Positions 1 through 64,000 of a stretch of 64,000 nt of DNA are shown piece by piece (positions within the stretch are counted from its first letter, which is position 1; every line of letters starts with the position of its first letter). Location: the NCBI GenBank assembly GCA_040902535.1, contig JBBDXD010000024.1, positions 1 to 64,000 on the forward strand, written 5' to 3'. Origin of the DNA: Dehalococcoidia bacterium. Its GTDB lineage: Bacteria > Chloroflexota > Dehalococcoidia > DSTF01 > JACRBR01. The translations under genes were made by a program, and so were the position numbers. The notes beneath the pieces were generated by a model that was not told where the DNA came from, ran no database searches, and saw only the letters and a program-made list of their open reading frames with translations.

Positions 1-258
1 CGTCCCTACGATCCGGTGGTGGCGTTCGGTAGTGTTTGCGATCAGCGTCGCTGGCACGACGTTGCGCGCGGGCGGCCGCGCGCGGACGCGGCTGAAGCTA
101 CGTCCCTACGATCCGGTGGTGGCGTTCGGTAGTGTTTGCGATCAGCGTCGCTGGCGCGACGTTGCGCGCGGGCAGCGGCGCGCGGACGCAGCTGAAGCTA
201 CGTCCCTACGATCCGGTTGTGACGCTCGGTCGTGTTTGCGATCAGCGTCGCTGGCGCG
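1..258. repeat. 100-bp tandem repeat, at least 2.6 copies
   Basis: Three consecutive copies begin with CGTCCCTACGATCCGG at positions 1, 101 and 201, so the period is exactly 100 bp. Copies 1 and 2 differ at only a few positions; the third diverges and fades near 258. The array may start before the window. The end of each unit (CGCGGACGCAGCTGAAGCTA) joins the start of the next and recurs as a single copy at 1246-1277, so a dispersed intergenic element has been amplified here. Open frames across it have no protein-like character. Confidence 0.9.
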
Positions 259-456
259 TCGGGTGGACAGGCGAGGGCGCCTATCCTCCACCTGCGGTGC
301 GCAGACCTCGGTGCGGGTTAACCCTGATCTTCGGGGGTGGGGGAGGAGTGGGGATGCGGCATGTCGCTGTTGCGTGTCCGATATGTCGATGATTCCGGAG
401 GGGCGGAGGGCTTGTGATAAGCTCAATTAACGTCGCCGCTCCGGAAAGATTGGCCG
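259..456. other. Intergenic region upstream of lipB
   Basis: No credible gene is seen. The last part holds GGAAAG at 443-448, a weak ribosome binding site 8 nt before the TTG start of lipB. Possible -10-like AT-rich sequence (TTGTGATAAGCTCAATTAA) lies at 412-430. Confidence 0.5.
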
Positions 457-1365
457 TTGGGAACCCGCTGCACCCTGCTCCGGCCCGGAATCGTCGAGTA
501 CCAGGCCGCTTGGCGGCTTCAGCAGCGCATCGTCGACGACGTGCGCGGCGGCGCTGATTCCACTCTCATCCTTCTCGAACATCCACCGACGTACACGCTC
601 GGCGCGCGCGGTAATACGGAGCATCTGCTGCTCGCGCGCGAGGCGTACGCGCGTCGTGGCGCGGCCGTCGTGCAGAGCGACCGCGGCGGCGACGTGACGT
701 TTCACGGACCGGGGCAGATGGTCGGGTACCCGATCATCGATTTGCGGGCTCGGGGCGACGGGCCGCTGCGGTACGTGCAGATGCTGGAAGCGACGCTGAT
801 CGACGCGCTGCGCGGCTATGGCATCGACGCGGGACGTCGCGAGGGGGCGCGCGGTGTGTGGGCGGGCGCGTCGAAGATCGCGGCGATCGGCGTGCGGGTG
901 TCGCGCGGCGTGACGATGCACGGGTTCGCGCTGAACGTGAACACGGACCTTTCGTATTTCGCGGACATCGTGCCGTGCGGGATCCGCGATGGCGGCGTGA
1001 CGTCGATGCGGGAGATCACGGGCGAGACGTTTCACGTCGGCGACGTGATGCGTGATGTGGCGTCGGCGTTCTCGCGGGTGTTTGGGGTCGACTTCGTCGA
1101 ACAACAGAGAACAGAGAACAGACAACAGAGGGTGGGGAGCGGACAACAGACGACAGAGAACAACAGACAACAGAGGGTGGGGAGCGGACAACAGACGACA
1201 GAGAACAACAGACAACAGAGGATCGTTGGCGCGCCTGCGGCGCTTGCGGACGCAGCTGAAGCTACGTCCCTACGATCGGGGGGTGGCGCGCCGGTGCGCG
1301 GCGGTGCATTGAGGTCGCGGGCTGAAAGCCCGCGCCACATTCGGGGGGCGGGCGTTGGTGGTTGA
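457..1365 (+). CDS. lipB: Octanoyl-[ACP]:protein N-octanoyltransferase LipB with repeat-derived C-terminal tail
   Basis: LipB moves an octanoyl group from acyl carrier protein to the lipoyl-domain lysine of 2-oxoacid dehydrogenase E2 subunits, the first step of lipoate synthesis. The family motif RGGDVTFHGPGQMVGYP is present (His about residue 83), with the catalytic lysine in GASKIAAIG (about 140) and the catalytic cysteine in DIVPCGIRDGG (about 174). The conserved domain ends near residue 211, about the usual family length. The remaining 90 residues are translated from intergenic repeats: a 15-residue unit (RQQRVGSGQQTTENN) occurs twice, followed by a dispersed element. The start is TTG, 8 nt after GGAAAG. 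The stop overlaps the lipA start by 11 bp, and lipA, lpdA and pdhABC follow, so it very likely serves this PDH complex. The tail is probably dispensable; a true original stop may have been lost. Confidence 0.93.
   Translation: MGTRCTLLRPGIVEYQAAWRLQQRIVDDVRGGADSTLILLEHPPTYTLGARGNTEHLLLAREAYARRGAAVVQSDRGGDVTFHGPGQMVGYPIIDLRARGDGPLRYVQMLEATLIDALRGYGIDAGRREGARGVWAGASKIAAIGVRVSRGVTMHGFALNVNTDLSYFADIVPCGIRDGGVTSMREITGETFHVGDVMRDVASAFSRVFGVDFVEQQRTENRQQRVGSGQQTTENNRQQRVGSGQQTTENNRQQRIVGAPAALADAAEATSLRSGGGAPVRGGALRSRAESPRHIRGAGVGG
1121..1225 (+). repeat. 45-bp tandem repeat inside the lipB 3' end
   Basis: The unit starting GACAACAGAGG occurs at 1121, 1166 and, truncated, 1211, an exact 45-bp period. 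Each unit is built from degenerate ACAACAGA-type octamers. Because 45 is a multiple of three, the lipB frame stays open. Related ACAGACAACAGAGG strings occur in intergenic DNA near 17749-17761 and 24955-24983, so this is an intergenic repeat family that has reached a coding region. Confidence 0.9.
1246..1333. repeat. Dispersed intergenic elements between lipB and lipA
   Basis: A single copy of the element that forms the junction of the 100-bp repeat (GCGGACGCAGCTGAAGCTA and onward, 1246-1277) is followed by a short palindrome, GCGGGCT-GAA-AGCCCGC at 1317-1333. The palindrome recurs inverted at 8913-8929. Both lie in the translated tail of lipB. Confidence 0.8.
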
Positions 1366-2392
1366 GGCGCGGGCGATCGAGCCAAAGCCTTCGTGGTTGA
1401 AGGTGCGGTTTCCTGCGGGGGAGCGGTATCAGCATCTGAAGTCGCTGATGCGCGAGCAGAATCTGCACACGGTGTGCGAAGAAGCGAAGTGCCCGAACGT
1501 TGGGGAGTGCTGGAACGCGGGCACGGCGACGTTCATGATCCTGGGCGACGTGTGCACGCGATCGTGTGGTTTTTGCGCCGTGACGACGGGGCGGCCGGGC
1601 GTCATCGATGCGATGGAGCCGTTCCGGTTGGCGCACACGGTGAAGACGCTCGGCCTGGACTACGTGGTGATCACGTCGGTGAACCGGGACGACATCGAAA
1701 ACGGCGGCGCCGATATGTTCGCGGCGTGCATCCGGGCGATCCGGCAGAACGATGCGTCGGTGCGCGTCGAGGTGCTGATCCCGGACTTCAAGGGGAACTG
1801 GGATGCGCTGGCGACGGTCGTCGAGGCGCGACCGTTCGTGCTGAACCACAACATCGAAACGGCGCCGCGGTTGTATCGATGGGTGCGGCCGCAGGCGCGG
1901 TACGAGCGCTCGCTGGAGTTGATCCGGCGCGCGAAGGGCGCAGCTCCGGACATGCTGACGAAGTCAGGCTTCATGGTGGGGCTCGGCGAGAGCGTCGACG
2001 AGCTGTTTTGCGTGATGCGGGACTTGCGCGCGCACGGCTGCGACATCGTGACGATCGGGCAGTATCTGCGGCCGACGAAGCAGCATCTGCCGGTCGAGCG
2101 GTACTACGACCCGAGCGAGTACGCGCAGTTCGTGGCGTACGGTCGCGAGATCGGGCTGCGGCACGTCGAGGCGGGGCCGCTGGTGCGGTCGTCGTATCAC
2201 GCGGAGAAGCAGTCGATGGAACCTCACCCCCTGGCCCCCTCTCCGTCAAGCGGAGACGGGGGACGTGGTGTGGTGGGTAGGCACGCGGTTGATGCGCGGT
2301 CTCCCGAAGAACGTGGTCCCGGGGGTTATCCGCAGATGGGGCAGATGGGACAGATAGATTTCATTCCGTTGGAGTCGGTTGATCGTGAGTAA
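1355..2392 (+). CDS. lipA: Lipoyl synthase LipA (radical SAM)
   Basis: LipA inserts two sulfur atoms into octanoyl groups bound to E2 lipoyl domains, using S-adenosylmethionine and two 4Fe-4S clusters. The auxiliary cluster motif CEEAKCPNVGEC starts near residue 41 and the radical SAM motif CTRSCGFC near residue 67. The C-terminal RSSYHAE carries the serine that ligates the auxiliary cluster. The usual protein ends just after this point. Here about 55 further residues follow, and their first part (EPHPLAPSPSSGDGGRG) is a translated copy of a REP-like element at 2223-2265, so the tail is acquired. The TTG start overlaps the lipB stop; a GTG three bases downstream is an alternative. The stop overlaps the lpdA start by 8 bp, implying translational coupling. 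Confidence 0.95.
   Translation: MVVEARAIEPKPSWLKVRFPAGERYQHLKSLMREQNLHTVCEEAKCPNVGECWNAGTATFMILGDVCTRSCGFCAVTTGRPGVIDAMEPFRLAHTVKTLGLDYVVITSVNRDDIENGGADMFAACIRAIRQNDASVRVEVLIPDFKGNWDALATVVEARPFVLNHNIETAPRLYRWVRPQARYERSLELIRRAKGAAPDMLTKSGFMVGLGESVDELFCVMRDLRAHGCDIVTIGQYLRPTKQHLPVERYYDPSEYAQFVAYGREIGLRHVEAGPLVRSSYHAEKQSMEPHPLAPSPSSGDGGRGVVGRHAVDARSPEERGPGGYPQMGQMGQIDFIPLESVDRE
2223..2265. repeat. REP-like element translated in the lipA tail
   Basis: The element begins CCTCACCCCCTGGCCCCCTC and contains an imperfect hairpin, CCCCC-TCTCCG-loop-CGGAGA-C-GGGGG, at about 2235-2262. It sits immediately after the last conserved LipA residues. I recognise this kind of sequence from memory as a repeat common at gene ends in many genomes, where it is read as HPLAPSP. 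No other copy is visible in this window. Confidence 0.75.
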
Positions 2393-3776
2393 GTACGACA
2401 TCGCGATCATTGGCGGGGGGCCGGGCGGGTACGTCGCGGCGATACGGGCGGCGCAGCTTGGCAAGAAGGTCGTGCTGGTCGAGCGGGAGCGCGTCGGCGG
2501 GCTGTGCCTTAACTGGGGCTGCATTCCGAGCAAGGCGCTGTTGTGGAACGCCGAGGTTGTGAACCTTGTGCGCGACGCCGAGACATACGGCATCGCGTTT
2601 GAGAACGTGACGTTCGACATGGGCAAGGCGATCGACCGCAGCCGGCAGATCGTCGAGCAGATGGTGAAGGGCGTGGAGTTTTTGCTGGGCAAGAACGGCG
2701 TGACGACGATCACGGGCGATGCGTCGTTCGCGGGCGCGAAGCAACTGCGCGTGCGCGGGATGGACGAAGCGATCGATGCTGAGGCCGCGATCATCGCGAC
2801 GGGGGCGCGGCCGCGGATGCTGCCGGGGCTGGCGACGGACGGCGAGACGATCATCGGCAGCCGCGAGGCGCTGGCGCTGAAGGAACGTCCGGAGAGCGTG
2901 GTGATCGTCGGGGGCGGGCCGATCGGGGTGGAGTTCGCGCAGTTCTGGCGCGCGTATGGCGTCGACATCACGATCCTGGAGGCGCTCGACCATCTGCTGC
3001 CGCTCGAAGACGAGGAGATCAGCGTGCAACTCGAGCGCGCGTACAAGAAGCAGGGCATCAAGTTCGTGACGGGCGCGCAGGTCGCGGGGGCGACGGCTTC
3101 GAACGGGCGCGCGACGGTGCGGTTCACGGCAAAGGGCAAGGAGCAAGAGCTGGACGCGGACAAGGTGCTCGTCGGCATCGGGTTTGAGGCGAACGTCGAG
3201 ACGCTGGCGCTGGAGCGCGCGGGCGTCGAGACGGAGCGCTCGTGGGTAAAGACGGACGACCGGTTGCAGACGACGGCGGACGGTGTGTACGCGATCGGCG
3301 ACGTGACGGGCATCATGAACATGGCGCACGTGGCGTCGGCGCAGGGGGTGATGGTCGTCGAGCGGCTGGCGGGCGTCGAGTCGCCGGCGCTGGAGTACCG
3401 GAAGCTGCCGCGCGCGACGTTTTCGCAGCCGGAGGTGGGGAGCGCGGGGCTGACGGAGCAGCAGGCGCGCGACGAGGGGTTCGAGATCAAGGTAGGGAAG
3501 TTTCCGATGCGCGCGAATGGCCGTGCGAAGGCGATCAACATGCAGGACGGCCTCGTGAAGATCGTCGCGGACGCGCGGACGGGCGAGACGCTGGGCATCC
3601 ACATCATCGGGCCGCTGGCGTCGGAGATGCTGGGCGAAGCTACGCTGGGCATGACGCTGGAAGCGACGCCGAAAGAACTGGGGTGGACGGTGGCGCAACA
3701 CCCGACACTTGCCGAAACAGTGAAGGAAGCAGCGCTCGCCGTCGATGGCGAGGCGATCCACTTCTGGACGGAATAG
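2385..3776 (+). CDS. lpdA: Dihydrolipoyl dehydrogenase (E3 of pyruvate dehydrogenase)
   Basis: E3 reoxidises dihydrolipoamide on E2 with FAD and passes electrons to NAD+. The FAD site GGGPGGYVAAIRAAQLG is at the N-terminus. The redox-active disulfide lies in GGLCLNWGCIPSKALL (cysteines near residues 41 and 46), the NAD site is VVIVGGGPIGVEFAQFW, and the C-terminal base is the histidine of AQHPTLAET. At 463 residues it is of normal family length. GTG at 2385 is preferred over the in-frame TTG at 2379 because GGAG at 2371-2374 lies 10 nt upstream. It overlaps the lipA stop (GTGAGTAA) and is followed directly by pdhA. Confidence 0.96.
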   Translation: MSKYDIAIIGGGPGGYVAAIRAAQLGKKVVLVERERVGGLCLNWGCIPSKALLWNAEVVNLVRDAETYGIAFENVTFDMGKAIDRSRQIVEQMVKGVEFLLGKNGVTTITGDASFAGAKQLRVRGMDEAIDAEAAIIATGARPRMLPGLATDGETIIGSREALALKERPESVVIVGGGPIGVEFAQFWRAYGVDITILEALDHLLPLEDEEISVQLERAYKKQGIKFVTGAQVAGATASNGRATVRFTAKGKEQELDADKVLVGIGFEANVETLALERAGVETERSWVKTDDRLQTTADGVYAIGDVTGIMNMAHVASAQGVMVVERLAGVESPALEYRKLPRATFSQPEVGSAGLTEQQARDEGFEIKVGKFPMRANGRAKAINMQDGLVKIVADARTGETLGIHIIGPLASEMLGEATLGMTLEATPKELGWTVAQHPTLAETVKEAALAVDGEAIHFWTE

Positions 3777-3778
3777 AT

Positions 3779-4780
3779 ATGGTACGAACGTCGAACCTGA
3801 GGACGATCGAGAGAGCAGGCGTGAAGACCGATCGCGCGAAGCTGCTGCAGACGATGCTGACGATCCGTCGCTTCGAAGAGAAGGCGGCGGAGATGTACGC
3901 GCGCGGCAAGATCCACGGATTCCTGCACCTGTACATCGGGCAGGAGGCGGTGGCGACGGGCGCGATCGCGGCGCTGCATGACGACGACTACCTGGTCACG
4001 CACTATCGCGAGCACGGACATGCGCTGGCGCGCGGGCTCGACCCGAACCGCGTCATGGCGGAACTGTTCGGGAAGGCGACGGGCGTGACGGGGGGCCGGG
4101 GCGGTTCGATGCATCTCTTCGACGTGGCGAAGTCGTTCATGGGCGGCTACGCGATCGTGGCGGGGCACATGCCGCTAGCGTGCGGGCTGGCGCTCGCGGA
4201 GCAGTACAAGGGTACGGACCGGATCGCCGTAAACTTCATCGGGGACGGTGCTGTAAACGAAGGCGAGTTCCACGAAGCGCTGAACCTGGCATCGGTATGG
4301 AAGTTGCCGGTGCTGTTCATCGTCGAGAACAACCTGTACGGCATGGGCACGGACATACGTCGCGTGTCGGCGGTGACGGAGATCTACAAGCGCGCGGAGG
4401 CCTACGCGATGCACGCGGTGCAGGTCGACGGCATGGACGTGAACGCGATGTTTGATGCGACGGCGCGGATCGCGGAGCGCGTGCGGTCGGGCGGCGGACC
4501 GGCGTTCCTGGAGGCGATCTGCTATCGCTTCCGCGGCCACTCTATGTCCGACCCCGAGTTCTACCGTCACAAGGATGAAGTGGAGCATTGGCGGCGCCTG
4601 GACCCGATCGCGCGGCTGAAGAGCCAGATGCTCTCCGACGGCGCGCTTTCGGACGAGGAGTTCGACCGGATGCAGCAGACCGCGGAGGAGATCGCGAGCG
4701 AGGCAGCGCGCTTCGCGGAGGAAAGCCCGGAGCCAGCGCTCGAGACGTTGCACGACCACGTCTACAAGGAGCGCGCGTAA
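3779..4780 (+). CDS. pdhA: Pyruvate dehydrogenase E1 component, alpha subunit
   Basis: This is the thiamine diphosphate-binding half of the E1 heterotetramer that decarboxylates pyruvate and reductively acetylates the E2 lipoyl group. The TPP/Mg motif is clear: GDGAVNEGEFHEALNLAS through VENN (about residues 155-185). The segment GGRGGSMHLFD and the phosphorylation-loop region FRGHSMSDPEFYR are also typical. The length of 333 residues fits the bacterial two-subunit E1. It starts 2 bp after the lpdA stop and its TAA overlaps the pdhB ATG by one base. The related acetoin or branched-chain 2-oxoacid dehydrogenases cannot be excluded from sequence alone. Clustering with lipA and lipB favours the housekeeping pyruvate enzyme. 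Confidence 0.9.
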   Translation: MVRTSNLRTIERAGVKTDRAKLLQTMLTIRRFEEKAAEMYARGKIHGFLHLYIGQEAVATGAIAALHDDDYLVTHYREHGHALARGLDPNRVMAELFGKATGVTGGRGGSMHLFDVAKSFMGGYAIVAGHMPLACGLALAEQYKGTDRIAVNFIGDGAVNEGEFHEALNLASVWKLPVLFIVENNLYGMGTDIRRVSAVTEIYKRAEAYAMHAVQVDGMDVNAMFDATARIAERVRSGGGPAFLEAICYRFRGHSMSDPEFYRHKDEVEHWRRLDPIARLKSQMLSDGALSDEEFDRMQQTAEEIASEAARFAEESPEPALETLHDHVYKERA

Positions 4781-5751
4781 TGGCCGTCGTGACGTATCGC
4801 GAGGCACTGCGACAGGCGCTGCGCTATCAGCTCCAGAACGACGAGCGCGTGTTCCTGATGGGCGAAGACATCGGCGCGTACGGGGGATCGTATGCCGTCA
4901 CTAAGGGGTTCTTGGAAGAGTTCGGCGACAAGCGCGTGAAGGACACGCCGATCGCGGAGTCGGTGGTCGTCGGGGCGGGGATCGGCGCGGCGATGGCCGG
5001 CCTGAAGCCGATGGTCGAGCTGATGACGATCAACTTCAGCCTGTTGGCGATCGACCAGATCGTGAACAACGCATCGAAGCTGCATTACATGTCGAACGGG
5101 CAGGTCAACGTGCCGATCGTGATCCGGATGGCGGGCGGCGCGGGGAGTCAGCTCGGCGCGCAGCACTCGCACAGCCTGGAAAGTTGGTTCGCACACGTGC
5201 CGGGGATCAAAGTCGTCGTGCCGGCGACGCCGTACGACGCGAAGGGGCTGCTGATGACGGCGTTCGACGACGAGAATCCCGTCATCTTCATCGAGCATAC
5301 GGCGCTGTACGCGTCGAAGGGTGAAGTGCCGGAGGAGGCGTACCGCGTGCCGTTCGGGAAGGCGGAGCTGCACCGCGAAGGGCGCGACGTGACGCTGATC
5401 GGATATTCGGGAAGCGTACACCAGGCGTCGCGGGCGGCGGAGGACCTGGCGAAGGAGGGCATCGAAGCAGAGGTGTTGAATCTTCGGACGCTGCGCCCGC
5501 TCGACGTCGACGGCATTTTGGCGTCGGTGCGGAAGACGCACCGGGCGATCATCGTAGAAGACGACTGGAAATTCGGCGGCTTCGCGGGGGAGATCGCGGC
5601 GATCGTGCAGGAGCAGGCGTTCGACGACCTGGACGCGCCAGTGATGCGCTGCTCGGGGCATGACATCCCGATGCCGTACTCAGGGAAGTTGGAGCAGGCG
5701 GCGTTGCCGCAGGAACACGAGATCGTCGAGTTGGCGAAGAGCCTGGTGTAG
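4780..5751 (+). CDS. pdhB: Pyruvate dehydrogenase E1 component, beta subunit
   Basis: This is the second E1 subunit; it completes the active site at the alpha/beta interface and binds the E2 peripheral domain. Family hallmarks include VFLMGEDIGAYGGSYAVTKG near residues 25-45, DTPIAESVVVGAGIGAAMAG, and the C-terminal sequence HDIPMPYSGKLEQAALP. Its 323 residues are typical. It overlaps the pdhA stop by one base and is followed 10 bp later by pdhC. A perfect AGGAGG at 5750-5755 overlaps its own stop and serves pdhC. Confidence 0.93.
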   Translation: MAVVTYREALRQALRYQLQNDERVFLMGEDIGAYGGSYAVTKGFLEEFGDKRVKDTPIAESVVVGAGIGAAMAGLKPMVELMTINFSLLAIDQIVNNASKLHYMSNGQVNVPIVIRMAGGAGSQLGAQHSHSLESWFAHVPGIKVVVPATPYDAKGLLMTAFDDENPVIFIEHTALYASKGEVPEEAYRVPFGKAELHREGRDVTLIGYSGSVHQASRAAEDLAKEGIEAEVLNLRTLRPLDVDGILASVRKTHRAIIVEDDWKFGGFAGEIAAIVQEQAFDDLDAPVMRCSGHDIPMPYSGKLEQAALPQEHEIVELAKSLV

Positions 5752-5761
5752 GAGGCCAAGG

Positions 5762-7126
5762 ATGGTTTCCGAAGTCGTCATGCCGCAGATGGGCGCCGAT
5801 ATGACCGAGGGCACGCTGCTGCGCTGGCTCAAGGAAGAGGGCGACAGCGTCGAACGCGGCGAAGTGATCGCCGAGATCGAGACGGACAAGGCAAACATCG
5901 AGATCGAGGCGTTCGAGAGCGGCGTCTTCCGCAAGGCGCTCGCGTCCGAAGGCGACGTGGTGCAGGTAGGCGAAGTGATCGCCGTCGTCGCCGGATCAGA
6001 TGACGACATCTCGAAGTACGACGGCGCAGCGGCGGGCGCGATCAAGCAGCCGATCGCGACGGCATCGGCGGCGGCGGAGCGGCGGCCCGACGGGGCGCTG
6101 GCTGCCCCTTCGGAGGCGGCGACGACTTCCGCAGAGATGCCGGAGCGGGCGCCGGAGCCTGCACCGCCGGCAGAGGTACAGCAGCCGCAGCCTTCGGTCA
6201 GCGAAGCGGCGCCGCGACCGACGAACGGGCGCGTGAAAGCGTCGCCGCTGGCGAAGCGGATCGCCGACGAGCGGGGCGTGGACCTAGGGAGCGTGCGCGG
6301 CACCGGGCCCGGCGGGCGCATCGTGAAGAAGGACGTCGAGCAGGCAACGACCGGCGCGCCGGCACCGGCTCCGCAACCGGCGGCTGCGCAGCCCGCAGCG
6401 CGTGCCGTCGAGCGTCCGGCTGCCGCGGCGGCGTCACCCGCAGCGGCGGCGCCCATCGAAATGTCGAAGATGCGGCAGACGATCGCGCGGCGGATGTCGC
6501 AGAGCAAGCGGGAAGCGCCGCACTACTACCTGCTCGTCGACATCGACATGACGGACGCGATGGCGCTGCGGAAGCAGATCAACGAATCGACGACCGAAGA
6601 CGAGCGCGTGAGCGTCAACGACCTGATCGTGCGGGCGTGCGGCATCGCGTTGCAGCGCCATCCGGCGTTCAACGTGACCGTCGACGGCGAGCAATATGTG
6701 CGACAACCTCTGCAAAACGTGTGCATCGCGATCGCCCTGGACGACGGGCTGATCGCGCCGGCGATCATCGATGCAGGCAACAAGCGGCTGCCGGCGATCG
6801 CGCGCGAGTCGAAGGACCTGGTCGAGCGGACGAAGGGCGGCGCGCTGAAGGTCGAAGAAGTGACGCAGGGGACGTTTTCGATCACGAACCTCGGCGCGTA
6901 CGGCATCGAGACGCTGGTCGGCATCATTCAGCCGCCGCAGACGGCGATCCTGGGCGTGGGGACGGTGATGGAGCAGCCAGCGGTGCGCGGCGCGCAGGTC
7001 GTCGTGCGGCAGATGATGAAGGTGGCGCTGGCGGCGGACCATCGCGTGACGGACGGCGCGCAGGGGGCGCGGTTCCTGGGGGAGATCAAGGGGCTGTTGG
7101 AGAAGCCGGTTTCGCTTATCGTCTGA
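5762..7126 (+). CDS. pdhC: Dihydrolipoamide acetyltransferase (E2 of pyruvate dehydrogenase)
   Basis: E2 is the core of the complex and transfers acetyl from lipoyl to CoA. Three parts are visible. One N-terminal lipoyl domain has the lysine in ETDKANIEIEA (about residue 43). After a linker rich in Ala and Pro comes a peripheral subunit-binding domain (VKASPLAKRIADERGVDL through GPGGRIVKKDV, about 158-193). After a second Ala/Pro linker the catalytic domain ends with the active-site motif DHRVTDGAQGARFL (His about 426). At 454 residues it has one lipoyl domain rather than two or three. The start follows AGGAGG by 6 nt. No gene follows on this strand for about 135 bp, so it ends the operon. 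Confidence 0.95.
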   Translation: MVSEVVMPQMGADMTEGTLLRWLKEEGDSVERGEVIAEIETDKANIEIEAFESGVFRKALASEGDVVQVGEVIAVVAGSDDDISKYDGAAAGAIKQPIATASAAAERRPDGALAAPSEAATTSAEMPERAPEPAPPAEVQQPQPSVSEAAPRPTNGRVKASPLAKRIADERGVDLGSVRGTGPGGRIVKKDVEQATTGAPAPAPQPAAAQPAARAVERPAAAAASPAAAAPIEMSKMRQTIARRMSQSKREAPHYYLLVDIDMTDAMALRKQINESTTEDERVSVNDLIVRACGIALQRHPAFNVTVDGEQYVRQPLQNVCIAIALDDGLIAPAIIDAGNKRLPAIARESKDLVERTKGGALKVEEVTQGTFSITNLGAYGIETLVGIIQPPQTAILGVGTVMEQPAVRGAQVVVRQMMKVALAADHRVTDGAQGARFLGEIKGLLEKPVSLIV

Positions 7127-7262
7127 CGGTTAGGTGCGAGTGTTCAGTTCGGGGTCGCTGCCCAGCTAGAGCAGTGGTTTCCTAAGGGGCACGGGCAATG
7201 CGTTGTGCGCCTGACTCGCGCCTGGCACCGTACTCGCACAAGTTATCCTGTCGACACGTACC

Positions 7263-8216
7263 ATGGACATTGTTAACCCCGGCGAGAACAGGCTACCCGA
7301 GGGGATGACCGAGGCCGACCTCCGCGATGCGGTGGTCCGTTCCGGGTTTCCATTGCAGTCTCGTCTCGCGAATGCGCTTCGAACGTCGACAGAGAACTTT
7401 TTCGTGCAAGACGAATACGGTTACATCGATGCCGATCTCGGCGCACCAACCATACGCACGATCGATTTACTGGTCGACCTCGACCTCCACCCCGGCAGCC
7501 ACGGGCCCGAAGTGCACCCGGAACTCGCTATGCTCATTGAATGTAAGCGCTCCACCCTGCCGTTCGTCTTTTTCGCGGCAGATGAGAAACTCTGGATTCC
7601 CAACTTTCCTATCATCGCGGGCCTTCCGTATCCCTTCTTCGACCTACGGACGCCCGAGGGCCACACGCCTGTGCGGCCTGCACAAGCATTGCGCATAGAC
7701 CAGCACCCATTTGCCGGCCATGTGCCAGCCAACGCTTACTCTTTCAGTCGCGCGGCGCGATCATCGAAACTTGAACTCACCGGTGCGGATGCGTACCAAT
7801 CAGTCACGCTTCCACTCCTCAAGGCGGCGGACTACTTCGTTACGTGCGAGCGACCTAATCGGCCCCCCTACACGCTAACCATAGTTCTCCCCGTGGCCGT
7901 GCTGGACGCACCGATGCTTGTTTTCCAGTCCACAAACGACGAAGAGCGCCTCTTCGCGTGCCCATGGGTCCGAGTCGCGCGTCACTCTCCCGCAGCGCCG
8001 AACGTACTCCATAGGTCGCAACTGTATGCCATTGACGTTGTTCACTATGCGTTCTTCGACACCTACCTTTACCGTCATGTGCTCCCATTCGCGCGCCACG
8101 CGGCAGATCTCACTCTGCAACATCAAGCTGAGTTGCTCGCCGGGCGTGGCGCGATCGACGTGCCCATCGATCGTGGTCACATTGCCGCGCACGCCAAGCT
8201 ACGACCAGTGCCCTAG
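7263..8216 (+). CDS. PD-(D/E)XK nuclease-like protein of unknown role
   Basis: The protein has 317 residues and no recognised name. The N-terminal third resembles restriction-endonuclease-like folds: a helix with EADLRDAVVRSGFPLQSRLA (residues 18-37), then TIDLLVDLDL with Asp68, then a strand AMLIECKRS holding Glu93 and Lys95 as the E-X-K element. The remainder, about 215 residues, is not recognised. It stands alone, with 136 bp upstream and repeats downstream, and codon and base use look visibly less GC-biased than in the preceding operon, which suggests acquisition. A -10-like TTATCCT lies 15-21 nt before the ATG and no Shine-Dalgarno is obvious. A defence or DNA repair role is possible but unproven. 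Confidence 0.7.
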   Translation: MDIVNPGENRLPEGMTEADLRDAVVRSGFPLQSRLANALRTSTENFFVQDEYGYIDADLGAPTIRTIDLLVDLDLHPGSHGPEVHPELAMLIECKRSTLPFVFFAADEKLWIPNFPIIAGLPYPFFDLRTPEGHTPVRPAQALRIDQHPFAGHVPANAYSFSRAARSSKLELTGADAYQSVTLPLLKAADYFVTCERPNRPPYTLTIVLPVAVLDAPMLVFQSTNDEERLFACPWVRVARHSPAAPNVLHRSQLYAIDVVHYAFFDTYLYRHVLPFARHAADLTLQHQAELLAGRGAIDVPIDRGHIAAHAKLRPVP

Positions 8217-8391
8217 AGGCCTGCGCTCGCCGCTGGGCAAGAAGGTCGCTGATCCTCTTCGAGTCCATCGACCTTTCGGTCGTCGAGCTTGAGCGCGAGT
8301 ACCCGCGTGTCAAGGGGCAATCGCAACGGCACGACGTGCGCCCGCGGTGGCGGAGCTAAAGCTACGCAGCTACACCCCTACTCGCCACCAC

Positions 8392-8748
8392 TCACTGCTG
8401 CACGAGCGTAACGGGGTTGCCTTCGGGATCGGTGATGCCGGCGATCGTGGGGCCGCCGGGGACGTCGAAGGGTTCCTGGGTGACAGCGCCGCCGAGTTCC
8501 TTCGCGCGATCCATCGATGCGCGGAGGTCGAGCACCTGGATGTAGAGCGAGAACCCGGATGTTTCGCGCGCCATGATGTGGCCGGTGAATCCTTCAGGGT
8601 CGGGGGCGCCGACGCCGGCGGGGATGCTCATGATCGGGCCGTCGCCGATGTTCCAGTTGAACATTTTCGCGTAGAAGTCGCGTTGCTGGTCGGGGTTCTT
8701 CGCGCGGATCTCCCAGTGAACGACGGGTCGCGCCCAGTCTTCTGCCAT
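8392..8748 (-). CDS. VOC (glyoxalase/bleomycin resistance) family protein
   Basis: The protein of 118 residues forms one vicinal-oxygen-chelate module pair. The first half opens RPVVHWEIRAKNPDQQRDFY, with the beta strand, then helix, then FNWNI pattern of the family. The second half has GFSLYIQVLDLRASMDRAKE and ends DPEGNPVTLVQQ. Family members bind a metal and act as isomerases, dioxygenases or drug-binding proteins; the substrate here cannot be read. A GAGGAG ribosome binding site lies 8 nt before the ATG. It stands alone, divergent from the heptamer repeat tract at 8807. Confidence 0.85.
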   Translation of the reverse strand: MAEDWARPVVHWEIRAKNPDQQRDFYAKMFNWNIGDGPIMSIPAGVGAPDPEGFTGHIMARETSGFSLYIQVLDLRASMDRAKELGGAVTQEPFDVPGGPTIAGITDPEGNPVTLVQQ

Positions 8749-8806
8749 GTGGTCGCTCCTCTCTTGTCTCGTTGTTCATGGTACGGCACGCACGGGTGGG
8801 GCGGGT

Positions 8807-8857
<51 letters not shown>

Positions 8858-8908
8858 CGAGAGTATCGCGCCGGTACGCGTGCCTGTTCGAGCGGCTAGT
8901 GCGCGGCG

Positions 8909-9017
8909 CCGCGCGGGCTTTCAGCCCGCGCTCGATCATGGGAAACCTCCTCGGTCGAGGGAGTCGCGCTCCGCGGTGCGTTGCTCGGCGGGATGCTTCG
9001 CTGCGGTCAGAATGACG
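8909..9017. repeat. Dispersed palindrome and GATTCTTCGCTGCGCTCAG-type element
   Basis: GCGGGCT-TTC-AGCCCGC at 8913-8929 is the inverted form of the palindrome at 1317-1333. ATGCTTCGCTGCGGTCAGAA near 8991-9010 is a diverged copy of the element found three times at 11596-11744. No coding content is visible. Confidence 0.75.
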
Positions 9018-9030
9018 TGATGCGCGAAGG

Positions 9031-9462
9031 TTACATGCTTTCGAGCTTGGCGTTGGCCTGGCGGAGGCGGCGGCTGAGGATCGGCAGCATGGCGACGGCG
9101 ATGTGGGGGTTGGTGCGCAACTCGGCGACGAAGTCCCAGCGCGACAGCACGAGACATTCGGTGTCGTCGATGGCTTTGACGGTGGCATCGCGCGGGAGGC
9201 CATCGAGGAGCGCCATTTCGCCGAAGACGTTGCCGGCGCCGAACTCCGCAAGCGCCTTGCCGTTTTTGCTCTTGCCGGCGCGAGAGACGGCGACGCGGCC
9301 CTTGCTGATCATGAAGAACGCGACGGCCTGCTCACCCTCCTTGACGATGGTTTCGCCCTTCTTGTACTTCCGCTCGACGACGGCGCGGCCGAGGCGGGCG
9401 AGATCCTTGCGGCTCAGGGTTTCAAACAGCGGCACCTTGCCGAGCGCATCTTCGTGAGGCAT
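9031..9462 (-). CDS. Cyclic nucleotide-binding domain protein
   Basis: The protein of 143 residues is essentially one cNMP-binding beta-barrel: KVPLFETLSRKDLARLGR, then KKGETIVKEGEQA, then the phosphate-binding cassette FGEMALLDGLPRDATVKA containing the key Glu and Arg. No DNA-binding or catalytic domain follows, only a short helix ending in ILSRRLRQANAKLESM, so it may work as a stand-alone sensor or through a partner. The start at 9462 is chosen because AGGAGGAG lies 7 nt upstream; an ATG at 9480 overlaps that site. A small same-strand ORF (9520-9687) precedes it by 57 bp. Confidence 0.88.
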   Translation of the reverse strand: MPHEDALGKVPLFETLSRKDLARLGRAVVERKYKKGETIVKEGEQAVAFFMISKGRVAVSRAGKSKNGKALAEFGAGNVFGEMALLDGLPRDATVKAIDDTECLVLSRWDFVAELRTNPHIAVAMLPILSRRLRQANAKLESM

Positions 9463-9519
9463 GTAATCACTCCTCCTCATGAGGGCGACTTCCGACCGGG
9501 GCGGAAGGATGGGCCAATT

Positions 9520-9687
9520 CTACGTTTGAGGCTCCCCGGCGGCAAGATGGCTGACGCTTCCGTGCTTCTCGTAGTGCCTCATCCAGCGCAACCGCTGTTT
9601 CGCCTTCTTGCCCAGCTCCGGGCTAAGCCGGCTCGGGGCCGTCGTCCCGCGGGCCCAGTTCGTGGCACCGTTTCGCATGCCCACCAT
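9520..9687 (-). CDS. Small ORF (55 aa), possible transposase N-terminal remnant
   Basis: An ATG with GGAGG 5 nt upstream opens a 55-codon frame, just ahead of the cyclic-nucleotide-binding gene. Its central part, LSPELGKKAKQRLRWMRHYE followed by KHGSVSHLAAG, looks like the first helices of an IS481/IS3-type transposase helix-turn-helix (compare the family pattern 'AKxRLxWmxyYexHG'). It stops before the recognition helix would end, so it could be a truncated remnant or a small regulator. The ribosome site argues for translation. The comparison is from memory. Confidence 0.4.
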   Translation of the reverse strand: MVGMRNGATNWARGTTAPSRLSPELGKKAKQRLRWMRHYEKHGSVSHLAAGEPQT

Positions 9688-9821
9688 GACCACCTCCCGG
9701 GGGCGTTGTACGCCACCGCTCGGTGTAACGCAGGTATCTGAACTTCTTCAGATGGGGACCATTCGGCTGGTAAGCCGCGCGGCGCCCGGCGGATATACTC
9801 GGGGCGAGGAGATGGCGTCTT

Positions 9822-10298
9822 ATGCCGGCCTACCTGCCGCTGCTGCACGTCGCGGAGACCGTCGTACGGGTGACGGTGCTGGATGGACGCTTCCTCGCGG
9901 CGGGCGCGCTGATGCTGGCGCTGGCGATCGCGCTGATCTGGTCACCGCGGCGTGGGGACCACATCTCGCTACGGCGCCGCGATGCCCGCGCGGCAGGGCG
10001 GGCGGCGATCGTGGTGCTCGTGTTCCTGGCCGTATTGCCATCGGTCGTGCCGTACGACCACCTGCTGGTGCCGGCGAACGCAGGCCATGAAGACGTACAC
10101 GCGACGCATTGCCACGGCGCTCCGGGTGAATGCGCGGACGCGCCGATCCCGGCGGGCCCGGGGCAGATGTTCGGGAGCGTGCCGCTAATCGCCGTGCCGG
10201 CGATGTTGTCGCTGCTGCTGTTGATCGCCGTCGTACCGCTCGTCGGGACCACGCGACGGCCGGAACTACGCCCGCCTCTTCGCGTCGCATCGATCTAG
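9822..10298 (+). CDS. Membrane protein with HCH/CxD motif, start of the copper/redox cluster
   Basis: The protein of 158 residues is not a named family to me. Three hydrophobic segments are visible: around residues 24-42 (FLAAGALMLALAIALIW), 62-80 (AAIVVLVFLAVLPSVV) and 120-142 (LIAVPAMLSLLLLIAVVPLV). Between the second and third lies an extracytoplasmic loop, HEDVHATHCHGAPGECADAP followed by IPAGPGQ, rich in His and Cys and plausibly metal-binding. GAGGAG lies 10 nt before the ATG. It heads a same-strand run with a lipoprotein, a CopC protein and the CopCD-cytochrome fusion, so a role in copper or redox handling at the membrane is likely but inferred. Confidence 0.75.
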   Translation: MPAYLPLLHVAETVVRVTVLDGRFLAAGALMLALAIALIWSPRRGDHISLRRRDARAAGRAAIVVLVFLAVLPSVVPYDHLLVPANAGHEDVHATHCHGAPGECADAPIPAGPGQMFGSVPLIAVPAMLSLLLLIAVVPLVGTTRRPELRPPLRVASI

Positions 10299-10340
10299 CC
10301 CAACGATCGACAGATTTGCGATGCGCGGGAGGACCTCACT

Positions 10341-10868
10341 TTGTCACGGATAAGGAACGTGCTGCTTGCGGCCGCGCTGATCGGCGCGCTCGGCCTGTTC
10401 GCGGCGGCATGCGACGATGACGCAGAGACGCAGAACAACGCACAGCAGTCAGACGTAGATACGCTGACAGCGCGCATCCAGCGCAACGAGATGCGGGAGG
10501 CGGTGCTCACGCTGGGGACGTTGAACCTGCACGGCATGGACACGGCACTCAACGAGACCAGCAAGATCGACGCGTCGTATTCGCGGAATACGACGACGGC
10601 GCTGCGCGTGCTCGCGACGACCTATTGGGGCCCGCACCAGGAGGATGCCGAGGCGGTGCGCGAGGCGGGCATCGACCTGCTGGCGGCGCTGCACGATGAG
10701 GACGCCGACGCGGCGAAGCCGGCAGCGACGGCGTTGCACGATACGGAGCACGATCTGAGTACGGCGGTATGGGCCGAACTCCTCGGCGACTTGCCGCCGG
10801 AAGAAGGCGGCGTCGAAGAGCACAGTGACGAGGGCGGCGAAACGCCGGCAGCCGGAGCGACGCCGTGA
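10341..10868 (+). CDS. Lipoprotein of unknown function in the copper/redox cluster
   Basis: The 175-residue product has a lipoprotein signal: positively charged start, hydrophobic core LLAAALIGALGLFAAAC with the lipobox cysteine at about 25, then an acidic linker. The mature part is helical and acidic, with NEMREAVLTLGTLNLHGMD and scattered histidines, and ends in a Glu/Gly-rich tail. I do not recognise the family. The start is TTG, 7 nt after GGGAGGA. Its TGA overlaps the GTG of the following CopC gene (GTGA), so the two are translationally coupled. Confidence 0.75.
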   Translation: MSRIRNVLLAAALIGALGLFAAACDDDAETQNNAQQSDVDTLTARIQRNEMREAVLTLGTLNLHGMDTALNETSKIDASYSRNTTTALRVLATTYWGPHQEDAEAVREAGIDLLAALHDEDADAAKPAATALHDTEHDLSTAVWAELLGDLPPEEGGVEEHSDEGGETPAAGATP

Positions 10869-11518
10869 GGACGCCTCTCGCGATCGCGGCTGTTGTGCTC
10901 GCAGTTGTTGCCGTGCTGTCGCATGGCGGCGGTGTCGCGGGTGCGCATGCGCGGCTCGATGAGTCAACGCCGGCGGTGGGCGAGGTCGTAGAGACGTCTC
11001 CGTCCAGCGTTTCGATCACGTTCACGCAGGATGTACAGAAGATCGGCGGCACGTATGGCATCGACGTATCCGATGGCGGGGGTGCCGAGGTGACGGTCGC
11101 GGACGCGTTGCTGAGCGACGACGACCGCCGGATCTTGACGGTCGAATTGCCGGCGAGCCTGCCGGTCGGGCGCTACGTCGTCGAGTACAAGAACGTTTCG
11201 GACGCCGACGGCGATCCGTGGGACGGCGCGTACGCGTTTTACGTCGGGCGGGAGCCGACGGCGGAGGAGCTGGCGGCGGACGAGGCGCTGATCGGCGAGG
11301 AAGAGAATGCGACGGCGACCGCCGAGGCGGCGAGCACGCCGGACGTGGACGGGACGGCGACGCGCGAGGCTGACCCGACGACGGGCGTCCCGATCGACCA
11401 AGATTTCGACGATGACAACGGCGGCGCGATCACGCTGGTGCTGGTGATCGGGGCGATCGTGCTGATCGCGGTGCTGGTGACGGTTGGGTTTTTCGTGTAC
11501 TCGCGGCGGACGACGTAG
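10865..11518 (+). CDS. CopC-domain copper-binding protein with C-terminal membrane anchor
   Basis: A signal peptide ends before AHARLDESTPAVGEVVE, the typical CopC mature N-terminus whose first histidine binds Cu(II). The beta-sandwich continues through SVSITFTQDVQ, LPVGRYVVEYKNVSDADGDP and AYAFYVG. The usual second histidine of the 'DGH' motif is replaced (DGDPWDG), so the copper site may be altered. After a Glu/Thr-rich linker a single transmembrane helix (about residues 188-210) anchors it to the membrane. It overlaps the upstream lipoprotein gene and precedes the CopC-CopD fusion, so it probably acts in the same periplasmic or extracellular copper pathway. Confidence 0.85.
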   Translation: MRTPLAIAAVVLAVVAVLSHGGGVAGAHARLDESTPAVGEVVETSPSSVSITFTQDVQKIGGTYGIDVSDGGGAEVTVADALLSDDDRRILTVELPASLPVGRYVVEYKNVSDADGDPWDGAYAFYVGREPTAEELAADEALIGEEENATATAEAASTPDVDGTATREADPTTGVPIDQDFDDDNGGAITLVLVIGAIVLIAVLVTVGFFVYSRRTT

Positions 11519-11760
11519 GGCTGGTGGTTGGTTGCTGGTCGTTGGTTACTGGTGGGTGGTTGTCGGTGTTCGTAGTGCGGGCGTGTTAATGACGGGATTC
11601 TTCGCTGCGCTCAGCGTGACGGGTGGCGTTGCATGACTCGGGTGCGTTGCACGGCGAGATTCTTCGCTGCGCTCAGAATGACGCGTTTGCGCGGCGTGAC
11701 GGGGCGGTTGTGCGGTTTATGACGGGATTCTTCGCTTTGCTCAGAATGACGCGTTTGCGG
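11519..11760. repeat. Mixed repeat tract: CTGGTNGTTGG heptamers and three GATTCTTCGCTGCGCTCAG elements
   Basis: The first 45 bp are degenerate GCTGGTNG/GTTGGT heptamers. Copies of GATTCTTCGCTGCGCTCAG (third copy GATTCTTCGCTTTGCTCAG) begin at 11596, 11658 and 11726, two of them followed by AATGACGCG. A diverged relative lies near 8991. The open frame of the downstream CopCD gene runs back into this tract, but that part encodes only repeat. Confidence 0.85.
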
Positions 11761-11769
11761 CCGCTCGGG

Positions 11770-14157
11770 ATGACGCGTATGCGCGGGCTGACGCGCGTCA
11801 CGGCGATTACGCTTGCCGGGATGGTCGTGGCGGCGGCGTTTTTGCCGTTGCTGGCGCGGGAAGCATCGGCGCATGCGGCGCTGGTGCGGGCGAACCCGGC
11901 GAATAACGAGAGTGTGCGGCGGGCGCCGACGCGCGTCGTGCTGAACTTCAGTGAGCCACTCGAGCGCGAACTGACGGAGATCAAGGTCTTCAGCCAGGAC
12001 GGCGAGCAGGTCGACGACGGCGAGACCGCGTTCGACGACAACGATCGAGCGTTCGCATCGGTCGGGTTGGAACCGCTGGATCCGGGGTTGTACTCGGTGG
12101 AGTGGAGCAACGTCTCGACCGTCGACGGGCACAACCTGACGGGGCGGTACCCGTTCATCGTGCTCAATCCGGACGGCAGCACGCCGGAGGGGGCGTCGTT
12201 CGACGATTACCAGGGCGGGACGACGGGCGGCGAGCTGCTGCCGAAGAACATCGATTCCGCGCTGAAGTGGATCGCGATGTTGTCGCTGGCGGTGGTGGCG
12301 GGCGCGGCGTTTTTCCTCGTCGCCGTGCTGCGGCCGGCGGCGTCGTTTCTGGAGAGTGACGCCTACGAGCGCCTGAACGACGCGGGTGAGCGCTGGGTCG
12401 TGACGCTCGCGCACGTGCTGTTGCCGGCGTCGTTCATCGCGTCGGCGTTCCTGGTGTTGCTGACGTGGAACCGGCTGAACACCGATACGGGCCTGTGGAC
12501 GTACCTGACGAGCGTGCGCACGGGCGAGTACCGGCTTGCGGGGTTGGTCCTGGTGCTGGTGGCGCTTGCGGGCGCGGACCTGCTGTACCTGGGCGGATCG
12601 ACGAAGAAGCGGCTGGCCGGCGTCGGCGTGCTGGTCGTCGCGTGTTTGTGCGCGATGCTGACGTACTCGATGGTGAGCCACAGCGCGACGGGCACGGGGA
12701 AGTTCTGGTCGGCGTCGTCGGACTTCGTACACTTTGCGGCATCGGCAGCGTGGTTGGGCGCGCTGGTGATGCTGCCGCCGTTGCTGCGCTGGCGCCGGCG
12801 CCAGATGCCGGAGCAAGAAGGCTTTCTGTACCTGGCGAACGCGTTCGACCGCTTCTCCGTGGTGGCGGGGCTGAGCGTGGCGGCGGTGCTTTCGACGGGG
12901 CTGTTCAACGGCCTGACGGAACTGCCGCGATGGAGCGCATTCGTCGATACGACGTACGGGCGCGTGCTGCTCGCGAAGCTGATCCTTGTCGCGCCGGTGC
13001 TGGCGATCGCCGGGCTGAACGCGTACGTGCTGAAGCCGCGGCTCGTCGCGACGATCGACGGGTTGTACCAGCAGGGCGGCGAGCGCGCGGACGACGACCG
13101 TTCGACGTGGCGGCGACATCTATCGTGGCTGCAGCGCTGGCTGCCGCGCACGATCGCCGTCGAGATCGCGCTGATCGTGGCGGTGTTCGCTTCGGTGGCG
13201 GTGCTGACGCAGACATCGACGGCGCGCGGCCAGTTGGCGGCGGAGGCGGCGGCCGATGCGACGAGCCAGGCGTTCGAGCAGACATCGAACGTCGCGGACG
13301 GGCTGCAGATGACGCTCGAGGTGACGCCGAACCGCGTCGGGCTGAACGAATACACGCTGACGGTCAGCGACGAGCAGGGGACGCCCGTCGACACGATCAC
13401 GCAGGCGCGGCTGCGCTTCCAGTACGAAGATCTGCCGGACGCGATCGCGCCATCGGAGTTGGCGCTCACCGAGTTCGCGCCGGGGAGCTTCCAGGGCAAT
13501 GGCGCGTACTTCACGCAGCCGGGCAATTGGCGCGTCGAAGCGGGGCTGCGGCGCAGCGACGGCGACGACATCGCGCGGAGTTACGTGCTGCCGGTGCTGC
13601 GCGCGGACGCGCTGCCGAACGTGGACGATGGCGGGGCGTTCGACCTGCCGTTCACGTCGTTCACGTGGAACGAGGTGGGCGGCGCGTTCCTCATCCTGTT
13701 CGGGCTGCTGGTGTTCATGTATCGCAAGCAATTGCAGATGCTGGCGCAGCCGGCGTACCGAGCGAGCCTGACGCTCGGCGCGGTGATGCTCGTCGCGGGC
13801 GGCGTGCTGGCGTTCGGGGTACACACGCATTCGGAGGCGCAGGACGCGCGCGCGGGGAATCCGATCGCGCCGACGGAGGAGTCGGTGGGGCGCGGGCGCG
13901 AGCTGTTCCAGCAGAACTGCATCGTCTGCCATGGCGTCGACGGGCGCGGCGACGGGCCGCAGGCGGCGGACCTCAACCCGGCGCCGACGGACTTCCGGCT
14001 GCACCTGCCGTTGCACACGGATCCGCAGTTCTACGCGTTCATCGCAGACGGCTATCGGGGCTCGGCGATGCCGGCGTTCGGGGAGGCGTTTTCGGAGGAG
14101 GACATCTGGAATTTGGTGAATTTCCTGCGGACGTTTGGGGAGACTGCTTCGCAGTAG
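11770..14157 (+). CDS. CopC-CopD-YtkA-like-cytochrome c fusion membrane protein
   Basis: A 795-residue multidomain protein. In order: signal sequence; CopC domain (AHAALVRANPANNESVRRAP through VSTVDGHNLTGRYPF, about residues 35-130); CopD membrane domain of about eight helices (about 160-470); an extracytoplasmic beta domain like YtkA/FixH (TLEVTPNRVGLNEYTLTVSD, about 510-620); one or two more helices; and a C-terminal class I cytochrome c with CIVCHGVDGRGDGP (heme C-x-x-C-H) and axial Met in GSAMPAFGEAF. This CopC keeps the DGH histidine. The start is uncertain: the frame is open back to 11623, but that stretch is repeat; ATG at 11770 or 11779 precedes the signal peptide. The fusion suggests that copper uptake or delivery is tied to a redox step, for example feeding cytochrome oxidase. 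That is inference. Confidence 0.88.
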   Translation: MTRMRGLTRVTAITLAGMVVAAAFLPLLAREASAHAALVRANPANNESVRRAPTRVVLNFSEPLERELTEIKVFSQDGEQVDDGETAFDDNDRAFASVGLEPLDPGLYSVEWSNVSTVDGHNLTGRYPFIVLNPDGSTPEGASFDDYQGGTTGGELLPKNIDSALKWIAMLSLAVVAGAAFFLVAVLRPAASFLESDAYERLNDAGERWVVTLAHVLLPASFIASAFLVLLTWNRLNTDTGLWTYLTSVRTGEYRLAGLVLVLVALAGADLLYLGGSTKKRLAGVGVLVVACLCAMLTYSMVSHSATGTGKFWSASSDFVHFAASAAWLGALVMLPPLLRWRRRQMPEQEGFLYLANAFDRFSVVAGLSVAAVLSTGLFNGLTELPRWSAFVDTTYGRVLLAKLILVAPVLAIAGLNAYVLKPRLVATIDGLYQQGGERADDDRSTWRRHLSWLQRWLPRTIAVEIALIVAVFASVAVLTQTSTARGQLAAEAAADATSQAFEQTSNVADGLQMTLEVTPNRVGLNEYTLTVSDEQGTPVDTITQARLRFQYEDLPDAIAPSELALTEFAPGSFQGNGAYFTQPGNWRVEAGLRRSDGDDIARSYVLPVLRADALPNVDDGGAFDLPFTSFTWNEVGGAFLILFGLLVFMYRKQLQMLAQPAYRASLTLGAVMLVAGGVLAFGVHTHSEAQDARAGNPIAPTEESVGRGRELFQQNCIVCHGVDGRGDGPQAADLNPAPTDFRLHLPLHTDPQFYAFIADGYRGSAMPAFGEAFSEEDIWNLVNFLRTFGETASQ

Positions 14158-14250
14158 TTGCCAGTTTTCAGTTTTAAGTTTTAAGTTGGGTTTGTGGTTG
14201 TCAACCGGCTGTCGGCTGCGGGGCGTAAGCCGGCGTCTCTAGCCGGTCGC

Positions 14251-14688
14251 TCACTCCGGGTACCGGCGTAGGTGCTCCAGGACGGCGAGGAACGTCGCTT
14301 CATCGATCAGCGAGTTCGGCTGCGCAGCCGTCGGAGTCAGCGGGATCACCGCACCGGTACGCGCCTCTACGACCGTGCCGCCATAATCGATGATCAGAAA
14401 CTGCGAAGAAATCGGGTGGAACGAGCCGTGGTAGGTGCGCAATTCAGCGCGACGCCCACCCACGACTACTGTCTTCGACTCGACTGGTGGATCTGAACCG
14501 GCTGCACGCTTGCTTTCAATGAGGTCCCATGCCCCTCGGCTGTACATGACGATCTTCAGACCAACGCAACAGAACCCCCGTTCGGCTAGGTAGTCCACCC
14601 CAAGTCCGCCACCCTCCACATCATCCCCAAAGCGGGCGACGCTCGGACCGAGAAACCTCACACCATCGACGCCGAACTCACGCCCCAA
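14251..14688 (-). pseudogene. Hypothetical protein, possibly lacking its 5' end
   Basis: An open frame of 145 codons with low-GC-bias codon use compared with its neighbours. A TTG at 14688 could start it, but the protein-like reading continues 15 codons further upstream (VASDRNYDIYW joining LGREFGVDGV) to an in-frame stop with no good start or ribosome site, so the 5' end may have been lost. It has no signal peptide in this form and no motif I can name. It could be a functional acquired gene with an unusual start, or a truncated remnant. It is flanked by AGTTTTCAGTTTTAAG repeats downstream. Confidence 0.5.
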
Positions 14689-14918
14689 CCAGTAGATGTC
14701 GTAGTTACGGTCGGAGGCAACAGCCGTCTAAAAATTGTCTAAGCCTTCGCCTTCTACTGATTCTTCGGGAGTGGGCGTAGTCGCGCAGGCATCGTGGGAG
14801 GCGGAGCTGGCGGCCATTTACACCGGCTATGGCTGCCGCCTACACTTTCAATACCTCTGGCTCACGTCGGAGTCGCCCCGGGCAGGGTGGCGTATCGGGA
14901 CGAGCAGAAGGGACGGCG

Positions 14919-16379
14919 ATGCCGAAAGACGCCGACGCCGAGGTCCAGCGCAGGCTGGCGATCTCGCGCGTGCCGATCAACAAGCAGGACGCCGAGGTCC
15001 GCACGAAGAACTGGGACGAGGTCTTTCTGGGCTTCGACCTGGACGCGGCGAAGACCGAGGCGATGCGGTGCATCCAGTGTCCGACGGCGCCGTGCCAGCA
15101 GGCGTGCCCGGTCGGCAACGACATCCCCGGCGCATTCAAACTGCTCGAGATCGGCGACGTCAACGCGGCCGCCGAGAAATTCCGCGAGACGAGCAACCTG
15201 CCGGAGCTGTGCGGCCGTCTCTGCCCGCAGGAGCGCCTGTGCGAGGGCGAGTGCGTCGTGGCGTTCGCGATCCGGCCGGACATGCACCAGGAGCCGCCGG
15301 TGTCGATCGGCAAGCTCGAGGCGTTCGTGACAGACTACCAGCGCGAGCACTTCGGCGTGCCGCTGCCGGTGTTGCCGGAGCCGAGCGGCTTCCGCGTGGC
15401 GATCGTCGGGGCGGGGCCGGCGGGGCTGGCCGTCGCGGAAGAACTGGCGAAGAAGGGGCACGACTGCACGCTGTACGACGCATGGCCGGAGCCGGGGGGC
15501 ATCCTGCTGTACGGCATCCCGAACTTCAAGCTGAGCAAGAACGTGCTGACGTACAAGCTCGCGTACCTGGAGAAGCTGGGCGTGAAGTTCGTCGGCAACA
15601 CGTGGGTCGGCAAAGACGTGACGATCGACAACCTGTTCGACCGCGGGTTCGACTCGGTGTTCGTCGGGACGGGGGCGGGGCTCGGCGGGCGGCTGGCGAT
15701 CCCGGGCGAAGAGATGTCGGGGATTTTCGCGGCGACGGAGTACCTGGTAAAGGGCAACCTGTTGCCGGACCAGTTGCCGGAGAGCATGCGCGAGCCGCTG
15801 CCGCCGGCGAAGGACGTCGTTGTGATCGGCGGCGGCGATACGTCGATGGACTGCGTGCGGACGGCGGTGCGGCTGGGGGCGGAGCACGTCGTGTGCGTGT
15901 ACCGTCGCACGGAGTCGGAGATGCTCGGCCGCACGGAAGAGCGCGAGCACGCCAAGCAGGAGGGCGTCGACTTCCAGTTCCTGACGATCCCGCTGCGATT
16001 CATCGGCGACGACGAGGGGCGGGTGACGGGTCTGGAGTGCCAGCGGATGGCGCTCGGCGAGCCGGACGAGTCGGGGCGGCGGAGGCCGATCCCGATCCCG
16101 CACTCGGAGTTTGTGTTGCGCGCCGACACGTGCGCGATCGCGATCGGCTATAACGCCGACCCGATCATCAACGACGCGGCGCCGGGTGTGAAGACAAACC
16201 GCTGGAACCTGGTCGAGGTGGACCGCGAGACGCACATGACGACGCGCGACGGTGTATTCGCGGGCGGCGACAACGTCAACGGCGCGGACCTCGTCGTGAC
16301 GGCGCTTGCGGACGGGCGGCGGGCGGCGACGGCGATCGATGAGTATTTGGGGTCGTTGTTGCCGAAGCGGCGGCGCTAG
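14919..16379 (+). CDS. GltD-like NAD(P)H oxidoreductase (glutamate synthase small subunit family)
   Basis: A 486-residue flavoprotein. The N-terminal 4Fe-4S cluster domain has CIQCPTAPCQQACPVGNDIP and CGRLCPQERLCEGEC. An FAD site (VAIVGAGPAGLAVAEELAKK) and an NAD(P) site (DVVVIGGGDTSMDCVRTA) follow. In glutamate synthase this subunit passes NADPH electrons to the large subunit. No large subunit is nearby, so it may pair with a distant gltB, or belong to relatives such as NfnB, SudA or PreT. The ATG at 14919 follows AAGGGA; an upstream in-frame ATG at 14829 lacks support. TACACT at 14840-14845 is a possible -10. Confidence 0.85.
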   Translation: MPKDADAEVQRRLAISRVPINKQDAEVRTKNWDEVFLGFDLDAAKTEAMRCIQCPTAPCQQACPVGNDIPGAFKLLEIGDVNAAAEKFRETSNLPELCGRLCPQERLCEGECVVAFAIRPDMHQEPPVSIGKLEAFVTDYQREHFGVPLPVLPEPSGFRVAIVGAGPAGLAVAEELAKKGHDCTLYDAWPEPGGILLYGIPNFKLSKNVLTYKLAYLEKLGVKFVGNTWVGKDVTIDNLFDRGFDSVFVGTGAGLGGRLAIPGEEMSGIFAATEYLVKGNLLPDQLPESMREPLPPAKDVVVIGGGDTSMDCVRTAVRLGAEHVVCVYRRTESEMLGRTEEREHAKQEGVDFQFLTIPLRFIGDDEGRVTGLECQRMALGEPDESGRRRPIPIPHSEFVLRADTCAIAIGYNADPIINDAAPGVKTNRWNLVEVDRETHMTTRDGVFAGGDNVNGADLVVTALADGRRAATAIDEYLGSLLPKRRR

Positions 16380-16556
16380 TGGCTGGTCGCTGGTGGTTGG
16401 CTCGCCGTTAAACCGCGCAGGCCTTTCCATCCCGTAGGTCCTCTGACTCCAACGAACTCGGGTACGTGCGTCGCGCGCGGCGCGCGGTTGACACCGCACC
16501 GGGCGCGGGCCTACGCTCGCGGTCTTACATACACGCGAGTCACTGGAGGGTGATCG

Positions 16557-17420
16557 ATGGTTACGACCAGCCGTGGATCCACGCGTCGATCATACATGGC
16601 GTCGCAGCGATCGCGTCGCCGGGCGGGCAGCGATGGGCAGCGAATCGCATCGCGGAAACGCATTCCGGCGGGCACGCGGTTCGTCGCGGATCGCGGCACG
16701 GGGCTTGTCCACGACCTTTCGCGCGAGCGGCCGTACTGCGGACTCGAGCAGGCGTTTTCGAGCGGCACCGCGGAGACCTTCCTGCGGCCGTTGTCGAAGG
16801 CGAAGGCGTCGGGGCTGCGGATGGACGATGTGTGCATCGGCGCCCGTCCGAGCGACACCTTCGACGGAACGAAGACGGTGTTGCTCCAGATGTATACGCC
16901 GCCGCGCAAAGCGGACGTTGGGCTCGATCTCAACGAGCGGCTCGACTTTCACCTGCGGCTGGTGGTGGGGTTCGAACGCAACCGCGACCGTGCGCTGATG
17001 CACGAGCGACTGGCGCGGCTGAGGGTACCTTCCGTGTTCTACCAGGCGATGCGCATCCCCGAAGGACAGGAGGACGGCGCCGCGTGGGGTGAGCCGTCGA
17101 CGACGATCGCGTTGCAGCCGGACTTCGGTGCGCCGGCAGACGACGTGCGGGCGGACCTCTTCATCCCGCGCTCAATCGAGGATGACGAACGGAGCGTCGA
17201 CCGGTTCACCGGGCGGGTGATGGCCGCGCTGTTCGGGGTCAAGACGGTAAAGACGGCGTTCGCAAAGCACTTCGCGCGGCACGGCTACCGGGACCTGCAA
17301 GTGTACGGTCACCTGTGCGACACCGTGGATGACCGTATCCTGCCGCGGGCCCATGCGGACTGCAGCCAGGACACGGGCGGATCAGGCGGCGGTGGGGGAG
17401 GCGGTCAGAACTGCTACTGA
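16557..17420 (+). CDS. Hypothetical protein with Gly-rich, Cys-containing C-terminal tail
   Basis: A 287-residue protein of unknown family. The N-terminus is very basic (multiple RRR/RS), with no signal peptide. The middle looks like a folded mixed alpha/beta domain (LDLNERLDFHLRLVVGFE; VFYQAMRIPEGQEDGAAWGE; ADLFIPRSIEDDERSVDRF). The end is striking: DCSQDTGGSGGGGGGGQNCY, a glycine run between two cysteines with a terminal tyrosine. GGAGGG lies 6 nt before the ATG, so translation is well supported. It is convergent with a tiny cysteine-containing gene at 17554-17622, sharing the hairpin at 17479-17506. The tail recalls modified or anchored C-termini, but nothing here proves that. Confidence 0.7.
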   Translation: MVTTSRGSTRRSYMASQRSRRRAGSDGQRIASRKRIPAGTRFVADRGTGLVHDLSRERPYCGLEQAFSSGTAETFLRPLSKAKASGLRMDDVCIGARPSDTFDGTKTVLLQMYTPPRKADVGLDLNERLDFHLRLVVGFERNRDRALMHERLARLRVPSVFYQAMRIPEGQEDGAAWGEPSTTIALQPDFGAPADDVRADLFIPRSIEDDERSVDRFTGRVMAALFGVKTVKTAFAKHFARHGYRDLQVYGHLCDTVDDRILPRAHADCSQDTGGSGGGGGGGQNCY

Positions 17421-17478
17421 CGGTTGGTGGCTAGTGATTGGTAATTGGTCGCGGTAAGCCAGCACTTTTGGGATAGCA

Positions 17479-17506
17479 AGAGGCCCGGTCGTTCGACCGG
17501 GCCTCT
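17479..17506. terminator. Strong bidirectional hairpin
   Basis: AGAGGCCCGGTCG and CGACCGGGCCTCT form a 13-bp perfect inverted repeat separated by TT. It lies between the converging 287-aa gene (+) and 22-aa gene (-). The + strand tail is CTTCAGTCTGTTG; neither side has a long T-run, so termination may be imperfect. A second, smaller inverted repeat (CCTAGC/GCTAGG, about 17532-17558) lies between it and the tiny gene's stop. Confidence 0.8.
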
Positions 17507-17553
17507 CTTCAGTCTGTTGCCAGGCCTGGTGCCTAGCTTTCCGCCCCCGAAGG

Positions 17554-17622
17554 CTAGGAAACCGCCTCCGAGGTGCTGCGGACGCTGCTCGGCACGCAGG
17601 CCTTACAACTACTGTGATCCAT
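17554..17622 (-). CDS. Tiny gene, 22-aa peptide with CxxC
   Basis: The peptide reads MDHSSCKACVPSS followed by VRSTSEAVS. The ribosome site is AAAGGAGGTGAT, close to a perfect complement of the 16S rRNA 3' end, with GGAGG 8 nt before the ATG at 17622; an in-frame ATG at 17628 overlaps it. An extended -10 promoter lies about 25 bp upstream and a strong hairpin about 50 bp downstream. Everything needed for a separate transcript of roughly 170 nt is present. No gene follows on this strand, so it is not a leader peptide for a downstream gene. Function unknown: a small regulator, a modified peptide, or a dual-function RNA are all possible. The short length limits confidence. Confidence 0.55.
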   Translation of the reverse strand: MDHSSCKACVPSSVRSTSEAVS

Positions 17623-17647
17623 CCGCATCACCTCCTTTCCTGAGGGG

Positions 17648-17677
17648 AGGATAGCAGGGAGGGTGGGAGGAGATCAA
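17648..17677 (-). promoter_or_regulatory. Promoter of the 22-aa gene
   Basis: Read on the minus strand, TTGATC (17677-17672) is followed after 18 bp by TATCCT (17653-17648). TGC directly precedes the -10, giving an extended -10 (TGCTATCCT). Transcription would start near 17641, about 19 nt before the first start codon. Confidence 0.55.
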
Positions 17678-17697
17678 TCTTGGGCGGCGCGTGGATG

Positions 17698-17830
17698 GGC
17701 GAGGTCGGATGTCGGAAGTCAGAGGTCGGACGGGGGGACAAACAGACGACAGACAACAGAGGTTTCGGAGCTTGCAGGCGTCACCAACCCACTGAGGACT
17801 ACTGACGACTGACGACTGACGACTGATGAC
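17698..17830. repeat. Three families of degenerate short tandem repeats
   Basis: In order: GGTCGGATGTCGGAAGTCAG (octamer-like GTCGGA units), then ACAGACGACAGACAACAGAGG, then four to five copies of ACTGACG (near 17798-17828). The same three families appear separately at other gaps. Confidence 0.85.
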
Positions 17831-17836
17831 TGCCAA

Positions 17837-18610
17837 CTACGTCAGGAACGAGAAGAAGCGGTCGCGGGGGACGATGCGGCGCAGTGCCAGGGCGAAGCAG
17901 ACGGCGGCGGCAGCGACTACAGCCCCGGCAAAGGCATCGAGGAAGTAGTGGTTGGCGGTGAGCACGATGCCGCCGAGCGTGAGGAACGGCATGAACGCGG
18001 CAAAGATGCGGACGCCGCGCGAGCTGGTCTGCGTGAAGATCGCGAACGCGACGAGCAGGTCCCAGCCGAAATGCAGGCTGGGCATGGCAGCGTACTGGTT
18101 GACGATCTTCGGGTTCTGGAACACGTAGTACGACTGCGCGTGGACGATCGTATCGACGAAGCCGAACTCCGGCATGTAGCGCGGCGGCGCGAGCGGCACG
18201 GCGGTGAAACCGATGAGCGCGATGAGGCCGCTGATCATGAACGCGTTGCGGAAAAACGCGTAGTTGTGGCGATGCCACGCGTACAGCCAGAACGCGACGC
18301 CGATGATGATCGGCAGGTGGCCCCAGACATAGATGTAGTTGAAGAGGTCAACCATCCAGTCCTTCGGGAGGATTAACTGCTGGAGAAACGCCTCGTGGAA
18401 GATGCCGAGTTGCTTCTCCATGTGGATGACGCGGGAAGCATTATCGAACGCGGTGCCGGCCTGGCCGCCGACGTTGCCGCGGACGAGTTGATACGCGGCG
18501 TAGGCGGGGATGATGAAGAGTATCTCGGCGAATAGCCGCCAGTACTTCTCCGCGAACGCGGGCGATCGGCGTGACTGCGGTCGCGCGACGGCGACGGCGG
18601 GGGAAGTCAT
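17837..18610 (-). CDS. PAP2-superfamily membrane phosphatase (InPS/aureobasidin-type)
   Basis: An integral membrane protein of 257 residues with about six helices. The catalytic motifs of lipid phosphatases and inositol-phosphoryl transferases are visible: AAMPSLHFGWDLLVAF (central SLH) and LTANHYFLDAFAGAVV (H-x-x-x-D). Upstream, FNYIYVWGHLPIIIG and GFTAVPLAPPRYMPEFGFVD fit the inositol phosphorylceramide synthase-like branch. It may therefore transfer or remove a phospho-head group from a lipid. Start: ATG at 18610 follows a TATACT box and AGAGGAG. An alternative ATG at 18670 overlaps the upstream aminotransferase stop (ATGA) and adds 20 residues. Confidence 0.85.
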   Translation of the reverse strand: MTSPAVAVARPQSRRSPAFAEKYWRLFAEILFIIPAYAAYQLVRGNVGGQAGTAFDNASRVIHMEKQLGIFHEAFLQQLILPKDWMVDLFNYIYVWGHLPIIIGVAFWLYAWHRHNYAFFRNAFMISGLIALIGFTAVPLAPPRYMPEFGFVDTIVHAQSYYVFQNPKIVNQYAAMPSLHFGWDLLVAFAIFTQTSSRGVRIFAAFMPFLTLGGIVLTANHYFLDAFAGAVVAAAAVCFALALRRIVPRDRFFSFLT

Positions 18611-18666
18611 AGTATCGAAGCCTGCTCCTCTTGATGTCACTACAGTATAGCGAGTGTCTCGCGCCC

Positions 18667-20031
18667 TCATACGCCCGCCATGCCCCCCGTGACGGCGTCG
18701 ATGGCTTCGGCGGTGACGTTCACAATCGTGTCGATTTGATCTTCGGTGACGATGAGGGGCGGGGCGAGGAGGATGCTTTCGCCTTTGACGCGCGTGACGA
18801 CGCCCCGGTCGCGCATGGCCTTCGCGAGCTGCGGGCCGACGGCTTGCGCCGGCGCATAGGGCGCCCGCGACGCCTTATCGGCGACGACTTCGACGGCGGC
18901 CATAAGGCCGAAGCCGCGGACGTCGCCGACGTGCGGCGTCTCGATGAGGCCCGCCAGGCCGTCGTTGAGGCGGCGGCCCATTTTCTCGGCGCGTTCGACG
19001 AGGCGCTCATCCTCGATGATCTGCAGGTTGCCGATGGCGACGGCGCAGGCCGTCGGGTGGGCGGAGTTGGTGCAGCCGAGCATGAACTTCGTGTCGGCGG
19101 GAGCTTCGAGGATCGCCTGATGAACGCGCTGCGAGACGATGAAGCCGGACAGCGGCACGTAGGCGCTCGTCACGGCCTTGGCGAAGGTAAGAATGTCGGG
19201 CTGGACGTCCCAGTGCTCGAGCGCGAACCAGCGGCCGGTCCGGCCGAAGCCCGTGATGACTTCGTCGGCGATGAGCAGCACGTCGTAGCGGTCGCAGATC
19301 TGGCGCAGGCGTGGCCAGTAGCCGGGATCGGGCGGGATGACGCCGCCGGCGCCGTGCACCGGCTCGGCGATGACCGCGGCGACGGTGTCGGGGCCCTCGC
19401 GCTCGATCGTCGCGGCGATGTTGTCGGCGCATTCGAGCGTGCAGGCAGACTTCGAGGCGCACCACTGACATCGATACGGGTAGCAGGTCGGCGCCTGCAC
19501 GAAGCCCGGCGGTTCGGGTCCGAAGCCCTTGTGGAACGGCGCCATGCCGGTGATGGCGGTCGCGGCCATGGTGCCACCGTGATAGGACTCCTGGCGCGAG
19601 ATGATCTTCATCCTCTCCGGCTTGCCGGAGGCGAACCAGAAGTAGCGCGCGGCCTTGATGGCGAAGTCGTTGGCCTCGGAGCCGCTGTTGGCGTAGAAGA
19701 CGCCGCTCATGTTGGGGTACACGCGTTCGAGCAGTTTTTCGGTGAGGCGGATCGACGGCACGTTTGCGTAGCCGGTATAGGCGTTGGAGAACGCGAGGGT
19801 GCGCATCTGCGCGGCGGCGGCATCGGCGAGTTCGGCGCGACCGTGGCCGACGGCGACGTTCCAGAGGGATGACAGCCCATCGATGAACTGGTTGCCGCGC
19901 ACGTCGGTGAGGACGGCGCCTTCGCCGCGCTCGTAGATGATGGCGTCCTGGTGGTCGGAGACGTGGAACTGGGGGTGGATGATGTGGCTGAGGTCGTAGC
20001 CGGCGAGACGCTGGATGTCGGATTCGTCCAA
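18667..20031 (-). CDS. Class III PLP-dependent aminotransferase (beta-alanine/taurine-pyruvate type)
   Basis: A 454-residue fold-type I transaminase. PLP contacts are visible: YANSGSEANDFAIKAARYF, ESYHGGTMAATAITG, the aspartate in LLIADEVITGFGRTG, and the Schiff-base lysine in ILTFAKAVTSAYVPLSG. Near residue 190 a cysteine-rich insert (TCYPYRCQWCASKSACTLEC) matches the 'CYRCPFG...CxxxC' loop I recall from omega-amino acid:pyruvate and taurine:pyruvate aminotransferases. The amino donor is not determined by the sequence. It lies next to the PAP2 gene on the same strand and 42 bp from MurE, with no obvious pathway link. Confidence 0.88.
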   Translation of the reverse strand: MDESDIQRLAGYDLSHIIHPQFHVSDHQDAIIYERGEGAVLTDVRGNQFIDGLSSLWNVAVGHGRAELADAAAAQMRTLAFSNAYTGYANVPSIRLTEKLLERVYPNMSGVFYANSGSEANDFAIKAARYFWFASGKPERMKIISRQESYHGGTMAATAITGMAPFHKGFGPEPPGFVQAPTCYPYRCQWCASKSACTLECADNIAATIEREGPDTVAAVIAEPVHGAGGVIPPDPGYWPRLRQICDRYDVLLIADEVITGFGRTGRWFALEHWDVQPDILTFAKAVTSAYVPLSGFIVSQRVHQAILEAPADTKFMLGCTNSAHPTACAVAIGNLQIIEDERLVERAEKMGRRLNDGLAGLIETPHVGDVRGFGLMAAVEVVADKASRAPYAPAQAVGPQLAKAMRDRGVVTRVKGESILLAPPLIVTEDQIDTIVNVTAEAIDAVTGGMAGV

Positions 20032-20072
20032 TTGCTTACTCGTTTGAACGCCGCTTCCTGTCCTGCGAGCGA

Positions 20073-21608
20073 TTATACGTCAAGCGAGTCACGCAGCAAC
20101 TCCCGGGCGATGCGCCGTTCGTCCCAGGGCCAGTGCGTATTCCCGATGACGATGGACGGCTCCGTGCCCTTGCCGGCGAGCAGGACGGTGTCGTCGCGCT
20201 CCGCCCGCTTAAAGGCGAGGCCGATCGCCTGGCGCCGGTCAAGCTCGCGGACGAACTTGCGTCCCTCTGTCCAACCCTTCGCCTTGAGCGAGGAGGCGAT
20301 CTCATCGACGATGATCTCCGGATCTTCGGTGCGGGGGTCTTCGTTCGTGATGACGGCGAACTCGGCGACCTCGGCGACGGCGCGGGCGATACCACGGCGA
20401 CGCGCGGGGTCGCGCTCGCCGGCGGCGCCAAAGACGACGACGATACGTCCACTCGTGAGTTCGGCGAGCATGCGCAGCACGTTGCGCATCGCCTGCTCCG
20501 TCGAGGCGATGTCGACGACGACGCGGAACGGCTGCCCTTCATCGATCAGCTCCATGCGGCCGGGCACGCCGACGAAGCTCTGGAGCGCGTAGACAGCATC
20601 GGTGAAGGCGACGTTCTGGGAGACGGCGGCGGCAACGGCGGCGAGGCCGTTCGCGACGTTGTACTCGCCGAGGAGCCGCATGTACCCCTCGACCGCTTCG
20701 CCGAACATGCGCGCGGTGAAGCGCGTACCCCAGCCGTCGCGTGTTATGTCATGTGCAGTGAGGTTTGCCCGCCTGTCGAGCCCATAGGTGATCACGGGCA
20801 CGGTCGTGACCCTCGCGATCTCCTCGGACGCCGGGTCATCGGCGTTGAGAATCGCGGCTCTGCCCACGCCCTTCTCGACGGACTCGCCGAGCATGCGGAA
20901 GAGCAACGCCTTCGCGTCTCGATAGGCGCCCATGCTGCCGTGATAGTCCAGATGGTCCGGCGCCAGGTTCGTGAAGACGCCGACATCGAACTCGCACTGG
21001 TCCACACGGTGGAGGTCGAGGCCGATCGACGACGCTTCGACGACGGCATAGCGGCCGGAGGCATCGCGGATTCGCGCGAGGTGGCGCTGGACTTCGGTCG
21101 CCTCGAGGGTCGTCATGTGCGACGCATTCAGCTCGGCATGGCCGCCGACGCCGAACTCGACGCTGCTGAGGTAGCCAGCGCGCTGGCCGGCGGCGTTGAG
21201 CACGTGCGCCGCGAGGTGGGTGGTGGTGGTCTTGCCATCGGTGCCGGTGACGCCGATCACGCCCATCGACCGGGCGGGGTGGCCGTAGAAGCCGGCGGCG
21301 GCCTGAGCGAGCGCGATCCGGGCGTCTGGCACGGCGACGAAGGCGACGTCCTCGTTCACGTAGGGTTGCCAGACGTCGCGCAGGTTTTCCTGCACGACCA
21401 CGAATCGTGCGCCTCGGGCGATGGCGGCGGGAATGAACGTGTTGCCATCGGCGGTGAGGCCGGGGATGGCGACGAAGACCGCGGATTCGGTGACGGTGCG
21501 GCTATCGTGATGGACGCCGCTGGCATCGGCGGGGGCGCCGGACACGAGGCGAGCTTCGTGGAGGCCTTCGAACCAGGCTGGCAGTTCGGACGAAGTGCGG
21601 GTCGTCAC
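20073..21608 (-). CDS. murE: UDP-N-acetylmuramoyl-tripeptide synthetase (MurE family)
   Basis: A Mur ligase of 511 residues. It has the N-terminal UDP-binding domain (SGVHHDSRTVTESAVFVAIP), the ATP P-loop GVTGTDGKTTTTHL, the carbamylated-lysine region and the third-domain motif VVFGAAGERDPARRRGIARA. MurE adds the third amino acid (usually meso-diaminopimelate or lysine) to UDP-MurNAc-dipeptide in the cytoplasm. The residue-3 selectivity motif, DNPR in diaminopimelate enzymes, reads NEDPRTEDP here, so selectivity cannot be assigned. No other peptidoglycan gene is in the window. The GTG start has no Shine-Dalgarno; TACAAT lies 7 nt upstream (21616-21621), so the mRNA is probably leaderless. Confidence 0.88.
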   Translation of the reverse strand: MTTRTSSELPAWFEGLHEARLVSGAPADASGVHHDSRTVTESAVFVAIPGLTADGNTFIPAAIARGARFVVVQENLRDVWQPYVNEDVAFVAVPDARIALAQAAAGFYGHPARSMGVIGVTGTDGKTTTTHLAAHVLNAAGQRAGYLSSVEFGVGGHAELNASHMTTLEATEVQRHLARIRDASGRYAVVEASSIGLDLHRVDQCEFDVGVFTNLAPDHLDYHGSMGAYRDAKALLFRMLGESVEKGVGRAAILNADDPASEEIARVTTVPVITYGLDRRANLTAHDITRDGWGTRFTARMFGEAVEGYMRLLGEYNVANGLAAVAAAVSQNVAFTDAVYALQSFVGVPGRMELIDEGQPFRVVVDIASTEQAMRNVLRMLAELTSGRIVVVFGAAGERDPARRRGIARAVAEVAEFAVITNEDPRTEDPEIIVDEIASSLKAKGWTEGRKFVRELDRRQAIGLAFKRAERDDTVLLAGKGTEPSIVIGNTHWPWDERRIARELLRDSLDV

Positions 21609-21615
21609 GAGAGCG

Positions 21616-21621
21616 ATTGTA
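21616..21621 (-). promoter_or_regulatory. -10 element of murE, leaderless arrangement
   Basis: TACAAT on the minus strand ends 7 nt before the GTG start of murE, so transcription would begin at or next to the start codon. Confidence 0.55.
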
Positions 21622-21718
21622 GCGGATTCGAGTCTGGTTCAGAGGCCGCCGGAGGAGGCCGATGATCTCCTTAGAAGAGAGTGGCCGGGTGGCACTGTGC
21701 CTTTGAGGGGAATCGCCG

Positions 21719-22249
21719 ATGGTGGCTCTTCCGTCCGTATTCGGGCGCGACGAGGACGACCGCGCCGCCGAGCCGCCGTTGCCGAAACCGAACCCGGCGG
21801 ACTGGTTGCCGCTGCAGCAGGGTGCGTGCGAGCTCAACGTTTCGATCAGTACGGCGCGCCGGATGATCCGCAAGGGCAAACTGCGGAACCGCATCGTGCC
21901 GCGGCCGGGCGGGTTTGCGTACCTCGTGTACCTGCCGAACTCCCGGCATGCGAACGGCCTGGGCGGACATGCGTGCAGGCAGCTTTCGCCGGCGCCGGAC
22001 GATGCGCGCGAGCCTCGTGACCTGGGCGCCTGCCGGCAATCGCGCAACGGGGCGGCGGACGGCGCATCGGACGCGAAGGTGCGCCTGCTGGAGCAGCAGG
22101 TCGAGCATCTGTCAGAGGCGCTGGCGCGCGCGTTGAAGACGAAGCAGCGTGCGCTGCCAGAGGGCATGGGCCAGCCGACGTTGAATCCGGGCGATCCGTA
22201 CGCTCGCTATCGATGGCTGGCGCGGCGGAAGCGCTGGTGGCCGCTTTGA
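21719..22249 (+). CDS. HTH (excisionase/MerR-like) DNA-binding protein with coiled coil
   Basis: A 176-residue protein. After a Pro/Glu-rich start, residues 28-70 form a winged-helix module typical of excisionase-like DNA binders: ADWLPLQQGACELNVSISTA, then RRMIRKGKLRNRIVPRPGGF and the wing AYLVYLP. A second part (AKVRLLEQQVEHLSEALARA) is a likely coiled coil for dimerisation, and the C-terminus is basic and aromatic (YRWLARRKRWWPL). GAGGGG lies 8 nt before the ATG. No integrase or phage gene is beside it, so it may be a stand-alone regulator. The triplicated repeat starts right at its stop. Confidence 0.75.
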   Translation: MVALPSVFGRDEDDRAAEPPLPKPNPADWLPLQQGACELNVSISTARRMIRKGKLRNRIVPRPGGFAYLVYLPNSRHANGLGGHACRQLSPAPDDAREPRDLGACRQSRNGAADGASDAKVRLLEQQVEHLSEALARALKTKQRALPEGMGQPTLNPGDPYARYRWLARRKRWWPL

Positions 22250-22736
22250 CGCGCTTTCGCGCGTAGTTTTCAGTTTTCGGTTGTCAGTTTTCAGTTGGGT
22301 AGCGCTCCGCGCGAGTCGTCGGGGAAGTCGGCGCCAGGACGGCCGATTGCGGTTTTCGCATCGTGGTTGGCAGTCCCGCCGAGTGACGCGGCGTGCGATG
22401 ATCGGTGCATGGATGGGTTGACGACGCGCTTCCGCGCGTAGTTATTAGTTTTCAGTTGTCAGTTTTCAGCAGGGTTGGCGTTTCGCGCGAGGTCGTCGGT
22501 CGTCAGGACGGTCGGATTTGCGGCTTTCGCATCGTGGTTGGCAGTCCCGCGGAGTGACGCGGCGTGCGATGATCGGCGCATGGATGGTATGACGACGCGC
22601 TTTCGCGCGTAGTTATTAGTTTTCAGTTGTCAGTTTTCAGTAGGGGCGCTTGGCGCGTGGTCGTCCGGGCGTCTAGGTTGCGTTTTTCTTAGCGTGATTC
22701 GCGCCGCAGAGTGACGCGGCGTGCGATGATCGGCGC
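22250..22736 (+). repeat. Tandem 157-171-bp repeat: triplicated leader of a GNAT gene
   Basis: Each unit contains AGTTTTCAGTTGTCAG-type repeats, a divergent middle, GAGTGACGCGGCGTGCGATG and then ATGGATGG with a following short frame. GCGTGCGATGATCGG begins at 22391, 22562 and 22719, giving spacings of 171 and 157 bp. In copies 1 and 2 the ATG is followed by ACGACGCGCTT[C/T]CGCGCGTAG, closing the frame; only copy 3 runs into GNAT coding sequence. No intact gene is present in this interval. Confidence 0.85.
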
Positions 22737-22937
22737 ATGGATGGGTTGACGATCCGGCGCGCGACGAAGGCGGACTGCGACCGCATTGCGGCGATCATCG
22801 ATGATCCGCCTTCGCGACAGGCGGTGCGATTACGGGGGATGCGGAGCGGGCGCGGGCGGCGGGGCGGAGGATCGGATCCAACGCGGGAGAGCGTAACGAG
22901 CGACGGGCAGGCCCGCAAATGCACTGTTCGCGGCTAA
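22737..22937 (+). pseudogene. Frameshifted, truncated GNAT acetyltransferase
   Basis: The frame opens MDGLTIRRATKADCDRIAAI followed by IDDPPSRQ, the usual first strand and helix of a GNAT enzyme. After about residue 31 the protein-like reading moves to another frame, where AITGDAERARAAGRRIG continues the helix, and then it loses similarity. Acetyl-CoA-binding motif A is absent. The gene is therefore broken by a frameshift near 22825 and truncated. Its leader is present three times upstream. Confidence 0.65.
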
Positions 22938-23083
22938 GTTCGAGGGTGCTTAGAATGATGGTACAGACCTCGCGCGGTCCAGCGCGCACGGATGTGATGC
23001 TCAGTAACGAGGCCAGCGGGCGAATCTGACGAGCGGGCGGCCCCGCTGCTACATCTCGATGCCCCTGTATAACGGAGGATTGG

Positions 23084-24025
23084 ATGGCAGGACGGAAGAA
23101 AGTGACGGTCGTCGGCGGCGGCATGACGGGCGGTGCGATCGCCCAACGGATCGTCGAGCGGAACATCGCCGACGTGGTGATCCAGGACGACCCGCAGTAC
23201 GCGCAGACGCTGCATCACGGCAAAGCGCTCGACGAGACGCAGGCGGCATCGTGGTTGGGGTTCGAGGCGAAGATCACAGGCGCGGACGGCTGGGACGAGA
23301 CCGCGGGCTCCGACGTCGTCGTCATCACGGCCGGGGCGCCGCGCAAGCCGGGGATGACGCGCGAAGAGTTGCTGAACGGCAACGCCGACATCGTGCGCGA
23401 GAAGGCGAAGCAGGCGGCGAAGGCTTCGCCGAACGCCGCGATGATCATCTTTTCGAACCCGATGGACGCGATGTGCCACGTGGCGCTGGAAGCCTCGGGG
23501 TTCCCGCGCGAGCGCGTGATCGGCCAGGGCGGCGCGCTCGACACTGCGCGCTATCGCGCGTTTCTGTCGATGGAGACAGGCGTGTCGGTGCGCGACGTAC
23601 ACGCGTACGTACTGGGCGGCCACACAGACACGACGATGGTGCCGGTCGTGTCGCAGGCGCGCATCGGCGGGCTGCCGCTGACATCGCTGCTGTCGCAGGA
23701 CCAGATCGACGCGATCGTCGCGCGGACGATGCGTGGCGGCGCCGAGATCGGCGAGCTGATGAAGGTGTCGAGCGCGTACTACGCGCCATCGGCGGCGACG
23801 GTCACGATGGTCGAAGCGATCCTGCTCGACGAGGAGCGGCTGATCCCGTCGGCGGTGCTCTGCAAGGGCGAATACGGCATTCGCGACATCGTCTGCGGCG
23901 TGATGTGCCGGCTGGGCGCCGGAGGCATCAAGCACACGTACGAGACGCCGGTGAGCGACGACGAAGCGTCGAAGATCCGGAAGGCGGCGGACGCGACGAA
24001 GGAACTGATCGCGCTGTTGAACTAG
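23084..24025 (+). CDS. mdh: Malate dehydrogenase
   Basis: A 313-residue LDH-like malate dehydrogenase that interconverts malate and oxaloacetate with NAD+. It has the Rossmann motif VTVVGGGMTGGAIAQRIVE with a downstream acidic residue for NAD+, the mobile loop ITAGAPRKPGMTREELL with arginines that select oxaloacetate, SNPMDAM, GQGGALDTARYRAFL, and the catalytic-histidine segment. That last segment reads GGHTDTTMVPV where GGHGDTMVPL is usual, keeping His and Asp. GGAGG lies 6 nt before the ATG. TAGAAT at 22951-22956 is a likely -10. The fumarase alpha gene follows after 20 bp, making a TCA-cycle pair. Confidence 0.93.
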   Translation: MAGRKKVTVVGGGMTGGAIAQRIVERNIADVVIQDDPQYAQTLHHGKALDETQAASWLGFEAKITGADGWDETAGSDVVVITAGAPRKPGMTREELLNGNADIVREKAKQAAKASPNAAMIIFSNPMDAMCHVALEASGFPRERVIGQGGALDTARYRAFLSMETGVSVRDVHAYVLGGHTDTTMVPVVSQARIGGLPLTSLLSQDQIDAIVARTMRGGAEIGELMKVSSAYYAPSAATVTMVEAILLDEERLIPSAVLCKGEYGIRDIVCGVMCRLGAGGIKHTYETPVSDDEASKIRKAADATKELIALLN

Positions 24026-24045
24026 CGGCAGGAATGAGGAAGCAC

Positions 24046-24915
24046 ATGGCCACCGATACGAGCACGCGCGTGCGCGACCTCCACGTCGACGAGATCACGC
24101 GGACGGTCGCCGAGCTATGCCAGAGGGCGACGCACGAACTGCCGGACGACGTCGTCGCGGGGCTGAAGAAAGCGCAGACGACCGAGAAGTCGCCGCTGGC
24201 GCAGCAGGTGCTGATCGACATCGTCGAGAACGTGGAGCTGGCGAAGCGCGACATGATCCCGCTGTGCCAGGACACGGGCACGACCGTCGTCATGGTGGAC
24301 ATCGGCCAGGACGTACACATCGTCGGCGGGTCGCTGCAGGACGCGATCAATGCCGGCGTGTCGAAGGGGTACACCGAGGGCTACCTGCGCGCATCGATGG
24401 TGGCGCACCCGTTTTCGTCGCGGGTCAATACGAAAGACAACACGCCGGCGGTGATTCACACGGAGATCGTCCCGGGCGACGGGTTCGGCATCACGGTGGT
24501 GCCGAAGGGCGGCGGCTGCGAGAACATGAGCCGGCTGCAGATCATGCTGCCCTCGCGCGGCAAGGACGGCATCACGGAGTTCGTGTTGCGGACGATCGAG
24601 GAGTCGGGCGGCAATCCATGTCCGCCGCTGGTCGTCGGGGTGGGCGTCGGGGGGTCGGCGGAGTACTGCATGCTGCTGGCGAAGAAGGCGATCACGCGCC
24701 CGGTGGGGCAGCCGAGCGACGACCCGGAGACGGCGGAGTTCGAGCGGGAGTTGTTGGAGAAGGTGAATGCGCTGGGCGTCGGGCCGCAGGCGGTGGGCGG
24801 CACGAACACGGCGATGGCGGTGAACATCGAGACGTATCCGACGCACATCACGTCGCTGCCGGTGGCGGTGAACCTGCAGTGTCACAGCGCGCGGTCGAAG
24901 CGTGCGGAGCTGTGA
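24046..24915 (+). CDS. Class I fumarate hydratase, alpha subunit
   Basis: The alpha half of the iron-sulfur fumarase (related to tartrate dehydratase TtdA), converting fumarate to malate. Three cysteines suited to ligate the 4Fe-4S cluster are in IPLCQDTGTTVV, KGGGCENMSRLQ and GGNPCPPLVVGVGVGGSAE. The 289-residue length is that of a separate alpha subunit. The start at 24046 has GAGGA 6 nt upstream; an ATG at 24034 lacks a properly spaced site. It is coupled to mdh. The beta subunit is at 26083, with a GNAT and a cupin gene and three short-repeat tracts in between, so the two subunits have been separated. Confidence 0.93.
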   Translation: MATDTSTRVRDLHVDEITRTVAELCQRATHELPDDVVAGLKKAQTTEKSPLAQQVLIDIVENVELAKRDMIPLCQDTGTTVVMVDIGQDVHIVGGSLQDAINAGVSKGYTEGYLRASMVAHPFSSRVNTKDNTPAVIHTEIVPGDGFGITVVPKGGGCENMSRLQIMLPSRGKDGITEFVLRTIEESGGNPCPPLVVGVGVGGSAEYCMLLAKKAITRPVGQPSDDPETAEFERELLEKVNALGVGPQAVGGTNTAMAVNIETYPTHITSLPVAVNLQCHSARSKRAEL

Positions 24916-24985
24916 GACGACGGCAAACGGCAAACAGCGAACGGCAAAGGCCGCAACAGACAACAGTCAACAGACAACAGAGGGA
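24916..24985 (+). repeat. Degenerate CGGCAAA / ACAGACAACAG repeats
   Basis: GACGGCAAACGGCAAACAGC units pass into AACAGACAACAGTCAACAGA and end AGAGGGAGAGCG, directly before the GNAT gene. The second half matches the family inside lipB. Confidence 0.85.
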
Positions 24986-25009
24986 GAGCGTGAGCAAGGG
25001 CCTGAGCTT

Positions 25010-25549
25010 GTGAGTACGGACGCCGCGGCGAAGGAGCCTCGCGCGCAGAGTGCGGATGGCGCGCCGCTGCCTGCCCTCACCATGCGCGCCGCGACGGCCG
25101 AGGACGTGGATGGGCTGGTGGCGCTGGTGAACGCGGCGTATCGCAAGACGGAAGGCCACGTCTTTCCCGGCACGACGCGCACGGAGCGCGGTGACCTGCT
25201 CGAGCAGGTCGACCGAATCATCGTCGCGGAGGCGGACGGGCGGCCTGTCGGCTGCATGTACTTCGCGATCGAGGGCGAGCGCGGGCACTTCGGCATTCTG
25301 GCGGCGGATGTGAGCATGCATGGGCGCGGCATTGGTTCGGCGCTGATCGCGCACGCGGAGACGCTGGCGCGGGCGGCGAGCTGCCGGACGATGCACATGG
25401 AGGCGGTGAAGGAAGCGAACCTGATCCCGTACTACGAACGTCGCGGCTATCACGTCGTGCGCGAGACGCTGGGGAGTGAATGGAACGACGGCGCGGACTG
25501 GGGCGCGGCGATCGCGTGGCACATGGTGGATATGGCGAAGACGTTGTGA
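25010..25549 (+). CDS. GNAT family N-acetyltransferase
   Basis: A 179-residue acetyltransferase. The fold is visible as MRAATAEDVDGLVALVNAAY (first strand and helix), RIIVAEADGRPVGCMYF, the acetyl-CoA-binding motif A in ADVSMHGRGIGSALIAHAE, and the C-terminal NLIPYYERRGYHVV. The acceptor substrate is unknown. The frame is open upstream to 24902 but that part is translated repeat; the GTG at 25010 is the likely start. It sits between the two fumarase subunit genes. Confidence 0.88.
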   Translation: MSTDAAAKEPRAQSADGAPLPALTMRAATAEDVDGLVALVNAAYRKTEGHVFPGTTRTERGDLLEQVDRIIVAEADGRPVGCMYFAIEGERGHFGILAADVSMHGRGIGSALIAHAETLARAASCRTMHMEAVKEANLIPYYERRGYHVVRETLGSEWNDGADWGAAIAWHMVDMAKTL

Positions 25550-25620
25550 GCTGGTGGCTCGTCGCTGGTGGCTGGTCGCGGGTAGTTGGTGACTGGAGGC
25601 TGGAGGCTGGACGCAGGAGT
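25550..25620 (+). repeat. Degenerate GCTGGTGGCTGGTCG / GGAGGCTGGAGGCT repeats
   Basis: Heptamer-like GCTGGTG units shift to GGCTGGAG units. No coding content. The tract fills most of the 91-bp gap between the GNAT and cupin genes. Confidence 0.85.
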
Positions 25621-25640
25621 GAGCGCCGGAGCATCGCGGG

Positions 25641-26030
25641 ATGAATGACGTGGTGATCGTGCGGCCGGCCGAGCGTGACGCGTCGACGGCGCAGACCGCG
25701 GGGATGTCGCGGGTGGCCGGGGTGGCGGCGAGCACGTGCGGCGCTTCCGGGGTGTGGATGGGCGAGGTGGTAACGGAGCCGGGGTTCCAGTCGGGCGCGC
25801 ACCATCACGGCGATGTCGAGAGCGCGATCTACGTCGTGAGCGGTACGATCCGCTTTCGCTGGGGCGCGCGTCTCGAGCACAGCGCCGACGGCCTGGCGGG
25901 AGACTTCATCTTCGTGCCGGCGAACGTCGTGCATACGGAGGCGAACACGTCGGAGCGGGAGCCGCTGGTGTTGATCGTGGCGCGGGGCGGGCAGGAGAAC
26001 GTGGTGGTGAACGTCGATCTGGTCGGTTAG
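25641..26030 (+). CDS. Small cupin-domain protein
   Basis: A single cupin barrel of 129 residues. Motif 1 is GAHHHGDVESAIYVVSGTIR, supplying the metal-binding His residues and Glu; motif 2 is AGDFIFVPANVVHTEANTSE, with the last His. Such proteins bind a metal and act as dioxygenases, isomerases or small-molecule sensors; the substrate is not evident. It lies between GNAT and fumarase beta genes on the same strand, each separated by repeats, so co-regulation is uncertain. Confidence 0.88.
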   Translation: MNDVVIVRPAERDASTAQTAGMSRVAGVAASTCGASGVWMGEVVTEPGFQSGAHHHGDVESAIYVVSGTIRFRWGARLEHSADGLAGDFIFVPANVVHTEANTSEREPLVLIVARGGQENVVVNVDLVG

Positions 26031-26082
26031 TCGCTGGTCACTGGTCGCTAGTTGGCTGACCTGGAAGGGATTGGAGGAATGG

Positions 26083-26703
26083 ATGGCGATTGTGCGGGAG
26101 AACGGCGAGATCAAGGCGTACCCGCCGTTCACGGAGGATGACGTCGCGCAGTTGCGGGCGGGCGAGCATGTGAAGTTCTACGGCACGATCTACACGGCGC
26201 GCGATGCGGCGCATCGGCGCATGATCCAGGGTCTCGACGAGGGCAAGCCGCTGCCGATGGACATCACGGGACAGGTCATCTACTACGTCGGGCCGTCGCC
26301 GGCGCGCCCGGGGCGTGTCATCGGTTCGGCGGGGCCGACGACGTCGATGCGGCTCGATCCGTTCACGCCGCGACTGCTGCAAGAAGGCTTGAAGGTGATC
26401 ATCGGCAAGGGCGGCCGCGGGTCGGTGGTGAAGCAGGCGTTGCAGGACAACAAGGCGGTGTATCTGCTCGCGATCGGCGGCGCGGGGGCGCTGCTGTCGA
26501 AGACGATCAAGAGCATGGACGTGATCGCGTACGAGGACCTTGGCACGGAGTCGATCAAGAAGCTCGAGGTCGATGGGTTTCCGGCGATCGTGTGCTGCGA
26601 CATGTACGGCGGCGACCTGCTGCTGGCGGGCAAGGAGCAGTATCGCGACCAGGCGGTGCTGGGGAGCTACGAGTCGGTGCCGCCGGCGGAGAAGGCAGGG
26701 TGA
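26083..26703 (+). CDS. Class I fumarate hydratase, beta subunit
   Basis: The 206-residue beta half of iron-sulfur fumarase, related to TtdB and to the C-terminal domain of FumA. Family signatures are FYGTIYTARDAAHRRMIQ, YYVGPSPARPGRVIGSAGPT with TTSMRLDPF, and the GKGGRG loop. It pairs with the alpha subunit at 24046-24915 to form the active enzyme. GGAGG lies 5 nt before the ATG at 26083; the frame can be opened from a TTG at 26071, but that overlaps the ribosome site. It is separated from its partner by about 1.2 kb, which is unusual for this enzyme. Confidence 0.92.
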   Translation: MAIVRENGEIKAYPPFTEDDVAQLRAGEHVKFYGTIYTARDAAHRRMIQGLDEGKPLPMDITGQVIYYVGPSPARPGRVIGSAGPTTSMRLDPFTPRLLQEGLKVIIGKGGRGSVVKQALQDNKAVYLLAIGGAGALLSKTIKSMDVIAYEDLGTESIKKLEVDGFPAIVCCDMYGGDLLLAGKEQYRDQAVLGSYESVPPAEKAG

Positions 26704-26734
26704 GCTTCCCGGAGGCCAGGGTCCGGATATCGGG

Positions 26735-26790
26735 CACTGGAGGCTGGAGGCTGGACGCTAGACGGCAGAGGTCGGATGTCGGAGGTCAGA
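26735..26790 (+). repeat. GGAGGCTGGAGGCTGG and GTCGGATGTCGGAGGTCAG repeats feeding a ribosome site
   Basis: The first half repeats GGCTGGA, the second half GTCGGA/GTCAGA. The GGAGG at 26781-26785 that serves as ribosome binding site for the DinB-like gene is itself part of the repeat. Confidence 0.85.
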
Positions 26791-26794
26791 TGGC

Positions 26795-27322
26795 GTGAGT
26801 GAGTTGGTGAAGTACCTGGCGGGGGAGGTCCGGGCGATGCACGGGCTGTACGACCGTGTGCTCGTTGATGTGACCGACGAGCAAGCGAACGCGGTACCGG
26901 AGGGCGGGCATCAGAACCTGGCGTTTTCGTTGTGGCATTACGTGCGCACCGAGGACAACATCGTGCAGTTCGTGATCCAGCGGCAGCCGACGGTGTGGAT
27001 GCGCGACGGCTGGCACGGCAAGTTCGGGCTGGACGCGAAGTCGCAGGGCACGGGGTTCAGCGATGACGAAGCGCGGGCACTGCGCATCAACGGCATGGCG
27101 GAGTTTCGCCAGTACACGAGCGACGTGTTCCGCGCGACCGAGGCGTACATCGCTGCGCTGAGCGATGACGAGAGCGCGCGCAAGATCGTCGTGAAGCCGC
27201 TGGGCGAGATGACGATCCTGCAGTGCATGAGCGGGATGGTGATGACGCACGGATACCGGCACCTGGGCGAGATCGAGTTCGCGAAGGGGCTGGTGGCGGC
27301 GAAGGGCGGGGCGACGATCTAG
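26795..27322 (+). CDS. DinB-like metal-binding four-helix protein
   Basis: A 175-residue protein of the DinB/YfiT superfamily. The conserved metal-binding histidines are placed as usual: one in LAFSLWHYVRTEDN (about residue 48) and two in MVMTHGYRHLGEIE near the C-terminus. Members act as thiol-dependent transferases or isomerases, or have unknown roles. The GTG start lies 9 nt after a GGAGG contributed by the upstream short repeat. It follows the fumarase beta gene on the same strand but has no evident metabolic link to it. Confidence 0.8.
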   Translation: MSELVKYLAGEVRAMHGLYDRVLVDVTDEQANAVPEGGHQNLAFSLWHYVRTEDNIVQFVIQRQPTVWMRDGWHGKFGLDAKSQGTGFSDDEARALRINGMAEFRQYTSDVFRATEAYIAALSDDESARKIVVKPLGEMTILQCMSGMVMTHGYRHLGEIEFAKGLVAAKGGATI

Positions 27323-27372
27323 TCGCGGTCTGGTCGACTGGTCGCTGGTCGTTGGTCGCTGGTTGGCCGCGG
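27320..27372 (+). repeat. CTGGTCGCTGGTCGTTGGTCG heptamer repeats
   Basis: About six degenerate copies of CTGGTCG/TTGGTCG occupy the gap between converging genes. The same family is found at 11519, 16380, 25550 and 26030. Confidence 0.85.
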
Positions 27373-27383
27373 GCTGACGACAG

Positions 27384-27683
27384 TCAGTCAGTCGGGGTGG
27401 CGGCGGCGCGGTTGGCGAGCTTTTCGGCGAATTGCATGCCGTAGTAGCAGGGGATCGCCAGCAGGATGATCGGGATGCCGATCAGCACGCCCTCGAGGCC
27501 GACGAGCATGATGAAGAGGCCGAAGCTGATGCAGAGTCCCATCCCCAACACCGAAATGATGCGAATGACGGCGATCAGCGAGGAGACCTGGGGCACCGGT
27601 TCGGCCGGCTCGCCCATCGTGTCGTAGGGGAAGGTTTCCTCGGGTTCCTGCGAGTCTGTGAGGGCGGCAGTGCTCGATTCCAC
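27384..27683 (-). CDS. Small membrane protein
   Basis: A 99-residue protein with an acidic, Pro/Glu-rich N-terminal third and two hydrophobic helices (about residues 35-57, LIAVIRIISVLGMGLCISFG, and 60-82, LVGLEGVLIGIPIILLAIPC). It ends with a short amphipathic part. The start is GTG. No family is recognised. It is divergent from the GAF/GGDEF gene at 27764, so the 80-bp gap may hold both promoters. Confidence 0.6.
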   Translation of the reverse strand: MESSTAALTDSQEPEETFPYDTMGEPAEPVPQVSSLIAVIRIISVLGMGLCISFGLFIMLVGLEGVLIGIPIILLAIPCYYGMQFAEKLANRAAATPTD

Positions 27684-27763
27684 GTACCGATCTTAGCAGG
27701 GAACGAGCGGGCGAACACGGGCGTCTGCCCTATGACCGCAGCGACCGCTGCCGATACTCCCTT

Positions 27764-30085
27764 GTGACTAATTCATCTGCACCGAAGCTCGCGGGGCGCT
27801 TGCCGGCGGGCGCGGCAATCGACCGCGACCTGGCGAACGAGCGCCTGATCGACCGCATGATGCTGATGCTGGCATCGGGCGTACTGACGCTCGTGCTGCT
27901 GACGAGCATCGGGTTCCAGATCGGCGGCGGCGTGGACTTTGCGCCGCTGTTCTACGTGACGACGGCGAGCTACCTCCTCGTGACGATCGCCTGCGCGTGG
28001 CTGGCGCCGCGACTGACGACGATGCGCGACCTGGAGCGCATGCGCTGGACGGCGCTGGTGCTGACCACGGCGGCGATGCTCTCGATGAGCTATTTCCTGG
28101 GCGGCGCGAATTGGATGGGCGCTCAGCCGCTCTTCTTCCTGGTGTTCGGATGCGCGTTTACACCGAACCACTGGCGCGCTTCGATCATTGCGGCGACGGG
28201 CATCGCGGGGTTTGCGGTGATCGCGACGTTGGAGGGCACGGGCGCGCTGCCGGCGCAGGACCCGCTGCACGGGGCCGTCGAGCCGCTGCGCGGCGCTCAG
28301 CTCGCCGCGACGGTGGCGTATACGGCGCTGGCGCTGTCGCTGTTCTTCATGATGTCGGCGGTGATCGCGTTCTTCCTGACGCTGCAGCGCGACGCGCTTT
28401 CGACGATGACGCGGGAGCTCGAGGAGTCGAAGGACGCGCTGGAGGAACTCAACGCGGCGCTTGAAGAGCGCGTCTCGGAGAAGACGCGTGAGCTGGAGGA
28501 CCGGTATCGCGAGCAGCACGTGATGGCGGAGATCGGCAAGATCGTCACCGCGAGCCTGGACATCGACCGGGTGTACCTCGAGTTCATGGATGAGGTGCGC
28601 AAGCTGGTGCCGTTCGACCAGGCGTCGATCGCGGTGATCAGCGGCGACCCGACGCGGATCCGCTTGCTGCGCGGGCTGATTGAACACGGGACGGTCACGG
28701 GCACGAGTTTCGAGTTGGACGCAGCGCGGGCGCTTTCGGTCGCGCGGCCGGCGCGGATCTTCGAAGACTTCGAGACGCAGGACGCGGGCTGGATCGAACG
28801 CGATTACCTGTTGAACAGCGGCGTGGCGTGCGGCGCAAGCGTCCCGATCATGTCGCACGGCGTGCAGGTCGGGTCGTTCAACGTCGTCTCGAACACGGCG
28901 GGCACGTACGCGGCGGCGCACCTCGCGCTGATGGAGCGCATCGTCGAGCCGCTGGCGCTGGCGATGGAGAACGCGCGGCTCTACGCCGAAATGCGCGCCA
29001 TCGCCGACACGGACGGGCTCACGGGACTGCCGAACCGGCGCTCGCTGGAGCGGACGCTGGAGCATGAGATCGCGCGGGCGGTGCGAAACGTCGGCCACTG
29101 CAGCGTGCTCGTGATGGACATCGACAACTTCAAGACGTTCAACGACACGCTGGGCCACCAGGCGGGCGACGATCTGCTCGTGCAATTCGCGGAGTTACTG
29201 CGCGAGACCTGCCGCGACATCGATGTCGTCGGGCGGCAGTCGGGCGATGAGTTCACCGTCGTGTTGCCGGAAACGCGTTCGGAGGAGGCGTTCGCGCTGG
29301 CGCAGCGCATCCACGACGGCATCCGCGGCGCCGACTGGAAGTATCCCGGCGAACGCGGCACCGGCGTCACGACGAGCATCGGCGTGGCGACCTATCCGTA
29401 CGACGGCGAAGGCGGCGAGGCGATGCTGAGCCGCGCCGACTCGGCGATGTACGTCGCGAAGGCGGCAGGCGGCGGCCAGACGCGGCTGTCGTCGGACATC
29501 GTCGATGACGCGCCGGTGAGCGGACGCCGCCAGGTGCGGTTCGGGCTCGTCGAGGCGCTCGCGGGCGCGGCGGCGGACCGGATGAGCGGCGGCGACACGC
29601 GGACGCGGACGCTGGCGGAATTCACCGCGCGGGCCGCGATTCAGATCGCCGAACAACTGCAGCTCGGAGACGCCGAGCAGCGCGCATTGCGCGTCGCGGC
29701 GATGTCACACGCGCTGGGCATCTTTCCGCGCGAGGATCCGTACGGCGAAGCGACCACATGGGGACTCGACCCGGAACTGGACGACATGTACCTGAAGCTT
29801 GGACGGCTCTTCGTAGCGGCGTCGCCGGGGCTGGATGAAACGCTGCACGCCGTGCATTATCACCATCGGCGCGCGTCCGAGATCGTGGGGACGCCGGAGA
29901 TGACGCTCGCGCGCGTACTCGCCACTGCCGAAGCGTATGCGCGGCTGACGATGCCGGGCGTCGAGCAGCAGCTTACGCCCGCGGCGGCGATCGAGGTGCT
30001 GCGGCAAGATGACGGACTCGATCAGACGATCGTGGCGCATCTCGTCGCGGCGGTTGACATCGACGCTGCGGGACGGGCGGCTTAG
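27764..30085 (+). CDS. Membrane-bound GAF-GGDEF protein with degenerate HD-like C-terminus
   Basis: A 773-residue signalling protein. About six transmembrane helices (residues 30-210) lead into a coiled coil (ELEESKDALEELNAALEERV), then a GAF domain (about 255-405), then a GGDEF domain (about 405-570) with DTDGLTGLPNRRSLERTLEH and the active-site loop RQSGDEFTVVLPE. The first glycine is serine (SGDEF), so cyclase activity is possible but uncertain. The last 190 residues resemble an HD-GYP-like helical bundle but lack the HD pair and GYP motif (AAMSHALGIF; AVHYHHRRASEI), so phosphodiesterase activity is unlikely. The start is GTG. It probably senses a signal at the membrane and adjusts or reads cyclic-di-GMP. 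Confidence 0.85.
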   Translation: MTNSSAPKLAGRLPAGAAIDRDLANERLIDRMMLMLASGVLTLVLLTSIGFQIGGGVDFAPLFYVTTASYLLVTIACAWLAPRLTTMRDLERMRWTALVLTTAAMLSMSYFLGGANWMGAQPLFFLVFGCAFTPNHWRASIIAATGIAGFAVIATLEGTGALPAQDPLHGAVEPLRGAQLAATVAYTALALSLFFMMSAVIAFFLTLQRDALSTMTRELEESKDALEELNAALEERVSEKTRELEDRYREQHVMAEIGKIVTASLDIDRVYLEFMDEVRKLVPFDQASIAVISGDPTRIRLLRGLIEHGTVTGTSFELDAARALSVARPARIFEDFETQDAGWIERDYLLNSGVACGASVPIMSHGVQVGSFNVVSNTAGTYAAAHLALMERIVEPLALAMENARLYAEMRAIADTDGLTGLPNRRSLERTLEHEIARAVRNVGHCSVLVMDIDNFKTFNDTLGHQAGDDLLVQFAELLRETCRDIDVVGRQSGDEFTVVLPETRSEEAFALAQRIHDGIRGADWKYPGERGTGVTTSIGVATYPYDGEGGEAMLSRADSAMYVAKAAGGGQTRLSSDIVDDAPVSGRRQVRFGLVEALAGAAADRMSGGDTRTRTLAEFTARAAIQIAEQLQLGDAEQRALRVAAMSHALGIFPREDPYGEATTWGLDPELDDMYLKLGRLFVAASPGLDETLHAVHYHHRRASEIVGTPEMTLARVLATAEAYARLTMPGVEQQLTPAAAIEVLRQDDGLDQTIVAHLVAAVDIDAAGRAA

Positions 30086-30139
30086 GTGACGGCCCTGCGG
30101 GGATCGATCAGCGAATCCTCAGCGCCTCGGTTGCACTAA

Positions 30140-30376
30140 CTAACCTTCTTGGGCCTCGGCGGCCTTGCGGGGCCGCTTCAGCAAGAAGTAGCTGCTCTCG
30201 GGACGCATCAGGGGGAGTACGCCGGTCATTTCCCAGCCATCCTCGCCCAGTTTGTCGAGGTAGCCGCGGACGAACCCGGTGCGGTGTTCACCGCTTTGTC
30301 GAATGTACTCCGCCCCTTCCGTTGAAATCCTTCCCCTGAAGTCGACGTAGACGACCTTGTATTCCCATCCGTTCAT
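30140..30376 (-). CDS. Small DUF4177-like protein
   Basis: A 78-residue protein opening MNGWEYKVVYVDFRGR and containing LDKLGEDGWEMTGVLPL and YFLLKRPR. That layout (WEYKVV, then a loop, then LGxxGWE, then a basic strand) matches the small DUF4177 family, whose function is unknown. AAGGAG lies 5 nt before the ATG at 30376. Longer in-frame readings upstream run through noncoding sequence and are not supported. Confidence 0.75.
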   Translation of the reverse strand: MNGWEYKVVYVDFRGRISTEGAEYIRQSGEHRTGFVRGYLDKLGEDGWEMTGVLPLMRPESSYFLLKRPRKAAEAQEG

Positions 30377-30671
30377 GACATCTCCTTGACGGTGGCGCTG
30401 AACGGAACGCCGGCGAATCCAGCCGCAGGGCCAGCACAAGTCTGACATGGATGCGCTTTGATGGTAAGCCGGGCGTTGCGCTAATCGCAGCGGCGCCGGT
30501 ACGGTCATTGTGGATCGACGCACAAAGTTGATCTCAACGAGCGATCGTGCTGGCATGATCATCGACGGCATACCTTCGTCACGCCGTTCTCGTCCGTTGA
30601 TCCGGTGCGTTGACGGTTTTGCAATGCGATGGGATTCAAGCTGCGAGTCAGGGGAATGAAAGGAGTTCATC
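30377..30671. other. Intergenic region before the sugar ABC operon
   Basis: Holds the ribosome site of the downstream lipoprotein gene (AAAGGAG at about 30658-30664) and presumably the operon promoter. No repeat, hairpin or small gene is evident. Confidence 0.5.
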
Positions 30672-32003
30672 ATGCTCAGGGATAGGGCACTCCGCCTCGC
30701 GATGGTCGCGTGTATCGTCGGCGCTGCGGGATTGGCGGCGTGCGGCGATGATGACGACGACGGCGACGGTAATGGAGGCGACACGACGCCGTCCACGGAC
30801 GCGACGGCCGGCGGCGGTGACGGCGGCGACCAGGGCACGGTCAGTGTCCTGGGTATCTGGGGCGACGAGGAGTTGACCTCGTTCGAGGCGATGGTCGAAG
30901 GCTGGGGCGGTGAGATGGACTTCACCGGCACACGCGACATCACGGCGATCCTGACGACGCGCGTCGAGGGCGGCAACGCGCCGGACGTCGCGATCCCGGC
31001 GGAGATCGGGCTCTTCCAGCAGTTTGCGAGCGAAGGGCAACTGACGCCGCTTTCGGAGTGCGAGGGCCTGGAGGAGACGATCCGGGACAACTACCCGCAA
31101 TCGTTCATCGACCTCGGCACGGTTGACGGAGTGCTGTACGGGTTCTTCATGAAGGCCGACAGCAAGGGGACGATTTTCTACAACCCGACGTTCTTCACGG
31201 AGAATAGCCTGGAGCCGCTCGACGAGTCGGCGACGTTCGAGGACCTGATCGCGCTGTCGGACCAGATCCTGGCGACTGGCACACCGCCGTGGACGATGGG
31301 CCAAGAAGCAGGCGGCGGGTCGGGCTTCCCGGGCAGCGACACGATCCAGCAGATCTTCATCAACGAAGCCGGCGCCGATGCGTACGACCAGATCGTCACC
31401 GGCGACATGCCGTATACGGATCCGGCGATGCGCGATGCGTGGGAAAAGTTCGGCCAGATCGCCCTGACGGAGGGCTACACGGTGCAGGGTGGCGGCGCGG
31501 GGATCAACGCTACGCCGTTTATGGACTCGTCGTATCCACCGTTCGAGACGCCACCGACGGCGGGCATGTTGCACCTGGTGAGCGCAGCGGGCGGCTTCAT
31601 CGCGACCCAGTTCCCGGATGCAGTCCCGGTTACCGATTACGACTTCTTCCCGTGGCCGGGTGGCGCCGTGACAGGCGGAGCGAACATCGCGTACGCGTTC
31701 AACAGCGATCCGGCGACGTGCTCATTCCTGACCCACATCGCGAGCGCGGAAGCGCAGCAGGTATGGGTCGAGCTCGGCGGCTTCACGTCGCTGAACAGCG
31801 GGGTCGACATCGATGCGTACCCGGACGAGGTTGCGCAGCACGTGGCGGAACAGTTGCTGGAGTCCGAGACCTTCCGGTTCGACCAGGATGATGCGATCGG
31901 CGGCGCCGGTCAGCAGGCGATCTTCGCAGGCGTCATCCAGTACCTCACCGATCCGGCGAGTCTGGACAGCATCCTCGAGAGCGTCGAGGCGGCGCGACAG
32001 TAG
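30672..32003 (+). CDS. Sugar ABC transporter substrate-binding lipoprotein
   Basis: The extracellular binding protein of a carbohydrate ABC importer (family 1 solute-binding). A lipoprotein signal ends IVGAAGLAAC, followed by an acidic linker rich in Asp, Gly and Thr. The folded part starts VSVLGIWGDEELTSFEAMVE, with two-lobed features such as PDVAIPAEIGLFQQFASEGQ and YGFFMKADSKGTIFYNPTFF. The 443-residue length is normal. AAAGGAG precedes the ATG. Two permeases and an ATPase follow, making a complete importer. The sugar is not determined; relatives include alpha-glucoside and other oligosaccharide binders. Confidence 0.92.
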   Translation: MLRDRALRLAMVACIVGAAGLAACGDDDDDGDGNGGDTTPSTDATAGGGDGGDQGTVSVLGIWGDEELTSFEAMVEGWGGEMDFTGTRDITAILTTRVEGGNAPDVAIPAEIGLFQQFASEGQLTPLSECEGLEETIRDNYPQSFIDLGTVDGVLYGFFMKADSKGTIFYNPTFFTENSLEPLDESATFEDLIALSDQILATGTPPWTMGQEAGGGSGFPGSDTIQQIFINEAGADAYDQIVTGDMPYTDPAMRDAWEKFGQIALTEGYTVQGGGAGINATPFMDSSYPPFETPPTAGMLHLVSAAGGFIATQFPDAVPVTDYDFFPWPGGAVTGGANIAYAFNSDPATCSFLTHIASAEAQQVWVELGGFTSLNSGVDIDAYPDEVAQHVAEQLLESETFRFDQDDAIGGAGQQAIFAGVIQYLTDPASLDSILESVEAARQ

Positions 32004-32063
32004 CACGAATCGTGCCGGGGCGGGATATCACTCCCGCCCCGGTTGCTGATCGGGAGATGGGCG

Positions 32064-32993
32064 TTGGTCGGTCGCAAATGGTGGACGCCATGGCTGTGGC
32101 TCTCTCCGGCGTTAATCCTGCTGAGCGTCTTCCTGGTGTATCCGACGCTGGACACGATCCGGCGGAGCTTCCAGGACCAGCGGTCCGACAACTGGGTCGG
32201 ATTCGATAACTATCGCTTCATCATCGACAATCCGCAGCCGCTGGTCGCCGACACGCATTCGGCGTTGCTGAACAACGTGCTCTGGTTGACGCTGTTTCCG
32301 GTCGTGACGGTGGCGATTGGGCTGCTGATCGCTGTGCTGGCGGTGCGCGTGCGATACGAGGCGGCGGCGAAGTCGGCGATCTTCATCCCGATGGCGATCT
32401 CGTTTGTCGCGGCTTCGGTGATCTGGCGCTTCATGTTCGAGTTCGACACGGACATCGGCACGGTGAACGCGTTCGTGACGCAGATCGACGGCCAGCAAAC
32501 GGCGTGGCTGCAGAATACGAACTCGCCACAGACGTGGCTGACGGACTACGGCCCGGATGAGTTGCCGAAGCCGTTTCAGCTCAACAACTTCTCCCTGATC
32601 GGTGTGGGCGTGTGGATGTGGACGGGGTTCGCGGTCGTGGTGCTGTCGGCGGGCCTCAAGGGCATCTCGACGGAGGTGCTGGAAGCGGCGCGCGTGGACG
32701 GTGCGAACGAGTGGCAGGTCTTCTGGCGGATCATCGTGCCGATTTTGTCGCCGACGATCGTGGTCGTGCTGACGACGCTGGTGATCCAGGCGCTGAAGAA
32801 CTTCGACCTGATCTACGTGATGACAGGCGGCCGATTCAAAACGGACGTCGTGGCGACGCTGTTCTTCAAGGAGGCGTTCGTCGTCCGCGACTTCGGCGTG
32901 GGCGCGGCGCTGGCGGTCGTGCTGCTGCTGTGGATCGTGCCGATCATGCTGATCAGCATCCGGCGCTTCCAGTTCCAGGAGGAGACACGCTGA
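32064..32993 (+). CDS. Sugar ABC transporter permease (MalF/UgpA type)
   Basis: The first of two inner-membrane permeases. Six or more hydrophobic helices are present. The cytoplasmic EAA loop that docks on the ATPase reads LEAARVDGANEWQVFWRIIV with PILSP. An extracytoplasmic segment between helices (about residues 125-170) is longer than average. TTG at 32064 is preferred because GGGAG lies just upstream; an earlier in-frame TTG at 32043 would add 7 residues. Its TGA overlaps the next ATG (TGATG). Confidence 0.92.
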   Translation: MVGRKWWTPWLWLSPALILLSVFLVYPTLDTIRRSFQDQRSDNWVGFDNYRFIIDNPQPLVADTHSALLNNVLWLTLFPVVTVAIGLLIAVLAVRVRYEAAAKSAIFIPMAISFVAASVIWRFMFEFDTDIGTVNAFVTQIDGQQTAWLQNTNSPQTWLTDYGPDELPKPFQLNNFSLIGVGVWMWTGFAVVVLSAGLKGISTEVLEAARVDGANEWQVFWRIIVPILSPTIVVVLTTLVIQALKNFDLIYVMTGGRFKTDVVATLFFKEAFVVRDFGVGAALAVVLLLWIVPIMLISIRRFQFQEETR

Positions 32994-33934
32994 TGGCGGC
33001 GGAGAACGTCGGCGAGCGGCGCATGCAGCAGGCGGACGAAGCGCGCGGGGAGTTCGCGCTGCCGCGATTCTCGCTGCCCCACCTGCCCCTGCACATCATC
33101 ATCCTGCTGATCATGGTGCTGTGGAGCATCCCGACGATCGCGCTGCTCGTGAGTTCGTTCCGCGATCCGACGGCGATCGCATCGTCCGGGTGGTGGACTT
33201 CGATCAAGGACTGGGACTTCACGCTGGACAACTACGACTCAGTGCTCAACAGCCGCGGCATGGCGCGGGCGTTCTTCAACAGTCTGATCATCACGGTGCC
33301 CAGCACGGTGCTGGTGATCCTTGTGGCCTCGGCTGCTGCCTATGCGTTCGCGTGGATGAACTTTCCCGCGCGCAACGTGCTGTTCCTGGCGATCGTGGCA
33401 ATGCTCGTCGTGCCGCTGCAAATGACGCTGATCCCGGTGCTGCGGTTGTACACGCACGTGACGATCGACGGCGAAGTGCCGATTATCGGCGGGCGGTGGT
33501 TCGGGACGAACAGCTACGCCGGCCTGTGGCTGGCTCACACGGCGTACGGGCTTCCGTTCGCGGTGTTCCTGCTGCGCAACTTCTTCGGGGCGTTGCCCCG
33601 CGACCTCTTCGAGTCGGCGTACCTCGACGGCGCATCGGACTTCATGGTGTTCCGGCGCATTGTGCTGCCGCTGTCGATGCCGGCGATCGCGGCGCTGGCG
33701 ATCTTCCAGTTCCTCTGGGTGTGGAACGACCTCCTGATCGCGCTGATCTTTTTGGGCGATCCATCGCTCTTTCCGATGACGGTGCAGATTCAGAGCCTGG
33801 TGAGTTCGTTCGGGTCGAATTACCAGGTACTGACGGCGGCGGCCTTCGTCTCGATGGCGCTGCCGTTGGTGGTGTTCTTCGCGCTGCAGCGCTATTTCGT
33901 GCAGGGCGTGCTCGCCGGCGCGGTCAAGGGTTAG
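32993..33934 (+). CDS. Sugar ABC transporter permease (MalG/UgpE type)
   Basis: The second permease, 313 residues. It has about six helices and an EAA loop, ESAYLDGASDFMVFRRIVLP. The N-terminal 25 residues are hydrophilic. AGGAGG lies 9 nt before the ATG, inside the end of the preceding permease gene, and stop and start overlap as TGATG. The loop containing VTIDGEVPIIGGRWFGTNSY is a small insertion between helices. It forms the translocation pore with the first permease. Confidence 0.93.
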   Translation: MAAENVGERRMQQADEARGEFALPRFSLPHLPLHIIILLIMVLWSIPTIALLVSSFRDPTAIASSGWWTSIKDWDFTLDNYDSVLNSRGMARAFFNSLIITVPSTVLVILVASAAAYAFAWMNFPARNVLFLAIVAMLVVPLQMTLIPVLRLYTHVTIDGEVPIIGGRWFGTNSYAGLWLAHTAYGLPFAVFLLRNFFGALPRDLFESAYLDGASDFMVFRRIVLPLSMPAIAALAIFQFLWVWNDLLIALIFLGDPSLFPMTVQIQSLVSSFGSNYQVLTAAAFVSMALPLVVFFALQRYFVQGVLAGAVKG

Positions 33935-33943
33935 GCGTTCCGC

Positions 33944-35053
33944 ATGGCAGACGTCGTCTTCGAAGATGTGAGCAAACGTTTTGACGGCGTCTATGCCGTG
34001 AAGGACCTCAACCTGACGATCCCGGACGGCGAATTCGTCGTACTGGTCGGGCCGTCGGGATCGGGCAAGTCAACGACGCTGCGGATGCTCGCCGGACTCG
34101 ACGACATCACGTCGGGGAGGCTGTACATCGGCGAGCGCATCGTGAACAACGTGGCGCCGAAGGACCGCGACATCGCGATGGTGTTCCAGTCATACGCGCT
34201 GTATCCGCACATGTCGCTGTATGACAACATGGCGTTCGGGCTGACGCTCAAGAAGGTGCCGAAGGGCGAGATCCGCAGGCGCGTGAACGAGGCCGCGAGC
34301 ATCCTGGGGATCCAGGAATTGCTCGACCGCAAGCCGAGGCAACTTTCGGGCGGGCAGCGCCAGCGCGTCGCGCTGGGGCGCGCGATCGTGCGCGACCCGG
34401 AGGTGTTTCTGCTCGATGAGCCGCTATCCAATCTCGATGCGAAGCTGCGCGTGCAGACGCGCGCCGAGATCAGCAAGTTGCACCAGCGTCTCGGCACAAC
34501 GTTCGTCTACGTGACGCACGACCAGACCGAGGCGATGACGATGGCGACGCGCATCGCAGTGCTGGACAACGGAGAACTGCAGCAGGTGGGGACGCCCGAG
34601 GAACTGTACGGGCACCCGGCAAACGCGTTCGTGGCGGGGTTCATCGGCAGCCCCGCGGTCAACTTCTTCGAGGGCACGGTGCGGGAGCAACAGGGCGGAT
34701 TGATCTTCGAGTCAGGGTCGCTGCGATTGCCGATACCGCCCGACAACGCCGGCTCGCTCCGGACGTACGCCGGCAAGAAGATCCTGTTCGGGATACGGCC
34801 GGAGAACGTACACGACCCGGCGTTCCGCCCTTCCGACATCGTGGCGGCGACGGTGAACGCGAAGGTCGACGTAACGGAGTTGATGGGCAACGAGGTGTTC
34901 CTGCACATGCTGGTCGACGACCGGCGGCTCCTCGCGCGCGTCGACCCGAGGACGGCGGCGCGCCCGGGCCACGACGTGCAGGTCGTGTTCGACATGGGAC
35001 GCCTGTACGCGTTCGATCCGGAGACGAGCGAGGCGATTATACGCGGCGCTTAG
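33944..35053 (+). CDS. Sugar ABC transporter ATPase (MalK/UgpC/MsmK type)
   Basis: The 369-residue ATPase energises the importer. Visible motifs: Walker A GPSGSGKSTT (about residue 37), Q-loop MVFQSYALYPHMSLYDNMAF, signature LSGGQRQRVALGRAI, Walker B VFLLDEPLSNLD and switch histidine VTHDQTEAM. A C-terminal MOP/OB regulatory domain (about 240-369) is present, as in MalK-type ATPases that serve several sugar importers. It starts 9 bp after the permease. Its stop overlaps that of the converging hicB gene by 4 bp. Confidence 0.94.
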   Translation: MADVVFEDVSKRFDGVYAVKDLNLTIPDGEFVVLVGPSGSGKSTTLRMLAGLDDITSGRLYIGERIVNNVAPKDRDIAMVFQSYALYPHMSLYDNMAFGLTLKKVPKGEIRRRVNEAASILGIQELLDRKPRQLSGGQRQRVALGRAIVRDPEVFLLDEPLSNLDAKLRVQTRAEISKLHQRLGTTFVYVTHDQTEAMTMATRIAVLDNGELQQVGTPEELYGHPANAFVAGFIGSPAVNFFEGTVREQQGGLIFESGSLRLPIPPDNAGSLRTYAGKKILFGIRPENVHDPAFRPSDIVAATVNAKVDVTELMGNEVFLHMLVDDRRLLARVDPRTAARPGHDVQVVFDMGRLYAFDPETSEAIIRGA

Positions 35054-35499
35054 CGCCTTGCGGCCTTTCGTCGATCTGGTGTTTTTCTACCAGAGGAAGC
35101 GACATTCAGCCGCCGCCTCGCGGACACCGGGGTGGCAGTGGTATCGAGACCGCTCGTTGAGAGGAGTGTGACGACGTATTGATTCAGGCTCACTCCCTCC
35201 CGTTCCGCCTCTTCTACCAGTTTTCGGTGAAGGGTCTTGGGAATTCGTGCGTTGAACTTGCCGCTATACGGCTGCGGGTAGGTCGGTGATGGGATATCTT
35301 CGCCGGCCTCGTACTCTGATTCGATCCAGAGACGCCGCGCGTCCTCAGCCATCGGGCCGATGTCATCGACCGCATCCACCTGTGTCATGCAACCAGGGAG
35401 ATCAGGAAAGGTGACGACGAACCCGCCATCAGGGTCGGCAATCGCGTGAAATGGGTACTGCAGCTTGAGGTAGTGCTTCAACGGTTTACGCATGTCCAT
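35050..35499 (-). CDS. hicB: HicB-type antitoxin
   Basis: A 149-residue antitoxin. The partial RNase H-like domain (YPFHAIADPDGGFVVTFPDL, then PGCMTQVDAVDDI) binds and blocks the HicA toxin. The C-terminal ribbon-helix-helix segment (SGKFNARIPKTLHRKLVEEA, then EREGVSLNQYVVTLL) binds the operator. It follows hicA by 3 bp on the same strand. A long basic tail after the RHH is unusual. The start at 35499 could instead be the ATG at 35493. It converges with the ABC ATPase gene. Confidence 0.9.
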   Translation of the reverse strand: MDMRKPLKHYLKLQYPFHAIADPDGGFVVTFPDLPGCMTQVDAVDDIGPMAEDARRLWIESEYEAGEDIPSPTYPQPYSGKFNARIPKTLHRKLVEEAEREGVSLNQYVVTLLSTSGLDTTATPVSARRRLNVASSGRKTPDRRKAARR

Positions 35500-35502
35500 C
35501 CG

Positions 35503-35736
35503 TCACAATCCAAGTCGCTCGATGATGATATCGAGGTACACGCGTTTTACCTTGCGGCCCTTCATAACCGGAATGACGATCGTTCCTTCGCCCTTCCCTT
35601 TTCGAAAGGCGACGTGGCTTCCCGACTTGCGCCCCTCAACCCAACCATGCAGTTCCAGTACGCGTCTCACGTCTTCAAAGGCGGCTTCCGGAGGCCGCGC
35701 TTTGATCCGCTCGATGAGCTTATCGGACTTGCTCAT
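35503..35736 (-). CDS. hicA: HicA-type mRNA interferase toxin
   Basis: A 77-residue double-stranded-RNA-binding-fold toxin that cleaves mRNA. Family features are the first helix SKSDKLIERIKARPPEAAFE, the strand VRRVLELHGWVEGRKSGSH with the catalytic histidine, then VAFRKGKGEGTIVIPVM and a C-terminal helix LDIIIERLGL. The ATG at 35736 is the natural start; the frame is open further upstream but crosses the promoter. hicA precedes hicB, the usual order. A palindrome at 35748-35767 overlaps the promoter. This looks like an intact type II module. Confidence 0.92.
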   Translation of the reverse strand: MSKSDKLIERIKARPPEAAFEDVRRVLELHGWVEGRKSGSHVAFRKGKGEGTIVIPVMKGRKVKRVYLDIIIERLGL

Positions 35737-35747
35737 CGCGCAGCTAA

Positions 35748-35767
35748 TAGTACCATATGCGGTACTA
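35748..35767 (-). promoter_or_regulatory. hicAB operator and promoter
   Basis: A perfect 20-bp inverted repeat, TAGTACC-ATATGC-GGTACTA, lies 11-31 bp before the hicA start. On the minus strand its proximal arm contains TACTAT, a good -10 box, so RHH binding of HicB here would block transcription. Autoregulation is the known behaviour of such modules. Confidence 0.75.
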
Positions 35768-35785
35768 CCGTGAGTTGCCACTCCA

Positions 35786-36550
35786 TCAGGCGATTCCGAC
35801 GCCGCCATCGATGACGATGGTCTGGCCGGTGACCATGTCAGCGCCCTCGATGAGGCTGAGGATGAGTTGCGAGACGGACTCCGGCGTGCAGACGTCTTTG
35901 AGCGGCGCCCTGTTCGACTCGCTCTTCCTGGCGGCCTCGAAGATCTGGTCGCCGAGGCCGGCACGCAACCAGCGCGTGTCGATGAAGCCGGGCGCGACGC
36001 AGTTGACGCGCACATCGGGGCCGAGCACGCGCGCGAGGGCGACCGTCATGTTGATGACGGCTGCCTTCGATGCGGCGTAGGCGATCGAACTGCCGATGGC
36101 CCGGACGCCCGCGACGGACGCGACGTTCACGATCGCACCGCCGCCGTTCTTTTGGATCTCGGGTGCTGCCGCGCGGGCGCAGAAGAACGTGCCCTTCACG
36201 TTGACGGCGTAGATGTCGTCCCAGTACTCCTCCTTCATGCCCTCGAGGTCGTTGAACGCGACGAAATGGGTGATCGCCGCGTTGTTGACGAGGATGTGGA
36301 GGCCCCCGAAGCGCTCGACCGTCTGCGCAACCATCGAGCGCACCTGGTCGTCCTTCGAGACGTCGGCCTTGACCAGCAGCGCCTGTCCGCCTTCGCTCTC
36401 GACGAGACGGACGGCCTCGCGGGCATCGTCCTCGGAGCGAGAGTAGTTGATGACGACGTTGGCGCCGCGCCGCGCGAGATCGAGCGCCGTCGCGCGCCCC
36501 ACGCCGACCGCTGAGCCGGTGACGATCGCCGTCTTGCCTCTGAGGTCCAT
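35786..36550 (-). CDS. SDR family oxidoreductase (FabG-like)
   Basis: A 254-residue classical short-chain dehydrogenase. The cofactor motif is TGSAVGVGRATALDLARRGA, the structural motif is LVNNAAITHF, the catalytic serine is in VASVAGVRAIGSS, and the active-site Tyr/Lys pair is in YAASKAAVINMT. It ends GQTIVIDGGVGIA as usual. The acidic or basic residues after the second strand (VINYSRSEDD) leave NAD versus NADP preference open. GGGAGG lies 4-5 nt before the ATG at 36550. The substrate is not determined. It is divergent from rmlA. Confidence 0.9.
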   Translation of the reverse strand: MDLRGKTAIVTGSAVGVGRATALDLARRGANVVINYSRSEDDAREAVRLVESEGGQALLVKADVSKDDQVRSMVAQTVERFGGLHILVNNAAITHFVAFNDLEGMKEEYWDDIYAVNVKGTFFCARAAAPEIQKNGGGAIVNVASVAGVRAIGSSIAYAASKAAVINMTVALARVLGPDVRVNCVAPGFIDTRWLRAGLGDQIFEAARKSESNRAPLKDVCTPESVSQLILSLIEGADMVTGQTIVIDGGVGIA

Positions 36551-36648
36551 GCTGCCTCCCATCATGTCGCACTGGCTGGATGAGCGGATATTGCCAGCCG
36601 AGCAGGTGTGGAGCCAGACTCGGCGGCCAGATGCGAGAAGCGGGGCTG

Positions 36649-36684
36649 CGCGCGTCGCCACGCATCGCATCGTGGCGACGCGCG
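36649..36684. promoter_or_regulatory. 14-bp perfect palindrome over the rmlA promoter
   Basis: CGCGCGTCGCCACG (36649-36662) and CGTGGCGACGCGCG (36671-36684) are exact reverse complements separated by 8 bp. The right arm reaches the expected -35 position for the TACACT box at 36705. It lies between the divergent SDR and rmlA genes and upstream of the likely transcription start, so it is more likely a protein-binding site than an RNA hairpin. Confidence 0.7.
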
Positions 36685-36704
36685 GGAGGCGGCCCGGCAC
36701 GGTG

Positions 36705-36710
36705 TACACT
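36705..36710 (+). promoter_or_regulatory. -10 element of rmlA, leaderless arrangement
   Basis: TACACT ends 8 nt before the ATG of rmlA and no Shine-Dalgarno is present, so the mRNA probably begins at the start codon. Confidence 0.55.
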
Positions 36711-36718
36711 TGCGTTCG

Positions 36719-37789
36719 ATGAAGGGATTGATTCTGAGCGGCGGCAAGGGCAACCGCATGCGCCCGCTTACGTACACGGGCGCGAAGCAACTCGTCCCGA
36801 TCGCGAACAAGCCTGTCCTGTTCTACGCCATCGAAGAGTTGGTCGAGGCCGGCATCACGGACATCTCGATCATCGTGTCGATCGAGACGGGCGACCAAGT
36901 GCGACGGGAGTGCGGCGACGGGCAGCGCTTCGGCGCGCGGATCGGCTACATCGAGCAGCCGGAGCCGGGCGGGATCGCGCAGGCGATCGGACTGGGCAGC
37001 GAAGCGATGGGCGGCGAACCGTTCGTGACGTTTCTCGGCGACAACTTCGTCACGCGCGGAATCGTCGAGCATGTGCGCGAGTTCGAGGCTTCGAGCGCGG
37101 ACGCGGGCATCCTACTCAAGCAGGTCGACAATCCTGCCGAACTCGGTGTTGCCGTATTCGAGGGCGAGCGCCTCGTGCGACTCGTCGAGAAGCCGAAGGA
37201 GTCGGTCAGCGACCTGGCCGTGATTGGCATCTACCTGTTGCGGCCGCGCGTGTTCGAGGCGATCGCGGACATCAAGCCTTCAGCGCGCGGGGAGTTGGAG
37301 ATCACCGACGCCCTGCAGTGGCTGCTCGACCACGGCAGCGAGGTGCGCGCGGACGTGGTTGACGGCGAGTGGATCGACACGGGCAAGCACGACGACCTGC
37401 TGGCGGCGAACCGCATCATCCTCGAGACGCTGCAGCCTGACACGAGCGGCGGCGCCGTCGACCAGCAATCCAAACTGCATGGCAAGGTCGTGCTGCAGGC
37501 CGGCTGCGAGATCGTCAACAGCATCATCAGCGGGCCGGCGATCATCGGCGAACGGACGCGCATCGAGAACGCGTACGTGGGGCCGTTCACGTCGATCGGG
37601 CACGACTGCCGGATCGTCGAGAGCGAGATCGCGGGCAGCGTAGTGATGGAAGGCACGACGATCGAGCACCTGGGGCATCGCGTCGAGGAGAGCCTGATCG
37701 GGCGCAACGTGGAGTTGCGGGCGGACGGACGCAAGCCGCGCGGCTTTCAGATGGTGCTCGGCGACTTCAGCAAGATCCGGGTGCCTTAG
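36719..37789 (+). CDS. rmlA: Glucose-1-phosphate thymidylyltransferase, long form
   Basis: Makes dTDP-glucose from dTTP and glucose-1-phosphate, the first step of deoxysugar synthesis. The nucleotidyltransferase motif LILSGGKGNRMRPLTYTGAK opens the protein. VTFLGDNFV and VEKPKES mark the metal and sugar sites. After about residue 240 a left-handed beta-helix follows (KLHGKVVLQAGCEIVNSIIS, AIIGERTRIENAYVGPFTSI), giving 356 residues, as in the long RmlA/StrD-like branch rather than short RmlA. The start at 36719 has no Shine-Dalgarno but a -10 at 36705. Its TAG overlaps the GTG of rmlB by one base. Confidence 0.92.
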   Translation: MKGLILSGGKGNRMRPLTYTGAKQLVPIANKPVLFYAIEELVEAGITDISIIVSIETGDQVRRECGDGQRFGARIGYIEQPEPGGIAQAIGLGSEAMGGEPFVTFLGDNFVTRGIVEHVREFEASSADAGILLKQVDNPAELGVAVFEGERLVRLVEKPKESVSDLAVIGIYLLRPRVFEAIADIKPSARGELEITDALQWLLDHGSEVRADVVDGEWIDTGKHDDLLAANRIILETLQPDTSGGAVDQQSKLHGKVVLQAGCEIVNSIISGPAIIGERTRIENAYVGPFTSIGHDCRIVESEIAGSVVMEGTTIEHLGHRVEESLIGRNVELRADGRKPRGFQMVLGDFSKIRVP

Positions 37790-38829
37790 TGCGACGCGTG
37801 CTCGTCGCGGGCGGCGCCGGGTTCATCGGCAGCAACTTCATCCGGCACCTGCTGCGGGAGCGCCCGGACGTCAGCGTCGTGAACTTCGACGCGCTGACGT
37901 ATGCTGGCAACCCGGACAATCTGCGGGACGTTGCGAGCGATCCGCGATACAGCTTCATGCACGGCAGCGTGACCGACGCGGCCGCGCTGGCAGGCCCGAT
38001 GCGCGGCTGCGACGCCGTCGTGAACTTTGCGGCGGAGACGCATGTCGACCGCTCGATCGACGATGCGGCGGACTTCATCGACACGAACGTGCGCGGCGCG
38101 TACAACGTGCTTGTGGCGGCGCGTGACGCCGGCGTCGAGCGTGTGCTGCACATCTCTACCGACGAGGTGTACGGGCCGGCCACGGCGGACGACCCCCGGC
38201 GCGAGGACGATGCGTTTCGGCCGCGCAGCCCGTACGCGGCCAGCAAGGCGGCGGGCGACCTGATGTGCGGCGCCTTCGCGGAGACGTACGGTGTGCAGGT
38301 GGTCGTCGCGCGACCGGCGAACAACGTCGGGCCGTACCAGTATCCGGAGAAGGCAGTGCCGCTCTTCGTCACGAACGCGCTCGAAGGGCAGCCGATCCCC
38401 GTGTACGGCGACGGACTGCAGCAGCGCGACCGCCTGTACGTCGAGGACGCCGTGGGCGCGCTGTTGTTGCTGCTCGAGCGAGGCGAGAGCGGCGAGGCGT
38501 ACAACGTGCAGGCCGATAACCACCGCACGAACATCGACGTTGCGCGGGCGATATTGGATCTGCTCGACAAGCCGTACGACCTGATCCAGTTCGTCGAGGA
38601 CCGGGCAGGGCACGATGCGTGCTACTGGATGGACTGGTCGAAGCTCGGGGCGCTGGGGTGGCGACCGCGGCACGACTTCGACGCGGCGCTGGAGCGCACG
38701 GTGCGCTGGTACGCAGACAATCGCCAGTGGTGGGAGAAGATCAGATCCGGCGACTTCCGGCGGTACTACGAGCGGCAATACGGCGAGCGGCTGGAACACG
38801 CGCGGCCGTATGGAGGCGCATCGAGATAA
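37789..38829 (+). CDS. rmlB: dTDP-glucose 4,6-dehydratase
   Basis: Converts dTDP-glucose to dTDP-4-keto-6-deoxyglucose. The NAD site is VLVAGGAGFIGSNFIRHLL. FAAETHVDRSIDDAADFIDT and ISTDEVYGPA are signature segments, and the catalytic Tyr/Lys lie in RSPYAASKAAGDLMC. Substrate-side motifs ARPANNVGPYQYPEKAVPLF and DRLYVEDAVGA are conserved. The length of 346 residues is normal. It is coupled to rmlA (TAGTG). rmlD is 1 kb further on, across an opposing methyltransferase; no rmlC is visible in the window. Confidence 0.93.
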   Translation: MRRVLVAGGAGFIGSNFIRHLLRERPDVSVVNFDALTYAGNPDNLRDVASDPRYSFMHGSVTDAAALAGPMRGCDAVVNFAAETHVDRSIDDAADFIDTNVRGAYNVLVAARDAGVERVLHISTDEVYGPATADDPRREDDAFRPRSPYAASKAAGDLMCGAFAETYGVQVVVARPANNVGPYQYPEKAVPLFVTNALEGQPIPVYGDGLQQRDRLYVEDAVGALLLLLERGESGEAYNVQADNHRTNIDVARAILDLLDKPYDLIQFVEDRAGHDACYWMDWSKLGALGWRPRHDFDAALERTVRWYADNRQWWEKIRSGDFRRYYERQYGERLEHARPYGGASR

Positions 38830-38910
38830 CCACGCGGCTACGTATCGTCACGGCGCCGCTTGGTCGGACCCTTCTGCCGCCTGATGAGGCTGCCTCAGGC
38901 GCGGTGATGG

Positions 38911-39762
38911 CTACTGTCCGACGCGAATCGCGGCCGCCACCCCGGCGCCGGCTTCATCGAACTGCCAGGAGCGGTAGCGGCCGTCATCGTGGGTGTAGAA
39001 GCGCCAGACGTCGGCCAGCCACGGCGCGCTGCTGATGTCGTCGAAGACGACGACGCCGCCGACCTTGAGGCGCGGCAGCGTGTTGGCGAGGTCCTTCGCG
39101 GCGCCGGCCACGGAATGATCGCCGTCGATGTTGATCAGGTCGAAGTAGAGTTCGGGGCGCTCCGCCAGGAACGCCGGCACCGTGCGGCTGCTGTCGCCGG
39201 AGATCAGCGTCACGTCACCGCGGTGCCCGGCCGCCGCAAGCTCCTGGCGTACGAAGTCGGGCCCCGGGTTCGCGTCCTGCGCGAGGAGGCCGCCATATTC
39301 CGCGAGCCACAGGTCAAAGCCGTAGATCGCGCAGTCGGGCGCGGCAGCGGCGACCATCGCGGCGCTACGGCCGCGACGGACGCCGATTTCCAGGTACGCG
39401 CGCGGGTGGAGCAGGGTCGCCGCCGCGCTGAGCGTCGTCGTGATATCGGCGTAGCGCCAGTGGGCGCCGAAACGCCCCTGCGCCCACAGGTAGAACAGTT
39501 CCTGGCCGCGCGTATCGTCGGTGGGCGTGAGTTTCTTCAGTTGGGCGATGACGCGCGCCGCCGTCTCCGGCGAGCGCGCGGCTTCGGCGAGTGTCGAGAT
39601 CGTCGGCGGGAAGTACGACTCGAGCGGCGTTCCGCCGCGGGTGTCGGGCGTATCGGCGAGATAGCGCGGGAGCGGCAGCGGCCGCAGTTGGCGCAGCCCT
39701 CGACGCACGCCGCGGGCCATCGCCCGGGCGGCCGGCACGCGGCGGATGAAATCGAACGCCAT
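38911..39762 (-). CDS. Class I SAM-dependent methyltransferase (TylF/Methyltransf_24-like)
   Basis: A 283-residue protein. The SAM-binding glycine-rich segment is AYLEIGVRRGRSAAMVAAAA (about residue 120), with the following acidic strand IYGFDLWLAEYGG. VTLISGDSSRTVPAF and the segment LYFDLINIDGDHSVAGAAKD with DLANTLPRLKVGGVVVFDD match the cephalosporin hydroxylase/TylF-like methyltransferase layout. The N-terminal 100 residues are less defined. It lies inside a deoxysugar and glycosyltransferase cluster but on the opposite strand, so sugar O-methylation is a fair guess. GGAGG sits just before the ATG. Confidence 0.8.
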   Translation of the reverse strand: MAFDFIRRVPAARAMARGVRRGLRQLRPLPLPRYLADTPDTRGGTPLESYFPPTISTLAEAARSPETAARVIAQLKKLTPTDDTRGQELFYLWAQGRFGAHWRYADITTTLSAAATLLHPRAYLEIGVRRGRSAAMVAAAAPDCAIYGFDLWLAEYGGLLAQDANPGPDFVRQELAAAGHRGDVTLISGDSSRTVPAFLAERPELYFDLINIDGDHSVAGAAKDLANTLPRLKVGGVVVFDDISSAPWLADVWRFYTHDDGRYRSWQFDEAGAGVAAAIRVGQ

Positions 39763-39850
39763 CAGTCCTCCCGGTCAGCCCGGCGATTATATACATGGAT
39801 GCGTGGACGGCCGGCAGAAGCGAGCGCCGTCCGCATGCCAGCGCTCGCGA

Positions 39851-39856
39851 TACACT
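39851..39856 (+). promoter_or_regulatory. -10 element of rmlD, leaderless arrangement
   Basis: TACACT ends 9 nt before the ATG at 39866 with no Shine-Dalgarno between. Confidence 0.5.
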
Positions 39857-39865
39857 GGCGCTCGT

Positions 39866-40732
39866 ATGCGGATCCTGATCACCGGCGGCGCAGGGCAGCT
39901 CGGGCGCGACGTGCAGCGCGCCTGCTCGTCGCATGTCGTCGCGGCGCCCGGCCATGCGGAACTTGATGTCGCGGACGCATCGGCGGTCAGCGCGGCGTTC
40001 GAGGCGCAGCGCCCCGACGCGGTCGTGCACTGCGCGGCGCTCACCGACACGACCCGATGCGAGCGCGAACCGGCGTTAGCGCGGGCGATTAACTGCGCCG
40101 GCACCGAAAACGTCGCGGCGGCATCGGCGCGGACCGGCGCGATGCTGATCGCCGTGAGCACGAACGAGGTGTTCGACGGCGCCAAGCGCGAGCCGTACTT
40201 GGAGTCGGACCGCACCGGCGCCGTCAACGCCTACGGCGCGTCGAAGCGGGACGGTGAAGTGCGCGCGATGCTCGTCGATCCGAACGTGCGCATCGTGCGG
40301 ACCTCGTGGCTGTTCGGCGAGGGCGGAGACAATTTCGTCGAGAAGGTGCTGGCGGCGGCGCGCGCAGGCCGTGAACTGCGATTCGTGACCGACGAGGTCG
40401 CGACGCCAACGGCGACGTTCGAACTGGCGCGCGCGATCGGCGCATTGATCGAGCGCGAGGCGCCGGCGGGCATCTACCACCTTTCGAACGAAGGCGCGGC
40501 GTCGCGATACGAGTGGGCGCGGGAAATCGTGCGGCTGGGTGGCTTCGCGGAGGCGGCGGTCGAGGGCGTAACCACGGCCGAACTCCGTGCCAGTGGCTAC
40601 GCCGGGCCGCAGAAGCCGGGCTGTTCCGCGCTGGCGAACGTGCGGGCGCGCGCGCTGGGCGTCGTGATGCCGGCGTGGCGCGAGGCGCTGGCGGCGTACT
40701 TCGAGCGCGCGAAGGTCGCCGCGGATGGCTGA
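39866..40732 (+). CDS. rmlD: dTDP-4-dehydrorhamnose reductase family protein
   Basis: Reduces the 4-keto group of a dTDP-deoxysugar, normally giving dTDP-L-rhamnose. The NADPH motif MRILITGGAGQLGRDVQRAC opens the protein. VVHCAALTDTTRCEREP, AVSTNEVFDGAKREPYLESD and the active-site NAYGASKRDGEVRA follow; the usual T(x)VDxAE segment is diverged (TDTTRCE). RIVRTSWLFGEGGDNFVEKV and HLSNEGAASRYEWAREI are conserved. At 288 residues it is of normal length. The stop overlaps the next glycosyltransferase by 8 bp. Because rmlC is not nearby, the exact product sugar is uncertain. Confidence 0.85.
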   Translation: MRILITGGAGQLGRDVQRACSSHVVAAPGHAELDVADASAVSAAFEAQRPDAVVHCAALTDTTRCEREPALARAINCAGTENVAAASARTGAMLIAVSTNEVFDGAKREPYLESDRTGAVNAYGASKRDGEVRAMLVDPNVRIVRTSWLFGEGGDNFVEKVLAAARAGRELRFVTDEVATPTATFELARAIGALIEREAPAGIYHLSNEGAASRYEWAREIVRLGGFAEAAVEGVTTAELRASGYAGPQKPGCSALANVRARALGVVMPAWREALAAYFERAKVAADG

Positions 40733-41645
40733 TACGCCGTCGGTGGGCGTGGTCGTGGTGAACTACAACAGCGCCGCATTCATCGACGAGTTCTGCGAGT
40801 CGCTCGCTGCGGTCGAGTATCCAAACTGGCGATTGATCGCGGTCGATTCGGCATCGGAGGACGGGTCGCTGGCGGCGATTGAGCGGTCTTTCCCCGATGC
40901 GACGATCGTGCGGTGCGAAGACAACGTCGGATTCGCCGCGGGCGCAAACACCGGCGTGCGCGATGTGATGGCGCACGGCGACGCCTACGTACTCTTCCTG
41001 AACGAGGACGTCGCGCTGACGCCCGATTTCCTCAGCGGGCTCATCGCTGCTGCGGATGACAGGACGATCGTCGTGCCGAAGATCCTGTATTACTACGACC
41101 GCCGCCTGATCAGCACGCACGCCGGCGGCTTCGACTGGACGTTGGGGCTGTTTCGCAAGACGTACGGCGGCAAGCCGGACGGCCCGGCGACGAGCGTGCG
41201 GCGCGACGGGATGGCGACGGCGAGCTTCTGCTGTGCATTGGTGCCGGCAGCGGCGTTTCGTGATGCCGGGATGCTGGACGAGCGATTTTTCATGTACTAC
41301 GAAGAGACCGACTTCATCCGGCGCGCGCAGGCGTGCGGCTACCGCTTGCGGTACGAGCCATCGAGCGTGATTTATCACCGCGAGAGCGGCGCCAGCGGCG
41401 GCGGCTGGATGACGCCGTTCAAACAGTATTACGCGACGCGCAACCGCATCTACCTGGTGCGCAAACACGCGCGTTCGCGCGTCGCATATGCCTGGTTTAC
41501 GGCGTACTTCTGGGCGACGCGCGTGGGGACGGCGGGGCGGATGGCTTTGCGCCGCGAATGGCGGCTGCTACGGGCGATGATGCGGGGCGCGATCGACTAC
41601 TATCGGGGCCGCATGGGGCGCACGGTACAGGTACGAGACCTGTGA
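40725..41645 (+). CDS. Family 2 glycosyltransferase (rhamnosyltransferase-like)
   Basis: A 306-residue inverting glycosyltransferase with a GT-A fold: VGVVVVNYNSAAFIDEFCES (nucleotide site), DSASEDGSLAAIE, a DXD-like LFLNEDVALTPDF, and the acceptor segment DERFFMYYEETDFIRRAQAC with its catalytic ED. That pattern is typical of dTDP-rhamnose-using enzymes. A C-terminal helix may lie at the membrane. It overlaps rmlD by 8 bp and the next gene by 4 bp (GTGA), so the four genes rmlD-GT-GT-GT form one operon. Confidence 0.9.
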   Translation: MADTPSVGVVVVNYNSAAFIDEFCESLAAVEYPNWRLIAVDSASEDGSLAAIERSFPDATIVRCEDNVGFAAGANTGVRDVMAHGDAYVLFLNEDVALTPDFLSGLIAAADDRTIVVPKILYYYDRRLISTHAGGFDWTLGLFRKTYGGKPDGPATSVRRDGMATASFCCALVPAAAFRDAGMLDERFFMYYEETDFIRRAQACGYRLRYEPSSVIYHRESGASGGGWMTPFKQYYATRNRIYLVRKHARSRVAYAWFTAYFWATRVGTAGRMALRREWRLLRAMMRGAIDYYRGRMGRTVQVRDL

Positions 41646-42769
41646 GAATCGCGATCGACGCGACGTCGATCCCGGCGAAGCCCGCCGGCGCTGGCGTGTA
41701 CGCCATAGAACTCGTGCGGGCGATGATGCGGCGCGACCGGCGCGACGGCTACGCGCTCTTTACGTGCGGCAGCATGTTCGACGAGGAAGCGGCGGGTCGC
41801 AAGAACTGGCGCATCGAGCGGGTAGGCGCGGGATCGCGGGAAGCGCGGCTGGCGTGGGAGCAGGTGCGGCTGCCGGGCCGGGTGAGCGCGCTCGGGATCG
41901 ACGTGCTGCACTCGACGCACCACACGTTGCCGCTGCGGCCGATGCGCGCCAAGCGCGCCGTGACCGTACACGACGTCACGTTCTTTCGCATGCCGGAGCG
42001 GTACCCGGCTGCGCGACGGCTGTACATGCAGACGACGACACGTGCGTCGGTGAAGGTCGCGGACGCGGTCGTCGTGCCATCACAGACGGTGCGGGCGGAT
42101 GTGATCGCCGCGCTGGGCGTCGATGCGCGGAAGCTGCACGTCGTGTACGAAGCGGCGGCGGAGATCTGCGCGCCCGTGCAGCGAGAAGCGGCGCTCGCGG
42201 TGGCGAAGCGCTATGGGCTCGAGCCGCCGTTCGTGCTGAGCGTCGGCAGTCTGGAGCCGGGCAAGAACCGGACGCGGCTGATCCGGGCGATGCGCGAACT
42301 GCGGGACGATGGCGTCGACGCGCGACTGGCGATCGTCGGGCAGAAGGCGTGGCGATACGAGGCAGACTTTCGGCTGATCGAAGACATCGGGATGACAGAC
42401 CGGATCCGGTACCTGGGCTATGTGCCTGAGGCCGACCTCCCCGCCCTGCACAGCGCGGCGACGGCCTTCGTGTTCCCGTCGCTGTACGAGGGGTTTGGGC
42501 TGCCCGTGCTCGAGGCGATGGCATGCGGCGCGCCCGTGCTGACGTCGAACGTGTCGGCGACGGCGGAGATCGCCGGGGACGCGGCGCTGCTCGTTGACCC
42601 GCTGTCGCAGGACGACATACGCGAGGGGCTGCGCAGACTGCTCACGGACGCGCACCTGCGCACCGAACTGGGCCAGCGCGGCAGGGAACGGGCCGCCGAG
42701 TTTAGCTGGCGGCGCGCAGCCGACGAGACGCACGCCGTCTACGAACGCGTGCTAGGCGGCGACGGATGA
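41642..42769 (+). CDS. Family 1/4 glycosyltransferase
   Basis: A 375-residue GT-B enzyme. The N-terminal domain opens MRIAIDATSIPAKPAGAGVY and carries VLHSTHHTLPL and AVTVHDVTFFRMPERYP. The C-terminal nucleotide-sugar domain has LSVGSLEPGKNRTRLIRAM, RIRYLGYVPEADLPALHSAA and the E-x7-E motif in FPSLYEGFGLPVLEAMACGA. This retaining family adds hexoses or deoxyhexoses to growing glycans. GTG start overlapping the previous stop; its TGA overlaps the next ATG (ATGA). Confidence 0.92.
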   Translation: MRIAIDATSIPAKPAGAGVYAIELVRAMMRRDRRDGYALFTCGSMFDEEAAGRKNWRIERVGAGSREARLAWEQVRLPGRVSALGIDVLHSTHHTLPLRPMRAKRAVTVHDVTFFRMPERYPAARRLYMQTTTRASVKVADAVVVPSQTVRADVIAALGVDARKLHVVYEAAAEICAPVQREAALAVAKRYGLEPPFVLSVGSLEPGKNRTRLIRAMRELRDDGVDARLAIVGQKAWRYEADFRLIEDIGMTDRIRYLGYVPEADLPALHSAATAFVFPSLYEGFGLPVLEAMACGAPVLTSNVSATAEIAGDAALLVDPLSQDDIREGLRRLLTDAHLRTELGQRGRERAAEFSWRRAADETHAVYERVLGGDG

Positions 42770-43644
42770 GCGTCGACGTGTCCGTGGTCATCGTGACGTA
42801 CAACTCGCGCGACGATATCGATGCGTGCCTGACGGCGGTCCGCGAGACGACGAGCGGCATCGCGTACGAGGCGATCGTCGTCGACAACGCGTCGCGCGAC
42901 GGTACGACGCAGATCGTGCGCGACGCACATCCCTGGGCGCGGGTCATTCCGCGGACGATCAACATCGGACTGTCCGGCGCGATCAACGAGGGCGTCGCCG
43001 CGTCGAGCGGGCGGCACGTGATGGCGCTCAATCCGGACGCGCGCCTGTGCGACGATGTGCTGGCGACGCTGGCGGCGTACCTCGACGATCACGCCGATAC
43101 GGGCGTAGTGGCGCCGAAGATCCTCGATGACGACGGCACCCTCCAACTGAGCTGTCGCGCGTTTCCGTCGCACGCGACGGCGATCTTCAGCCGGTATTCT
43201 CTGGCGACGCGGCTGTTTCCGGGCAATCGCTACTCACGCGACTACCTGATGTCCGATTTCGGCCACGATCAGGTGCGCGACGTCGACTGGGTGAGCGGCG
43301 CGGCGATGATGTTCCCGCGCTCGGTGTTCGACCGGCTGGGAGGCTGGGACGCGGGCTTCTTCATGTTCAACGAAGACGTCGACTTCTGCCGGCGCGTTCA
43401 CGACGCGGGATTCCGCGTCGTCTATAACCCGGCGGTGGCGGTGTACCACCGGATCGGCGTCAGCAAGCGGGCGCCTGCGCGCATCGTCATCGAGCGGCAC
43501 AAGAGCATGTGGCGCTACTATCGCAAGCACATGCGCGGCAACCGGCTCGTCGATGCGGCGACGGCGGCTGGTATTGCGGTGCGTTGCGGGTCCGTGCTGG
43601 CGTCAGGCGTGGTACGCGGGGTGGCTACGCGCGTGCGCGGGTGA
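42766..43644 (+). CDS. Family 2 glycosyltransferase
   Basis: A 292-residue GT-A enzyme similar in plan to the one at 40725: VSVVIVTYNSRDDIDACLTA, VVDNASRDGTTQIV, MALNPDARLCDDV, and WVSGAAMMFPRSVFDRLGGW followed by FFMFNEDVDFCRRVHDAGFR. The NEDVD segment is the usual acceptor and catalytic site of rhamnosyltransferase-like enzymes. A basic C-terminus (HKSMWRYYRKHMRGNRL) may contact the membrane. It is the last gene of the operon and converges with the lipid-carrier transferase gene. Confidence 0.9.
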   Translation: MSVDVSVVIVTYNSRDDIDACLTAVRETTSGIAYEAIVVDNASRDGTTQIVRDAHPWARVIPRTINIGLSGAINEGVAASSGRHVMALNPDARLCDDVLATLAAYLDDHADTGVVAPKILDDDGTLQLSCRAFPSHATAIFSRYSLATRLFPGNRYSRDYLMSDFGHDQVRDVDWVSGAAMMFPRSVFDRLGGWDAGFFMFNEDVDFCRRVHDAGFRVVYNPAVAVYHRIGVSKRAPARIVIERHKSMWRYYRKHMRGNRLVDAATAAGIAVRCGSVLASGVVRGVATRVRG

Positions 43645-43647
43645 CGT

Positions 43648-44760
43648 TCAGTCGCCGATCCGACGGCTTTCGACCGCGACGACGCGCTGGCGGAGCCAGA
43701 CGACGCTGTGGCTATTCCAAATCGTGACGATATAGCCGAGTTTCAGCAGCGTGCCGCCGATCACGACGACAAGTCCGGCCAGCACCGCCGCCTCGATCGC
43801 CGTGCTGCTCACGTAGTGCAACGTGATCGCGCCAAGTGAGAAGATCGCCGCGAGCGCGTAGATGATCACGAGCAGCCCGCGGGGGCCGGCGCCGGCAAGT
43901 TCGAGCCGGTGATGGATGTGATCCTCATCGCCGATCAAGGGATGGCGGCGATCGAGCAGGCGCCGCGTGAACGCGAGGCCGATGTCGAGGATCGGAAAGC
44001 CGAGCGCGATGATCGGCACGGCGACGAATACTTCGTCCGTCGGGCCGGTGGCGGCGCGGATCGACAGCGCGCCGATGACGAAGCCGAGCACGTAGGCGCC
44101 CGAGTCGCCGATGTACGCCGACGCCGGCGGCAGGTTCCACGGCAGGTAGCCCAGGCCGGCGCCGGCGAGCGCGACGAGCAGCAGCGCGACCGCCGGGTGG
44201 GACGAATGTCCGGCAACGACGGCCATGGTGATCGCAGCGAAGATAGCGACACCGAGCGCGACGCCGGCGCGGCCATCGACGATGTTGATGGCATTCGTCG
44301 TCAGCCAGATCCAGGCGAGCGTGACGAAGAACCCCGCCCAGCCGAAGTTCATGCTCTGTCCCCAGGGCAGGCCGACGTCGTCGACGCGGTAGCCGGCGGC
44401 GTAGACCGCTGCGGCCGCCGTGAGGAAGACGAACGTCCGCAGGCCGGGGCTCGTCAGTTTCACGTCATCGATGAAGCCGACGATGAAGACGAGCGACACC
44501 GCGGCCAGGAAGCCGAGAAAGTCGCCGGACTTTGGCGTGAAGAACTCGCTTGCGTGCGGGGAAATGGCGGAAGCGACGTACGGCGTCAGGGCGAACGTCG
44601 CGAGGAACACGGCGCCGCCCCACCGCGGCTTCTCGAGCGTCCCGCGGACGTGAAAGAGCGCGAGAAAGCGCTCGGTGCGAGAGATCGCGAGCAGCATCAG
44701 CGTCGCGGCGACGCCGATGACGATCGAGACGGCGAGGGTGATGAGGTAAACGTCGACCAT
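43648..44760 (-). CDS. Undecaprenyl-phosphate sugar-1-phosphate transferase (WecA/TagO/MraY family)
   Basis: A polytopic membrane enzyme of 370 residues that starts glycan synthesis by moving a sugar-1-phosphate onto the lipid carrier. About ten helices are present. Family motifs: GFIDDVKLTSPGLRTF (metal-binding DD), TTNAINIVDGRAGVALG, the GDSGAYVLGF loop and the histidine motif GDEDHIHHRLELAGAG. The second motif normally reads NAxNLxDGxDGLA; here the second Asp is Ala (DGRAG), a notable change. The position beside glycosyltransferases favours the WecA/TagO role over MraY. It converges with the glycosyltransferase operon, ending 3 bp from it. Confidence 0.88.
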   Translation of the reverse strand: MVDVYLITLAVSIVIGVAATLMLLAISRTERFLALFHVRGTLEKPRWGGAVFLATFALTPYVASAISPHASEFFTPKSGDFLGFLAAVSLVFIVGFIDDVKLTSPGLRTFVFLTAAAAVYAAGYRVDDVGLPWGQSMNFGWAGFFVTLAWIWLTTNAINIVDGRAGVALGVAIFAAITMAVVAGHSSHPAVALLLVALAGAGLGYLPWNLPPASAYIGDSGAYVLGFVIGALSIRAATGPTDEVFVAVPIIALGFPILDIGLAFTRRLLDRRHPLIGDEDHIHHRLELAGAGPRGLLVIIYALAAIFSLGAITLHYVSSTAIEAAVLAGLVVVIGGTLLKLGYIVTIWNSHSVVWLRQRVVAVESRRIGD

Positions 44761-44851
44761 ACGCGGTCCTGGCTTCGCCCAGAATCGTGACTAATCTACC
44801 ACACCGGTCGAACGCGGGACGCGCGGTCCACGAGTCTGCATTCCAGAAAGC

Positions 44852-44884
44852 CGAGGAGCACCGGCCTATGACCGGCGCTCCTCG
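44852..44884 (-). terminator. Hairpin downstream of the duplicated secreted-protein gene
   Basis: CGAGGAGC-A-CCGG and CCGG-C-GCTCCTCG form a 12-bp stem with a single A/C mismatch and a 7-nt loop, 21-53 bp after the minus-strand stop at 44905. The minus-strand tail (GCTTTCTGG) has only a short T-run. Confidence 0.65.
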
Positions 44885-44904
44885 TTATGTCGCTCGTCCG
44901 TCGG

Positions 44905-47148
44905 TCAGTTACCGATGGGCGGCGCCAGCGGGACGCGCGGCGTACCGCCGCCGCCGATGCTGCCGGCGCTGTTGTTGTCCACGACGTGCAGCATCTGGAA
45001 GAGGCGTTGCATGTCGCTGTGGAAGCTGCCGCCATCGCCGAACTCGGCGTTCACATCGAGGTCGATGGCGTGGACGTCCCAGTACGTGTCATCGACGACG
45101 TAGGCGCCGTAGTCCTGGAAGGCGTGGCAGAGCTTGCGGGCGTGGCGAGAACTGACGACGGTTTCGCAGTTCACGGACGGGAGCATGGCGAGCAGCGATC
45201 CCATGCGCGTCGCCGTGATATCGCCGCCGTAGGAGCCGCAGTCCATGTAGGCGTCGGCGCGGTACGCGGGCCAGCGGTAGCCGCTGCTGGTGCACGAGAG
45301 GAAGCGCTGCGCGAAGACGTTGACCTTCAGCGCGTGGCGTACGGGGTCGGGGCCGTTGAGTTCGCCCGGGCGCAGGCTGCCGCCGGCGCCGGAGAGTGCC
45401 GACGCGCCGTGGCATCCGTGCCGGCCATCGCCGTAGAGGCTGACGCCGTTGGTGTAGTCGTACTGCCAGGACGGATCGCCGCCCTCGGAGAGCCGCAACG
45501 GCTGTCCGGCGGCGAGATGCTCGCCGTCCTCCATGAGGAAGGTTGCGCAGCCGTTCCACGAGCCATCGTGCTCGAGCGACGGTGGTACGTGCACCATGTC
45601 GCCCGTGTTGAGCCGCTTGAGCGGATCGTTCGGGTTGAGGCCGATGTACTCGTCATCGCGGGTGATCTGGCCGTTCCAGGCGCCGGCGGTTTGCAGTCCC
45701 GCAGGCACGTATCGGGCCTCGGATCCGATCGGCATGTTCCAGATCGAGGTGCTGGAGAACGGCCAAAGGTACTTGTTGCGCGTCCCTGGCATGGTCTGCG
45801 TGACAGGCGTCTGCGTCGGCGTGGGCGGCACGAGCGTCGCGGTGCGCGTCGGCGTCGGTGACACGGGAGTCGGCGTGCGCGTCGGCGTCGGCGGCACGGG
45901 AGTGGGCGTGCGAGTGGGTGTTGCCGTCGCCGGCGGCTGCGTCGACGTGCGCGTGGGCGTCGGCGCCGAGGCGACGGATGTGTTGGTCGGCGTCGGCGTA
46001 ATCGTCGCCGAAGGAGCGGGCGTGTTTGTGCGCGTGGCGGTCGGCACGACAGGCGTGTTCGTCGGCGTCGCCTGCGCCGTGTTCGTGGGGACGGGCTGTC
46101 CGCCGGGTGCGCCAAATGCAGGCGCCAGCGGCTTGCGCGGCGTGCCGCCACCGCCGATCGACGCAGCGGCGTTGTTATCGACGACGTGCAGCATGCCAAA
46201 GAGCTTCTGCATGTCATCGACGAACGAGCCGCCATCGCCGAATTCGGCATCGGATGCGACGTTGACGGCGTGGACATCGGCGGACGCGTCGTTGACGACG
46301 TAGGCGCCGTAGTCCTGCATGGCGTGGCACATGTTGCGCGCGTGCGCCGATGCGAGTTCGGCATCGCAACTCACGGAGGGGAGCACGGCGAGTAGCGCGC
46401 CAAGCCGAACGGCCGGCACGGCGCCGCCGAACGTCTGGCAGTTCATGAAGCCGTGGGCCCAGATCGCCGGCCAGCGGCTGCCGCCTTGCTGGCACGACAC
46501 GAAGCGGCTGACGTTGAGGTTCACCTTGAGCGCGTGGCGGATCTGCGCCTCGCCATCGAGTTCGCCGGCGCGGATCGTGCCGCCGATGCCGGAGAGCCCG
46601 GAGCCGCCGTGACAGCCGATGCGGCCATCGCCGGTGATGTCGGCCGACGGGTAGTTGTAGGCCCAACGCGGGTCGCCGCCGGCCGCGAGGTCGAGTGGCT
46701 GGCCCTGTAGGACCGTTTGACCGTCTTCGGCGAGGAACGCAGCGCAGCCGGTCCAGGCGCCATCGTGCGCCATATCGGGCGGGACGTGGACGTTCGTCTG
46801 CCCGTTCAATGGCCGCAGAGGAGCGTCGGGACTCAGGCCGAGGAAGACGTCCTCGCGGACGATGCCGCCGCCGGGTCCGTTCGTGCGTTCGAGCTGCGCA
46901 TCGACGTACTGGGCGCCGGAGCCGATCGGCATGTTCCAGATCGAGTTAGCCGCGAAGGGCCAGTCGAGCGGGTCGCGGGTCTCGACGACGGCTGTCGGCG
47001 TCGGTGCGACGCTCGTTGCGGTGGCGGTGGGCTGCGGCGTGCAGTCACGACCGCGGCAACGATGTGAAGCCAGAGCATCGCTCGCCTGCGCGGCGACGAA
47101 GGCCATTGCGGCGAGCGCTATGGGGAGGAGCGGAAGGTAACGTCTCAT
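44905..47148 (-). CDS. Secreted protein with two copies of an unknown domain joined by a TPTPT linker
   Basis: A 747-residue exported protein. The signal peptide is MRRYLPLLPIALAAMAFVAA. Two domains of about 280 residues are clearly duplicates: each has WPF..SIWNMPIGS.A.YV, DPL.RLN/LNG, HVPP...HDG.W.GCA.FL, GDGR.GCHG.S.LSG.GG..R.GEL, RHALKVN, CHA.QDYGAYVV.D and F.MLHVVDNN. Shared cysteines suggest disulfides. They are separated by about 100 residues of Pro/Thr/Val linker (TPTRTPTPVPPTPTRTPTP), a style common in Chloroflexota exported proteins. I do not recognise the domain; a carbohydrate-related fold at the cell surface is a guess from its place next to the glycan genes. An earlier in-frame start at 47178 is less likely. 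Confidence 0.85.
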   Translation of the reverse strand: MRRYLPLLPIALAAMAFVAAQASDALASHRCRGRDCTPQPTATATSVAPTPTAVVETRDPLDWPFAANSIWNMPIGSGAQYVDAQLERTNGPGGGIVREDVFLGLSPDAPLRPLNGQTNVHVPPDMAHDGAWTGCAAFLAEDGQTVLQGQPLDLAAGGDPRWAYNYPSADITGDGRIGCHGGSGLSGIGGTIRAGELDGEAQIRHALKVNLNVSRFVSCQQGGSRWPAIWAHGFMNCQTFGGAVPAVRLGALLAVLPSVSCDAELASAHARNMCHAMQDYGAYVVNDASADVHAVNVASDAEFGDGGSFVDDMQKLFGMLHVVDNNAAASIGGGGTPRKPLAPAFGAPGGQPVPTNTAQATPTNTPVVPTATRTNTPAPSATITPTPTNTSVASAPTPTRTSTQPPATATPTRTPTPVPPTPTRTPTPVSPTPTRTATLVPPTPTQTPVTQTMPGTRNKYLWPFSSTSIWNMPIGSEARYVPAGLQTAGAWNGQITRDDEYIGLNPNDPLKRLNTGDMVHVPPSLEHDGSWNGCATFLMEDGEHLAAGQPLRLSEGGDPSWQYDYTNGVSLYGDGRHGCHGASALSGAGGSLRPGELNGPDPVRHALKVNVFAQRFLSCTSSGYRWPAYRADAYMDCGSYGGDITATRMGSLLAMLPSVNCETVVSSRHARKLCHAFQDYGAYVVDDTYWDVHAIDLDVNAEFGDGGSFHSDMQRLFQMLHVVDNNSAGSIGGGGTPRVPLAPPIGN

Positions 47149-47472
47149 TGCACCTGCTATCCAGTTCCCGCGTGGCATTGAAAGACCCGTCCATGCAGGG
47201 CATGGAGTTCCGCGGGCGCGCTACATTGCCGGTTCACGTGCAAAGTCGGAAGGGCGCCGGCGATCTGACGACCTCGTTACGTCGAGTGCCCTGCCGACCG
47301 CAGGAAAGCACTGCGGTTACGAGCTGAATGTGAAGCTGGCGAGACGGATATACCGCCGGCTCTCTCAAAGTTCTCTCCGGCGCCAGAGCGACCCAGTCCG
47401 CAGCCTTCGCATCAGCGATGTTGAGCGCCGATCGGCCGCTTCGTACACTCAGCCGGCGACGAAGGGGACGCG
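47149..47472. other. Divergent intergenic region with a small palindrome
   Basis: Between the duplicated secreted-protein gene and the ROK kinase. It contains the palindrome CCATGC-AGG-GCATGG at 47191-47205, an inverted CGCCGG/CCGGCG pair around 47351-47381, and TACACT at 47444-47449, a probable -10 for the ROK operon. GAAGGGGA precedes the kinase ATG. No gene is seen. Confidence 0.5.
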
Positions 47473-48399
47473 ATGCAGCAGAAGTTCATCGCCGGGGTCG
47501 ACATGGGCGCGACGAACGTGCGCGTGGCCATTGCCAACGCGGACGGCGAGATCGAGGCGCGCCGCGCGATCGCCTACCCGGGCGGGGAGCCCGAAGCCGT
47601 GCTGAGGACGGTCGGCCGGGCGATCGACGACCTGGTGCGCGGCGTCTGGACGAGCGCGACCGTATCGGCGATCGGCATGGCGCTGCCCGGCATGGTCGAC
47701 CCGGCGCGGGGCACGGTGGCCTCGGCGGCGAATCTGCCGGAATGGGGCGACGTCGACATCGGCGCGTTGCTGGCGAAGCCGCGCGGCGTGCCATTCGCGG
47801 CGGAAAACGACGCCAATGCCGCCGCCGTGGGCGAGCAATGGCTGGGGGCTGCGAAGGGTATGCGCGACTTCGTGTTCGTGGCGCTGGGCACGGGCATCGG
47901 CAGCGGCGTCGTGATCGACGGCAAGCTGCACCACGGCGCGCACCTGCTCGCTGGCGAGGTGGCGTTCTTTCCGATGGAGCAGGACCACATCCGCAACCCT
48001 GGCTGGCAGCATTGCCTGGAAGGCGTAGCCGGAGGGCGGGCGGCGGCCGACAAGGCGCAAGAGTTGTTCGGCGAGCGCGCGAAGGCTGGGGAGCTATTCG
48101 AAGCCGCAAGCAGCGGTCATGCGGAAGCGAGCGGCTGGCTGCGACAGACGCAGGAGGTCCTGGCGATGGCGCTGGCTGACATCGCCTCCCTGCTCGACCC
48201 GGAAGCGATCATCGTTGGCGGCGGTGTGGCGGCGGCGCAGGGTGAGCCGTTCCTGGCGCCGATCCGTGACCTGGTGCACGGCTCTACGCCGGTGAAGACG
48301 TCGATCGTGCTATCGACGCTGGGCGAAGACGCACAGATCGTAGGCGCAGTCCGGCTCGCGCTTGACCGTGTCGACGCCGGGGAGCAGGTGCAGGCATGA
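47473..48399 (+). CDS. ROK family sugar kinase (glucokinase-like)
   Basis: A 308-residue ROK protein. The ATP phosphate motif FIAGVDMGATNVRVAIANAD, the substrate segment VPFAAENDANAAAVGEQWLG (catalytic Asp in ENDAN) and VFVALGTGIGSGVVIDGKL are clear. The usual ROK zinc motif CGCGxxGC is absent; the region reads NPGWQHCLEGVAGGRAA, so zinc binding is unlikely. There is no HTH domain, which favours a kinase over a repressor. Likely substrates are glucose or N-acetyl sugars. Its TGA overlaps the next ATG (ATGA), and the four-gene run to 50690 is coupled. Confidence 0.88.
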   Translation: MQQKFIAGVDMGATNVRVAIANADGEIEARRAIAYPGGEPEAVLRTVGRAIDDLVRGVWTSATVSAIGMALPGMVDPARGTVASAANLPEWGDVDIGALLAKPRGVPFAAENDANAAAVGEQWLGAAKGMRDFVFVALGTGIGSGVVIDGKLHHGAHLLAGEVAFFPMEQDHIRNPGWQHCLEGVAGGRAAADKAQELFGERAKAGELFEAASSGHAEASGWLRQTQEVLAMALADIASLLDPEAIIVGGGVAAAQGEPFLAPIRDLVHGSTPVKTSIVLSTLGEDAQIVGAVRLALDRVDAGEQVQA

Positions 48400-48815
48400 T
48401 CCGACTCACTGCCGTCGCGCTCGTTATGTCACTCGTCGTCGTGGCGTCTGGTTGCAGCATCGGGCGCGACCGCGATTCCGACTCGAATGGCGACGGAGCG
48501 GTGCTGGAGAGCGGCGAATCACTGGGTTCGATTGAGCGGTTACCGGGAGGGACGCCGGCCGCGTCGGACGTGCGGACGCTGCTGAGTGCGCAGTGCGCCG
48601 ACGGCGTCTTGACGCTGCGCACGAATCGAGAGGAGATCGCGTCGCCGATGGACTGCGGGCAAATGCTGCCGGAGGGCGTTATCGCCCGCTTCATTGGGCA
48701 GCCCGTGGCAATCCGTGCGCAAGAAGGGCGCCTGATCGTCGAGAATCCAACCGCCGGCACAATGGATTTTCCAGCGGCGGAACCGCGGGTCACGGAGATC
48801 GCCAGTGCGCCCTGA
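48396..48815 (+). CDS. Small lipoprotein, unknown function
   Basis: A 139-residue protein with the signal MIRLTAVALVMSLVVVASGC; the last cysteine is the lipobox residue. The mature part is acidic at first and then contains two more cysteines (LSAQCADGVL and PMDCGQML) that could form a disulfide. No family is recognised. It overlaps ROK by 4 bp and dCMP deaminase by 11 bp, so it is expressed with them although the link is unclear. Confidence 0.7.
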   Translation: MIRLTAVALVMSLVVVASGCSIGRDRDSDSNGDGAVLESGESLGSIERLPGGTPAASDVRTLLSAQCADGVLTLRTNREEIASPMDCGQMLPEGVIARFIGQPVAIRAQEGRLIVENPTAGTMDFPAAEPRVTEIASAP

Positions 48816-49356
48816 ACCCGACGCGTACTTCATGGGCATCGCGCTGGCGGTGCGAGCGCGCGCCAACTGCACGGGACGCCGCGTCGGCGCGATCATCGTG
48901 CGGGACTATCGCATTCTGAGCACCGGCTACAACGGCACACCATCGAAGATGCGTAACTGCGAAGACGGCGGCTGTCATCGCTGCGCGCACCCCGGCGACT
49001 ATCCTTCGGGCGAAGGCTACGACCTGTGCATCTGCGTCCACGCCGAACAGAACGCGCTGCTGGCGGCGGCGCGCTTCGGCGTGGCGATCGAAGATTGCAC
49101 GATCTACACGACGCTGCAGCCGTGCTTCGGCTGCCTGAAGGAGTTGCTGCAGGCGAACGTGCGGGAGGTGTGCTTCCTGAAGCCCTGGGAGTCGCGATTC
49201 GCGGAGCAGTACGCCGCGCTCGTCGACCGTCTCGGGCGCGATCGCTTCCGCAAAGTGGACGTCGACGATCCGGATGCGCAATGGGCCCTGGGGCGCGCCG
49301 GTGACGCCGGCGAGCGCACGCAGGGGCACGAATTGCTGATCGAGGGGCAACGATGA
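48805..49356 (+). CDS. dCMP deaminase family protein (ComEB-like)
   Basis: A 183-residue zinc-dependent deaminase that would convert dCMP to dUMP for thymidylate synthesis. The zinc site is complete: ICVHAEQNALLAAARF supplies His and the proton-shuttle Glu, and TTLQPCFGCLKELLQA supplies two cysteines. TGYNGTPSKMRNCEDGGCHR is the typical N-terminal loop. The C-terminal 45 residues are extra and uncharacterised. The GTG start overlaps the lipoprotein gene by 11 bp, and its TGA overlaps the next ATG (ATGA). Confidence 0.9.
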   Translation: MRPEPDAYFMGIALAVRARANCTGRRVGAIIVRDYRILSTGYNGTPSKMRNCEDGGCHRCAHPGDYPSGEGYDLCICVHAEQNALLAAARFGVAIEDCTIYTTLQPCFGCLKELLQANVREVCFLKPWESRFAEQYAALVDRLGRDRFRKVDVDDPDAQWALGRAGDAGERTQGHELLIEGQR

Positions 49357-50690
49357 CGTTCCGGGCCGGCGCTGCCGAAGTCGTCATCACGCCGCCCGTC
49401 GGGACGTTTCTAGACGGGTACAGCGCGCGGTCGACGGGCAGCGTGGGCGTGCACGACGACTTGCACGCGCGCGCGATCGCGTTCGACGACGGGACGACGC
49501 AGGCGGCGATCGTCGGCTGCGACCTAATCGGCATCGACCGGCGGTTGGCGCGCGCGGTGCGGCAGATCGTCCACGAGGCGATCGGTATCCCGCGCGAGCA
49601 CATCATGGTGAGCGCGACGCACACGCACGCGGGGCCGGCGGGGCTGCGGGCTGACATGAACGCCGAACTGACCGACATCACGACGCGGCTGATCGCCGGC
49701 GCGATCATCTCGGCGCACGCGAAGCTGCGGCCCGCCGTCGTGAAGGCGGGTCGCGGGAGCGTGGACAGCGTCAGTCAGAACCGACGCCATCCCGACTGGC
49801 CGATCGAAGACGCGCTGCACATGCTCCTGTTCGACTCGCCGGACCCGCGCGGCGGCGTGATTGCATCGATCGTGAACTTCGCGTGCCACGCGACAGTGAT
49901 GTTTTCGAGCAACATGGAGATCTCGGCGGACTACCCCGGCTACGCGGCGGCGACGGTGAAGAAGGTGCTCGGCGACGCGCCCGTGGTCTTCCTGAACGGC
50001 GCGTGCGGCGACGTCAACCCATCGTGGATCGAGCAGCGGTTCGAAGAAGCGGAGCGCGTCGGTTCGATCGTGGGCGCGGAGGCGGCGCGACGGCTGCAGG
50101 AGCTGCGGCCGCTCGGGTTGCAGCAGAAGACGTGGAACATCCGCTGGGACGAGTTGACCGACAAGCCCGTGACGAGCGGAAGCCTGATCGCTGAGCCGCG
50201 CATCCGCGTGGCGGCTTCGGTCGTGGACGTGCCGATGCGGCAACTCGAACCCCCAGCGACGTACGAGGCACGCATCGCGGAGGCGCGGCGCGAAGTCGAT
50301 GTGCTGGCGGCGTCAGACGTCGAGCAGCGGCGACGACTGATGGAGCAGATCACGCGGCTGAGCGGCGAGCGGGGCGTCGCTTCGCGGCAGCGGCCCGGCG
50401 GACCACACTCCTTGCACCCCGAGGTGCAGGCGATCTCTCTGGGTCCGGGACAGGCGATCCTGGGGCTGCCGGGGGAGTTCTTCGCGGAGACGGCGCTGCG
50501 TCTGCGGGCCGACGCGGGCATCGAGCACCTGGCGATCGCGTGTTATACGAACCACCACGTCTTTTATGTCGTGCCGCATCACGCGTTCGATGAAGGCGGC
50601 TACGAGCCCGGGGTGGCTGTGCTGGATGACACCGCGGAGGCGACGTTCAGAGACACGGCGCTGAAGTTGATTGCGGCGGTGGCACGATAG
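49353..50690 (+). CDS. Neutral/alkaline ceramidase N-domain-like hydrolase
   Basis: A 445-residue protein of the neutral/alkaline ceramidase-like family. It opens RAGAAEVVITPPVGTFLDGY and has GCDLIGIDRRLARAVRQIV, the zinc-site segments MVSATHTHAGPAGLR and NFACHATVMFSSNMEISADY, and FLNGACGDVNPSWIE. The C-terminal part holds GLPGEFFAETALRLRADAG and YTNHHVFYVVP. No signal peptide is seen, so it is probably cytoplasmic and may act on amides other than ceramide, as many bacterial members appear to. It is coupled to dCMP deaminase and closes the operon. Confidence 0.85.
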   Translation: MTFRAGAAEVVITPPVGTFLDGYSARSTGSVGVHDDLHARAIAFDDGTTQAAIVGCDLIGIDRRLARAVRQIVHEAIGIPREHIMVSATHTHAGPAGLRADMNAELTDITTRLIAGAIISAHAKLRPAVVKAGRGSVDSVSQNRRHPDWPIEDALHMLLFDSPDPRGGVIASIVNFACHATVMFSSNMEISADYPGYAAATVKKVLGDAPVVFLNGACGDVNPSWIEQRFEEAERVGSIVGAEAARRLQELRPLGLQQKTWNIRWDELTDKPVTSGSLIAEPRIRVAASVVDVPMRQLEPPATYEARIAEARREVDVLAASDVEQRRRLMEQITRLSGERGVASRQRPGGPHSLHPEVQAISLGPGQAILGLPGEFFAETALRLRADAGIEHLAIACYTNHHVFYVVPHHAFDEGGYEPGVAVLDDTAEATFRDTALKLIAAVAR

Positions 50691-50776
50691 GGGACGTCGG
50701 ACGTCAGGAGTCGGAGGTAGGGGCCGGAGTGGCCGTCTCCCGACGACTCCCGCCTATCTATCAGCGTCCTGATCCG

Positions 50777-50782
50777 TAGAAT
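50777..50782 (+). promoter_or_regulatory. -10 element of the PIG-L gene, leaderless arrangement
   Basis: TAGAAT ends 8 nt before the ATG at 50791. Upstream, 50692-50740 contains GACGTCGGACGTCAGGAGTC-type short repeats. Confidence 0.5.
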
Positions 50783-50790
50783 GGGTGGCG

Positions 50791-51606
50791 ATGAAGCGGG
50801 TGCTTGTCTTCGAGGCGCACGGCGACGACATGGAGTTCTTCGCGGGGGGGACGATCGCGAAGTTCGCCGAGGCGGGGCACGCCGTCACGCTGGTCTGCGC
50901 GACGGACAACGACAAGGGCTCGTTCGAGCTGAGCGCCGATGAATTGCGCGCCGTGCGCGACCGCGAGTTGCGGGGCGCGGCGGACGTGCTGGGCGTCGGG
51001 AAGGTGATCCCGCTGGGCTACTCGGACGGCGACCTGGCGTATGACGTGCCATCGCGTGACCTGCGGGGTCAATTCATGCGGATCATCCGCGAGGAGCGGC
51101 CGGACATCGTCTTCACGTGGGATCCGTTCACCCCATACGAGGGGCACCCGGACCATCGCGCCGTGGCGACGGCGGCGAGCGAAGCGGCGAACTTCGCGCA
51201 CTTTCCGAACTTTCACCCGGAGCACATGGAGGACGGGCTGGAGCCGCATTACGTCGGCGAGCAGTGGTACTTCGCCAAGTCGCCGCGCGACCAGAACAAG
51301 TTCGTCGACATCGATGGCACGATCGACAAGAAGATCGCGGCGCTCCACGCACACGAGGCGCAGATGGTGCTCACAGTGGCGAGCATGCAGTTCGAGCTGC
51401 GTGCATCGGGGCTGGACGTGCCGTGGCTCGCCGAACTGGACGCGCACGACTATCACGCCGCGATCGACAAGCAGATGCGTGCGGCGGGGAAGGCGGTCGC
51501 GAAGCGCAGCGGACTGCCCTGTACCTATGCCGAGGGCTTCCGCCGCACGCGGTTCGGCGGCATCGAATCGCTGGCGAAGGGCCAGACGATCGCGGAGGAC
51601 GTGTAA
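50791..51606 (+). CDS. PIG-L/LmbE family N-deacetylase
   Basis: A 271-residue zinc-dependent deacetylase. The first motif, usually AHPDD, reads VFEAHGDDMEFFAGGTIA, with Gly replacing Pro but the metal-binding His and Asp kept. The third ligand is in YEGHPDHRAVATAASEA. Such enzymes deacetylate GlcNAc-containing compounds, including precursors of thiols and glycolipids. An in-frame GTG at 50785 is an alternative start. The next gene begins immediately after its TAA, followed by a HAD gene, forming a three-gene operon probably for a sugar derivative. Confidence 0.9.
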   Translation: MKRVLVFEAHGDDMEFFAGGTIAKFAEAGHAVTLVCATDNDKGSFELSADELRAVRDRELRGAADVLGVGKVIPLGYSDGDLAYDVPSRDLRGQFMRIIREERPDIVFTWDPFTPYEGHPDHRAVATAASEAANFAHFPNFHPEHMEDGLEPHYVGEQWYFAKSPRDQNKFVDIDGTIDKKIAALHAHEAQMVLTVASMQFELRASGLDVPWLAELDAHDYHAAIDKQMRAAGKAVAKRSGLPCTYAEGFRRTRFGGIESLAKGQTIAEDV

Positions 51607-52554
51607 GTGAAGCTCGGCTGCAGTTCGTGGTCGTACCAGGCGGCGTTTCGCGACGGACGCATTGACCTGCGCGAATGGGTGCGGATCTGCGCCGAGGAGT
51701 TGGAGCTGGACGGCGTCGAGCTGGTCGATGTGCACTTCCCGACGACCGATGCCGTGTATCTTCGCGACCTGAAGAAGTTGTGTACCGACCTGCAGCTCAC
51801 GATCGCCGGCGTGGCCGTCACCAACGACTTCGGGCCGTCGGAGAAGCGGGCGCTGGAGACGCAGCACGTGAAGCAGTGGTGTGACGTCGCGGCGTACCTG
51901 GGAGCGCCGGTCGTGCGCGTGTTCGCCGGCTGGGTGCCGCCGCAACGGCTGGAGCAGGATCCGGGGCGGATCGTCGGGTTCGTGCGCAAGGTGCTCGGGA
52001 CGAAGGCGCCGAACACGCGCCGGCTCTGGTCGGACATCACGTGGGCGCTGCGGCAGTGCGCGGATTACGCGGGGGAGCGTGGCGTCGTGCTGGCGATTCA
52101 GAATAACCGCGCCGACGGCGTCGTCGGCTCGGCTCAACAACTGGAGCAGTGTGTACACGACGTGGGGTCGCCGTGGCTGCGCATCTGTCTCGATCCGGCG
52201 GATCTCGCCGACCGCGCGGGCGTCGAGGCGGCGATGGGGCGCGTCGTGCAGACGCACGCGAAGCTCCGCGACGTGCGCGACGACGGCAGCGACGCGAGCA
52301 TCCACTGGCCCGAACTTCTGCGCATGCTGAGGCTGGGGCGATACCGCGGATTCGTGCTCCTGGACTACGAGGGCGGGGAGGATCCGGAGACGGCGGTGCC
52401 GCGCGCCTCGCGGTACATCCGCGGCATCCTGCACCTGCTGCAACGACAGCAACTGCTCGCCGCCGGTGGCGCCGACGGCGCCTCGCGCGACAACGGGGCC
52501 GTGCTGGTCGAGACGGAACTCGTCGCGCCGGTCGAGATCCGCGCCGCACGTTGA
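51607..52554 (+). CDS. Sugar phosphate isomerase/epimerase (TIM barrel)
   Basis: A 315-residue AP endonuclease 2-like TIM barrel. It opens MKLGCSSWSYQAAFRDGRID and has strands DGVELVDVHFPTTDA, APVVRVFAGWVPP, VVLAIQNNRAD and LRICLDPADLADRAG, then THAKLRDVRDDGSDASIHWP and the C-terminal glutamate FVLLDYEGGEDPETAVP. The histidine and acidic residues at strand ends fit a divalent-metal isomerase. Substrate unknown. It starts directly after the PIG-L stop and its TGA overlaps the TTG of the HAD gene. Confidence 0.88.
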   Translation: MKLGCSSWSYQAAFRDGRIDLREWVRICAEELELDGVELVDVHFPTTDAVYLRDLKKLCTDLQLTIAGVAVTNDFGPSEKRALETQHVKQWCDVAAYLGAPVVRVFAGWVPPQRLEQDPGRIVGFVRKVLGTKAPNTRRLWSDITWALRQCADYAGERGVVLAIQNNRADGVVGSAQQLEQCVHDVGSPWLRICLDPADLADRAGVEAAMGRVVQTHAKLRDVRDDGSDASIHWPELLRMLRLGRYRGFVLLDYEGGEDPETAVPRASRYIRGILHLLQRQQLLAAGGADGASRDNGAVLVETELVAPVEIRAAR

Positions 52555-53300
52555 CCATCCGGGCAGTCATCTTCGACCTGGGGCACACGCTGTGGGACAT
52601 CGGCCACCCGGGCACATCGCTCGAGCGCGCCTACGCAGACATGCGCTCGACGCTGTGCGCACGCCTCGAACGCGACGATCTGCCCGAGGCAGCGGCGTTC
52701 CAGCGGGCGGTCTACGACGTGCTGGTCGCATCTTCGAAGACGTATTTCTCCGACGGTCCGAATCTCGATCAGCCGCCGTCGCACGTGTGGATCGACCGCG
52801 GTTGCCGCGCGATCGGCGTCGAACTGGAAGAGGCGCTGTTGCGGGAGATCACGCCGCCGCTGTTCGCGACGGAGCGCGACAGCCTGATCTGCGGCGACGG
52901 CACGCTGGACGCGGTACAGGCGCTCAGTGATGCCGGTTACGCGATCGGCTGCGTGACGAATACGCTCGCCGATACGGCGACGATCCGCGCGATGCTGCGC
53001 AAGCATGGCTTCGAGGACGTGATGCGGAGCGTCGTGGTGTCCGCGGACGAAGGCTGGCGGAAGCCGCACGCGTCGCTGTTCGAGAAGGCGCTGCGCGAGA
53101 CCGGCGTGGCGGCGCAGGAGGCGGTGTTCGTCGGCGACAGCCCGTTGCACGACATCGGCGGCGCGAAGGCTGTTGGGATGTGGGCGGTGCTGACGCGGCA
53201 GTACGTCGCGCGGCCGTACGAGGGGTTTGAGCCGCAGCCGGATGCGGTGATCGATCACGTGCGGGAGTTGGGGGACGTGCTCCAGCGCCTCGGGACGTAG
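52551..53300 (+). CDS. HAD family hydrolase
   Basis: A 249-residue haloacid dehalogenase-like hydrolase. Motif I reads VIFDLGHTLWDIG: the nucleophile Asp is present but the second Asp of DxD is Gly, a change seen in some HAD branches and one that may alter phosphatase activity. Motif II is in IGCVTNTLADTATI, the lysine is in EGWRKPHASLFEKAL, and motif IV is VFVGDSPLHDIGGAKAVG. A helical cap lies at residues 20-100. The start is TTG within the previous stop. It completes the PIG-L-isomerase-HAD operon. Confidence 0.88.
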   Translation: MTIRAVIFDLGHTLWDIGHPGTSLERAYADMRSTLCARLERDDLPEAAAFQRAVYDVLVASSKTYFSDGPNLDQPPSHVWIDRGCRAIGVELEEALLREITPPLFATERDSLICGDGTLDAVQALSDAGYAIGCVTNTLADTATIRAMLRKHGFEDVMRSVVVSADEGWRKPHASLFEKALRETGVAAQEAVFVGDSPLHDIGGAKAVGMWAVLTRQYVARPYEGFEPQPDAVIDHVRELGDVLQRLGT

Positions 53301-53334
53301 CTTCACCGACGCGAGAGGCGGGGTGCGACTACGC

Positions 53335-54522
53335 CTAGCCGCGCAGGCGGTCGCTGGAGGCGCGGGCGAGCGGGTTGACGGGGCGTGCGGCCTGGATCTT
53401 CGCTTGCTGTTCGCGCTCGACCTTCGCCTGTGCGAGGTCGGTCATCGCATTGTCGAGCAGGTCCCTGGCCGAGGTGCCGTCTTCCGGGAAGCAGACGATC
53501 GCCACCGATGCTTTCATTGGCTCCGGCGATCCATCGTCGCCGAACACAGATACCTGCGACAGGCTGGCGAGCAGTCGCGTCGTGACAGAGACGGCGGCGG
53601 CGCGGTTCGTTTCGGGCAGCAGCACGGCGAACTCATCGTCCTTCAACCGCGCGACGACTTCCGGCGGCGAGATCGCTTCCGCGAGGCTGACGGCGGCGCT
53701 GCGGAGCAGGCGGTCGCCCAGGGACTGGCCGTACTGCGCGTTAAAGGCGCCGAAGTCGTCGAGGTCGATGATGACGACCGAGAGGGCCTTCGCGTAGCGG
53801 CCGCAGCGGATCAGTTCGGCCTCGATCGCGTCGTTGATGTAGCGCTTGTTGTAGACCCAGGTGACGGGATCGATGTCGTTGAAGCGCGCCGTGTCCTCCT
53901 GCGTCGCGATGTCTCGCAGCGACAGCGTGAAGTGGCCGACGAGCAACTCCACGATCTCGGCGTCGAGGTCCGGCTTATCGAAGGCGAAGCCGACGACGCC
54001 GTAGGGCTCGCCTTCGACGAGCATCGGGACGAGCGCGACCTTCTTGATGCCCAGCTTGCGCTCGGCCTCCTGCCACACTTCAGCATCGATGACTCCGTCG
54101 AACAGCTCTGACATCGATTCGCGGAGCACGACTTCACCCTGTTCGATGATCAGGCGCCGGACGTGGTTGACCGGCATGTCCAATTCGAGCGCGGTCAAGT
54201 CTTCCTGCACGGCTTCCATCATGCGTTCGAGGCGCGGCTCGACGATGCCCTCCAGGGCGCTGGCGGTGAGCACGTCGCGCTTCTTATCGAGCAGCAGCGG
54301 GAAGACGAAGACAGCCTCGGTGACCTCAGGCGCGCGTTCGATGAAGGCGCCCAGCATCTCGTTCTGGCTGCCGGCGCTGTGCAGGAACAGCGAGAGGATC
54401 ACGAGGTCGAAGAGGCGACCCTCGCGGCCTTCCGGGCGGGAGGTAACAAGCGACTCGATGCCGATGAACGGCTCGGGCTCGTGATCGTTCTTGAGGTCCT
54501 TCTTGTGGGGTAGCCAGCGCAT
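53335..54522 (-). CDS. GAF-like/degenerate GGDEF protein
   Basis: A 395-residue cytoplasmic protein. The first 210 residues look like a GAF-type sensor (ALVPMLVEGEPYGVVGFAFD). The C-terminal GGDEF domain keeps DPVTWVYNKRYINDAIEAEL and SVVIIDLDDFGAFNAQYGQS, but the active loop reads RLKDDEFAVLLPE (KDDEF instead of GGDEF), so diguanylate cyclase activity is doubtful and a receptor or scaffold role is more likely. It follows the repeat-motif gene by 7 bp on the same strand, so the two form an operon. Confidence 0.85.
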   Translation of the reverse strand: MRWLPHKKDLKNDHEPEPFIGIESLVTSRPEGREGRLFDLVILSLFLHSAGSQNEMLGAFIERAPEVTEAVFVFPLLLDKKRDVLTASALEGIVEPRLERMMEAVQEDLTALELDMPVNHVRRLIIEQGEVVLRESMSELFDGVIDAEVWQEAERKLGIKKVALVPMLVEGEPYGVVGFAFDKPDLDAEIVELLVGHFTLSLRDIATQEDTARFNDIDPVTWVYNKRYINDAIEAELIRCGRYAKALSVVIIDLDDFGAFNAQYGQSLGDRLLRSAAVSLAEAISPPEVVARLKDDEFAVLLPETNRAAAVSVTTRLLASLSQVSVFGDDGSPEPMKASVAIVCFPEDGTSARDLLDNAMTDLAQAKVEREQQAKIQAARPVNPLARASSDRLRG

Positions 54523-54529
54523 GAGCGGC

Positions 54530-55765
54530 CTAATCCTCTGCCAGCTTCACCACGAAGGTGTGCTCATTGTGCTGCTCTACCTTCGCCTCCCGCGACATGG
54601 CGCGGCCGACGAACGTACCCAGTGCATCGCCATCGAGGTCGCCGTTGGTCTCGAGCGAGACGATGGCGACGCCGTTGTTGTAGCTGAGGAGCGACATATC
54701 CCTGACGCCGTCCATGCTGAGCAGCGCCCGGTGCAGCGGCACCAGGTCGACGCCTCGGCGCTTATCTTCGACGGTGATCCGGTATGTGCGCGGCAGGAGG
54801 TCGAGACCGCGCCGCGGCTCCACGTGGATGGGCGGCAGGGGCTCCGGCAGCGGCCGCGTATCGATCACTTCCGGCGCCGGGATCCGTTCAGCCAGTGCGG
54901 TGCGAGGCGCCGGCACGGCATCGCGGAGGATGGCGGGGCGGGGCGGGGCGGGCTGCCGCACTTCGGCGGGAACGTTTTCACGCACAGGGAGCGCCGAGAT
55001 CTGCGCCCGCTGCTGCTGCTGTGTCGCCGCGTGCTCGAGCGCATCGACGCGCGTGGTGAGTGCTGCGAGCGCGTGGTGTGCGTCGCGCAGGCTGCGTTCG
55101 AGACGCGCGATCGCGTCGTCGTTGGCGCTGACTTCCGAGACCGGCTCGAACGTGGCGATGTCGTCGCCATGTTCGGCCGCGACCGAAGCAACGACCGGAC
55201 TCTCTTCGACAGACGACCGCTCGTCGGTGACGGCGTCTTGCCGGTAGTCGTCATCGTCGTCGTAGCGGAGTTCCTGCGCGGCTTTCTGCGCTTGCACGCG
55301 GCGGATCGTCGCGGCGATGGCGTCTTCGTCCGGGGCTTCGGGTAGTCGCACTGCCTGGATCGTGTCCGCGACGGCGTCCGCGGCGGCCTTCTGCGCCTGG
55401 ACGCGTGCGATCGTGGCTGCGATGGCATCCTCGTCGGGGCCTGCCGGGCGGTGATCGTCCACGTCGTCTTCGACCATGGCATCGGCGTGCGGCGCTGCGT
55501 CATCGTGTGGCGTTGCTTCAACGGCGGCCTTCGCCTCGGCGACACGGCGAATCGTCGCCTGGATCAGGTCTTCGTGCGCGGCGTTCTCGGCGGACGGCGC
55601 AACGGCATCGCTGTCGGCGCCCGCGAAGGTCTGCAGGGGCGGCTCGCCGGTCTCTTCGGCGTCGTCGGGCGCGCCGGAGGCGTCCGTCTCATTTCGGGCG
55701 GCCTTAGCCTCGGCGACGCGGCGGATCGTCGCTTCGATGAGGTCCTCGTCGACGTTGTCTGGCAT
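54530..55765 (-). CDS. Protein with four DEDxIxATIRRVxAxKAA motifs and a C-terminal small domain
   Basis: A 411-residue protein that I cannot assign. An 18-residue motif occurs four times in the first 170 residues: DEDLIEATIRRVAEAKAA, HEDLIQATIRRVAEAKAA, DEDAIAATIARVQAQKAA and DEDAIAATIRRVQAQKAA, separated by acidic, disordered-looking linkers. A coiled coil (LERSLRDAHHALAALTTRVD) follows, then a Pro-rich linker and a C-terminal ferredoxin-like domain (YRITVEDKRRGVDLVPLHRA, LLSYNNGVAIVSLETNGDL). The repeats look like short docking helices. The operon with a degenerate GGDEF protein suggests a signalling scaffold, which is inference. Confidence 0.8.
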   Translation of the reverse strand: MPDNVDEDLIEATIRRVAEAKAARNETDASGAPDDAEETGEPPLQTFAGADSDAVAPSAENAAHEDLIQATIRRVAEAKAAVEATPHDDAAPHADAMVEDDVDDHRPAGPDEDAIAATIARVQAQKAAADAVADTIQAVRLPEAPDEDAIAATIRRVQAQKAAQELRYDDDDDYRQDAVTDERSSVEESPVVASVAAEHGDDIATFEPVSEVSANDDAIARLERSLRDAHHALAALTTRVDALEHAATQQQQRAQISALPVRENVPAEVRQPAPPRPAILRDAVPAPRTALAERIPAPEVIDTRPLPEPLPPIHVEPRRGLDLLPRTYRITVEDKRRGVDLVPLHRALLSMDGVRDMSLLSYNNGVAIVSLETNGDLDGDALGTFVGRAMSREAKVEQHNEHTFVVKLAED

Positions 55766-55892
55766 GCGCGCGCTCCCCTTCGATCCGGGCGGGACCGGAT
55801 ACCCTCACAGTAGGTTTTCGGCACAAAACGCGGGTAGCAACACTGCCGGACGGCCGGCGGCCCGATTTGGCACAGATTGGGGAGCGCTCGGT

Positions 55893-55898
55893 TACAAT
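55893..55898 (+). promoter_or_regulatory. -10 element of aroQ, leaderless arrangement
   Basis: TACAAT ends 7 nt before the ATG at 55906. An ATG at 55897 lies within the box itself, which supports 55906 as the real start. Confidence 0.55.
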
Positions 55899-55905
55899 GG
55901 CGCCG

Positions 55906-56346
55906 ATGCGCATCCTGCTGCTGAACGGGCCGAACCTGAACACGCTGGGCTCCCGCGAACCCGAGATCTACGGCACAGCCACCCTCTCAGACATCGAGCG
56001 TTCGGTGACGGATCGGGCGGCGGCGCTGGGCGCGGACGTGCGGGCGTTCCAGGCCAACAGCGAGGGCGACCTCATCGACTGGTTGCAGCGCGAGGCGCCT
56101 GAGGGCGATGCCCTGATCATCAATGCGGGCGCATATACGCATACGAGCGTGGCGCTCAGGGATGCCGTCGCGGCGTGCGCACTTCCCGTCATCGAGGTGC
56201 ACCTTTCGAACGTCTGGAGGCGCGAGGAGTTCCGGCACGAGTCGCTGCTGTCGCCGCTCGCATCGGGGATCATCGTCGGGCTGGGGCCGCAGGGCTACGT
56301 GCTCGCGGTCGATGCGCTCGGCCGCATGCTCAAGGGCACGGAGTGA
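55906..56346 (+). CDS. aroQ: 3-dehydroquinate dehydratase, type II
   Basis: Third enzyme of the shikimate pathway, removing water from 3-dehydroquinate. The 146-residue length is typical of type II. Signatures are MRILLLNGPNLNTLGSREPE with the catalytic tyrosine in EIYG, QANSEGDLIDWLQ, LIINAGAYTHTSVALRDAVA, VIEVHLSNVWRREEFRHES and the final histidine therein. The start at 55906 matches the usual MRILLLNGPNLN; TACAAT 7 nt upstream suggests a leaderless mRNA. No other aromatic-pathway gene is in the window. The peptidase gene follows 148 bp later. Confidence 0.94.
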   Translation: MRILLLNGPNLNTLGSREPEIYGTATLSDIERSVTDRAAALGADVRAFQANSEGDLIDWLQREAPEGDALIINAGAYTHTSVALRDAVAACALPVIEVHLSNVWRREEFRHESLLSPLASGIIVGLGPQGYVLAVDALGRMLKGTE

Positions 56347-56494
56347 CCTCGGCGCACGACGGCGCATCGATCATTATGCGTAGCGGACGCTTGCGCATCA
56401 GACGGACGACGCCGTCGAATTGACGGTGAGAGGAAGGCCGAAGCCCGCGCGTGGATCTCCACCATCTTCGACGCGGCGTAGCAAGGACGGGCAC

Positions 56495-57580
56495 ATGAAG
56501 ACACGCGTGGAGCGATTGCGCGGCGCGCTGACCAGGCACGAGCTGGATGCGGCGCTGATCTCGAACGGGCAGAACCGCCGTTATCTCAGCGGCTTCACCG
56601 GATCGGCGGGTTACTTGCTGATTGCGGCGGACGACGCCGTGATCGCGACGGACTTTCGTTACTACGAACAAAGCGCGCAACAGTCGCCGGACTTCCGGCT
56701 GCACAAGACCATCGGCGGCTTCGACGGTTGGGTGCCGCCGCTGCTGGAGGGTCTCGGCGGCAAGAAGATCGCGTTCGAAGCGGGGGACATGACGGTGGCC
56801 ACGCACCAGGCGTTCAAGAAAGCGCTCGGGTCGCTGCCGGAGGGCGACCGGCCGCAGTTGGCGCCGACGCCGAACCTGGTCGAATCCCTGCGCATCTTCA
56901 AAGAGCCCGAGGAGGTCGTCGCGCTGCAGCGGGCGGTGGACCTGGGCGATGCGGCGTTCACGGACGTCGCGCAGCGCGTCGAACCGGGGTGGACGGAGAA
57001 GCAGGTCGCGTGGGAGATCGAGAAATATATCCGTGAGCACGGCGGCGATGCCCTGTCGTTCGACACGATCGTGGCGGGCGGTCCGTGGGGCGCGATGCCG
57101 CACGCGTACCCGCGCGACCGCAAGCTCGAAGCCGGCGAGGGCGTGGTCATCGACATGGGCTGCGACGTCGACGGGTACATGTCGGACCTGACGCGCACGA
57201 TCTTCCTGGGGAAGCCGGACGATCAGTTCAAGAAGATCTACGACATCGTCCTGACGGCGCAACTCACGGCTGAGGAGATGGTGAAGCCTGGCATGACCGG
57301 CGAGGAGTGCCACATGATCGCGCACAACGTCATCGAAGCGGCGGGATACGGCGAGACGTTCGGGCACGGGCTTGGCCACGGGATCGGGCTGCAGGTACAC
57401 GAAGCGCCGCGCGTCGCGAGGACATCGAACGACGAGTTGAAGGACAACATGGTGTTCACGATCGAGCCGGGGATCTACGTGACCGGCTGGGGCGGCGTGC
57501 GCATCGAAGACATGGTGGTGCTGGAGAACGGCAAGGCACGCGTGATGAGCCGCGCGCCGAAGCTGCAGTTCGTGGGCTGA
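56495..57580 (+). CDS. Xaa-Pro aminopeptidase (M24B)
   Basis: A 361-residue pita-bread metallopeptidase that removes N-terminal residues preceding proline. An N-terminal creatinase-like domain (about 1-130, NRRYLSGFTGSAGYLLIAAD) precedes the catalytic domain. The metal ligands appear in VVIDMGCDVDGYMSDLTRTI (two Asp), GHGLGHGIGLQVHEAPRV (His), FTIEPGIYV and VRIEDMVVLENG (two Glu). AAGGA lies 8 nt before the ATG at 56495. It is followed 21 bp later by efp, a pairing frequent in bacteria. Confidence 0.92.
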   Translation: MKTRVERLRGALTRHELDAALISNGQNRRYLSGFTGSAGYLLIAADDAVIATDFRYYEQSAQQSPDFRLHKTIGGFDGWVPPLLEGLGGKKIAFEAGDMTVATHQAFKKALGSLPEGDRPQLAPTPNLVESLRIFKEPEEVVALQRAVDLGDAAFTDVAQRVEPGWTEKQVAWEIEKYIREHGGDALSFDTIVAGGPWGAMPHAYPRDRKLEAGEGVVIDMGCDVDGYMSDLTRTIFLGKPDDQFKKIYDIVLTAQLTAEEMVKPGMTGEECHMIAHNVIEAAGYGETFGHGLGHGIGLQVHEAPRVARTSNDELKDNMVFTIEPGIYVTGWGGVRIEDMVVLENGKARVMSRAPKLQFVG

Positions 57581-57601
57581 GCGGAGGAGTACCGGGCACA
57601 G

Positions 57602-58159
57602 ATGATCTCAACGGGCGACATGAAGCGCGGCGCGACTATCGAGCTGGATGGACGCGTCTACCAGGTGATGGAGTTCTCGCACATCAAGACGGGGCGCGGC
57701 TCGGCGCAGATGCGGATGAAGCTGCGCGACGTGCGCCGCGGCGACACGATCGAGAAGACGTTCCAGGCGGGCGAGAAGTGGCCGCGCGTGCGCGTCGAGC
57801 GGGTAGCGATGCAGCTCAGCTACGTCGACGGCGAGATGTACTACTTCATGAACACGGAGACGTACGACCAGGTGCCGCTGACGCTGGACCAGGTCGGCGA
57901 CGCGCGCTTCTACCTGGCCGAGAACGGCACTTGCGACGTGCTGTTCTTGGGCGACGAGGCGATCGGCATCGAGTTGCCGGCATCGGTGGTATTGCAGGTC
58001 GCGGAGTGCGAGCCGGGCGTGAAGGGCGACACCGCGACGGGCGCGACGAAGCCGGCGAAGATGTCGACGGGGCTCGTGGTGAACGTGCCGCTGTTCGTGA
58101 ACGAAGGCGACAAGATCAGGGTCAACACCGGCACGGGCGACTACCAGGAGCGCGCCTAG
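57602..58159 (+). CDS. efp: Elongation factor P
   Basis: EF-P binds the ribosome between the P and E sites and relieves stalling at polyproline. All three beta-barrel domains are present in 185 residues: the KOW domain MISTGDMKRGATIELDGRVY, the OB domain GEMYYFMNTETYDQVPLTLD, and the C-terminal domain ending NEGDKIRVNTGTGDYQERA. The loop tip that carries the modified residue reads HIKTGRGSAQMR, with Arg where E. coli has the modified Lys, so the modification type, if any, differs. The many Pro-rich linkers encoded in this window would need EF-P. GGAGGAG lies about 13 nt upstream. Confidence 0.95.
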   Translation: MISTGDMKRGATIELDGRVYQVMEFSHIKTGRGSAQMRMKLRDVRRGDTIEKTFQAGEKWPRVRVERVAMQLSYVDGEMYYFMNTETYDQVPLTLDQVGDARFYLAENGTCDVLFLGDEAIGIELPASVVLQVAECEPGVKGDTATGATKPAKMSTGLVVNVPLFVNEGDKIRVNTGTGDYQERA

Positions 58160-58193
58160 CGCGGGAAGCGGGAAGCGACTTGCCCGCCGCCAA

Positions 58194-58883
58194 CTATCGT
58201 CTGCCGGATCTCGCTAGCGTCAGCGCGCTGCCGACCGAGAGCGCGCCCAGCACCGCGAGCACGACTGCGAGCCAGTACCACCACGTATCGGTATCGCCGG
58301 GGCCTGCGCCGGCGTTCGGCGCGCCGACGGCTTGCGGCGCGGCGCCGCCTGTCGATGACGGCAACCCATCGCCAGGAGCGCCGATCGGGATCACTTCGAT
58401 GGGCGTCGGCGTGGCGGCGCCTCCCGGCGTCGCCGTGGCAACCGGGGTCTGCGGCGTAGTCGTGCTCTGCGGCGTCCTCGTGGCGGTGCGAGTTGGCGTG
58501 CCAGCGGACTGCGCCGTGTTCGTGGCGGTGGGCGCTGCCGCGGCAGCCACGACTACGGCGCCCGCCATCCCCTGCCCCTGTGCGGTGCCATGGAAGGTGC
58601 AGTAGTACGCGAACGAACCGGCGGTGTCGAACGTGCGCGCGAAGGTGCCCGTAAGCAGGTCCGCGCTGGCGAACGAGGCGTCGTTCGCGGTCACGTTGTG
58701 GGGGGACTGACCCACAAATGTCCACTCGACTTCATCGCCAACCTGAATGTTGACCATGGACGGATTGAAGACGAAGTCCTGTACGTCCACCGAAACGGTG
58801 GCGGCGTGGGCGCCGGGCGCCGCGACGAAGATGGTCGCGGCGGCAACGAGGAGGGTTGCGCCGATTGTGAACAAGGTCCGCAT
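58194..58883 (-). CDS. Exported cupredoxin (plastocyanin-like) with TPT linker and C-terminal membrane anchor
   Basis: A 229-residue protein. The signal peptide ends near APGAHA. The type I copper domain has VDVQDFVFNPSMVNIQVGDE, then ligands His in GQSPHNVTAND, Cys and His in FAYYCTFHG, and Met in QGMAGAVVV. A Thr/Pro linker (TPTRTATRTPQSTTTPQTPV) and Gly-rich stretch lead to one membrane helix (WWYWLAVVLAVLGALSVGSA). It probably shuttles electrons outside the membrane and may serve the same respiratory chain as the CopCD-cytochrome protein at 11770. It converges with efp. Confidence 0.9.
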   Translation of the reverse strand: MRTLFTIGATLLVAAATIFVAAPGAHAATVSVDVQDFVFNPSMVNIQVGDEVEWTFVGQSPHNVTANDASFASADLLTGTFARTFDTAGSFAYYCTFHGTAQGQGMAGAVVVAAAAAPTATNTAQSAGTPTRTATRTPQSTTTPQTPVATATPGGAATPTPIEVIPIGAPGDGLPSSTGGAAPQAVGAPNAGAGPGDTDTWWYWLAVVLAVLGALSVGSALTLARSGRR

Positions 58884-59018
58884 GCCGATCTCTTCCTGAG
58901 GCTTCGCCCGCCGGGGTCCTTAACGTGAGGGATACGATGCTACGGAGCGGCCGGATTGCTGGCCGCTTCGGCGCATCGATACAATGCGCCGATTCCAGTG
59001 AGTGACCGAGGAGGCTCC

Positions 59019-59888
59019 GTGCGCGTACGCAAGGCCGTCGTCCTGGCAGCGGGCTACGGCACCAGGATGCTTCCGGCGACGAAGGCACAGCCGAAGGAGT
59101 CACTCCCGCTCGTCGACAAGCCTATTATCCAGTACACGGTCGAAGAAGCCGCCGCCGCGGGCCTGACGCAGGTGATCATCGTCACAGCGGCGAGCAAGCG
59201 CGCGGTCGAGGACCACTTCGACCGGTCGCTCGAACTGGAATTGACGCTGACGGAGAAGGGCGACGTCGTCCGGCTCGCCGAGATCCAGCGGATCAGCGAC
59301 CTGGCGCACATCGTCTACGTGCGGCAGAAGGAGCAGCGCGGCATCGGACACGCGGTGCTGCAAGCGCGCGACGTCGTGGGGGATGAGCCGTTCATGCTGA
59401 TGTTTCCCGACGACGTGCTCGTGGCCGAGGTGCCCGTCGCGAAGCAGATGGTCGACGTATTCGAGGAGCGTGGCGGGTCGGTGATCGCCGTGCAGCATGT
59501 GGCCGACGCCGACGTGGAGAACTACGGCATCGTGGGGGGTGAAGACGTCGGCGGGAACGTCATGCGCGTGAGGTCGCTCGTCGAAAAGCCGAAGCTGAGC
59601 GATGCGCCTTCGCGGTTGGGCATCGTCGGGCGTTACGTGCTGACGCCGGAGATCTTCGATGTGCTGGCGGAGACGCGGCCAGGGATGAATCGCGAGATCC
59701 AGATCACGGACGCGCTGGCAACCCTGATGGAGACGCAGCCGGTGTTCGCCTACGAATTCGAAGGACGGCGCTACGACACCGGACGTCCGCTGGGCCTGCT
59801 CACAGCCGCCATCGAGATCGGCCTTCGGCGCGCGGACATCGGCCCGGAGCTGCGCGAGTACCTCCGCGCGCTGCCGCTCGAAGACTAG
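59019..59888 (+). CDS. galU: UTP-glucose-1-phosphate uridylyltransferase
   Basis: Makes UDP-glucose. The 289-residue protein opens VRVRKAVVLAAGYGTRMLPA followed by TKAQPKESLPLVDKP, the GalU signature. QKEQRGIGHAVLQARDVVGD, MLMFPDDVLV and LVEKPKLSDAPSRLGIVGRY are conserved; the last distinguishes GalU from RmlA. The GTG start at 59019 has GAGGAGG just upstream, and TACAAT at 58980-58985 is a suitable -10 for a leadered mRNA. Upstream in-frame codons from 58956 are not needed. UDP-glucose would feed the glycan cluster at 36.7-44.8 kb. Confidence 0.93.
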   Translation: MRVRKAVVLAAGYGTRMLPATKAQPKESLPLVDKPIIQYTVEEAAAAGLTQVIIVTAASKRAVEDHFDRSLELELTLTEKGDVVRLAEIQRISDLAHIVYVRQKEQRGIGHAVLQARDVVGDEPFMLMFPDDVLVAEVPVAKQMVDVFEERGGSVIAVQHVADADVENYGIVGGEDVGGNVMRVRSLVEKPKLSDAPSRLGIVGRYVLTPEIFDVLAETRPGMNREIQITDALATLMETQPVFAYEFEGRRYDTGRPLGLLTAAIEIGLRRADIGPELREYLRALPLED

Positions 59889-59890
59889 CC

Positions 59891-61240
59891 GTGTCATCAC
59901 CGCCGCCGGCCCGCCGTATCGGCCGGATCCTGTCGTTGGGGGTGCCGCTGCCGGGGACGCGCGTCGACAACTACAACTTTCTGAGCGCACCGTCATTCTT
60001 CGACTACGACGCCATGGTCGTCGACGTGCGCGCGTTGACGCACCTGATTGAGAACGTCGTCGACGGATCGCTGGAACCGGAGACCTTTGCGCATCAGCGT
60101 GTCTGCAATCGGGCTGGCTCATCGGACGAAGTGATGCTCGCGGACGTGCTGGCGCGCCGCCGGGACGAGACGCAGCGAGTCCTGGCGAACGGCGGCGTGG
60201 TGGTGGTGTACGCACAGCCGCCGGTGGTGCTGCGGGGCATCGACGGGGCGGATGCTCTTTCGAGCTACTGGTGGCTGCCGGCGGCGGAAGGCGTGCGCTA
60301 CGACGAGCACGTCGTGGCGGCGGAGGGCACGCAGGCGCAGATCGTCGATTATCAGCATCCGCTGGCGCCAGCCGTGCTCGGGCAACTCGCGAACATCGCC
60401 TACCGCGCCCGTGTGGAGGTCGACGACATAGCGTTCTTCGCGACGCGCGGGAAGGTATTCGCACGGAGCTATGGCGGCGGGGCGATCGGCGTCGAGATGC
60501 CGGCGGCGCAGGGGCGCATCGTGCTGATCCCGGCGATCAAGGCGCCGCCGGGCGGTGATGCGCGTTACGCCTACTCCGAAGTGATGCAAGCAGGCATACG
60601 ACGGATGCTCGGCGTGATGGCGGAGGGGCGCCAGCCGTCGTGGTTGTCACAGCACGCATTGCCCGGGCTCGACGAGCGCGCGGCTGCGGTGGCAGCGGCG
60701 AGGACGCAGCTCGCGACGTCGGCGAAGGCGTTGGGCGCCGCGGAGGCATCGCTCGACGAACTGGCGCGCTACGGGGCGCTGCTCTGGCAGGAAGGCGCGC
60801 TCGGGCTGGAGCCGGTGGTGATCGACGCGCTGAAAATGCTCGGCTTCACGGTCTACGACTCGAACTCGGAGGAGATCGAGATCAAGCACGGCGATGAGTC
60901 TGCGCTCATCGAGATCGACGCGAGCGACGGTGCCGTAGGCATGGCAGCGCACTACCGGCTGCGCCAGCGCATCGAGCGGGCAATCGAGCGACGCGGCGCG
61001 GCGCCGCGCGGGTTGCTGCTGATCAACGGGCATCGGCTGAAGCCGCCGGCGGAGCGAGCGCAGCAGGCCTCGGACGCATTGCGCCTGGCGGCGGAGACCA
61101 TGCGGTACTGCATCGCGCCGACGGCGGCGCTGTTCGAAGCCGTGCGCGCGCAGATGTCGGGCGAGGACGCGTCTGTTGAAGCGTTCCGCGCTGCGCTGTT
61201 CAGGACGGATGGCGTGTTGGAGACGCCGGCCAGTACGTAG
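59891..61240 (+). CDS. Conserved hypothetical protein with possible degenerate nuclease-like C-terminus
   Basis: A 449-residue cytoplasmic protein that I do not recognise. The N-terminal 130 residues have a Rossmann-like look (RIGRILSLGVPLPGTRVDNY, YDAMVVDVRALTHLIENVV, NGGVVVVYAQPP). A coiled-coil segment lies near 255-290 (AAAVAAARTQLATSAKALGA). The C-terminal 150 residues resemble restriction-endonuclease-like domains, such as MLGFTVYDSNSEEIEIKHGD followed by ALIEIDASDGAVG and LLLINGHRLKPPAERA, but the E-X-K lysine is Asp (EID), so catalysis is doubtful. It starts 2 bp after galU (GTG). Confidence 0.7.
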   Translation: MSSPPPARRIGRILSLGVPLPGTRVDNYNFLSAPSFFDYDAMVVDVRALTHLIENVVDGSLEPETFAHQRVCNRAGSSDEVMLADVLARRRDETQRVLANGGVVVVYAQPPVVLRGIDGADALSSYWWLPAAEGVRYDEHVVAAEGTQAQIVDYQHPLAPAVLGQLANIAYRARVEVDDIAFFATRGKVFARSYGGGAIGVEMPAAQGRIVLIPAIKAPPGGDARYAYSEVMQAGIRRMLGVMAEGRQPSWLSQHALPGLDERAAAVAAARTQLATSAKALGAAEASLDELARYGALLWQEGALGLEPVVIDALKMLGFTVYDSNSEEIEIKHGDESALIEIDASDGAVGMAAHYRLRQRIERAIERRGAAPRGLLLINGHRLKPPAERAQQASDALRLAAETMRYCIAPTAALFEAVRAQMSGEDASVEAFRAALFRTDGVLETPAST

Positions 61241-61327
61241 CTCGCGCTTGCCCGGCGATACGGCGGTGCCTACCCTACAGCCGCACGCAGTCCGTGCATC
61301 CTCGAAAGACCAGGGAAGGACAGGGCT

Positions 61328-62113
61328 ATGTCATCGAAGTGGGCACTCGTGCTCGGCGCGTCGAGCGGCTTTGGCGCGGCGACCTCGCGCGCGCTGGCGA
61401 AGGCCGGCTACGGCGTGTTCGGCGTACACTTCGACCTGCGCTCGACGCTTCCGAACGCCGTGAAGGTGCAGGACGACGTGAAAGCCGCCGGACAAGAGGC
61501 GGTCTTCTTCAACATCAACGCCGCCGATCCAGACAAGCGCGCTGCGGCGCTCGACGATGTGCGCGCGAAGCTCGGCGGTGACGGCTACGTACACGTCCTG
61601 TTGCACTCGCTGGCATTCGGCACGCTGCTGCCGTTCGTCGATGACGAACCGAAGTCGCGGATCAGCCAAAAGCAGATGGACATGACGCTCGACGTGATGG
61701 CTCATTCGCTCGTGTACTGGTCGCAAGACATGGCGGTGCGCCGGCTGCTCGGTCAGAACAGCCGCATCTTCGCGATGACGAGTTCAGGTTCGACGCGCGT
61801 GATCAAGGCGTACGGCGCGGTCTCGGCGGCGAAGGCGGCGCTCGAGTCGCACATCCGGCAACTGGCGTTCGAACTGGCGCCGATGGGCGTGACGGCGAAC
61901 GCGATCCGCGCCGGCGTCACCGACACGCCGGCGTTGCGTCGCATTCCCGGCGGGCCGGAGTTGCACCAGCGGGCCATGGAGCGCAATCCCAGCGGCCGCG
62001 CGACGACGCCGGAAGACGTCGCGACGGCGATCACCGTGCTTGCGGACGAGCGGTTGTACTGGATGACCGGCAACGTGATCGGCGTCGATGGCGGCGAGGA
62101 GCTGTCGGCGTAA
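61328..62113 (+). CDS. Enoyl-[ACP] reductase (FabI/FabL-type SDR)
   Basis: A 261-residue SDR with enoyl reductase features: the N-terminal LVLGASSGFGAATSRALAKA, LLHSLAFGTLLPF, and the active-site pair arranged as Tyr-x6-Lys (SSGSTRVIKAYGAVSAAKAA), the spacing of FabI/FabL rather than the Tyr-x3-Lys of ordinary SDRs. IRAGVTDTPALRRIPG and MTGNVIGVDGGEELSA close the protein. It would reduce the trans-2-enoyl bond in fatty acid elongation. No other fab gene is nearby, so FabL-like enzymes with other substrates are an alternative. Confidence 0.85.
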   Translation: MSSKWALVLGASSGFGAATSRALAKAGYGVFGVHFDLRSTLPNAVKVQDDVKAAGQEAVFFNINAADPDKRAAALDDVRAKLGGDGYVHVLLHSLAFGTLLPFVDDEPKSRISQKQMDMTLDVMAHSLVYWSQDMAVRRLLGQNSRIFAMTSSGSTRVIKAYGAVSAAKAALESHIRQLAFELAPMGVTANAIRAGVTDTPALRRIPGGPELHQRAMERNPSGRATTPEDVATAITVLADERLYWMTGNVIGVDGGEELSA

Positions 62114-62151
62114 CGCCGACTACGCAAGATCGTCGATGCCGGGCATCTTCC

Positions 62152-63018
62152 CTAGTCGAAGCTGACCGGCACGCCGGCTTCGTCGAGCAGTTCGACGGCG
62201 CGGAGCATCTTGCCGGCGCCATCGAACCGGCTGCCGCCGTACAGGCCCTCGATGGCGCGCATCGTGTCGACGGTATCCTCCGCCGCGACGACCACGGAGA
62301 AGTCGTCGCGCGTGCCCTGGACGCGGTCCATGAGGTAAGGGCTGGGCTGGCCGCCGCCCGTCAGCACGAGCAGATCGACGTCGGTGAGCAGCGCCGCGAG
62401 TTGCACGTCAGTCTTGTCGTAGCGCGTGATCACCGCCGTGTGGTCACGCGCGCCGAAGTACGGCGAGCCCGCGTCTGACGCGATCGTACCGATCATCACG
62501 CGGTCGATCGATCCGTGCGGGCTTGCCTCGAGCAGCCAGCGCGCTTCGGTCGCGCGGGCGATGTCATCGACGGAGGGCGCGGCGAGCACGCGGTCTTCGG
62601 GCAGGACGGCGATCACGCCATCCCTCGATGCGATTGCCGGCACATCGGCGGCACGCACGCGCGTGACGATGGCGCCCACCGTGGATGCGTCGACATCGGG
62701 CGACGTTGGCGTGGCGACGGCGAGCACCTCAGCGGTGAGTTGCGCCGCAAGGTCGTTCGCCGCGCCGGCCGGGACTTCGAGCACAAGATCGGTGGTTTCG
62801 GGAACGCCGGAGAGCTCGGCGACCGTCAGCGGCTTGGACGCCGAGACGATGCCATCGAGTTGTGCGAAGGTTGCGGCGTCGGCGTCCGCGGCGTCATCGC
62901 CGGCAAGACGCGCGAGCATGACAGCGCGGCCATCGCGCGCCATGCGATAGGCGATCGCGGCGGCGATCAGGCTCTTGCCGGCGCGCGGTTCGGACGATGC
63001 GACGATCAGGATCGACAC
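62152..63018 (-). CDS. P-loop/DRTGG domain protein (BioD-like, phosphotransacetylase N-domain type)
   Basis: A 288-residue protein. The N-terminus has a P-loop of dethiobiotin-synthetase type (ILIVASSEPRAGKSLIAAAI). The C-terminal half resembles the DRTGG domain: GSPYFGARDHTAVITRYDKT, DVQLAALLTDVDLLVLTGGG and QPSPYLMDRVQG, then FSVVVAAEDTVDTMRAIEGL. This arrangement is found as the N-terminal region of some phosphate acetyltransferases and as stand-alone proteins of unknown role. GTG at 63018 is preferred, since GAAGGG lies 8 nt upstream. It is divergent from the tRNA gene. Confidence 0.8.
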   Translation of the reverse strand: MSILIVASSEPRAGKSLIAAAIAYRMARDGRAVMLARLAGDDAADADAATFAQLDGIVSASKPLTVAELSGVPETTDLVLEVPAGAANDLAAQLTAEVLAVATPTSPDVDASTVGAIVTRVRAADVPAIASRDGVIAVLPEDRVLAAPSVDDIARATEARWLLEASPHGSIDRVMIGTIASDAGSPYFGARDHTAVITRYDKTDVQLAALLTDVDLLVLTGGGQPSPYLMDRVQGTRDDFSVVVAAEDTVDTMRAIEGLYGGSRFDGAGKMLRAVELLDEAGVPVSFD

Positions 63019-63095
63019 GCGAAAACCCTTCGAAATGCTGGCGAAGTATAGCAACGGTGGTGCGCCGGAACAGGCTTCGCCAGATTCGATTTCGC

Positions 63096-63124
63096 TTGTG
63101 CGGCTCGTATCCGGTCGATAGAAT
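63096..63124 (+). promoter_or_regulatory. Promoter of tRNA-Phe
   Basis: TTGTGC (63096-63101), 17 bp, then TAGAAT (63119-63124). The mature tRNA starts 9 nt after the -10. This gives a local model for where transcription starts relative to a TAnnnT box. Confidence 0.7.
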
Positions 63125-63133
63125 CGATCGCGC

Positions 63134-63209
63134 GCCGAGGTAGCTCAGGTGGTAGAGCACGCGACTGAAAATCGCGGTGTCGGCAGTTCAACTCTGCCCC
63201 TCGGCACCA
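63134..63209 (+). tRNA. tRNA-Phe (anticodon GAA)
   Basis: All stems fold: acceptor GCCGAGG/CCTCGGC, D-arm GCTC/GAGC, anticodon stem CGCGA/TCGCG enclosing CTGAAAA, and T-arm GGCAG-TTCAACT-CTGCC. The anticodon is GAA, decoding UUC/UUU. The discriminator is A and CCA is encoded. It is 76 nt with no intron. Confidence 0.97.
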
Positions 63210-63227
63210 TTTGTGATGACAGCGACG

Positions 63228-63251
63228 ACCGGCCCTTCGGGGGCCGGTTTT
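63228..63251 (+). terminator. Intrinsic terminator of tRNA-Phe
   Basis: ACCGGCCC and GGGCCGGT form an 8-bp stem around TTCGG, followed by TTTT, 18 nt after the tRNA. Confidence 0.88.
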
Positions 63252-63263
63252 CGTACGTCGCCG

Positions 63264-64000
63264 CTACTTCGCGACATCGTTCCAGGCGTTGAAGCCGTAC
63301 GGTTGGTAGGCGCCGAGCAGCAGGAATTCGATGATCCCGTGCCCGGTGCCGATGCCATCGATGCCTTCGACGCTGTAATCGCAGACGGTCTCCGTCTGGC
63401 CCATGAGTTTCTGCGTGACGGCCTGATCGGTGAGATCCCATGAGTCGCCTTCGACCGCGAGCGGGCCGTGGTACTGGCCATGGCGCCAGCCGCCCATGTA
63501 GGCGTAGCCGGCGCCGGCCATGTAGATCGTCGTTTTCGGCTCCATCGTCATCTTCACCATCGTGCCGTCGCGGCGCGCCATGGTCACGGATCCGCGGTCG
63601 AACGTGCGCGTTCCGGGCACGAGCTTGAGGTCGTGGCTGACGACGCTGAGCTTCTCGTGCGGTTTGTCCCTGCCGTACGCGTGCAGCAGTTCGGCGGCGG
63701 CATGCCAGCGCGTGCCGTCGGGATCTTCGCTGCAGGTGAACATGATCGCGGCGTTGTCGAACTGCACCGGCGTCCAGACCCAGAAGAAGCCACCGGGAGC
63801 GCCGCCTGGCGGTGGCGCCGACTGCGGTTCGCCACCGCCGACCGGGCGCACGCCCCACGAGTGATCGCGCGCTCCCCACCACGCGTCGGGGCGCACGTCG
63901 TGTGTCGTGCCGGCGGCCGTAAGCGCGCCCGTCCAGCGCCCGTTCTGCGTCAGGCGCGTGTAGTCCATGACGACGCGATTGCCGACGCGGCGAAAGAAGT
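63264..64000 (-). CDS. AttH/CrtC-like (lipocalin-type) protein, 5' end outside the window
   Basis: The frame is open through the window edge (the last codons before an internal Met read FFRRVGNRVVMDYTRLTQNG), so the gene is partial here. The visible 245 residues contain the feature RPDAWWGARDHSWGVRPVGG, a hallmark of a widespread family related to hydroxyneurosporene synthase CrtC/AttH, and WVWTPVQFDNAAIMFTCSED followed by beta-rich segments such as HGPLAVEGDSWDL. Members may act on hydrophobic substrates; this one has no assigned function. It ends GFNAWNDVAK. Confidence 0.7.
   Translation of the reverse strand, partial: FFRRVGNRVVMDYTRLTQNGRWTGALTAAGTTHDVRPDAWWGARDHSWGVRPVGGGEPQSAPPPGGAPGGFFWVWTPVQFDNAAIMFTCSEDPDGTRWHAAAELLHAYGRDKPHEKLSVVSHDLKLVPGTRTFDRGSVTMARRDGTMVKMTMEPKTTIYMAGAGYAYMGGWRHGQYHGPLAVEGDSWDLTDQAVTQKLMGQTETVCDYSVEGIDGIGTGHGIIEFLLLGAYQPYGFNAWNDVAK

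Follow-up and report, generated by a model that had tools for sequence, protein, structure and literature searches.

A compact transcription unit on the minus strand

The window, a stretch of 64,000 nt of Dehalococcoidia DNA, carries on its minus strand a small unit (17479-17677) with a promoter, a Shine-Dalgarno (SD) sequence, a 22-codon reading frame, a predicted RNA fold and a hairpin. On the same strand it is preceded by genes for a murE-like Mur ligase (21608-20073), a class-III aminotransferase (20031-18667) and a PAP2 protein (18670-17837). The genes after it are convergent, in the window as well as in the other genomes of its family, and no same-strand gene lies downstream. A short tandem repeat (GACTGACGACTGACGACTGATGACTG, 17795-17830) adjoins the unit, and the plus strand contains at 16557-17420 a 287-aa open reading frame with a glycine-rich tail (GGSGGGGGGGQNCY) and without Pfam match.

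The putative promoter (17648-17677), recognized by its sequence, has the -35 element TTGATC (17677-17672), an 18-bp spacer and the extended -10 element TGCTATCCT (TG-C-TATCCT, 17656-17648). It is followed by the extended SD sequence GAAAGGAGGTGAT (17627-17639), whose 13 nt are complementary to the 3′ end of 16S rRNA and which occurs only once in the 3.18-Mb genome. The 16S 3′ end used for this comparison (CTGGATCACCTCCT) was read in genomes G003, G012 and G075, being absent from the window's own assembly. The reading frame MDHSSCKACVPSSVRSTSEAVS (17554-17622) starts with ATG at 17622-17620 and ends with TAG at 17554; the stop codon lies inside a local inverted repeat, CCTAGC...GCTAGG (17532-17558; arms 17532-17541 and 17549-17558, 90% complementary), that competes in some relatives with the rod described below, as judged from the sequence. 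The unit is closed by a perfect 13-bp hairpin resembling an intrinsic terminator (17479-17506; arms 17479-17491 and 17494-17506). All these parts had been described correctly in the original prediction; its weak point is the poor U-tract after the hairpin (CTTGCTATCC). Most relatives have a terminator at the equivalent place with better U-tracts of the CTTTTT type.

Two central repeats had been overlooked. One (17570-17582/17622-17634, 92% complementary) connects the ribosome binding site (RBS) with the interior of the reading frame, the other (17516-17528/17597-17609) connects the first half of the frame with sequence beyond the stop codon. The 171-nt RNA has a predicted folding energy of −98.3 kcal/mol compared to −66.4 ± 4.4 kcal/mol for shuffled sequences (z = −7.3), and none of the 200 shuffles was equally stable.

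Conservation in the Dehalococcoidia

When 60 relatives were searched at the DNA level, the unit was found with 71-81% identity in each of the seven remaining family genomes, and its core in further genomes of the order and the class. Together with the unique SD string and the stable fold, this bears out the predicted unit as more than a chance arrangement of signals. Of 393 genomes of the class, 84 contained a match to a pattern consisting of SD, spacer and ATG, mostly a single one, and the reversed pattern, used as control, gave no match. After the loci had been read, roughly 70 of the 393 genomes, including Tepidiforma, were found to have the unit in about one copy each, and the remaining matches were ordinary genes or unrelated frames. 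The SD and the start codon served to pick these class-level members, so the conservation of these letters in part reflects that choice. It does not do so entirely, because one additional member, which starts with TTG (L133), was located by its position before birA and not by its SD. Many sampled members of the class lack the strict pattern, and a stricter pattern gave no match in the 263 genomes that were searched from other classes of the phylum.

The relatives have a −35 element similar to TTGA(C) and a −10 element of the type TA...T at an equal distance from the SD. TTG is present at −35 in 23/25, 14/14 and 15/16 sequences of groups A (the Tepidiforma group), B and C, and TANNNT at −10 in 17/25, 14/14 and 16/16. 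Conserved across families are the SD, the start codon, the short frame, the terminator and two helices, P0 and P1. The locus is therefore best described, on the basis of these comparisons, as a candidate small-RNA gene that is single-copy and conserved across many Dehalococcoidia families. In one genome two identical copies, each followed by birA, lie 1.3 Mb apart (L098 and L099, G162:C1), reflecting a duplication or an assembly artefact.

A mobile or multicopy repeat was dismissed, as the only other significant match in the own genome was the terminator hairpin against its own reverse complement. A phage origin was likewise set aside: the peptide gave no tblastn match in phage records, which is a weak test at 22 aa. 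At the gathering score, Rfam reported nothing in the window except one tRNA. Low-scoring matches to known RNA families other than CC2171 (see below) fell on the terminator hairpin or short stretches and were taken as chance.

Two helices connect the ribosome binding site, the frame and the 3′ arm

In P0, the SD, spacer and AUG are paired with an anti-RBS inside the reading frame. The 5′ strand, SD plus spacer, is GAGGTGATGCGG (17623-17634) and the 3′ strand is CCGCAGCACCTC (17570-17581). RNAalifold, applied to each of three group alignments on its own, gave P0 as the consensus helix every time: 94.2, 99.6 and 98.3% of its cells are paired in register, compared to 17-65% when the strands are slid by one to three columns. 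Compensatory changes are present in alignments A2 and A3. In the Tepidiforma group GCGC/GCGC is replaced by GTGC/GCAC (L066 and L068), and in the third group an A-U pair became G-C in five sequences and a C-G pair became U-A in one. The alignment of the window's order (A1) has only one-sided G-C/G-U changes and no double change.

P1 joins the first half of the frame, GTTGTAAGGCCTG (17597-17609), to CAGGCCTGGCAAC beyond the stop codon (17516-17528), which forms the base of the rod. The sequences of this helix differ widely between families, and the variable middle of the RNA does not align between members. P1 was missed by RNAalifold when MAFFT alignments were used, owing to the poor alignment of the 3′ arms; it was therefore assessed by partner swapping, in which the strands of one representative per family (n = 14) were exchanged. 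Own partners gave −24.8 kcal/mol and exchanged partners −17.9 kcal/mol (p < 5e-5). For P0, where the SD core was omitted from the test, the values were −13.6 and −11.6 kcal/mol (p = 7e-4). P1 is unconvincing in two of the 14 representatives (L122 and L207) and weak in a third (L061). Sequences within a family are related, so the statistics rest on swaps across families, which are not fully independent of each other either. Comparison of the duplex scores with shuffled sequences says less than the swaps do, owing to the shared composition. Both helices are in this way established at the level of sequence.

Folding of the growing transcript suggests an order of events. A 91-nt partial transcript of the window, ending at the stop codon of the frame, is predicted to fold into P0 (−33.6 kcal/mol) with the AUG 23% unpaired; as soon as the 3′ arm is included the rod wins and the AUG is predicted to be 71% unpaired. 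Reopening of the RBS is likewise predicted for L106, L113, L116, L089 and L161, and for L078 and L120 it is weak or not predicted at all. The model thus predicts an RBS that is closed as long as transcription has covered only the frame and that opens again in part once the RNA is complete.

Reading frame and genomic neighbourhood

Start codon and short frame are conserved in all relatives. The frame measures 15-25 codons in each of the 70 members, both alternative frames are interrupted by stops over the same stretch in 50/70 and 68/70 members, and insertions and deletions in group A comprise whole codons (18, 19 or 20 codons), which shows that the frame is kept. The stop codon is mostly TAG (52/70). 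These features, together with the strong SD, could be expected of a functional micropeptide, for instance a metal- or redox-active one with CxxC or many histidines, whose synthesis would be controlled by the RNA folds; Cys or His is frequent in the peptides, and CxxC is present in all distinct copies from the window's family. The peptides are however unlike between families, with a pN/pS of 0.55-0.85, and one member was cut to 15 codons by a one-base frameshift (L115). The CxxC motif is confined to the window's family, relatives outside it have one Cys or none, and the peptides of the Tepidiforma group are mostly without Cys. Conservation of the cysteines inside the family can be explained by the position of both codons in the 5′ strand of P1 (17609-17597). 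Of the expected conservation of frame and cysteines the first part was thus found and the second only within the family; the original prediction of a CxxC peptide gene is not supported, the peptide being unconserved between families, without the purifying selection and the kept cysteines that such a gene should display. A micropeptide function of any kind appears improbable to us, and the data favour a frame that is translated over one that makes a conserved peptide. The same conservation of SD and start codon would be unneeded in an sRNA whose 3′ arm base-pairs with mRNAs to act on them and in which the frame is a by-product or a second function. A stand-alone, single-copy unit with a terminator and a long conserved fold would suit such an sRNA, but the 3′ arm varies between families save for its pairing in P1, and we regard this explanation as very improbable.

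In other families the usual position of the RNA is between the murE-like Mur ligase gene and birA (assigned by Pfam), on the same strand, and birA starts about 65-240 nt past the stop codon of the frame. The statement that the unit is not a leader peptide in the usual sense therefore holds for the window, which has no same-strand gene after it, and not for most other families, where the unit is situated just upstream of birA. This arrangement could make the RNA a cis-acting attenuator, in which translation of the short frame sets the readthrough of the terminator and thus the level of biotin protein ligase, the window copy being a remnant. The downstream gene that a ribosome-dependent attenuator would regulate is indeed present in the other families, as birA, but missing in the window and its family (f1). 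Here birA has moved away from murE, and the RNA has stayed near murE with the aminotransferase and PAP2 genes in between; the birA of the window genome is found elsewhere (G000:C19:4014-4376, minus strand), without a copy of the RNA. The whole unit is kept without an adjacent birA in 8/8 genomes of the family. Two other groups have a −10-like site in the interval from terminator to birA, 10-14 nt ahead of the start of the gene, in 5/6 and 11/15 cases (0.9 and 4.1 expected from shuffling), which suggests that birA has its own leaderless promoter in these groups. In the folds the terminator stem keeps clear of the conserved helices, and no conserved antiterminator was seen in them. In the Tepidiforma group there is no excess of −10-like sites between terminator and birA (4 seen, 3.4 expected), so that attenuation of birA might apply to that group. 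As an explanation for the RNA as a whole, we consider attenuation unlikely.

A translation-gated RNA that may sense or titrate free ribosomes

The explanation that we prefer is a stand-alone, translation-gated RNA with two states, which probably senses or titrates free ribosomes; we give it a probability of roughly 0.55. The small-RNA gene would be about 165 nt long, and its promoter, which looks constitutive, would start transcription a few bases ahead of the perfect SD. While the frame is being transcribed, the anti-RBS within it would pair with the SD, spacer and start codon in P0 and hide them. Once the part behind the stop codon is made, the frame would join the long rod through P1, the anti-RBS would be captured and the SD freed, and the terminator would then end the RNA. 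A 30S subunit could bind the exposed 13-nt SD, and translation of the short frame would melt the rod; the length of the SD may supply the strength that competition with such a fold requires. The state of the RNA would in this way report, or the RNA would tie up, free 30S subunits. The gated two-state RNA taken alone, for which the conserved frame and both helices argue, is quite likely in our view. The ribosome-sensing role is inferred from this behaviour and remains tentative, with the odds rather against it.

Known systems share parts of this design. Access to the SD is governed by folding in type I toxin mRNAs, and holin-like type I toxins of Firmicutes have an identical string from SD to ATG, GRAAGGAGGTGATGYNNATGGA, before a frame of 23-27 codons. 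Their peptides are hydrophobic and mutually alike, in contrast to those of the unit, which are hydrophilic, rich in Asp, Ser, Arg and His, and mutually unlike. Four Firmicutes frames with exact GRAAGGAGGTGATGYNNATGGA that resemble such toxins were encountered in our data (L146, L160, L173 and L179). In the duf1127_1 uORF of Sinorhizobium meliloti the RBS pairs with its own first codons, and the leader was proposed to monitor ribosome availability (PMC12218461). That leader controls a downstream gene by termination, probably Rho-dependent (PMC12218461), whereas the unit is closed by an intrinsic terminator and has no downstream gene in the window. An attenuator RNA of S. meliloti, rnTrpL/peTrpL, likewise contains a short ORF, stops at a terminator and has an additional action in trans (PMC7298713, PMC10117765). 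It is a leaderless, tryptophan-sensing RNA, while the unit has no run of a single amino acid.

Similarity to the alphaproteobacterial CC2171 RNA

The layout of the window RNA is like that of CC2171 (Rfam RF01867), an alphaproteobacterial sRNA of unknown function: a perfect SD at the 5′ end, a helix that joins early and late parts, and a 3′ terminator. The window matches the model over its full length with 22.9 bits (E = 0.003-0.005), below the gathering score of 75 bits, and the sequence beyond the SD differs. We therefore suggest that the window RNA may work like CC2171, judged by layout, and do not claim membership in RF01867. The likeness could be due to common descent or to convergence, which the sequences do not distinguish.

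CC2171 was found at E ≤ 1e-6 in 16 of 142 alphaproteobacterial genomes, with five matches above the Rfam cut-off; 14 copies and one weaker match (L235) were read. The consensus contains a perfect SD (GAAAGGAGGTGATCC) at its 5′ end and an open frame. In the copies, GAAAGGAGG is followed 14 nt on by a GTG or ATG start codon and a frame of 18-35 codons (MSHCH...). An anti-RBS within the frame forms the counterpart of P0 with a covarying spacer (CCAGTG/CTGG, CCTGTG/CAGG and CCCGTG/CGGG; p = 0.007), and P1 connects the frame with the region after the stop codon (p < 5e-5). A terminator is located at the end, there is about one copy per genome where CC2171 is found, and no neighbouring gene is fixed. 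Rfam lists CC2171 as an sRNA, and we found no report of its reading frame in the literature. Among the alphaproteobacterial RF01867 matches (L235-L251), CC2171 appears to be a mini-mRNA with a self-masked RBS.

A class of RNAs present in at least two phyla (Dehalococcoidia and the alphaproteobacterial CC2171), with a throw-away short frame and a self-masked perfect RBS, that serves as a stand-alone sensor or sink of free 30S subunits, is a speculative and rather doubtful extension. The gated RNA itself, if borne out, would add an unlisted structured RNA to a class with few studied RNAs, would make it very likely that the frame of CC2171 is translated from a self-masked start, and would provide a compact test system for stand-alone RNAs that sense or hold free ribosomes, directly testable in cultured Tepidiforma and Caulobacter.

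Two further forms were noticed. A similar promoter, SD and 25-codon frame (MDDSRRSTLHCPTCRQYPRIEVMAG) are present beyond the Chloroflexota in Bacillota MAGs from Centralia (L159 and L163), representing either a further relative or a misassigned MAG. Four loci (L161, L162, L194 and L227) represent a compact variant in Chloroflexi (MDVSCKSRAASVRSR), a single long hairpin whose 5′ arm is formed by the frame, with the stop codon in the loop.
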